From Alitta virens (lineage: Eukaryota > Annelida > Polychaeta > Phyllodocida > Nereididae), in assembly GCA_932294295.1 (NCBI GenBank), contig OW028575.1, forward strand, positions 43,558,753 to 43,622,752: DNA of 64,000 nt. The letters run 5' to 3'. Below, one piece after another: positions 1 through 64,000 of the stretch. The first letter of the stretch is position 1. Each line of letters starts with the position of its first letter. A program made the position numbers and the translations under genes. Under the pieces are notes generated by a model that was not told the DNA's origin, did no database searches, and was given only the letters and a program-made list of their open reading frames with translations.

Positions 1-68
1 CCATCATCCCCTTGTGCTATAGCCTGACATGTTGACATTTAATGTGCAGAAACAGAGCTCTCTCTCAC

Positions 69-3000
69 CTTGGACATGCTGGCCTTGGGATGCCAATGAA
101 AGATGGTACTGCTGCAGCAGCCTCATGGGTGTGTGCTGCCGAACGTCTACACTGGCACACACCTGACTCTCTCCATGCAGGAAGAAGGAGAATTTGATGC
201 TGAAGTAGGTGCTGTAAAATGGCAAAAAAAATTGTTGTAATTCGTGAAAAAATATAGCGAAAAAAAAAAGTGATATGAAAACAAAATTCATCAGGGCAAT
301 AAAATAGTTGCAGATCTTTTAATATATGGTGATGGTATTTAGTTTGGAGAAATTTTTCTTTTGAATAATAAATGTAATGTCAAAAGTGAGCCAAAGTCAC
401 CCTGATTTATGATAATGCAAAATAAGATTAAATCCTTTCATTTAAAGATAAGGTAAATAAATGAGCATTTACAAGGACTTTCAGGGGGAGTGTGAGTTAG
501 GGCTACATCAGGCAGCCAGCATGACAGCATACTTGCTCTTTCTTTACAGGGATTGAAATAAGTCGAGAACGATCGTTCAGGTTACATAGAGGTTACCATT
601 ATTTTTTTTCACGTGAGACCGCCGTTCGCGACAAAATATTATTTGGACACAACAGTTACGGTTAGGGGTGTTTACCACATCAATATTTATGGTAACCAGA
701 AGGTGGGTTACACCATTGTTGAACCTCACTTCGATCCCTGCTTTGGTATTGTAACAACTGAGCTATTGCAAAATTTAGCATTGGGGCAAATATCAGGAAT
801 CTAGCAGCCTACCTTTTGTCTGTCAACGTCATCTTGGGGCCATTGTCGTAGGGCTGCACGAACCACATGCCAAGGCGCACAAAGTTGTGTGATAGGAGGC
901 ATCTGAAATTAAGAAATCAAATGGATTACTTCACACATAAAATTACAAACAAGATTTCAAGATTTTTTATTTCTACACAGTATGTAGTTTTTCAATACAG
1001 TTAATACATTACATAAACAATAAAAGACATAAGCATACTTCGGGGGGTGTGGACTAGCTTACTAAAAAGTTTGAAAATTGTGCAACAACATTCTTTAAAA
1101 TCTGAATATCAGAAAAGGGAGTGTTATAAATACAACAAAATGTCATTAATTTAGTGAAGGTATATTGAGAATTATATCTGTGACAATGTCATGACACATG
1201 TGATGTACAATTTATTCAAACCTCAGTTCTCACAATGATATCTATACGTTGGGACTGATGAATATTAATTATCTTACCTTTCTATCAAGTTATGAAGAGC
1301 CTTGAACAGGAGTGTTCTGCATTCGTAACTCAACCCTCCATTAGACCAAGACCCCTTGTCTTGTTCTGAAACAAATTACAAATTAAACTGTATCAATCAT
1401 CTGCTGAATACTAAAAAATAGTTCACAAATACACTGTACAATTATCAAACATCACTTCCTACTTTATTTGACAACAAATTTCAATAATAAACTATCATTA
1501 ATATTGATTTACAGTATGATAACATATTGCCTAATTTTGTGCTGAACAGATGCTGCACATGTACATTGTACTACTAATATTTTGACTGACATTCAATAAG
1601 ATCTGACAACATTACAGTTCGCCATTTAGAAGTTTCAAACCTTTCGAACAGCATGAAAGATGTCAAGTTGTAAGTGAATTTCTAAAAGTTTAAACGGATA
1701 GCCCTCCCTAAGATCTGTATAAATTCACTTATTTCCAGTATATTAATTTCCTATCTTTCCAATGACAATTTTTGGCCTCATCAATCATGACCATCGGACA
1801 TATTTACAGAGAAACAACAATTTACAATGGTAATTACATGAAAAAGTAAGTTAATTGTTAAAGAGAGGTGTTTTAATCAGTCACTGTTCATTTTGTGCCA
1901 CCCAGGCCTACTCCATGCTCTATATGAAAAATATTCATGACCCAAAAAATATTCATGACCAAAAAACTTGTGGAAATTCATTAAGCCTCCTCTGACACAG
2001 ACTTTCACCATACATTCGGCATCATGCCATGCCATTATACAATAGCTGCCAACATAATTACAAACATTCACGGTCACTATAAAATGTACATCAAGCTTCA
2101 GAGTTAATACAGGGGTCAAAATTCGCTTAAAAATTTTGGAAGTCTAACGTACTCTTAAAAAAACATTTTAGGAGTCAGTCTCCAAATTTTGGAGTCAACT
2201 CCATACCTAACAGGTTATTTGCCGGGCCATATAAACAAACAAGCAATTATGAAACTCCTTTAATCGAAAAACATCTATTCAGAATCTGAAAAAACTACAT
2301 CATCAGTTTCGGAATCAGGAGTCAGACGGACTCCTTTGAAGTCAGATTTTGAGAGTCTGAGTGAAATTTAGGGAGTCTCGGACTCACAGGATTTTGAACC
2401 CTGTAATAAACTTAACCGAAGCAGTAAATAGTATCACTAACACACGTGCAAATTATGGGCTTTTCCATTTTAATTATTCCAGAACTTTGAGTTTACATTT
2501 TTAATTGTTTTTAAAATAACAGCTTTGATAGATATATTTTGGTTTCCACCTTTGGCTCTCAATTAAATAAACTTTCAATTCCACAACCCAATTTGTAAAA
2601 CATTGTGTACCATATTTTCTTAAAAAGTGGCACTTCCCTTGAAATCAATATTATCATTAGTACTTAACTTGGCTGCATTATCTCAACCAGATAAGAACAG
2701 TTTTATCTATTTGTATTTTCATAGCAACACAATAGTGTATCTAAAGGTTTGTTACAATAGTCAAATATGACAGTTGGCCAAACGGCATTGTGCCACATCA
2801 ATAAGCCAACCTCAAAAATCCCATTTGCCACTACGATGTAAACTTGACCCACATAATGTGCCCTCTGACATCTGCCAGCACACATCACAAGTGTTCTGTT
2901 GTGAATTATGCTACTTGTGTTCAAATCATGAAATTACTTAATTTAACATGGTACAAATGCCTGTCTGTAGCTCATTATTATGCAATGGAGTTCAAGAATT

Positions 3001-3938
3001 GGTCAGAATAGCAAATACACATGCTTATCAATACAGACATCAATCAAGTGTCACATTTGTCTACCTAGAAATTACAAAGCTACAACAGACTATAGGCTAT
3101 TATACACTAGTCACTAGTCTATTGAAGTGCAATAAATCATAACAGGTCAGTCAGCCTGAGAAAGTAATGACCTGGTGCACAGAATAGTCCAGTGCAGGTT
3201 GTAACAGATGACCCAGATAATGTTGATTAGGCCTAGAACATGGTTGACAATAACTCGTGTGGATATCCACCAGTGATCATGTGTAGATTATATACTCACC
3301 AGATAGTTCATTAGATAGTAGCGTTTTCAGCTTGTGCGGTTCATCGCCATACCAGAAGATCCAGAGCTCTTTACTGCTCTTCAGCTGATCTGGGGGTTTC
3401 TGATCTGAGCTGCTCCTTTGAACCTTCCTCCATACACATAAAATATCCGCTTGTATGCACTTGGTGTACGATTGTAGCACTGGATCATCCAGAGGCTCCG
3501 AACATGTAGACTCCGGAGCCCCTAACCTAAGCCATTTTATGCCATCCAGATCAGTCTGAAAGAAATAGCAGAGTTGAAACAAGAGCGAGGACGCCAATGC
3601 ACAATTATGATTATGCGACCAAGTGTCAATGCAGAGATGGCCTTTTAAACATCTCCATGCCGTGCCCCACCGGCACCGTTCCCAGGCATAATTGCACTCG
3701 AACATTCGTTTCCCCAACTTAAACAAACAACGCCATCCCAGATACTATACCAACACCGATTGCATTGTAATAGCAACGTCGTCCACTATTACCTTACAAA
3801 CTTGAGGTCACTCAGCACATTTAACACACACACAAACGTTACACTGATTTGAAATGGATCATAACTTACCAAAGCAAATAAATTCGTGTGGCAATCCTCT
3901 AGACTACAGCCGTTTCCGTGAGTACTAGGGAGACTCAT
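69..3938 (-). CDS. MED13: MED13, first five coding exons (partial)
   Basis: Mediator subunit 13 joins CDK8, cyclin C and MED12 in the kinase module that reversibly binds core Mediator in the nucleus. Five minus-strand exons join in phase: 3938-3870, 3555-3300, 1365-1278, 902-813, 211-69, all with GT-AG borders. They give about 215 residues. Recognisable family blocks, in order, are [64 protein letters not shown] split over the exon 3 border, [14 protein letters not shown] and [15 protein letters not shown]. These follow the order of the vertebrate N-terminal domain. The start is the ATG at 3938 because it opens the conserved SLEDCH exon directly. The last donor lies at 68-63, so the gene continues beyond the left edge. 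Invertebrates usually have one gene for vertebrate MED13 and MED13L. Introns carry two MITEs (547-740, 2110-2403). Confidence 0.93.
547..740. mobile_element. MITE in MED13 intron 4, CAGGGATCGAA-type ends
   Basis: A 194-bp element begins CAGGGATTGAAATAAG and ends with the near reverse complement of that (CTTCGATCCCTG). Flanks cttta (542-546) and ctttg (741-745) look like a 5-bp target duplication with one change. The same end sequence, including gaacgatcgttc, recurs near 22005-22052 in a BLTP2 intron, so this is a dispersed family. It encodes nothing. Confidence 0.65.
2110..2403. mobile_element. MITE in MED13 intron 2, CAGGGGTCAAAAT ends
   Basis: Inverted ends CAGGGGTCAAAAT / ATTTTGAACCCTG bound 294 bp. 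A perfect 5-bp duplication TAATA flanks it (2105-2109 and 2404-2408). The interior is rich in gagtc/gactc words and has no coding capacity. A non-autonomous DNA transposon is the simplest reading; the parent family is not identifiable from this copy. Confidence 0.7.
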
Positions 3939-4213
3939 GGTCTTTCCATGACATGCCTCATCAAACTTAGGGCATTACAATCCATAAGAAGCATTTAAAT
4001 AAAGAGAATGACGGAATATCCACGATTACTGCGGATTTTCACATAAAATGGCGACTGTAATGGCGACTCTTGAAGAACAACAAGGCGGTAAGGAGTCTTT
4101 TCTGTGATTGGCCAATTCTGTCATGTGACCGCCGTGACCCAAAAAAGCACAAACAGGCTGATAATGATAAATCTCACCACATCACACTGGAAAATGACTC
4201 GTATAATGGCAAG
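3939..4213. promoter_or_regulatory. Shared MED13/BLTP2 bidirectional promoter
   Basis: The start codons of MED13 (minus, 3938) and BLTP2 (plus, 4214) are head to head, 275 bp apart, so one short region must serve both genes. There is no obvious TATA box in a suitable place. Two ATGGCGAC words (4048 and 4060) resemble the core of the YY1 site common at housekeeping promoters. A perfect ATTGGCCAAT palindrome (4107-4116) offers a CCAAT box on both strands. The assignment as a promoter is inferred from geometry. Confidence 0.7.
4048..4107 (+). other. Short upstream ORF in the BLTP2 leader
   Basis: A 19-codon frame starts at the first ATG upstream of BLTP2 (MATVMATLEEQQGG...) and stops at 4105-4107, out of frame with the main start. 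A good donor (GCG|GTAAGG, 4088) lies inside it, so it could instead be part of an alternative first exon. The ATG words coincide with the YY1-like motifs, so this may be a DNA element rather than a translated frame. Confidence 0.35.
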
Positions 4214-25959
<21,746 letters not shown>

Positions 25960-26672
25960 GGAGAAACATGACGTTTTTGTAATTCTGCCTTTGTAGATAA
26001 AAATACTCACTTTTCCTTTTCTTTGCTGTTCCTCAAATCATATGCTACTTTGAAACTGTAGCTTTTTATCTTAACTCCATCTTGCGGTAATTTTACTCTT
26101 AATGTCCTTCTGAGTGCCAAACTTTCTCCTAGTTAATAGTTACATAATCAGCTACAAATAGATGCTCTATTTTGTGTATGTTTGCAGTGTGCAGTGAGTG
26201 ATTTGTCTGTGATATATTCAAGGATAGGCATTAAATGTCTGCAACAAACGATATCATAAAAAATAGAAATAATAACTTATGTATTGGATCATGATTGTTG
26301 GCTCTAGTTGAGTATATTCCTTTGTCCGCTGGTTGGATGCAGACATGGTGTCAGTGTGTTATGTAGATACCAGTGCAACTGTTACGAACAGTATTTCGAT
26401 TATTATAATGCAATGGCTGATCATTTAGATTGTTCTATTTAATTTTCTTCTCTTTTTCCCCTCATGATTACTCTGGCTGGCCTGTGATCATGTTTGTGAT
26501 TGCATTATTTATTTGAATGGAAAATATATGGTTGAGACAAACGTACAATTATGTACTGATTTCATTTTAAACCTTAAAAGTATTGTTATACTTTATTTAC
26601 TGATTTAAGTCCCTGTTGTAAACTGTTTATTGAGACCTTAATGTTTTACTTATGGTGATTATTTAAAAAGAA

Positions 26673-26678
26673 AATAAA
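26673..26678 (+). terminator. Likely polyadenylation signal of BLTP2
   Basis: AATAAA about 715 bp after the stop codon, followed by a T-rich stretch. Other A/T-rich hexamers exist nearby, so the 3' UTR end is a guess. Confidence 0.45.
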
Positions 26679-26861
26679 TGTAAGATTTTCTGCCAAATGT
26701 ATACAGATTTCCTGTTTTTTTATGCATTTGCTTATTTATAAGCGATATTTTGTGGTAGGCCTACTATGGATATGTAAAAACGTATCCAGATATTTCTCAA
26801 TGCTACCTTGTCTGAAGCTTTCGACTTTATAAATATGATCAGCTGCCAGAGGCAGAGGTAA

Positions 26862-27082
26862 TAATGAGATGATAAGGCTTGGGAGTCAACATGTCACACA
26901 TTTACCCCATGGGTGTTTTTTACTTGCCTCAGCATAGACACCGAGTACGACACCTCCAATTTAACGTCTGATGCGATCAACAGCGAGATGTAGCTCATGA
27001 AGAGTGCCAAGGCCAGGGATCGTACCCGGGACCTTAAAGCTTAACTACAACATGTATTAGGCCACCAGCTGCTCAGCTAATT
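26862..27082 (-). mobile_element. tRNA-derived SINE, second copy
   Basis: Read on the minus strand it has the same B-box region (GGTACGATCCC) and the same internal block as the copy at 8734-9040. The head near 27075-27040 is degraded and no clean tail is visible on the left. Confidence 0.7.
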
Positions 27083-27607
27083 CGATAGAATTTTCAAAAA
27101 ATACATCAGAAGTGTGACATTTTATCTAACTTCCCCCTCCACCCAGACTTTTTCACAGGCTACGTACGGACCTGGATTCCCAAGAAAAAGGATAAGCCCG
27201 CTTTTGCTGGTGGCAGCACTAGTCATGAGGACCATGCACAGTCTGCTTTCCCTAAAACACAACAGATGGCAGTGTTGTAGCACGGAGCAGACTAAAGTGT
27301 ATACCCGTCGTGCATACTAATATTGTGTGTAATTCTGAATATGCACATTCCGCATACGTAATATCTGGAATTACACATTTTGTGTTGTTGTGCATATCCA
27401 AGGAGATGGAACTTCTTAGGCCTTTCATAATAAAAAGTTACAAAAATGTACAGGGGAAGGGGGTTGATGTATATATTGTATAGAATGAGCACACTATTAA
27501 CTTAATAGTGCCAAAATGCTGTAGTAACATTGTAACTAGTTATTCAGTTTATTATAAAATATATTGTTATTTTGACCATATTATTTCTGGGACAATTACT
27601 GAATTTT

Positions 27608-27918
27608 TTGCCTCATCAAATGCACATTATCCTCATAAAGTGTACATTCATTTATTGTCATAGTAAGAATACTGAGAATTTACTTATCACCTACAATTAT
27701 CACTATTATCACTTTATATTCGTTCTCCTCATGAAATGTATATTCTCCCCATGAAATGCATTCTCCTCATAAATTGTATATTCATTAATTGTGATAGTAA
27801 TAAAGAATACTGAGAATTTACTTATCACCTACAATATCAATATTATCACTTTCTATTCATATCCCTCATGAAAATGTACATTCTCCTCAAGAAAATGTAC
27901 ATTCTCCTCATGAAATAC
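27608..27918. repeat. AT-rich tandem duplication, period about 134 bp, with an 18-bp sub-repeat
   Basis: Two units start near 27642 and 27776 and share gaatactgagaatttactt plus the following words. Between and after them runs a shorter repeat built on tgtacattctcctcatgaaa, at least six diverged copies. Confidence 0.8.
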
Positions 27919-27929
27919 TGTGAATTGTT

Positions 27930-28985
27930 GGTGGGCATTGACAAACAATTACATATAGTACATGATGTTTTAGGCATATAAACAGTTACATGTATAAAAA
28001 CTGAAATTACATAAACGGTAAAATCTTTGCCTATTAGGATTATATCTGTGGTCGATTATGGTGATCAGGGGCGAATCCATCCAGAAATCCGCTTAAACCA
28101 ATTGCATGGGGGGGGGGGGGGGGCATAGAGGCTGCAGCTTGCCGCTTTGTTAGCCCATCGATCTAAGGTGGATTTCAGGTAGTTGATTGCCACTAACATT
28201 TTGTGCCCAAACTGTCAGTTAAATTCAGTAAATGACCATCACAATTCCTATGGTCACACTGACATATACATACACATATCTTAATTTATATCATAATTTC
28301 TAACTATTTAATATGTACAGTGTTACATTAATTTCATAAAGTAACAAAACACTCTTAACTTTGAGCAACAACAACTGGTTGTTGTTGACCAGGTGAAATA
28401 GATAAATTCAATAGAAGTCTAAAATTTTCCTCCCTGCTTAATTTTGTTCCAGGCCTTTATAATTACATCTCTAAAGAAATATACATTATGGACTTGCAAC
28501 AAATCCACAAAACAGAACTTTCTGTGGCAAACAAGTATTTTTGCCAACAAGCAACAAAGACAAATGTAGGATTTGATATTTTATTAAAGTTGCAAGCATT
28601 TACGAAATGGTAGATGTTTGAACATGAGTATTTGATTTAAAATATATAATCCCATTAGACTTTTAGTTTAAGAGTAATACTATGTAACATAAATGTAGGA
28701 CTAGTGAAGACTAGGTATTGACTACAACAATCCAGATAAATGATGAGAACATAATCTACAAGAGTAATACAAGCAAAATAATGGATTAAGATTGGAGTTA
28801 TAAACATTTGTATAAACATTAGCGAGCTATACATGACATGTAAAGAATGTAAGCAATTTGCATATAGTAATGCTACAAAACATGAGGATATAAATTTGTT
28901 TAGAGTTCATGGATAGATGTTGGGAAACCCTCGAAGAGCGCCATAAGGAGATGACTGAACAGGCATTGACTGGGTTCCCAACCTG
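27930..28985. other. Intergenic, no gene seen
   Basis: AT-rich sequence with stops in all frames. The only marked feature is a run of G of about 17 bases near 28110-28126. No splice-supported exon or repeat family is recognised. Confidence 0.6.
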
Positions 28986-29029
28986 AATCCAAGATCAAGT
29001 CTCTAATCACACCGGTCGAAGCTGGGAAT

Positions 29030-29375
29030 CATCTGGCATGGCCGGAATGACACCCCAAATGGGCTTAGATAAAGATGGTGCCCTCTGGTGTGGCCAGAAG
29101 GGGCATTGGTAGAATACAGGAGAGAAAGACATATTACTGGATGTGCCACCTGGCATGGCCGGAATGACAAGTGGAAGAATGGAGATATGGTGAATGTGTC
29201 ACCTGGCATGGCCGGAGTGACGAGTGGACATATTGGTAACATGGCCGAGGTATCACCTAGCACCCGGAGAACAATTGGGAAGAATGGAAAGTATGGATGG
29301 CTGTGTCACCTGGCATGGCCGGAGTGACAAGTGGGAAATGGATATGCTGGGTGTGCCACCGGACATGGCCAGAGT
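29030..29375. repeat. Diverged minisatellite 3' of the recombinase
   Basis: The phrase acctggcatggccggaatgac or close variants recurs at least five times at spacings of about 60-70 bp. It lies just beyond the recombinase stop on the element's sense strand, so it is probably part of the element's 3' non-coding region. Confidence 0.7.
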
Positions 29376-29377
29376 GG

Positions 29378-30264
29378 TCACTGAGGGAGGATGTGATGCC
29401 GGGGCCAAATGTACTGGAGATAGGCACTGCTACGCCAACGGCCAGCTGTGCGGATGGTGTTGTCAGTGTGCTGGTCTTGTGCGAGCTGGGTAGCTCGTCC
29501 AATACGAAAGGAGTGTGTGTTGTATTGGGCAGAATTGAGACCAGCCTGTTGTATTGTGGCTTTCAACACACGACTGAATGTGTCTCGATCAACAGGGATT
29601 TTGTCTTGGAAAAGGAACAGTGGTCCTTTGGATTTTCCCCGGATGGCTAGGTAACTGGAAAGATGGGCAATGGGGCAGCATGTATGGTCAGGGTCTTGTT
29701 TCAGGATGAGAGTAGGGGTGTGCTGTCTACTATGTTTGTAGGAATTAAAGGTTATTGTCAAAGAGGTTGGTGAAAGGCCAATTTGGTTAAGCTGTAGTGT
29801 ATGGGTTTTGTTTGTGGGGCTTCCCCTGCTCTCAGGCAGGCATGATACATTAGGCTGTAGACAGCTGCCCACAGTTGCCGGTCATAGCTAGTGATGTCGC
29901 TCTTCTGCAGGGACTGAATGATGGTGCTAAGTATGTCCTTGGTGATTGGCAGCAATTGCCTAGATCTGGTACTAGGTGTTGTGTTCTGGACACCATGCAG
30001 GGCTTTTGACACAAGGAAAGTGGTAGTAGGATCAGGTAGATGGTGCAGCTTATGAATAAAAGATATGGCGGACGTGTAGGTCTTGATAGTCCGGTATTGC
30101 AGGCCTTTTTGGTGGAGGTGTGTTATAAATAAGCACACAACGTGTGGGGATGATGGAAATTGGAGTTCCTTATGAAGTGTGTTTGAGTGAAACAAACGAA
30201 ATGCATTCCAATTTCTCTGGTAAATATCTGCTGTGGAAGTCTGGAGGGAGGCTTTTAGCAGCAT
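29378..30264 (-). pseudogene. Tyrosine recombinase of the Ngaro/DIRS-type element
   Basis: The N-terminal SAM-like DNA-binding half (about 30264-29830) reads through a helical region with LMYHACLRAGE, which holds the first catalytic Arg. After a frameshift near 29825 the C-terminal half shows HSFRIGRAT (His-x-x-Arg) and AGRWRSSAYLQYI with the nucleophile Tyr. In this family the enzyme integrates the circular cDNA without making target duplications. All catalytic residues are present; only the frameshift clearly disables it. Confidence 0.85.
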
Positions 30265-31916
30265 GTGAAACTCAGATTGAAGTTTGCTGGTGTTAGGTGT
30301 GGTGGAACCGGCGTAGGGGATGGCAACATCCCATATTTGCTGAGGAGCTCCTTGGTGACAGCCTGTCGAGAAATAAGATCACATAATGTGTTATTTACGC
30401 CAGGAATATGCTGAGCAGTATGAAAGATGTTATGCTGCAAAAGGACTAAGACAAGTGGGCGCAGTATCTGCATGATAAGGGGACATTTGGAAGTTTGATT
30501 ATTTAAGATGTGAACAGCTATGTTGTCTGTGTAGAAGAGGATATTGCTATTTTGGAGCTTTGTAGCAATCATGGCTATAATAACATAGACGGTGTAGATT
30601 CTGCCAAAGTGGGGGCCAAAGGCCCTGTATCCACCGGGAACCGTAGATGGCGCCAAATCCAGTTTTTGATGCGTCAGAAGCTAGCTTGATGGTCGTGGAC
30701 TCGTAGCTGTATCTTGGCTTTATCATGGTAATGCCATTGTGATGTGCAAGGAAATCTGACCAGGTGGTTAAGTCGAGTTTCGTGTCCTTTGTTAGGATTA
30801 CATAGTGAGCAGGGTTCTTGATTCCTTTTTGTGCGGTCATGGAGACGCCTCAGGAAAGCTCGCCCACAGGGGATGACTGTTGTTGAAAATTGTAATTTGC
30901 CAATAAGTGATTTCAAGTCTCTTAATGTGAGGGAACGTTTAGTTAATGCTATTTGGAGATCCTGGTGATATTGTGTAAGCTTAGTTGGTGATAGTCGAGC
31001 CTGCATGGCCAGAGTGTCAAGTTCAACGCCTAAAAAGGTAATTGTAGTGGATGGGCCTTCTGTTTTATGTGGTGCTATCGGTACATTAAGGTAATGGCAC
31101 AATGACTGGAAGGTGTTAAGATCTCGTAAGCACCATTCGTGTGTTGGTTGGACAAACAGGAAATCATCTATTACCTTAACAGTAGATGTGAGGCAGTATT
31201 TTGTTTGAAGAATCCATTGAAGGGCTGAGGAGAAAGCCTCAAATATGCGGCATGATGGTGCAGCCCCCATACATTCCATCAAATTGGAAACCGAGTAAGT
31301 GGTAATGTGATGGGCTGACAGGTATTATCCTGAATGCGTCTGCTATGTCGCTTTTGGCTAGATAGGCATTGGGAGAGTGATGGTGAATAAGTTGTATAGC
31401 ATCATGGAGTGATTGGTATTTAACAGTTGTATATGAGCGGTCTATGTTATAGTTGAATGAATTAATATTGTAGATTATGAAGTAATCGATACTTTCCAGG
31501 GGTAGACTTTTCACGGAGGGCAAGCAAAAACATTTAAAGTTGGGGAAGGGCGGAGTTGTGAATGGGCCAGCTATGCGGCTAAGAGCAAGTTCATGTTGAA
31601 TCTTTTGTTTGACTATGTCCGGGAAGTCGAGCACTGTTTGGGAATTCTTAGATTGGAGTGGGATATCTGGCCCATCAAAATGTAGGGAAAAACCTTGGAC
31701 AAAGCCATTTACTATGTAGTCATGGTGTGGGTAACCCTGCAAGAGGTTACTTAGTCTCCTTGCGTTTAGCGGAGTTGGAAGGGTGGTGTCGGTTGTGGGA
31801 GTCAGTGGAGTGGTCCTGGCGATATGGGCGTCTGTTGGTGTAGCAGGGCTGGAACATTGGTTGATTACGGCCACAGTTGGCGTAAGTGTGGCGGTAAGTG
31901 CATTGCTGGTTTTCAC
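30255..31916 (-). pseudogene. Reverse transcriptase and RNase H of the element
   Basis: RT blocks in order: DRSYTTVKYQSLHDAI, AYLAKSDIADAFRIIPVS, YHLLGFQFDG, then after a small deletion and shift near 31275 MGAAPSCRIFEAFSSALQW, then VIDDFLFV, where the usual YVDD is VIDD but both aspartates remain. RNase H shows LASDASKTGFGA (30.7 kb) and, in another frame, FYTDNIAV and HIPGVNNTLCDLISR. The region just before the first block is scrambled. The start overlaps the end of gag in another frame, as in DIRS-like elements. Confidence 0.85.
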
Positions 31917-32927
31917 ACCTTGTTCCTTTCTGGTGGTATGAGAAGCAGTACCCGAATGGCACTCGAAAAGACTGTTGGCGAAAGGGCTGCTGGGAGGCCG
32001 ATGTAGCGGTGGCCGGTTTCTTGGTGCTGGTTTGACGGAAGGCTTTCAGGAGGGCCTTAGTCTCCAGGTCTGCCCGGAAAGTAAGCCAAGAGCACTTAGT
32101 ATGCTCCCGGTCAACCCTGAACTGCATGTCATAAAATTGCCAGTTGGCACCCAAGCTCATGAGCTCCTTGATCTGCCGGCAGTAGGTGAGCATTGGGGCA
32201 ATTTGATCCGGGAACTTTTCTGTGTACACAGCCATGTAGATGTCCATGGCTCTGCTCCATTCCTCTTCTGTGAGCTCCTTCTTGCGTTTGGGGGTGAGGT
32301 TGAAGGCCGCATGATCATCATCCAAGGATGGATTAGGCAAGGAAATCTGAAATGATTGGGCCTGGAGGGGTACAGCAAGTCAGCCAGATCGATGAACTCG
32401 TCGGCCCAGACACGTTCCTTGATTTTCTTGGGAACATTCATTCCAATCGGTGTACCAGCAAGTTGTACGGGGCATTGGGCGGGGAGGGTGGAGAGGGACA
32501 AGGGTAACACATTTAACTCACCTGGAGGGATGAAATTTTGTAGATTGCTAGGTAACACTGGTGCAGTTGGTTGTAGGGTCTGGTTGGTGTTGTTAGGAAT
32601 AAGCTGGTTGCTGCTGTGAGGAAGAGAAGGATGAAGGTTTGTCGTTAACGTACTCAGAGTGGACTGCATCGATAAGAATGCAGCCTGTTGTTGCTTCAGC
32701 AATTCTGCCATTGTGCCCAGAGTGCTTAGGATACTGGCTGTTGTGCTTCACATCCACTATTTGTCTGCTGAAGGGTCTGAGTAGTGGTGGGTGGCGAAGC
32801 AGTTTCCTCATCCTCAGAGCTGCTTCCAAGTGGTTGTTGGGACTGCTGGTAGCGTGCTGGTAGTTGTCGTCGTCGGGATGGTGTGTCTGGCGGTTGCTGA
32901 GGCTCGCTTGGCCTTCACCTTAGGCAT
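31747..32927 (-). pseudogene. gag-like ORF with CCCH finger
   Basis: It begins at the ATG at 32927 (MPKVKAKRASATARH), a basic leader, then an acidic Ser-rich part (SSSEDEETASPPTTTQTLQQ), a Gln/Leu-rich part, and a conserved core (KERVWADEFIDLADLL; KRKKELTEEEWSRAMDIYMAV). Near the C-terminus, a CCCH cluster C-x5-6-C-x4-C-x3-H reads around FSYHQKGTRCENQQCTYRH, as in gag proteins of this group. Frameshifts occur near 32815, 32715 and 32335. Confidence 0.75.
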
Positions 32928-33424
32928 GTTCCCTGCAACAGAAGTTGAGAAGCAGCAGTACCCATAATATAGTAGATCAATAAGTAGTGCAATAGTACTA
33001 GTCGTTTGAGTAAAAAAGGTGTAAGTTATAAAGATATAGGACTGTGTCGGCACCCAAATATAAATAAATTAAAATTTTTTGGGAGACACGGCAGGCGACG
33101 GCAAGTAGGCTGAGTATGGATGTAAGGAAGTGGATAAAGTGTCGGCACCATGATGAGATGGAGACATAGGCATGGCAATTTGAAAAGATGTAGCAGTGAA
33201 ATGCCACAATTGAGTGGAGACAAATAATTATAAGGAATGGAGAAGGCGTGATAGAGCTTGTAGGTGTTGGCACCACGGCAGAGTGGAGACACGCAGGAAT
33301 AGAGACATATTAGAGTGAGATGTCGGCAGCTCAAGTAAGTTGTGAGAATAAATGTTCAGATGGAAGTTGTAAAGCGCCGGAGTGGAGACACTAGGCAGAA
33401 TATGGTGGATTAGTGAGCCAAGGA

Positions 33425-33700
33425 ATTAGAGAGCTTGTTGACTGCAAGTAAAATGGCCTTGCGGAGAGAGGCTATGTACTTAGTTCTCTCAAACTTTGTA
33501 TTAGGATGGATGCCATCACGCGACCATTGAGAGACTGGAATAGCCCAAAGTCCTTTATGAACATGATAAGTCAGTTGTCTCTCACCGTCACATTGTACGA
33601 AGAAAATGGTTCAGCTGGTAAGCATTTTGCTTGAACTGGTCCGGGGTGATGGCATGTAGGGCAGGGGTACAATTTAGAAAACAAATCCGAAAACATGATG
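33425..33700 (-). pseudogene. SGNH-hydrolase-like C-terminal fragment
   Basis: The minus strand reads ITPDQFKQNAYQLNHFL, then after a shift a stretch ending WSRDGIHPNT and KYIASLRKAILLAV. D-G-I-H-P-N fits block V (DxxH) of SGNH/GDSL esterases. Some Ngaro elements carry such a domain; its position upstream of gag is inferred to mean it belongs to this or a neighbouring copy. Confidence 0.5.
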
Positions 33701-34160
33701 GAATCAGTATGAACTATGCTACAATACAGTTTTAATTTGACGAAATCGGACTAATATTAGGGGAGCAGCAGCCTTTTAAAGAAGCGCTCAGCCCTTCCTG
33801 CATTGATACAGTCAAGGCGCGGACGTCTGCGAGAGCACCACTGTTTGCCTCCGCCAACCTAGCTACCTTCTCAGACGAATATCTCGCTTAATATTTGGTC
33901 TATTTTCAATCCGAAAACACGTATAGAATCAGTATGATTTATACTACAATTCAGTCCTGATTTGACGAAAATCAGATTAATATAAATGGAGCAGCAGCCG
34001 CCGCAAGACAACTGCCTTCTCAGACAAATATCTCGCTTAATATTCGGGTTTTTTTAATCCGAAAATACGTATGGAATCAGTATGAGCTATACTGCCATTG
34101 TCTTTATTTGAGGAAAATCGGACTAATATTAGAGGAGCAGCAGCCTTTTAAAAAGTGTAT
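33678..34160. repeat. Three copies of a repeat of about 105 bp
   Basis: Copies at about 33678-33790, 33903-34003 and 34051-34160 share aatccgaaaac, tggaatcagtatga, aaatcggactaatatta and ggagcagcagcc in that order. The second and third are spaced 148 bp apart, with a shared linker containing atatctcgcttaatatt. A partial fourth copy ends at about 34670. Confidence 0.8.
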
Positions 34161-34870
34161 ACAACCCCCCCCCCCCCTCCCTGCCTACGCTGACGCTAGT
34201 AGCAAAAAGCCAGCGGGTTACCCGTGAAAGCTGCCGGGTTACCCGTAGAACCTCTCAACAAGCCGCCGGGGTGAAATTAGGGCCGGATAATTCGCCGGGT
34301 TCTACGGGCCACCCGCCGGCTTCCACGGGTCACCCGCCGGCTTCCACGGGTCACCCGCCGGCTTCCACGGGTCAACCGCCGGCTTCCACGGGTATTTTTA
34401 TTTATTTTTACACCCGTGAGATTTCTACGGTTGTGTCATGCAAGCATGGCACAACCGGCTACCGGGGCCGGGTTTCGCGGCTTGGCCAAGGGTCCCACGG
34501 GTGCTTGCCGGGTATCCACGGGTATACACGGGTGGCTGTATTGGGGCCGCCGGCTTGGAGCCGGGTAGCGATTTCCGCAACTATTACATAATACTACGGG
34601 TTCACTATGGCAAAACCGGCTCGTGTGACAGTGGCTTTAGAGGAGCAGCAGCATTTTAAAGTATATACACTCCCCCCCCCCCCCCCCCCTCCCTGCCTAC
34701 GCTAACAGCAAAAAGCCGGCGGGTTACTCGTGGAACTTGGCGGATTACTCCTACTACCCGTCGGCTTATTCCTAGGACCCGTAGAACCCGCCTAGTGACC
34801 CGTAGAACCCGCCTAGTGACCCGTAGAACCCGCCTAGTGACCCGTAGAACCCGCCAAGTAACCCGCCGGG
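34133..34870. repeat. Two duplicated flanks enclosing 21-bp minisatellites in opposite orientation
   Basis: A block of about 100 bp at 34133-34235 (poly-C run, ctccctgcctacgct, caaaaagccagcgggttac) is repeated at 34639-34737. Between and after them are two 21-bp arrays: unit cacccgccggcttccacgggt, about 4-5 copies at 34305-34395, and unit gacccgtagaacccgcctagt, about 4 copies at 34788-34860. The second resembles the reverse complement of the first family (gggttctacgggccac). Open frames here are a by-product of the 21-bp period. Confidence 0.85.
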
Positions 34871-35049
34871 AGCACCACTGTATTTTGTATATACAATATA
34901 CTACTTCATATATACAATTTACTTATATCATTTATAATTTTTTTTTTTCTCATGTCCTAAAATGGCTTCCGTACCTTTCAGGTTAGAATATATTATTTTT
35001 ATTATTATTTTATTTATAATTATTAGCTAATGCTATGATGTAGCTAATC

Positions 35050-35215
35050 TATCGTGCACACTAGCAGTTACGCACGACACGACGTCGTCGTGCACACTAG
35101 CAGTTATACGCACGACGTCGTCGTGCAGATTGCACAACGTCGTGTTTATTGGCTACAATATGCACGACGTCGTGTATATAAGCGCTTGTATACACGACGA
35201 CGTTCGTATAGCCAT
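35050..35215. repeat. Cluster of CACGACGTCGTG palindromes
   Basis: The palindromic core ACGACGTCGT or a one-base variant recurs about five times in 160 bp, within two longer direct repeats starting gtgcacactagcagtta (about 35055 and 35091). The right end tatacacgacgacgttcgta is a diverged copy. No gene is seen. Possible protein-binding array or satellite seed. Confidence 0.75.
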
Positions 35216-35259
35216 AGCCTTGTAGTGCAATGGCGAATCTGAGTTCGAAGAAGCCATGC

Positions 35260-35770
35260 AGTGATTGGCTGGTAGTGGTCATGTGACCGCTTTTGGCGCG
35301 AGAGGCACTGAAGGGTTTTCCAGAAATTGCTTGTCATGCAAAAACCCAGCTGTACATGCACAACTGGTTGATATGTTATTTGTTACTCATTGATTTTAAG
35401 ATGTAAATGAAATCATACATGCAAAATTTTCATTTGGGATATATATAATACATATACTATGGCCAAATGCACATCCAACTAATGCTTGGATCATCACTGG
35501 AAATTGACAGGAAACGGCCAATTTGCTGCCTGTGGAGTGTCATGCATGACATAAAATAACTTTTTTCACAAACATGCCGTTGTGATCACCTTATAGCAAG
35601 CTTTAATGCAAAATACTGAAATATCAAAATTCTTTTTGAAGTAAGTGTTTCGTCCAACAGAATATATTATATCATCTTGACTTGGGTTGGTTTCAGGTGG
35701 CAAAATAAAAAAAATCATCTCGACTTTATCTGGTTTCGGTTGAAAAAAAAAGGGGGGGAAAAAGAGTTTT
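35260..35770. other. Spacer, no gene seen
   Basis: No supported exon, no structured repeat beyond short A/T runs. It ends where homology between DUF6589 copies A and B begins (about 35790). Confidence 0.55.
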
Positions 35771-37999
35771 ATAATGGAGCATAGTCTGTTACATTTAATA
35801 AAGTGGGCGAAATATATGGAAGCTGTTCTATGTGCTTTGTGATAAGGACATGGATCAGACTTTAGTATGTACAGTAATAGTTAAAGCAAAGAAGAAAGTT
35901 AGCTGTCCCACTTTATCAAATTGAACAGCCTATAGATGTCCTGTTAGTGGCAATCTTAACTTAGGTTAATACTTGCACAACCATGCATTGTTCCTATGGT
36001 TCTCTCTCCAGACCTGGACTAAGATGGAAATCTGAATTCAAAACATCAATTTTAATAGTTGTCATTAACAAAACACTATAAAAGTTGGCCTTAAAAAATT
36101 AATAGCCACAACTTATACAATGTGAAGGCTAAGACAATTGATACATGTAATAGAAAAGTCCATTTACCTTTTGATCGACAACATTATCCATCAGACAAAG
36201 GGAGACGACTCTTTGCATGGCACTCAATTCAATGTTCCTTGTTTGCATCACAATGGCATACACTGTTGCTAACTTCGTCATAATCTTGTCAATTTTATCT
36301 TGCTCGTTTAAGTTATTCTCAGGAAGCATCATATGCACCAGTAGAAGCACAAGCTTGGGAAATATCAAAAGCATTTCACCTACAATGTCAGAAGTATTGA
36401 AATTCTCCAAGTCTTTCCTTTGTTTTTTTCATGAGCACAGACAGATCACCATGCTTTCGTCTACCCATGAACTTCGCTCTTTTGTTCATGGTTCGAAATA
36501 ATTGATTGAGAATCTCGACTTTCATTCGGGGAATAGAGAGCACAGCGGCTGCCACCAGTTCTGAACTTGTTGTATAATTAACAACTGCCTTTAGCTTGCT
36601 ACTTTCAGACTTCATGAGTGGACCATTTGTTTTTAACCTATAATTCAATATTTCTTGGCCAGTCTCACTGCCTGTGTTGTTTCTTTGTCTTCTTCTTTGG
36701 TTTCCTTTTCTTTAAGGTGACTGTCTGGCATTTCACATACATATGATCCACAGCGCGTATGTTCCTGGCAGGAATCCTGGTCACCTCTGGTTGACATATT
36801 CCAGTTTGAAGAAACTGCAAAAAGAAATGTTTTTTAATGCAAACACCAAAACACTAACTTATTTCATAATATTATTTATAAGTATAGAATGGCACGCGGG
36901 ATGTGCAATTTGGCGGCATGGTTGAAGTGACGACGTCATAATTATTAGCATTACTAAAGCATACCTTACAGTAGCTGTCCTGTATCATAGGAACATTCGC
37001 ACCATCACTGATTGAGTATTGATGATCTGAAATGGTGTCGGCTACTTGACTAGACTAAACAGGATCGTGCTTGTCTGAAAATATATATAAGCTATATATG
37101 CGGAAATGTAGAATGGAAAGTGAATGATGTCATACATTCATGCATGGATTAGGTGAGCATGAACACTGAACTATTAGTGAGAGAGATAGGTGAAGGGTTC
37201 TGCAAATTGTAATACAAGCATGAAACTTGGCACAATTGTTGATATACACTGTATGTATATTGAACATTTTTGGATATGGAGCCATTCAATAATGGGGGTG
37301 TCTTGGGAACGGCAGCCATACTGGAAAATGGCAGCCATCGAACATACAGTTTAAACAGTTTAATATATTGAATTTCTAATTTTCATTAGATGTTAACCTT
37401 CAAATCAGCTATAAAAGAAGAAAAAACACATTTTTAATTGATGTTAATGGATCATGGTATCATAATCCAATAAAATCTTTTAATAAAAGCCTTTTTTTTC
37501 AAATTATTAACACAACGACTATTGTTACTGCTGTCAAAGTAATACATCCACTGGAACTGACTGCACATGTGGCACACACAATTAGGGTACCACATTACAC
37601 TGAGTTTTCCATAGATCTTAACACTATCATATATAAAACATCATTAGACTAACATATACATCATTTGATATACTATACTACAAGTATCCGACGAATTGCA
37701 CAGCAAACTAGTCAAACGTACAAGCAAAGATGATTCAATTTAATATTATGATGAATTAAGCAGGTTTTAGAAGTCTATAGAGTATATATTGGGCAGTGAG
37801 GATCTCTTAAAATGCTATTAAAGGTTCTTAATCGTTCAGTCTAACTATCAGTGAGCAGAAATGTAAAAATTTATAATAAACTTATACTAAAACTGGTGAA
37901 ACAGACTTGATTCCAATAAAGTCTTCTAAAATACAACTAAAATCAAATACACTCCATTGTTTATAACTTAGGATTAACCTGTTCCAGCACAGGCACATA

Positions 38000-39720
38000 A
38001 TGCTGTGCATTTTAGTGCTGCTTTGCGACATTTACAGGCCCTTTGACATCCTTTCTTGCAGCAGTTCCCTGCAGGAAGAACTAGCTTCAGGCAAATTGGT
38101 CCACTTGGGTGTCCAAATGTCCCCATTATCTCTTGACTATCCCCAATCTGATGGTTCTGGAAGATTCATGACAGTAATCAGTGTTTGTCTCCAGCAAAAT
38201 GCTCCTTGGTATGTGGTAACGTCATCAAATGTGAACCAAACATCCCAGGCAGTTTTCTTACCGATGCCACAAAATCCTGAAGTGTATCCGAACCCGTAAA
38301 GGCATGAAACATCGGCAAACTGTGTGGACTGGGATATACCTCAGCTTCTGTCCAACTCCAAATGTAATCCAAAGTTCATCTAGCCCTGTTGTGTGGAAAA
38401 CGTGGACTGCAAGCACAACAACATCAGTGTCAACTCTGATAGAGACTGTTTTGCATCCTTTCTTACTGGCATCAGCTGTGTGAATCATCATCTTTGTATC
38501 AGATTCTTCAAGGTTACAAGGATGAAGTCCGCCTGAATCCACATTCTTGGACAGGACATTCTCGCCATAAGTTGTTAAAAGGACTTGTCTGTTGCAATTT
38601 TGTCAATCTGGCTTGCAAGGAAACGGAAGAGTTCAACTTTGTTCTCACTGACACGTAGAAACTTGTACATGTTATTAAGATCTGCAAGTTTATATACAGT
38701 GGAATGACCTTCATTATGCCTTGCATCTTCAATGTAGGCTAACAGTTCAGCAAGAGTTCAGACTGATTTTTTCTTGATCATCGACATTTTCGTTTCTTTC
38801 TACAGAAGTAGCTTTATTGTACAGTGAGGCCAGACAAGCAGCATGGTATTTCGCTTCTAGTGCCACCAAATCTCCGGCACTGAGCTTTTCCAGAAGTTTA
38901 TCATCCTGCAAAATAACAGCGCAATGTCTGACTCTCTCATCAAGCTGGAAAGTTGATGCCTCCGTTTTCTGTCTTTGCTGTTAGCCGGCTGATCACAGAA
39001 GAAGCACAGGTTAGCATCTTCAAGGTACAAGGTTTTATCGTGCCCGGCCCTCTGCCTGGTATACTTAGGCTGTGTTGAACTTGCATCGTAATCAGCATTT
39101 TGTCTCTTCAATCTTTTTGTTTATGTCCTTTTGAGAACAGTGTTGCTAAATTTCAGTCTACAGATCTTGTGCCATCTTGCCTTCCTTGCCCTTAATGTTT
39201 CCTGGATGCCATTGCCCTCGAAGGACCTGGGCCTCCACGCGGCGAGGATGGAAACACTTGGGGTGAAGTCCTCTATCCCCAGTGGCTAAAACAGGACAGT
39301 GCGCATTGCACAAGCTGCTCCAGCTATCCAACGCAGACACTTATTGATTTTGTGCATGCTTCTGGTTTCTACTACCAACTATGGATGATCAATCTTACCC
39401 TAGAGAGCCTCTACATAGCCCACTCAGGTGCTGATGAGGCGTTAAACAATAACTCTACCTACCTACTCTACTCCTGGATGCCATTTCCTTCATCAAGTCT
39501 GCCAACATCTATTTGAGTAGGGAGATCATTGCATTCTAAGAACTGTTCAAGATTTTTTGCAAAAGAATCATATCCTATACCAGCATCTTTCCTTTTACTT
39601 TCTGCAGGACATTGCAAGCGTGCTTCTTTGTCTGCTTGTCAAATGAAACACTTTTCCCAGTCTGTACTTTTTTGTTGGGAGACATCTTGTGAAGCTCCGT
39701 TGGGATTAAAAAAATTGAAT
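38000..39720 (-). pseudogene. Orphan transposon protein: Cys/His N-terminus, TDVVVLA core, Cys-rich C-terminus
   Basis: The minus strand reads, in order: a segment with DWEKCFI, LQCPAESKRKDAGIGYDSFA, DLPTQIDVGRLDEGNGIQ; then (after the insertion) ARWHKICRLKFSN; LCFFCDQPA; SLQARLTKLQ; ESDTKMMIHTADASKKGCK; VDTDVVVLAV; DELWITFGVGQKLRYIPVH; LPMFHAFTGSDT; and a Cys-rich tail with CCKKGCQRACKCR. I know this architecture as a repeated, unnamed family of marine invertebrates. The paired acidic motifs (ESDT, DTDVV, GSDT) suggest a metal-dependent PIN/nuclease-like fold, which would suit a transposase; that is inference. At least five frameshifts or stops, including TGA for a conserved Cys and TAA after LKRT. 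Confidence 0.65.
39201..39491 (+). mobile_element. 5'-truncated LINE insertion with 19-bp target duplication
   Basis: Body 39220-39472 is flanked by cctggatgccattgccctc (39201-39219) and cctggatgccatttccttc (39473-39491), 17 of 19 identical. The body ends in a (CTAC)n-type tail after gctgatgaggcgttaaacaa. It splits the orphan transposon gene at the codons for EGNGIQ, which are duplicated on both sides. Confidence 0.85.
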
Positions 39721-40959
39721 GTTTTTTCCATTATGCTAGTTCTAAGTAGTTCAGCCTGCAGACATCACAAATGTGTACACCACCACCATTACTATTACTA
39801 CGACTAATATTCATGCACCATCACCGACGACCTGAAAAGGAAGAGCAACTAAAGCTAAGCAAGCAACAGCAACATTAGTCAAAACTGTGTTAATGTTTTT
39901 GTTGGCACTACTGCTACCATCAACCTAAAAAGAAGTAAAGAAAAAAAAGAACAATTGAACAGCAAGGTTGTCATGATGAGATGATGTTCCAATCATCTTT
40001 TCACTACTATTCTACCTGGAAGTAAGACTTGCAGCCAGAAGCAACACAAATGCTACACAAAAATACACAAGGTTTTATGAGGAAAAATGTTTATCAAATC
40101 ACTATTATTGCACAAATGCACATATATACCATAAAATCCTATCAAACATTACATGAATACACAAATCTGAACCATTTTCCCATAATAAATTATAGTTTGG
40201 AACACAACTTTTGACTTTGTATTGTGAATTTTGATTGACTTTGTTGCGCGAAAAATTACAAAATTGTCTGTAATTCAAGATGGCCGCCATCGTGATTGTG
40301 CGGCTTTTTACAAATGGCTCCATATCTGAAATAACTCAGTATATATAGGTCTTAAACTGTGCCAAGTCTCATGCTTGTATGACAATTTGCAGAATCCTAT
40401 ATATATACGGTCACCTATCTCCATCTCTCACTATATATATATAACTTACTGAATCTTGCTGTAGATCTGGTAATAACTGCGGTTCTTCATCAAGGCCATC
40501 ATCCCAGTCACGTAGAATTTGTGCACTTAAATCATCTGGTTCTATGCTGCTAACACTCGACAAACTTGGCATGGGTGTCTGTTGCAGAGTACACAAACAT
40601 ATTTATATCAGAGTCCACCCAATACTGTTATAAACAAGCGACCCAGTTAATTGTAATATCCCTATCATACCTTGTCCAATACTGTATGTTGCTTGGATGC
40701 AGCAGCTGATTTTGAATTAACTGACGATGTCAAAGGAGTGGATTCATGTGGCTCTCGTCTCTGTCTGCCGTTCTCCTTACTGTAATTACATGGCTTGATT
40801 GGACTCTCCAACTGAAACAGATATAACTATGTATCAAAGACTTCCAAGAATTGAAAAAAAGCATGTATTCATAATATAAAAAATAATGCCACAGGTATTC
40901 TGACACCTCCAGGGGCAGAGCTAATTATTATTCAACAATGACACCCCTACAACTTTGTC

Positions 40960-41640
40960 TTTACCGGACATAGTGTCACATGCCTGCAGTGATACAAAAC
41001 TGAAAGCTCTTTGGGTCTCTGTGTGAGGAGTCCATCCCTGAGCACTGCAGAGACTTCATGTTTAGTGAGATATGCAAAACTTACATAATCACACGAATCA
41101 AAGGATTTACCAGACAAGTAATGGAAAGATATCGTAAACTCAAGAGGGTGAAAAAAACTCTCTTCGAGCTACTTTGCAACAAGAATCGAGCCCAGTGTAA
41201 AGTCCATGAAGTCTGTAAACTTCTTGAACTCTAACTGTCCAGTCTCAGTAAGATTTTTCACGCCTTCCTTAATTATACTGTGAAAAAATATTTGAATATA
41301 TATTTCCGTATGAAATTTGAAGTTTTATTTTTTTTCTTGACACATAATTCATACAATTTTACACTGATAAAATACATTCACTTTAGTTAAGTATATTATG
41401 ATATCTTGTATAAAATACAAACACAAGACCTTGCTTTGCAGAGTAAGGGTGGCTTTTTATTCCAGTGTAATATGAACAGTGATGTGTACACAATAGATTC
41501 AAATCTACAACTGCCATATTTTGGATCTAGAATACATGACATGCCTTAGGTTTTTAGGCAAAAATTTAGGGTGAATTAAAGAGAAAACAATTACACTTCA
41601 AATTAATAAAATTTTGGCAATTTTTACATTCCTAGTTTAT
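40960..41640. other. Unassigned stretch
   Basis: A minus-strand frame at about 41265-40960 reads GVKNLTETGQLEFKKFTDF, SILVAK, then after a stop SFHYLSGKSFDSCDYV and AVLRDGLLTQRPKELSVLYH. It looks like decayed coding sequence, perhaps an upstream part of the P-element-like gene, but I recognise no domain. 41280-41640 shows nothing. Confidence 0.35.
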
Positions 41641-41915
41641 CTGGATAGATGTACATTTTGCAACTGTTTAAGTCTATTTGTTGGTTTGAAAGTTCCGAGA
41701 CGATCCCTTATTTGGACTGTGGTGGACACAGTTTGTGGATCCCTTCTTGTACTGTTAAGGACATGGCTTGTGAAACGCTTTTATGCGTTTTGGCGAGGTT
41801 TGATGATGGCGAGGTTTTTGATAGTGGTGATTGATGATAGCAGACACGGCCCCAGAATTGACGTTCAGCGCTGGTTGGTTTGGTGATGTAACTGGTGGGT
41901 GATCACGGATGATCC

Positions 41916-42640
41916 TTAGTGATCACGGACACGGCTTACGATGTAAAGGTCAGCGTTGGGTGTTTGGTGATACGGATGAAAAGTGTGATGGTTGATGATC
42001 ACAGACACGGCTACTTGCTTGGCTGCTGTTATCATGTTCTGGAAGTCTGCAAAGATTTTGTTGGGAGGCTTCTTAGGAGTGGTGTCGTTCGTTCTGGCCA
42101 CAGATGGTGTCGTATCTCTTCTGAGGGTTGATGTTCTTGATCTTTTGCTTGATGACATTCAGCGTAGCACCTCCAGTGGAGTCTATGGTGACGGTGTCAG
42201 CTGTAGTGGTCACATCACGGATAAGGGAATCCCCGATGATGAGGGTTTCTTCTGATGTAACTTCATCAAGTTCATCTTCGTCATCGCTGGTGTCTTCATC
42301 AGACTCTGAAAAGTTTAGTATCAAGCGCAGAAAATTTTGACTCAATAATTTGCAATGAGTTACGAGTTTTTTGCTGTTGAATGTTAATTTGAGAAAGGCA
42401 AGCATTCTGTGATATTAATACATCAAGTTTAGCTTTTAAGTTGGCCACTTGAGCAGGTAATAATCTACAATGCAGACAGGGCCAACTGCCTTCCACCTCT
42501 GAGGTAAACTCAACACACTGTATATGTAATGTATGATAACACAGAGAATAGGTTACATAACTTGTGCCTCTAGTTGTTCGTTTCCCTTCAAGATCACATT
42601 CGACAATGCAGACCTTGTCCCGTTCTGTGTTCTTCAGCTA
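41916..42640 (-). pseudogene. LINE ORF1-like: PHD finger, coiled coil, SGNH esterase
   Basis: Minus strand, in order: a PHD-like finger (CYHTLHIQCVEF, WPCLHCRLLPAQ), a helix/coiled-coil stretch (LKAKLDVLISQNACLSQINI), an acidic linker (SESDEDTSDDEDELDE), SGNH block I (LIIGDSLIRDV) and block III (RTNDTTP, normally GTND). This order is known from ORF1 proteins of CR1/L2-group LINEs. Two frameshifts (about 42400, 42085) break it. It is a fragment; no RT follows to the left. Confidence 0.65.
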
Positions 42641-43179
42641 GTACGTTACAATCACTACCTTGGCCTTTTCACCTTTGGCAGTTTTTCATCATTGACTTCT
42701 TTTGTCGTTTTGGTTGTCTCAGAGGTGATGTTTCCTCTTGGTCTGATGGCTTGCAGCCACTGCCCTCGCAGATGCATTCCGCATTCTTGTTTGCTGAAAT
42801 TCAATTATCCAATCATAAGTTAACTAGCATAAGTAATAGTACATACACATGTATGTGCATCACTGCATCAAATTGAATATACAATGTAGTTGTATTGATA
42901 CTCTCTTCAGAGACCAGGGTAACAGTAAACAGTTAGTGGAGGGTGCTGTTAGAAAACAATAGATGGTGTTTAATGAAGTTGCGGCCTTGTAAATGTATTT
43001 CTACATGTCAAGATGTGTTTGTTCATCTGCGGCTGCAGGGCATTTCAATACACTGGTCACACGTCAGTGTAACATTATTCCTAAAAATTGGAGCATTCCA
43101 TGATCTGACACATCTGAGGAATTCTTTGTAATAACCCCATATGATCCTTACTTGATGTTTAACAATGAATGCAAAATAC

Positions 43180-44235
43180 TTACCCAAAGCTGTGCAAGGT
43201 CATATTATCAGCTCGATGACCGATGGCCCTGTGCTTGCCGTAAGCTTCTTCGATGGGGTCCTGGCAGAATCTGTTAGTGAGGATGTACTGAACCCCTTCT
43301 CCAAGCAGGAAGGGAACAATCTCACACATGGAGTGCACTTAAAATGAAATTAAAATATAACGATCACCACAGGAATGACCACATTTCACTTTTGAGAACT
43401 TCTCTGTATGAGGAGGCACACTTATCTTCCAGTATGATAAATGGGGCCTTAGTATATGTCATGCAGGTTTATTATGCAGACATGCATAGAAATGCATAGA
43501 AATGCTCTTGAAGAGGGCTTATCACAAATACTATAGTTGCTACATGCATTTAGATTAATATTCACCTGTCATTACCAGACCTTTAAAGGTTTGGTCGCTG
43601 ATGAATGTCTTCTTTTTGTCGATAGCTTTCCCAGGCCAGGCCTCCATTTGCTCTCTCCAGTCAACAAAGTAATGTAGAAATTCTTCCTTTAGCCACTGTC
43701 AAAAATACATAGAAATTTCTGTAGTTGGCCAAAATTTAGCATCATTAATTGACATGTTTTAAACTTAGTTCTTGAGCAAACCTGAAGGCGTTCATCTTGA
43801 GGAGATGTGTACAGTTTCAAGAATGGCTTCCTCTTTTGGCCAGCTTCAGCAATATGCCTTACATTCAAGCAGTCAAACCATTTGTCAACCAACAGCAAGT
43901 CGAGAAGTTTCCTGGACACTTTCATCACCATAAGCAGACAGAACTTTGGAAACTGACTCACTCATGACCTACCATATTAAAATAAGAATTCTAATCAGTG
44001 AATTTCAAAACCATTGTTGAATCGTGAATGTGACATTGTTGAACCGAATATCATTTACAATAAAAATTTGATTGGAATCCTACCTGTGCTGCAAGCTTCA
44101 CTTTCATTGTGCTCTTTGGTGTTAGATTCACATGATCATATGTTAGCCTAGTCTTGTAGAGCTCTCCTTCAATGTCCCTTTCCCACATGGTTTTGATGTG
44201 ACTCCATAGGAGGAAAGAACCGTTAACCTGCACCC
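43180..44235 (-). pseudogene. P-element/THAP9-like transposase fragment
   Basis: Exon-like minus-strand blocks with plausible splice borders: 44233-44094 (SFLLWSHIKTMWERDIEGEL, LTPKSTMKVKLAAQ), 43965-43793 (VSKVLSAYGDESVQET, shift, DKWFDCLNVRHIAEAGQKRK), about 43692-43571 (WLKEEFLHYFVDW, KKKTFISDQTFKGLVMTG), about 43342-43182 (CEIVPFLLGEGVQYILTNRF, CQDPIEEAYGKHRAIGHR). TPxxxMKVKLAAQ and YILTNRFCQDPIEExxGxHR fit the central and C-terminal parts of P-element-like transposases. One internal frameshift at about 43910. The THAP finger is not seen. Confidence 0.55.
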
Positions 44236-44239
44236 AAAA

Positions 44240-44975
44240 AGTGACATTTAGACACGTGATTTATTTTAACGCTACAATATGAGTGACAAGTATAAGCATA
44301 AAAAAGCAGCATTATATAGTGCCGGGACATATTAACCATTGTACAGTTGTTAAATTGTAAATTACAAACAGTACTCTAATGCTTGTGATTTATTTGTGAA
44401 ATAAACATTTATCATGTAATACACATATTTTTTTTAAGTCTACTTAGTACAGGCTTTATAATGTATTCAATACATGACTAGTATTGACCACCTGACTGTG
44501 TCAGCACCCTTTGGCTATCAAGAAATCATGCCAAGATCTATAAACAAGGTAATAAGTAAAAAGAAAAATATTACAAAATGACTAACATATCAATGTAAAG
44601 ACCAAAAGAGAGACCTTTACCACAGATATTACAGTGACTTAGAAAATGACTTAGTTGAGCACAAGCAATAAATTTGATCCTCACCACTTATGGTGATCCA
44701 GGGCATTCCATAGATATAACAACTTTAACAAATGATCAAATCATTATCAACCAGCTTTAAAAAAATTCTAACTACAGATCTAACATTATAACATAAATGT
44801 CAAAACCTATCACCATTTCACAAAAATTTTAATGCACAATTGGTTAGCATTTTGAGATTACTTTTACCACACTTTCAAATTGTAATACTTGCACCATAAT
44901 TGTAATACTGTTCACTACAGTAAATAAAACAAGCAACTATGTCATATAAACAGATAAATAGCACGTTTGTGAAAT
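44240..44975. other. AT-rich spacer, no gene seen
   Basis: Stops in all frames, no splice-supported exon and no repeat I can pair with another part of the window. Confidence 0.6.
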
Positions 44976-45456
44976 AATTAATTTGCTAGGCTAGTATAGT
45001 GTACTGTGGCTCTTCTGTTAACCCACTGCAAATATTTATCATACTGTAGATGGCCCAACATGGAGCAAATGACATTCTTGAAATGAGCATGAGACCTGCC
45101 ACTTTTTTCTGTGAAGGGATCAAGGGAATGAAGATCAGATAGATCAGATGCCAGGCCGAGTTCATCTGCTTCGGCCGAGGGCCTTCGGAGTTTTCTACTT
45201 CTTTTCTTGCTGTGTGTTGCATTGTCATAAGCGTATACAAGAGCATTCAGGCTCGCTAAAGCACCAGTTTTATTTTCAATGTTTTTCTCTGTTTTGTTAC
45301 TGTACATATGCTTTATATGTTTCTTGTAGGCATTCACACACCATTCCATGGCTAAGTCACAAGGAACAAAGCCATCAATTTTACCATTGGTGTTCACAAA
45401 CAAGGAATAAAACATCGAACATGCTTCTTCTTCTGACAGCTTACTCAATTGCAAGA

Positions 45457-45612
45457 CTACATGGCCAAATGTGCCACGTGCGTTTTCCATGAGAAGGATA
45501 AACGCATGGAAAACGCATGGTTTTTAGCTAATTATTATGAGGCAAAAACCATGCGTTTTCCATGCGTTTATCCTTCTCATGGAAAACGCACGTGGCACAA
45601 TTGGCCATGTAG
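45457..45612. repeat. Near-perfect hairpin, 69-bp arms, 18-nt spacer
   Basis: Arms 45457-45525 and 45544-45612 are reverse complements with one mismatch. Each arm contains a smaller inverted repeat, gcgttttccatg / catggaaaacgc. The arm sequence includes codons of the DUF6589 copy C exon (ENARGTFGHV), so the structure was built from gene sequence by inverted duplication rather than inserted as a foreign element. Confidence 0.9.
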
Positions 45613-46899
45613 AAGTCTCAAAATTTCATCTGCATATTTGCACATTGAACTGTCAGCTTTCAAGACAACCATCATTAGCTTCAAAGTTCGAAGCATTCTT
45701 CGTCTGTTTGGAGTTTTCACACGAGTTCTCAAGAAAGTTCTTGAACAGAAAGCCAAACTCCAGCATTAGACTTGCAAGGTCAAACACTTTGTCAGGTTTA
45801 TCTTGATGTACCATACCAATCTCTGCGTCAGTTTCTGTTGATTCGTGCGGTAAATCTAGCATTATTTGAAATGTGGACCCATCGTCAAGCTTAATACTGA
45901 ATTCGTTTGCTGCATCTCATGAAAATTGATGGTACAGTCCTTCTTGACACATGCTTCGACAGCAGCAATGTCAAATCTGCAGTGTCCATTACCTCGGTTT
46001 AATTTCCTAATGTGGCTTGCCATATCCTGAACACTGCTAAACAACATCGTAACAGCAGTACCATCAGATGTTTTGCTCAGGCCATCATCAGTGCGACTCT
46101 GGAAGTCCATAATAATTAGTTTCTGTTGAATATTCATGATTGCAACACTGAAGAAATTTGATCCAAGATGATGATCTGCTTTCTGCAGAAGCTGGCCTTT
46201 TTGTTTTCTTGCCTGAAATATGAAATATATATATTAGCAAATAGTTATTTAATATATATATAAATTTTTTAATACTTTACCAAGTTAACTTATTTGTTGA
46301 TTGGCTTCCGACAGGAATTATTACCAGTAAAATACAAATAAACAATGCCCTGATTGGGTTATAACATGAATTATAGATGAAATTTTCATCCTTACCAATT
46401 GCGTTGGCCCACTGCTCAGGTGACTCAATGCAGGGGATCCAGACACAAGAGGCTGTTGACACTGTGACATTGGCTGGTTGGCACATGCGCCTGAAGGTCC
46501 AGTTGAACGATCTGTAGTTTGCACAGGTAATCTTGAATGTATTTCAGGTAAATTTGCAATAGTTTTTGCTGTGGCAAGATGCATATTTAAGGGTTTGCCA
46601 GAGTTTGATATGACTTTGCCCATGTTGGTGGTTCTGATGGGTGAAGGAACAGGCTTATTAGGCACAGAGACCGGCATGATTGTGACTGGTAGCTGGACTG
46701 ACGGACGCCGTACAGCGGTTGACATGGCCTGCAGATTAGGTCTGATGACATACCTGATTGGTGGATAGCTACATTTTGTAGGTTGTTGCATCATTCTAGC
46801 TTGTCCAACCTGCACAGAAGGTCTAGCGGCACAGGTTATATGGATGGGTGGACGGATTACAGAGTTATGTCTGATAACTGGAAAATTGGTGTCTTGTGG

Positions 46900-47275
46900 A
46901 CGAATTACTGGTGGACGGATAACTGTGGTACGGGTGACTGGTGGATGGATTACTGTCATACGGTTGACTGGTGGACGGATTACTGTCGTACGGGTTCCTG
47001 TCAGTATTGAACGTTGAGCAGCGGAAGTGTTCGGGGTACACACCATGACTCTTGGAGCACCGTAGACTAGCTGTAGGATTACTGGGAAATGGGTGGCTTG
47101 TGGACGAATTACTGGTGGACGGATAACTGTGGTACGGGTGATTGGTGGACGGATTACTGTCGTACGGGTGACTGGTAGACGGATTACTGTCGTACGGGTG
47201 ACTGGTGGACGGATTACTGTCGTACGGGTGACTGGTGGACGGATTACTGCCGTACGGGTGACTTGACTGGTTCCT
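46900..47275 (-). repeat. Coding minisatellite, 30-bp unit, in DUF6589 copy C
   Basis: The unit ggtggacggattactgtcgt plus acgggtgact recurs about ten times in two arrays (46905-47000, 47105-47270), split by a duplicated non-array block (tcctgtcagtattgaacgtt at 46993 and again at 47271). On the minus strand it encodes the decapeptide VIRPPVTRTT. The exon has a good acceptor (47496) and donor (46395), so it may be translated. The 30-bp period leaves other frames open too. Confidence 0.85.
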
Positions 47276-49056
47276 GTCAGTATTGAACGTTGAGCAGCGA
47301 AAGTGGGTGGAGTCTGCACCATGAGTCTTACAGCACCATGGACTGGTGGACAGATTGAGGAGGGAGGACAAGTTTGCATGTCTGTTAGGACAGATTTACT
47401 GTGTTCAGGTGTCAGTGAGGCATGGATGTTTCTCGTCCCAGTCAATTTTACAGATGAGCAAAAAACTTGAGTTGATGATGTCCGCATTGATGGTGCTGCA
47501 AAAATAAACAAATAACAAAACATTTATTATCATAATCTGACAATAATCACTACAAAAATCTCAATCATTCAAGATTAAAAATTTATACTTACAATCCTCG
47601 TTCTTCCTGTATTTGTATGTACCGACTGTTGATTTAATCATGCTTCGGAACTCATCACAAGCCCAATTATATTGTACTGCTGGATCTGATGGCAGAGTTT
47701 CTGGTGGCAAACTGTCCTTTATATCATCCAGCTTAAAGTAATGGCCAATCATTTCAATAATGTGCCCGTGGACATAATTTAACATGAAGTCTTTGTCCTC
47801 ATTATAAAATTTCTTCACATCCGGGCTGACATAATTTCTTTGTAATCTAATTTGGGCATTCCTCATAGTTCCAAGTTCACTGCCACTGTCTTTGCTGTAT
47901 AAACCCCTAGAACATTACAGCAAGTATTTTCATTGCCAAATGAAAAAACTCGGACGAAATTGGCTTGAGAAATTCTACACGTTCCTGGGAAGTCTGACCA
48001 TTCAACAGGAGTAATTTGCTGCCAGAAAACATTACTCTTGTCAGGAGATCTCCCCCAATGTGTACACACGTACACGTGTTAGGTGGTTCTTTGTTACCAG
48101 CAGCTTGGTATACCCGGGTAATCATCTGAGAGTAGTTTCTCATGATCTCAACCATGTCACCATAATGGCTCTCATTTCTATGGAGAGCTGGTGTCGGAAT
48201 AACTAAGGTCTTCTTCTGAATCATGTCAATGTTTTCATCAACAAGATAGTTGGGCAAATGCTCTTTCAGAAATTGAAAGCAGGGAAAATATTGAAGAGCT
48301 ATTTTGTGAGCCATGTACACATAGTCATCCACCAGTTGATCAATTTCTGACAAACTGAGACATAAATCAGCAGCTGTCGTGTCTTCTAAGCTTCTCTGAG
48401 GACCATTTTTTTGGCAACTTGGAAAGCTCAGATCATGGCCCAAGACAATAGAACCAAAGTAGTGTTCCATATGAGAATGGTGAAGCCGATTTATATTCCT
48501 CACTTTGACCCAAAAGTTTATATTGTCTCCACAAATTCGAATCCGTAGGTTGGACTTAATTGCTCGCATGATTAAGACATCTCCATTTTCTTTTAAATCT
48601 TCAATTAGATCTAAACTGGTCTCATATCGGATACTAATGCCAGGGGGTCCAAGATGGTCGAATACCTGAAGCCAATAAAACAACTCATTAATCATAGTGA
48701 CAAAATCATGGCTTTACTTACATATTAATAGGACAATCTGCTGCATAATAATATAAAAAGATCAGAAAAAGATAAATATGTTTGCATAGCAGGCATGTTG
48801 CTAAAAATTCTTAAGTATTTTTCATTTCACAAATTTGACATGATGACCAGTCAATTACTGACCAGATGTTTTTCCAAATTTAAGTAACCAGCTGTTTGAC
48901 ATTGGCACAATCTCTAATATTATTACAAAAATACTACTCAGCATGTCTGACGAGAACCATTTTATATATTTTTTCCTATGGTACAAATATAACTAAGTTA
49001 AAGGCAAGGGTTCACTATAAGGTGCTACAGTTTTATCAAGTTGCTTACCTGGAAAA

Positions 49057-49370
49057 AGTGCAGTATAGCGAACGCAGATTTATGACCATATTCAACGAGC
49101 CTCATTGTCATGCCTATGACGTAAAAATCCTTGAAATCAATGTATGACGTCACAAACTAAGTAGTTATGACGGCGGTTTTCATAATTCACGGTAGATACT
49201 GAGTTTATTTTTTACCTTTTTCATGGGGGCTACCGCCCCCAGACCCCCACTATTCTACACCCAATGTTATTTTAATTGTGCTAGAATTCAAACTTGTGAA
49301 TTTTTTTATAGAATTTAATTTTATATGGACGCCAAATTAGGGCATAAATTTAGGTCCGCTATTACGCACT
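49057..49370. mobile_element. MITE copy 2 (AGTGCAGTATAGCG ends)
   Basis: Homologous over its length to 25262-25555, with the same inverted ends and the same internal tatgacgtcacaaacta and ccgcccccagacccc words. Its right end lies only about 6 bp inside the intron from the donor of the DUF6589 copy C exon ending at 49383. Confidence 0.8.
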
Positions 49371-50589
49371 AAACCCGCTTACCTTAACATCACCGAGTCC
49401 TTCAGTCAGAATTGTTGCAATCATTCTCTGTACAAGGGACAAATTATGCACTCTCTTCTGAACACAAATAGCATACATCATACCAAGTCTTGGCATGACA
49501 CTTTGTAGTTCCTGAGCATCATCTTGTTTCTCAGAGGGTGTACGGGGAAGTAGCGTTTAAATTCTTGCACAATGCTATACCAACTAAAGTTCTCTAGCTG
49601 TTCGTATGATGTACTGCCATATGGCTTCATTAGGGCAGATACATAACCTTTCTTGGTCTGTCTCAGTTCTGGGATGACTTCATCTTGCCTCCTAATAAGC
49701 TGATAGATAACAGTGAGATTTAAACCAATAGCTGTGTGTGACAAGGGAGTAAAACCAAGACTGTGGTCGATTGGAGACACAGGACTCTGTACGGGCCATG
49801 GTAATAGTTTTCATTGTTTGGGAACAAAAAAGTCATGGTTGGGTTCGATCATTTTCCTTTTCTGAAGATCTATGTTGGAGTAGAGGGAAACAATTATTTT
49901 TTTTTTAATGACTGTTTTTCTTTCTGCTTGATTTGTCGAATCATTTAGTACGAGCTTCTTGGGTACATGTTTACTTGGAGTAAACTTTTGGTAAGGACTT
50001 GATGTAATCGCACGTTTCACACTGGATGTTTGCACAAATTCATTCGTTGAATCTTGGCATTGTTTGTAGAAGGCAGTAGCTTTCTTGTTCAAATTGAGTA
50101 GTTTGTCTTGGTCACTCGCACAAATTACACCTTGTGATACGTTAACACCACCATATTTTAGTAACAGCGCATACAAATTCTTGTCCTTTCCAGCATCAGA
50201 ATGAATTAAATTGTAAGTGAAACACCACTGTTTTCACACACAACACAAGCGCGGGACACCGATTTCACAGGTGTCTTTACTGGTACTGGAGAGATTTGCC
50301 CTTCTGAGTGATAGAACTGAGGTGCTGCCACAGGAATATACATTGTGGTGCTCTGGAAAAGAAAAAGGTGTCGAAATCAAATCAAGCGGTTTGATACAAA
50401 GTCACAAATTGAAAACATCATTGCCAATGAACTTAGAACATGATATAGCTCACAACATAGAAGCCTACAACTACTATACACAGATAGGATATTGTTTCAT
50501 ATATTGTGTATATGACATAATTTGATGCACAAATGAATATATTTATAATATGAATTACATATTTCATATGTATATAATAGTACCATATT

Positions 50590-52510
50590 TAAATTTGGGG
50601 AAAAACAGATAAACATGACAGATAAGTATAAATACTTAGGAACTGTAATCTCTAATGATAAAGACATATTTAAACAAAACCTTAAAAATCTGACAAACAA
50701 ATCTAACAACGCAATATGTGCATTAAATGCATATATTAAAAAAACAGTAGGACAACTGCAACCCAGCCTTGCCCTTAAAATGTATGACATGCAAATTAGT
50801 CCAATAATGGAACATACTTCAGAAGTTTTGGTTTCAGAATAAAAATATAAATAACCTAGAAAAGATACACTTATCATATATGAAAAACATCTTAAGAACC
50901 AAAATTTCAACTTCAACTATAGCCCTATATGGTAAACTTGGAAGATTTCCTATAGCCTTAAGATTGAAATGTAGATTAGTGAACTATTGGAAAAGGGTTT
51001 AACTCAAGACATCCAGTAAAACAAGCCTACAATACATTACTTAATTTAAATAACATGGGACAGACTCACTGGTGTACCACTCTCAGGAATATCTTATCGG
51101 AAACAAATCATCTACATCTGTGGGATGAACAGATCTCGAGCATCACAGATAAACAATACCAACTAATTAAAGAAAGCCTCTATACAGAATTCATTAAAAT
51201 TACTTACAATAAATAAATAACACAGATACTAAGCCGAAGCTAAGAACATACAAACTCTTCAAAAATCATTTTCAGTTTGAAATTTTCTCTCCACCCCAAA
51301 AAACATAAATCATGCACTAGCACTAACCAAATTTAGAATAAGTTCACATAACCTTGCGATAGAAACAGGCCGCTATACTAAACCAAAAACGCCCATAGTG
51401 GAAAGACTATGTATACACTGCAACACAAGAGAAATTGAAACTTCTAACATGTCCCCTGTATAATAATGAAAGATATATATTAATGCAGTCTGTATCTCCA
51501 CACATTATAGAACTAGATAACCTGAACCATGAGGATAAATTTATAAAAATCATGTCTAGTAGAGAAAAATGTGTTACTGATGCATAGGTAAATTTATTTC
51601 ACTGTGTTTTAACAAGAGAAACCTGATCAAACTGTAAAGTAATAAAAAATTAGAGTAATAAATAATTACGAAAGTAACGAATGACCAGACTCATACACAA
51701 GCTAAACCTAAAATTATTGTCACACTATATGACAAAACACAACTCAATAATTTGAATCAACCACAAAACATTAAAGTTAGTACATTAGACAAAATTTGGG
51801 CATTGTGTCAGAGTATTATGTGTTATGGTAAGCTCACAGGGTCAACTCAAACCTACCTGTTGCATACCTGGACAATTAAAGGCAGGGCCAGCGCAATGCT
51901 GCCTGACAATCGACTATTCTTATTATTAGAAAACATTAATGTAAATGTTTTTGCAACTGTCACTATTCTTTTGTTTATTCTATGTTTTATGTTCTTTAGT
52001 TTTTTTCTATGTACTATGTGCTAGACATTATGTTAAGTTACCTATTATATGGAAGCTACGTCAATGCGGACATTTATCATTCGGTGCTAACCAATGTGAT
52101 TTGATAAACTGACATTTTGAAATCTTGGACAATGAGGCCTATATCCCTCATGTAATTTAGCAAAATGTTAAAAATTTTGGATGGTGCAGTAAACCTGGTG
52201 CTAGGCAATATATAACAGATACTATGAGATTGTGATTTATTTCATATATTATTATTTTATTTTAATTTTTCAGTATTATGATATTCAGTATTATGAGATG
52301 TGTTCACTGTGATGCTATAGTATAGAAAATGAGATATACAATATTTGGATCAGTAGTTCTTGAAGTAGTATTTAGTTAGTATATATTCAATATATGTAAT
52401 TTTTATGTCTGTATTAACAATTTATTGTGCATTCTATGCACCTTGTTTATGACGAATGGGTCAAAACTGACTCCGTATGGTCAAATAAAATTTATCTATC
52501 TATCTATAGA
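50590..52510 (+). mobile_element. Jockey/CR1-like LINE, 3' half of RT ORF, with (TATC)n tail
   Basis: The plus strand reads YKYLGTVISNDKDIFKQNLK and CALNAYIKKTVGQLQ, QISPIMEHTSEV, then after a shift NLEKIHLSYMKNILRTKIS and RFPIALRLKCRLVNYWKR, and later IVERLCIHCNTREIE with CPLYNNERY. This is the thumb and C-terminal Cys/His region of non-LTR reverse transcriptases. The 3' end is tcaaataaaatttatctatc followed by TATC repeats to about 52507. It is 5'-truncated and has several frameshifts. Confidence 0.8.
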
Positions 52511-52753
52511 CCTAGTGCAAAAATAATGAAACTGAAGTGTGATATTTCCAAGCCATACATTTTGTAATTTTCTCAGTCATTTTGAAATAAAAAATCTCTA
52601 CCTCTTCCAACAAAAATGTTTGGTATTAATTTTAAGTAACATTAGTCATTACTACTATATTATACTATATATATACATAAGCAGTTGTAGGCAAACTAAT
52701 TTTTGTACCGATCATTTTGAATATTGAATTAAATGGCAAACTGACTCACTCAC

Positions 52754-52934
52754 CAGACATAGAGTTAGAGTTGGACATTGTTGATGTTGACTTGAACTCA
52801 ACCAAGTTGCTTTTAAACATATTAATCTTCTTCACCATGGCATGAGCATGAAGAGTGAACATGTGGTCCATTCTTAGCTGCATTAAACGGCCAAAAACGA
52901 CCAGGACATTACACTCCATGTGCACATTTAGCAT
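52754..52934 (-). CDS. Orphan exon with start codon and donor
   Basis: An ATG at 52934 opens 60 codons (MLNVHMECNVLVVFGRLMQL, later KINMFKSNLVEFKSTSTMSN) that end at a strong donor, TCTG|GTGAGT at 52753. It could be the first exon of DUF6589 copy C, now split off by the LINE at 50.6-52.5 kb, but the phase does not fit the next recognisable exon. Not otherwise recognised. Confidence 0.35.
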
Positions 52935-53045
52935 CCTCAGTTGTCCGGTTCATGAACATCGTGGTCAGAAATAGATGACATTCATTAAATAATCACCCTC
53001 GACGCTATTTTCACAGCTCAAATTCGAGTCTAACAGGTCGAATGT

Positions 53046-53233
53046 ACTTCCAAAAAGTGATTAGTGCTGCCACCAGTGTTGATTTCAAATAGTATTTGGC
53101 GTCCTCTGGTGTTAATTGTATGACACAAGAAGCGCCCTTACTTCCAAAAAGTGATTAGTGCTGCCACCAGTGTAGAATTCAACTAGTATTTGGCGTCCTC
53201 TAGTGTTAATTGTATGACACAAGAAGCGCCCTC
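53046..53233. repeat. 94-bp tandem duplication
   Basis: Units 53046-53139 and 53140-53233 start acttccaaaaagtgattagt and differ at only a few positions, so the duplication is recent. No coding meaning seen. Confidence 0.9.
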
Positions 53234-53389
53234 ACTCGTTAATCGCGAGAAACTAGCTTAGTACGGGCCATGGAACAGGCTAGGTTTGATGAATCCAGTG
53301 ACCTTTCATGCATGCTATTGTAAGGTGCTGCCACCTAGAGATAAAACGTAGCTTCGTTGCAACACTTATTCTAGTGATGTCTTTTTTGG

Positions 53390-53650
53390 TGGCGGACGAA
53401 ACGGCTACTGGCGAAAACGGCTACAGCCAAAACGGCTACAACCATAACGTCGACAGCCAAAACGGCTACACGACGATAACCAAAACGTCTACACCAATTT
53501 TCGGGACATAACCAAAACGTCCACACGATATAAAACCTTAGCCAAAACGTCCACACGCTTTTTCACTACTTTACCATAACGTCTACAGTGCCTTTTCCCG
53601 CTGCCCAAAACGGCTACACTTACAGACCAAAACGTCCACAGACCAGCACA
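53390..53650. repeat. Irregularly spaced array of AAAACGKCYACA
   Basis: About eleven copies of aaaacggctaca / aaaacgtccaca / ataacgtctaca, all in the same orientation, lie in 260 bp at spacings from about 14 to 45 bp with unrelated DNA between. Uneven spacing is unlike an ordinary satellite. It lies just upstream of the RecQ-like fragment. Confidence 0.85.
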
Positions 53651-53869
53651 GCTATAATTAGACAGGACCAATACAATGGAATAATTGGGGGAAGAAAATC
53701 AGATCAAGTGTCAAGTTTTACTCAGGTGTCAGCATTAATTGCAATTGCAAGCCGTTTTCATTTGACGTCTTGAAAATTACGTCTCATTTACGTCTCATAT
53801 TGGTCACCGACGTCATGACCAATTTGAGACCAGAAAAAGACGTCATTTTTACGACTTGCGCCTACTGGG

Positions 53870-55590
53870 TTTGAATCTATACAGAAAGCATGGAAAGGAG
53901 ACTGTTTTGTTTTGCTTGAAACTGGGTATGGAAAGTCCCTGATATTTGAACTACTCGGAGGAGTAGTCTACTCCCCTACATAGAAAAATCTGTTATTATC
54001 GTGGTCTGCCCGTTGGATGTGATTGTCGAACAATTTGTGGAACGCTTTCATGGAGCAGAGAGGATTGAAGATTTAGCTGCCAGAGTGAAAAAGCTGGAAG
54101 ATCTCCCACATGGCTTACAAGTTACAATATGTAATTGGGCACCCAGAGACAGTGACTGCCAAAGTCAAAGAAACTTATAATCTACTAAAATTATTAGGTC
54201 CTAAGGTACGTAATTATTTCTAACATATCATACATATTTAACATGCAGTTTTAGTGTGGATCAGTATTCGATGTGTGAACTGAATGATAGGCCGTATTAT
54301 AGCCTAATAAGTGAATTAAGACTGATCTTTATTTAAGACTGAAAATGTTATATACCAAAGGCTTCATTATTTTTGCACTAAGCTATTAGTTATTGAACTG
54401 AATCTTAATTATTTTAACCTTGAAAATTCAACCGAGACACATCGAAAATAAACCATTGCCTATAGTTCCATTTACACACAAATCCGGAATAATAACCATA
54501 TAAACTGGGAATGACTTAGGTAATATTATATTGTATAGCTAATCATTATTCTCTACGGTTTTCAGGTCCTTGCTCTGACTGCTACTGCCACGAATGCCAC
54601 AAGAGAAAAGGTGATTAACACTCTGTTGATGGGGACATCTTATCAACTAGAAACGGTGCTGGACAGTCCAGACAGGGAAAAGGTTTTCCTTGAAGTTAAA
54701 CGACATTTACCAAGCACTGGAGGGCACAATATATGTCAGAGATTCTTATGAAGACATTTTGTTACCGCTTGTCACGGAACTCGAAGACTCAAATGAGCAG
54801 TTTCTAAAAACTGTGGTATACTTGCCTCTGGTATGGTGTGGCATTGCACATGGAATTGCCTTGGATTATCTGCCCCATCATTTGCACTGCAAAGTTGCTC
54901 AGTACCATGCACCCTAAACGAAAACACTGAAGAAAGTCATTCCTGAGCAGCTTGCCAATGGTACTTTGCGCTTAGTTTTTGGCACAGAAGCCCTTGGAAT
55001 GGGGGCAGATGTCAGTGATATTCGTCGAATCATACACATATCTTGTCCTCCTAGCATCGAGACTTACTCACAGGAGATAAGCAGAGCGAGTCGTGATGGG
55101 AAAGCAACGCTTAACGTGAATGCTTCCGACTTGGCCAATAGAAACACATCAGAAGAAATGCAGGTAAACTGCAAAACTACCGAATGCCGGAGAGGCAAAC
55201 TGATGTATCATTTTGGCGTAAAAGTTACCAATGTTTGTGCCCACAGTTGCTGTGACAACTGTGCGATTATGTGCAACTGCTCTGTATGTGCTGTAATAGA
55301 AAACGAAACCCAATAAAAATAACCCAACAGCCGAAACTTGCAAAGGAATGTCTTCAAGAAGACCTTATGTGGAATTATTTCCTTTCCATCAATGAACAAA
55401 TACAGGACAGCCTCTTTCCTGAAGCAGTCACAAGTCTGTTGCTGAAGTTTGCTGAAACTTTGATCAATGACTTTTGTGCTTATGACAAAGATTTGGATTT
55501 GCTTTTTGTACAGTACCCAAATATTGATGTGGCTCATCTAATGACAATTCGAGCACTAATTCTACATTTCAGGTCAAAACTTTGATCATT
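53870..55590 (+). pseudogene. RecQ-like helicase fragment
   Basis: Plus strand, in order: LLETGYGKSLIFEL (Walker A, 53920), VIIVVCPLDVIVEQFVERF, LQYVIGHPETVTAKV up to a donor at about 54205; then from an acceptor at about 54566 VLALTATATNATREKVINTL (motif III), VFGTEALGMGADVSDIRRII (motif V), SIETYSQEISRASRDG (motif VI, usually GRAGRDG), ECRRGKLMYHFG and CCDNCAIMCNCSVC (zinc-binding). A further C-terminal region in another frame ends at 55585. The DEAH-box segment expected between the two halves is absent, and there are at least four frameshifts or stops, so it is inactive. These helicases are repeated in many invertebrate genomes. Confidence 0.75.
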
Positions 55591-55599
55591 CCTAATGTT

Positions 55600-56650
55600 T
55601 TCACCTTATGTCTTTGAAAGCATGGTGAACAATTCATAGATTTACTCAATTGATGTCATTGAGAAAAATTTGTATGAATAGAAATAATACAGTGAGTGAT
55701 TGAATTGAATGCATGTTTAATAAACAGACAAAATCATTAATAACAGAAGCATGGTGTCGTAACCAACTTTCAACCTGCAAGTCCTCAACTATGGTGAATC
55801 CTTAACCTGTATACATCTGCTGAAGCTGTCATCCAACTATACAGCCAGATTATAGCTACTTGATCTTCCTTGCAGAAGTTGGTTTACTAATGTAAAAATT
55901 AAAGTTTGGTTTACTAATGCAAAAACTATTCACAGATGACAAAAGTACTGTGACTAAAAATACTGATCAGTAAATTCATACCACTTCTAATACATGTATT
56001 ACTTAAAATTATATCCAGAAAATTATATAGTTTCAAACTTAAACTATACATTAAGATAATAATACTGATACATAATAAAGAATACTTCATATTAAATACA
56101 CGTTTTACATCAAATTATAACCAGAAAATTTTATAGTTTTAAACAAACTATACATTCAGATAATACTGATACACGAATAATAAAGAATACTTTAAGTATA
56201 TTGAACCTCATTTATGTTGTATGATAGAAACTGAACAAGTTCTAAATGGCACAAATTGCACAACCTATCATTTTCTTATGCTATAAACTTCAAGAAAACA
56301 TTCATATGTTCCCAGGTTTAAAGAATGTGACAAGGAAACAAAAATTACATACACAATAACACATTGTTGTATTTATTCATACAAAAGCTGACATATGAAT
56401 GAGATTTAAATTAGCCTCCAATAAGCACATTGTAAATTAAATTTGGAACCGGTTTTGTGCTTGGAAAACCACTGATGGAATTTTTCAGACAAGATATGCA
56501 GTGACTGAAGGCCTAATGTTGCTGAAACGCCCGTGTTGTCTGCCTGCTGTGAATGATAATTTTCAATTATAAATATGGCATTCGTCGGCAAGGGCAGAAG
56601 CAGTTTTGTGGCTCTTTAATAAAGTGGCCAAAATGTATGGAAGCTGTTCT
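55600..56650. repeat. AT-rich spacer with a tandem duplication of about 105 bp
   Basis: Units at about 56001-56100 and 56106-56196 share ccagaaaatt, tatagttt, aaactatacatt and aataaagaatactt. No gene is seen in this kilobase. DUF6589 copy B homology begins at about 56610. Confidence 0.7.
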
Positions 56651-57533
56651 TTGTGCTTTGTGATAACGACATGGATCAGACTTTAGTATTTACAGTAATA
56701 GCTGGGAAATATCAAAAGCATTTCACCTACAATGTCAGAAGTATTGAAATTCTCCAAGTCTTTCCTTTGTTTTTTCATGAGCACAGACAGATCACCATGC
56801 TTTCGTCTACCCATGAACTTTGCTCTTTTGTTCATGGTTAGAAATAATTGATTGAGAATCTCGGCTTTTATTCGGGGAATAGAGAGCACAGCGGCTGCCA
56901 CCAGTTCTGAACTTGTTGTATAATTAACAACTGCCTTTAGCTTGCTACTTTCAGACTTCATGAGTGGACCATTTGTTTTTAAAATATAATTCAATATTTC
57001 TTGGCCAGTCTCACTGCCTGTGTTGTTTCTTTGTCTTCTTCTTTGGTTTCCTTTTCTTTTTGATGACTGTCTGGCATTTCACACATATGATCCACAGCGC
57101 GAATGTTCCTGGGAGGAATCCTGGTCACCTCTGGTTGATATATTCCAGTTTGAGGAAACTGCAAAAAGAAATTTTTTTAATGCTAACACCAACTTATTTT
57201 TACAATATTATTTATAAGTACAGAATGGCACGCGGGATGTGCAATTTGGCGGCATGGTTGAAGTGAAAACGTCATAATTATTAGCATTACTAAAGCATAC
57301 CTTACAATAGCTGTCCTATATCATAGGAACATTCGCACCATCACTGATCGAGTATTGATGATCCGAAAGGGTGTCGGCTACTTGACTAGACTGAAACACG
57401 ATCGTGCTTGTCTGAAAATATATATATGAAGCTATATGTGGACATGTAGAATGGAAAGTGAATGATGTCATACATTCATGATGGATTAGGTGAGCATGAA
57501 CACTGAACTATATATAACTTACTCAGTGTTCGA

Positions 57534-57915
57534 AATAAGGTGTTCTGGAGTGGTTGTCCACCGGACAATTGGGCCAAAATATTTTATTGTCCGCTCAGAT
57601 TTTCAGTTGTCCGAAAAAAAACAACAAAAAAACACCAACACATACATAGTTCATCAATATGACATCTGATTTTTTTTTAGCTCCAAATAAGTTCCAAAAG
57701 CTGCTACTACGTTCGTAAGTGAGGCGCCACTATCTGCAGGGTGAAGGCAGCATCACGTACAGTGGGTTATGAAGTAGACTGGAGCCGATCTCTGAAGCGG
57801 CCGCCAGCTAAGTTATGAAGTGGTTGTCCGACGGAAAACCCCGTGGTTAAAAATGGTTGTCCGGCTGACAATTTGGTTGTCCCGGACAACCGGAAACCCC
57901 TTATTTTGAACACTG
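57534..57915. mobile_element. 382-bp MITE, CAGTGTTCGAAATAAGG ends
   Basis: Ends CAGTGTTCGAAATAAGGTGT and ACCCCTTATTTTGAACACTG-type are inverted repeats. Inside, gttgtcc/ggacaa words repeat. Copy A lacks it. Flanks acttact / acctacc could be a 7-bp target duplication in which each side has one change from acttacc. Confidence 0.75.
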
Positions 57916-58363
57916 ACCTACCAGATCTACAGCAAGATTCAGTAATAACTGCGGTTCTTCATCAAGGCCATCATCCCAGTCAGGTAGAATTTGTGCACTT
58001 AAATCATCTGGTTCTATGCTGCTAACACTCGACAAACTTGGCATGGGTGTCTGTTGCAGAGTACACAAACATATTTATATCAGAGTCCACCCAATATACT
58101 GTTATAAACAAGCAACCCAGTTAATTGTAATATCCCTACCATACCTTGTCCAATACTGTATGTTGCTTGCATGCAGCAGCTGATTTTGAATTAACTGACG
58201 ATGTCAAAGGAGTTGATTCATGTGGCTCTCGTCTCTGTCTGCCATTCTCCTTACTGTAATTACATGGCTTGATTGGACTCTCCAACTGAAACAGAAATAA
58301 CTATTCATATAAAAAATAATGCAACAGGTATTCTGATAACTAGAGCACATAGAAATGTGCAAA

Positions 58364-60866
58364 TGGCGCGCAGTATGTGTACCATTTGACAGCTGACCTT
58401 ATGAAAGTGAACGTTCGCTAACCACGACGGTAGCAGGGCGATTCGGCACTGCGCGATTCGTCCCTGCCAAAACGGGTCCATCCGTCACCCGGGAAAAGTC
58501 TGTTCGTCACCTGGAACTGGTCGATTCGTCACCCGATTTTCGTCACCCGCATAAAAGTGCAGAATGGTGTTACATTATTGCTGTTATGTACTTGCGGAAT
58601 AAATATCTAACGCCAATATAATTGAATTGTAATGCCTGATGGACTAACTAAATACAATCGTGAATAAAAGAAAAACACGACAGCGTACAGAATCACAGAA
58701 AACGGCTTCTACTTGTTAATTTAATTGCTATTGTAACCTAGTGATCTATAATCACAATTAACACATAAACGGCACATGCTGGCTAATTGATATTAAATGA
58801 ATGCCACATTATTATGTTTGACATCGATTTTCTCTTTTGTTTTACAATGTCTTTAATATATAAATATGCTTGCTAATTGATATTAGATTAAAGCAACAAT
58901 TTATAAATATATAAAGACAAAATAATAAAATATTATTAATATGATTTCTTCATATTACTATTCCTATGCACAAGTGCATTATTCATATTTAGATGATGAT
59001 TAGATACTTATAATTACATATTAATTCTTGGTGCATATCAAATGATGCATAATAATTTCAATAAAGTCGTACAGACCACAAAGAGTTGTTCTATACTTTT
59101 TCTTTCGCCGGATTTTTACAAATTTTTTTTCATTGTTGTTGTTTAGTTACATATTACTTCATTGAATTCACATCTGATAGTCTTGGCTACACGTACTCCC
59201 AGACCAAGCCAACCAAAGCTGATAAGTTCATCTTATATCTATGTTTCATAAAATACACTGTTTAAACTTATTAGGCGAGTCATACTTTTTAATAAATAAA
59301 TTGAACAGTCATCATGCCTTGCAACATTCTTGTCTTAGAGTTCTATGAGCTACTTAATTATTGCATAACATAATTCTTATGATGGGTTATTATCTCTCAG
59401 GAATAGCTCTCAATTGGAAGTTATTATTTCTTAAATAGTCCAATGTAATACTGACATATTTTTGACAATTTGACAAATGTTCTAAATTAGTTTTGGGAAG
59501 CTTTTATTGGGGGACCATGTCATCCATGGAATTGGTTAAGAAAGATGCCACATTTAATGGACCTGTGGAAGAGTAAACATCTCAATATTCTGTAATTTTT
59601 TAAATATAACCTTTTGTAAATATTTCTGTTCAGTATTATCCTATTGTTATCTTAATACAATTGTGGATATTGATAAAAATCACTTACTACTCAGTGTAAA
59701 TTGTATCTAGTCCAAGCTATATAGCACTATATCTATAAATGGCTGATTAAATTGTGCATTTTAATTTTTAAATTGTTAATAAAACTGTGACAATTGTATC
59801 TAGTCTAAGCTATGTAGCTCTATCTCTATAAATGGCTGATTAAATTGAGCATTTTAATTATTGTTAATTAAATTGTGATTGTTAATAAGATTGTCAGTTG
59901 TCTCCTTGTCGTCATTGTTGCTGAATTGCATGATCCTAGTATAATAAATGGACCAGTTTTGGCGGAGACGAATCCCCCGGTGACAAATCGACTAGAAAGC
60001 ACGACGACGCCGGAACGCATAACTTCGTGAAAAGTTGATCAAATTTCACAAAGTATACATTAAATAAAAGCCAGAACATCATAGAATACCTTTCTGAACA
60101 AAAACTCCCTCTCGAAACAGCAAAATTCGCCGTTTTGTAGCCGTACATACCATTTGACAGCTGACCTTATCAAAGCGAACGTTGTTGACCACGACAACCG
60201 GAGAGCATTTATAACTTTGTCAAAAGTTGATCAAATTTCACAATGTATACATTAAATAAAAGCCAGAACGTCATAGAATCCCTTTTTGAACAAAAACGGT
60301 ATCCACTCTCTTTCGAAACTGCAAAATTAGCCACGTAAATCGGACATTTTGTTGTGTTGTAGCGTTGACCTACATAGCTGTCTAGACAGGTCACTGAACA
60401 TGCGCGAATGCATTAAAATACGGAAAGAGGCCCCCCGGTGGGTTTTCAAAATCGAAGAACAATCAACGCTAAGACACTGCAAAAATTCCCCGTCGGGGGC
60501 CTCTTGCCCTAGCATGCACAAAGCCATACAACAAACTTCGGTCATTTCCGTCAGAGTTCGCCATCTTGTGACCGGAAACAGCCGAGGGAGCAGCGTAGTC
60601 AACAAACAACGATTTCAAGAAATGTACGGCACACATAAAACATAACAGGAGTGCAAAACACTCCAAAAGCAGTACACTAAAGATGGGCAACGTGGCAAGG
60701 TGCTACTCCTTGTAGAAGTATGCTATATACACTCTTGAACGTACACCCGAACTGGCCCCATTGGATTAACATGCAAGTTCAAATTTGTCGCTCGTAAAAT
60801 GGCAAACCGGAAGCATTACGCGTAAACGCCTCCGAATAGCAACGAAAGAATTGGCGCTGCGCGCCA
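58364..60866. mobile_element. 2.5-kb insertion of unknown class in copy B
   Basis: TGGCGCGCAG (58364-58373) and its reverse complement (60857-60866) bound the insert. The host words aactattcata, aaaaaataatgcaacaggta and ttctga occur on both sides (58301-58335 and 60869-60910), while copy A has them once, so the host repeat was duplicated on insertion. Inside are five attcgtcaccc-like words (58440-58555), a 93-bp tandem duplication (59699-59885), a duplicated block of about 190 bp (60007-60330), and a GC-rich inverted repeat ccccc/ggggg (about 60426-60510). No protein family recognised. Confidence 0.55.
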
Positions 60867-61428
60867 ATAACTATTCATAATATAAAAAATAATGCAACAG
60901 GTATTCTGACACCTAATTATTATTCAACAATTGTTGTTGTTACAAAAACAGGGCTATTCATGAACACTTACCAACAGTTGCCTAAGCGAGCATGGTGCTT
61001 TGGTGGATGTCTGACTGTCTTTACTCATAGGCAAAATGACAGGTGATAGTGTAATGAGGGACTCGTCATTGATATCATTCACAGCAGGCAAAATCTCCTG
61101 GTCATGACAGTTTGGGTAGGATCTCTGCAAGCATGGAAAGAAATCATTAACACTTTATCTTTGATAAACGTATCAATAAGAATTTCTTAAAACATACATA
61201 AAAAGTTTAGAACTAAATTCAAATCCTCCCCAGACGATGGTTCATAAGGCTTTGACATTTGCATTGAAATTGTTACATACCTCAGGCCATCCAATGTTTG
61301 GGCTTTTGCAGATTTCTGTATTATAAACTGGTTCATTATGCTGGGGAAACTGCAAAACAAAAACAAATGTAACAGCGACGGTCTATTGAACATCATGCGA
61401 TCAATAAAATGCAGTCACTGTTATTTGA

Positions 61429-62241
61429 TCATATCAGGCGTCTTTTAGTGCTTCTTTCAGGTTTTGGCGTCTTTGGAACAGGGTTTTCATCCTTTTCTGG
61501 GCTGTCCAATTCATTTGTCAAGTAGGACACAACAGACCTATATAATAAGCCAATAAATATATCAATGTCATTATATTTAATATGTATTATTATATAAGAA
61601 ATTTACAGATGACAGGATAGGTGCAAACAGATACTTACCTAGGTCTAAATGTAACATCGGTTTGGGTGGAGCCATCTGATACACTTTTGCCTGCGAAAGT
61701 TTGTTGACCAAGAGCGGCAGCTTCCTCACACAATATCCTGAAGCCATCAGTGATAGGTTTGTCATGGAGCGTCTTGTAGACTTGTTGACATGTTTTGGCT
61801 GAAAGAATAGAAAAATCTCAATATTTGTGTATAGCCAATAATTATACAGTGCAATTATTGTCATAACAATTACGAATAATGTTAAAAAGTAGTAATAAAA
61901 ACCATATATTTATATATATTACCAGCTCTATTATTTTTGTGCTTTGCATTTAAGTAAAGAGCACACTTTTGCCAATCTGGTTTTTCAATCAACAAAGAAA
62001 TGTAACTGTGCAGATCGATCTTCTCCTCCTGTCTCCATTTACTACATATCTGGGAAAAAATGAAAAAGTCAGTTAAACATTCAATGACTAAGCCACCTTA
62101 AAATTCTCAATTCATATTTAGTAGCATTACACTCATTACCTTTCTTTTAGGAGTCAAGGGCTTAGGTAGAGCTTTAGCCTTTGGTGTCAACCCTGTGACA
62201 ACACGTAATCTTTTCCGACCTTTTCTTGGTGTACGGAACAT
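61429..62241 (-). CDS. Small four-exon gene, 165 residues, unrecognised
   Basis: Exons 62241-62140, 62049-61923, 61798-61639 and 61537-61429 have GT-AG borders and agreeing phases (0, 1, 0) and give 166 codons including TGA at 61431-61429. The protein starts MFRTPRKGRKRLRVVTGLTP, is basic at both ends, has a compact middle (WRQEEKIDLHSYISLLIEKP, CEEAAALGQQTFAGK) and ends with a nuclear-localisation-like KPERSTKRRLI. It lies directly upstream of the DUF6589 copy B exons on the same strand, so it may be the true 5' end of that gene, with the TGA a premature stop or an alternative last exon. No breaks are seen within it. I do not recognise the family. Confidence 0.5.
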
Positions 62242-62736
62242 TTTATGCTGAAAGTAAAACCACCAGGATAACCAACAGCCTTATACAAAACACATGAAAA
62301 TACCGTCAGCAATTGATAAAACTGAGTTATTACATCTATGATATACATGCTTCTATAACAACATAGCAGCACATGATAAAAACCTGAGAAATAACCAAGT
62401 TTAGTCCTCTATATTTTTCTAAACTATTTATTTCACCAATCCTTACCAAATTGCATAGACTTTGAGAAAATGTAATATTATAACATTCTAGTCTGAGACA
62501 ATAAGATTGAACTGAGAATGTAGAGTTTGCATTAGCTTTAGTACACTCATTTGGGTATATGTAACATTTTGGGCTCTCTAAATACAAGTTAATTAAATGA
62601 CTTCTCATTGTGTAATTTTTCTTAGGCTTTACCAAACGTAATACTGAGGTTGACTGTTATTTAAAATGAGTCTACTTCGGATGGAGGACTACGACAAATA
62701 GAAACAGTTTAATTTCCCAATGGGAGCTTTTATTAA

Positions 62737-63837
62737 ATATAGGGTTATTCCGCGTCAAATCATCCAGGGGGTGCCTGGTGACCCCCCCAGAATGCCCTGA
62801 AAAAAATTCATATGTGCTTATTTACCCATAGTATGAAAACTGCCAAATATTAGGTCTATATCTCAAATAGTTTTCGTTTTACAGCCCTTTGAAATTTAAT
62901 TATTTTTTTAAGTTTTTTCGCCAATGCATTTTAGGGCAACTTTGGCAGCTTTTAGCTGCACTCTAAATGCTAGTGTAAGGCTGAAATTTGCTGCATTGAC
63001 TATATCCATCTCAAGGAATTCGAAAATGGTCTCAAATCAAGTGTATCTCCAGTTTATTTTGCATGGTTAAGCTACAAAATCAGTCGAAAAACTAATATAG
63101 CAAAAAACGATTTTTTATTTAATAAACCATAGCTCCAAGACTAATCATGATATAATGCTGATTGTTTTTTTAAAGTTCCCTGTGATATTTCTCTGTAAAA
63201 AAAAGATGAAAAATTTGAAAGAGGTGAATAACTGGTGACATGGTCAAACAATGATGCAAAATATAGCGATTTTTTTTTTTGCAAAATCGAAAAAAACCCA
63301 CATACAATTATATATATAAATATTTATTACAGGAGATCTACTAAAGATTTAAGCAAAATTAATGTTGTTTTATACAGAGAAATATCATAGGAAATTTAAA
63401 AAAAAAAATCAGAACCATATCATGATTGGTCTTGGAGCTATGGCTTATTAAATAAAGCCTCGTTTTTTATTATATTGGTTTTTCGACTGATTTTGTAGCC
63501 CAACCATGCAAAATAAACTGGAGATACATTTGATTTGAGACCATTTTCCTTGGGATGGATATAGTCAGTGCAGCAAAGTTCAGCCTTACACTAGCATTTA
63601 GAGTGCAGCTATAAGCTGCCAAAGTTGCCCGAAAATGCATTGACGAAAAAACTAAATAAATTAATTAAATTTGAAAGGGCTGTAAAACGTAAACTAATTG
63701 AGATATAGACCTAATATTTGGCAGTTTTTCCAACTATGGGTAGACAAGCACATGTGAATTTTTTCAGGGCATTCTGGGGGGGGGGGGGGGGGGAATTTTC
63801 CAAAATCTGGATGATTTGACATGGAATGACCCTATAT
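62737..63837. mobile_element. 1.1-kb foldback element with arms of about 480 bp
   Basis: The two halves are imperfect inverted repeats from the ends (AGGGTTATTCCGCGTCAAAT; reverse of the other end AGGGTCATTCCATGTCAAAT) to a short centre near 63240-63300. Matching landmarks include gctgccaaagttgcc, acactagcatttagagtgca, ccatgcaaaataaactggag and cttggagctatgg. ATAT flanks both ends. Both arms carry a C- or G-run near the tip. It encodes no protein. Confidence 0.85.
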
Positions 63838-64000
63838 GAATCCTCTAATTAATTGTTGACATGCAATTTGACAGTTGTGGATTTGACATTTATACTCTGA
63901 ACCCTTGGTATTGGTTAGTGAATTTGTCTGGCTAAATAAATGGGGCTAAATACTAAATATTTCCGAAGGGTAGAAAGCAACTGTGACAGGGCTTGATCCC

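What the first reader, a model, noticed from the sequence alone, without database searches (positions are those of the whole stretch)
37175..40433. Empty-site comparison defines a DNA transposon that carries an orphan multi-copy protein
Copy B of the surrounding DUF6589 repeat reads straight through gaactatatataacttact, where copy A contains 3.26 kb bounded by inverted ends of about 160 bp and TAT on each side. The only gene inside is the orphan with ESDTKM, VDTDVVVLA, FHAFTGSDT and a Cys-rich tail. That family is scattered through marine invertebrate genomes without a stated function. Finding it between terminal inverted repeats suggests it is the transposase of an unnamed superfamily. The acidic motifs could be a metal-binding catalytic set.
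Basis: partly seen in the sequence, partly recalled or inferred. Interest (0 to 1): 0.85.

Follow-up and report, generated by a model that had tools for sequence, protein, structure and literature searches.

The report
Broken copy of a two-nuclease transposon
The insertion is a real but broken, shortened copy of a DNA transposon whose full-length relatives in the same animal genome encode one large protein that joins a predicted transposase core to a predicted flap-type nuclease, most likely the already named Academ (AcademX) kind of transposon.

The parts
37175..40433 (-). Non-autonomous copy of the transposon, 3,259 bp (gene on the minus strand)
   Evidence: Empty-site comparison; aligns to full-length copy L022 in four blocks, 88-96% identical
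37172..37174 (.). Target-site duplication TAT, left copy
40434..40436 (.). Target-site duplication TAT, right copy (inside an AT run that is one AT unit longer than in copy B)
37175..37339 (+). Terminal inverted repeat at the 3' side of the gene; 27 matches in the genome, both kinds of end counted
   Evidence: alignment
40278..40433 (-). Terminal inverted repeat at the 5' side of the gene
   Evidence: alignment; 94-96% identical over all 156 bases to the same end of L021, L022, L023, L025, L026 and L027, and 100% over 130 bases to L024
39474..39731 (-). Start of the protein remnant (P0122 residues 1-88, first Cys-rich part)
   Evidence: tblastn
39214..39471 (.). SINE-like insert between direct repeats TCCTGGATGCCATT at 39200-39213 and 39472-39485
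38665..39219 (-). Protein remnant, P0122 residues 83-266 (second Cys-rich part), frame-broken
38666..38668 (.). Deletion junction: 2,892 bp (L022-element bases 1499-4390) missing; same junction in L024 and L025
38215..38691 (-). Remnant of the FEN/EXO1-like domain (P0130 residues 1196-1372): EESD, VDTDV, TGSDT; a further 207 bp are missing at its low end
37983..38214 (-). C-terminal remnant with the Cys-rich tail, P0122 residues 1444-1524
36356..37174 (.). Surrounding repeat copy A, left flank (94% to 56703-57511)
40470..40830 (.). Surrounding repeat copy A, right flank (98% to 57942-58304)
57505..57523 (.). Empty site in copy B: GAACTATATATAACTTACT

Best explanation
37175-40433 is a dead, internally deleted copy of a cut-and-paste DNA transposon family. 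Shown by sequence: full-length members are 5.6-6.2 kb, have 5'-TAGT termini, mostly make 3-bp target duplications and carry one gene of ~1,530 codons. Shown by fold prediction: that one protein joins a DDE (RNase-H-like) transposase core with a helical insertion to a C-terminal FEN/EXO1/XPG-fold nuclease, with Cys-rich regions at both ends. Inferred: the Cys-rich parts bind DNA, the DDE core makes the 3' cuts and joins the ends to the target 3 bp apart, and the FEN-like domain cuts or trims the other strand or the flaps and hairpins left at the ends. The deleted form was moved in trans by full-length copies, since the same deletion sits at another site with its own duplication. The family most likely belongs to the AcademX lineage of the Academ superfamily.
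Confidence: 0.8

Rival explanations
1. The FEN-like domain itself is the transposase: its acidic motifs do the cutting and joining, and there is no DDE chemistry.
For: The window copy retains only part of this domain plus the Cys-rich ends, and the acids are invariant in 64 of 64 database proteins.
Against: Full-length copies have a conserved RNase-H-like core with D, D, E in 21 of 21 copies whose best structural matches are DDE transposases. The window copy also lacks the first two acids of the FEN set, which lie in the deleted part.
Confidence: 0.05
2. It is a distinct superfamily, not Academ: a DDE-plus-FEN transposon lineage without a name.
For: No sequence comparison with Academ was possible. 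The named relatives listed are called uncharacterized or hypothetical, or after a tail domain, and Pfam calls the related core domain DUF6589, of unknown function.
Against: 3-bp duplication and an encoded nuclease are the two features the paper passage gives for AcademX. My recollection, from no call, is that this nuclease is an XPG type, which is the fold found here.
Confidence: 0.18
3. A host gene of the FEN type was captured between the ends of an unrelated non-autonomous element.
For: In the window copy alone only the Cys-rich and FEN-like parts can be read.
Against: The whole protein, including the DDE core, lies between the same ends in L022 and between other sets of TAGT ends. A protein search of this genome gave 670 first-look candidates (31 scored, 42 matches), as expected of a repeat family.
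Confidence: 0.02
4. The orphan's DDE core and the surrounding DUF6589 gene are one family, and the inserted element is a truncated DUF6589 transposon rather than a separate lineage.
For: DUF6589 matches above cut-off inside at least three orphan-family genes of this genome (30.7-31.2 bits, cut-off 27, positions compared by eye) and in 4 of 5 pre-flagged database relatives.
Against: The match covers only the later part of the domain (from about profile position 217 on) and misses many members (0 of 8 above cut-off, 1 of 5). Five full-length relatives searched against the window hit only the insert, not the host repeat's gene (E <= 0.001).
Confidence: 0.1

Closest known systems
AcademX lineage of the Academ superfamily (Repbase; passage in PMC10045372)
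   Same: Eukaryotic DNA transposon, 3-bp duplication (AcademX: 3 or 4), element-encoded nuclease; Academ is listed among DDD/E superfamilies in a PMC9587614 passage.
   Different: The TAGT termini and the fused DDE-FEN layout could not be checked against Academ records.
AcademH
   Same: Other lineage of the same superfamily in the paper passage.
   Different: Carries a helicase and makes 9-10 bp duplications; the elements here make 3 bp, and the 936-residue main part of the L022 gene has no helicase match.
P element, Transib/RAG1 and Hermes (hAT) transposases
   Same: [quoted passage not shown] layout of the known enzymes recalled).
   Different: No sequence match in a profile search of PDB sequences; duplication length differs (recalled for these families); no fused FEN-type nuclease in those enzymes (recalled).
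FEN1 / EXO1 / XPG / GEN1 nucleases
   Different: Only 11-15% identical in these structural alignments; part of a transposase; no Pfam XPG/FEN match in the proteins scanned.
Pfam DUF6589 (PF20231)
   Same: Remote homology in the later part of the domain.
   Different: DUF6589 genes here also belong to other repeats, among them the one into which this element inserted.

Membership tests
AcademX | 3- or 4-bp target-site duplication | tested here: met
   10 of 13 elements exact at 3 bp, 0 of 13 at 4 bp; 5 of 7 in the window's own end family
AcademX | Nuclease encoded by the element | tested here: met
   [not shown]
AcademX | Transposase sequence related to Academ reference transposases | not testable with these tools
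   No Repbase; Kojima 2020 not held
AcademX | DDD/E transposase | tested here: met
   Best fold matches are DDE transposases, acids conserved in 21 of 21 copies; chemistry not tested
AcademH | 9- or 10-bp duplication and a helicase | tested here: not met
   No match at 9-10 bp in 13 of 13; no helicase family in the 936-residue part of the L022 gene
KDZ (Zisupton) | 8-bp duplication (PMC12730594 passage) | tested here: not met
   0 of 13 at 8 bp
EnSpm/CACTA-Mirage-Chapaev-Transib (CMCT) | 5'-CA..TG termini in most cases (PMC12730594 passage) | tested here: not met
   All 13 delimited elements begin TAGT and end ACTA; the C(2)C and H(3-4)H motifs were not tested
hAT, P element | 8-bp duplication (recalled) | tested here: not met
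   0 of 13 at 8 bp
FEN/EXO1/XPG nuclease superfamily | Fold | tested here: met
   [not shown]
FEN/EXO1/XPG nuclease superfamily | Seven metal-binding acids in order and spacing | tested here: met
   D684, D727, E819, D821, D845, D847, D905 in 64 of 64 database proteins, with exceptions among 21 genomic copies; assigned to the FEN1 acids by order and spacing from recall, not residue by residue from the superposition
FEN/EXO1/XPG nuclease superfamily | Match to a Pfam XPG/FEN model | tested here: inconclusive
   None at E <= 1 among 19 proteins scanned, not all of which hold the domain
DUF6589 | Score above Pfam cut-off | tested here: inconclusive
   Above in 4 of 5 pre-flagged proteins and not in P0122, 1 of 5, 0 of 8; at least 3 orphan-family genes in the genome scan

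The most novel reading that the evidence does not exclude
One polypeptide supplies both strand cuts with two unrelated active sites: the DDE core cuts and joins the 3' ends, and the fused FEN-type domain cuts the 5' (non-transferred) strand, or opens hairpins, at a structure made by the first cut. This would be a eukaryotic single-chain counterpart of Tn7 TnsB plus TnsA (recalled). The length of the duplication, 3 bp here against 9-10 bp in the helicase lineage, would then be set or exposed by this partner enzyme.
Probability: 0.3. Interest if true: 0.75.

Novelty: new member of a known kind. Interest (0 to 1): 0.5.

Why it matters
A large protein family (975 relatives reached E <= 0.001 in one search, 120 listed; the named ones among those listed are called uncharacterized or hypothetical, or after a tail domain) turns out to be transposase fused to a predicted flap-type nuclease. 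That would take false host genes out of animal genome annotations and suggests a function for DUF6589. It also offers a natural, testable case in which a DDE transposase carries its own second nuclease.

Tried and rejected
Searched viral contigs and genome contigs with alignment A1: 14 and 30 pattern matches, none confirmed, so all comparative DNA comes from the window's own genome. PDB by sequence profile found nothing meaningful. Pfam on four window fragments gave DUF6589 in the surrounding repeat, just under cut-off, and otherwise only weak chance-like matches. Foldseek on the core: no E <= 0.001. A within-family dN/dS test was nearly uninformative: two pairs in range, 0.66 and 0.73. De novo search for inverted ends in the 30 loci L030-L059 found four (L030, L031, L032, L039); many other stretches end inside the gene. 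Three more were found after joining or adding sequence (C14, C4, C10). Of loci with some flank on both sides, L033 has lost its 3' end and L034 is truncated; L040, L041, L042, L054 and L055 showed no inverted ends and are unexplained. Dropped before the 13-element count: L024 and L028 (same site as the window), L029 (other end not fetched; I asked for the wrong side of L028 and L029), L030 (one end changed or lost), L033, L034, L040, L041, L042, L054, L055 and all loci cut inside the gene. In one search one FEN column was not located and is blank; one search counts it on the protein alignment. Paper searches: 'DUF6589' 0 papers; 'Academ' with 'XPG' as whole words 0, as word beginnings with two more terms 5, listed, none on transposons by title; 'AcademX/AcademH' 7 listed; five XPG/FEN1 transposon terms 0; 'flap endonuclease' with transposon terms 448, 20 listed, no listed title on such an element; other Academ terms. 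Of papers I saw passages only: PMC10045372, PMC9587614, PMC10799480, PMC12730594, PMC10546077 and PMC11071193 (50, 51, nothing relevant). Only open-licence papers are held, so this does not show absence from print.

Full report
What is there. The window lies in a 671-Mb, 23-contig assembly (G000, contig C3). Window 37175-40433 is an insertion into copy A of a repeat. Its first and last bases are set by the empty site in copy B, by the inverted ends and by ten genomic matches to the site: six empty, three filled, one partial match. The two other filled copies share the flanking repeat with the window: L024 (C13) on both sides at 95-96%, L028 (C2) at 93% on the one side that was fetched. So the insertion probably happened once and was then multiplied with the surrounding repeat.

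The gene inside. The minus strand carries the remains of one protein. Searching with it gave 221 relatives with E <= 0.001, and a search from one of these gave 975 (120 listed), among them continuous frames of about 1,520 residues; names shown in the two lists include a priapulid, a hagfish, molluscs, corals, a fish and Ciona. Against P0122 (1,527 residues) the window copy covers residues 1-266, 1204-1374 and 1444-1524 only. The middle 937 residues are gone. A SINE-like insert with a 14-bp direct repeat and several frame breaks also interrupt the gene.

Full-length copies with the same ends. The left end has 27 matches in the genome (27 of 27 candidates scored). In L021-L027 (L024 with a damaged outer end) facing pairs enclose parts or all of the same protein. 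L022 spans 6,128 bp and encodes all of it in three open stretches (353, 261 and 936 residues), with no other open frame of 150 residues or more. The window copy, L024 and L025 share one deletion junction (bases 1498|4391 of the L022 element), although L025 lies at another site with its own duplication. So the shortened form is itself a mobile, non-autonomous subfamily, presumably moved by full-length relatives.

Other families in the same genome. A protein search gave 42 matches (31 of 670 first-look candidates scored). Four further end-sequence families could be delimited: C14 and C10; C4; L039 and L031; L032 with L030, L033 and L034. Every element with both ends delimited begins TAGT; the 3' arm of L030 has a change there. 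Exact 3-bp duplications: window TAT, L021 TTT, L022 TAC, L023 AAA, L025 ATA, C14 TGT, C10 ATA, C4 TTT, L039 TTG, L032 TAA. Not exact: L026, L027 (one mismatch) and L031. That is 10 of 13, with 0 of 13 at 4 bp. The computed P of about 1e-15 treats the 13 as independent and the ends as given; outside the window's family I placed the ends at TAGT by eye, so it is too favourable, but the window's family alone gives 5 of 7. Five loci with flanks showed no inverted ends. Between divergent copies codon positions agree 0.52-0.59/0.65-0.71/0.33-0.38 (4 pairs), within families all three at 0.95-0.99 (8 pairs; all 12 picked by hand): the protein was selected between bursts and copies decay after insertion.

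Name. In PMC10045372 (passages seen) AcademX makes 3 or 4 bp duplications and AcademH 9 or 10 bp, and the difference is tied to the nuclease and the helicase that they encode. The elements here fit AcademX on both points and fail AcademH. The original description (Kojima 2020) is not held and no Repbase sequence was available, so membership is likely, not shown. That the AcademX nuclease is of XPG type is my recollection.

How it probably works. Shown: insertion with 3-bp duplication, conserved inverted ends, one gene, two predicted nuclease folds with conserved acids. Inferred: Cys-rich parts bind DNA; the DDE core cuts and transfers the 3' ends to phosphates 3 bp apart; the FEN-like domain acts on the other strand, on flaps or on hairpins. 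Which of these the second nuclease does is unknown and is the interesting open question.

Verdict on the finding. The transposase inference is right for the family, but this copy cannot make a transposase, the quoted motifs are from the second nuclease, and a new superfamily is not required.

Noticed in passing
window 57524-57915: 392-bp insert with ends CAGTGTTCGAAATAAGG...CCTTATTTTGAACACTG directly after the empty site in copy B; hAT-like non-autonomous element by its ends (recalled), flanking duplication imperfect by eye.
   Followed up: partly
window 40447-40472 and 57919-57944: About 20 bp between TAC and GTA stand in opposite orientation in copies A and B, a micro-inversion next to the hAT-like insert.
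   Followed up: no
window 39214-39471: SINE-like 258-bp insert in the remnant gene with a 14-bp direct repeat.
   Followed up: partly
G000 C3:43.596-43.634 Mb (window copies A and B and one beyond the window): Three copies of the surrounding repeat's site lie within 40 kb of each other, one filled and two empty.
   Followed up: no
whole genome G000: DUF6589 gives 93 matches in this genome (102 of 172 candidates scored) and none in 14 control genomes; many of these genes may belong to transposons too.
   Followed up: no
L026 (G000 C4:23965600-23974950): A pair of ends encloses 8.5 kb, because about 3.85 kb of other DNA sits inside the element; no target duplication.
   Followed up: no
L027 (G000 C3:5200150-5201660): 0.7-kb miniature version of the same element with both ends; shares an internal junction (about 315|648 of the L022 element) with L023.
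   Followed up: partly
window 42299-42637, minus strand: 112-residue open frame with a PHD- or RING-like run of Cys and His (YHTLHIQC...CLHC), on the same strand as the DUF6589 fragments and downstream of them.
   Followed up: no
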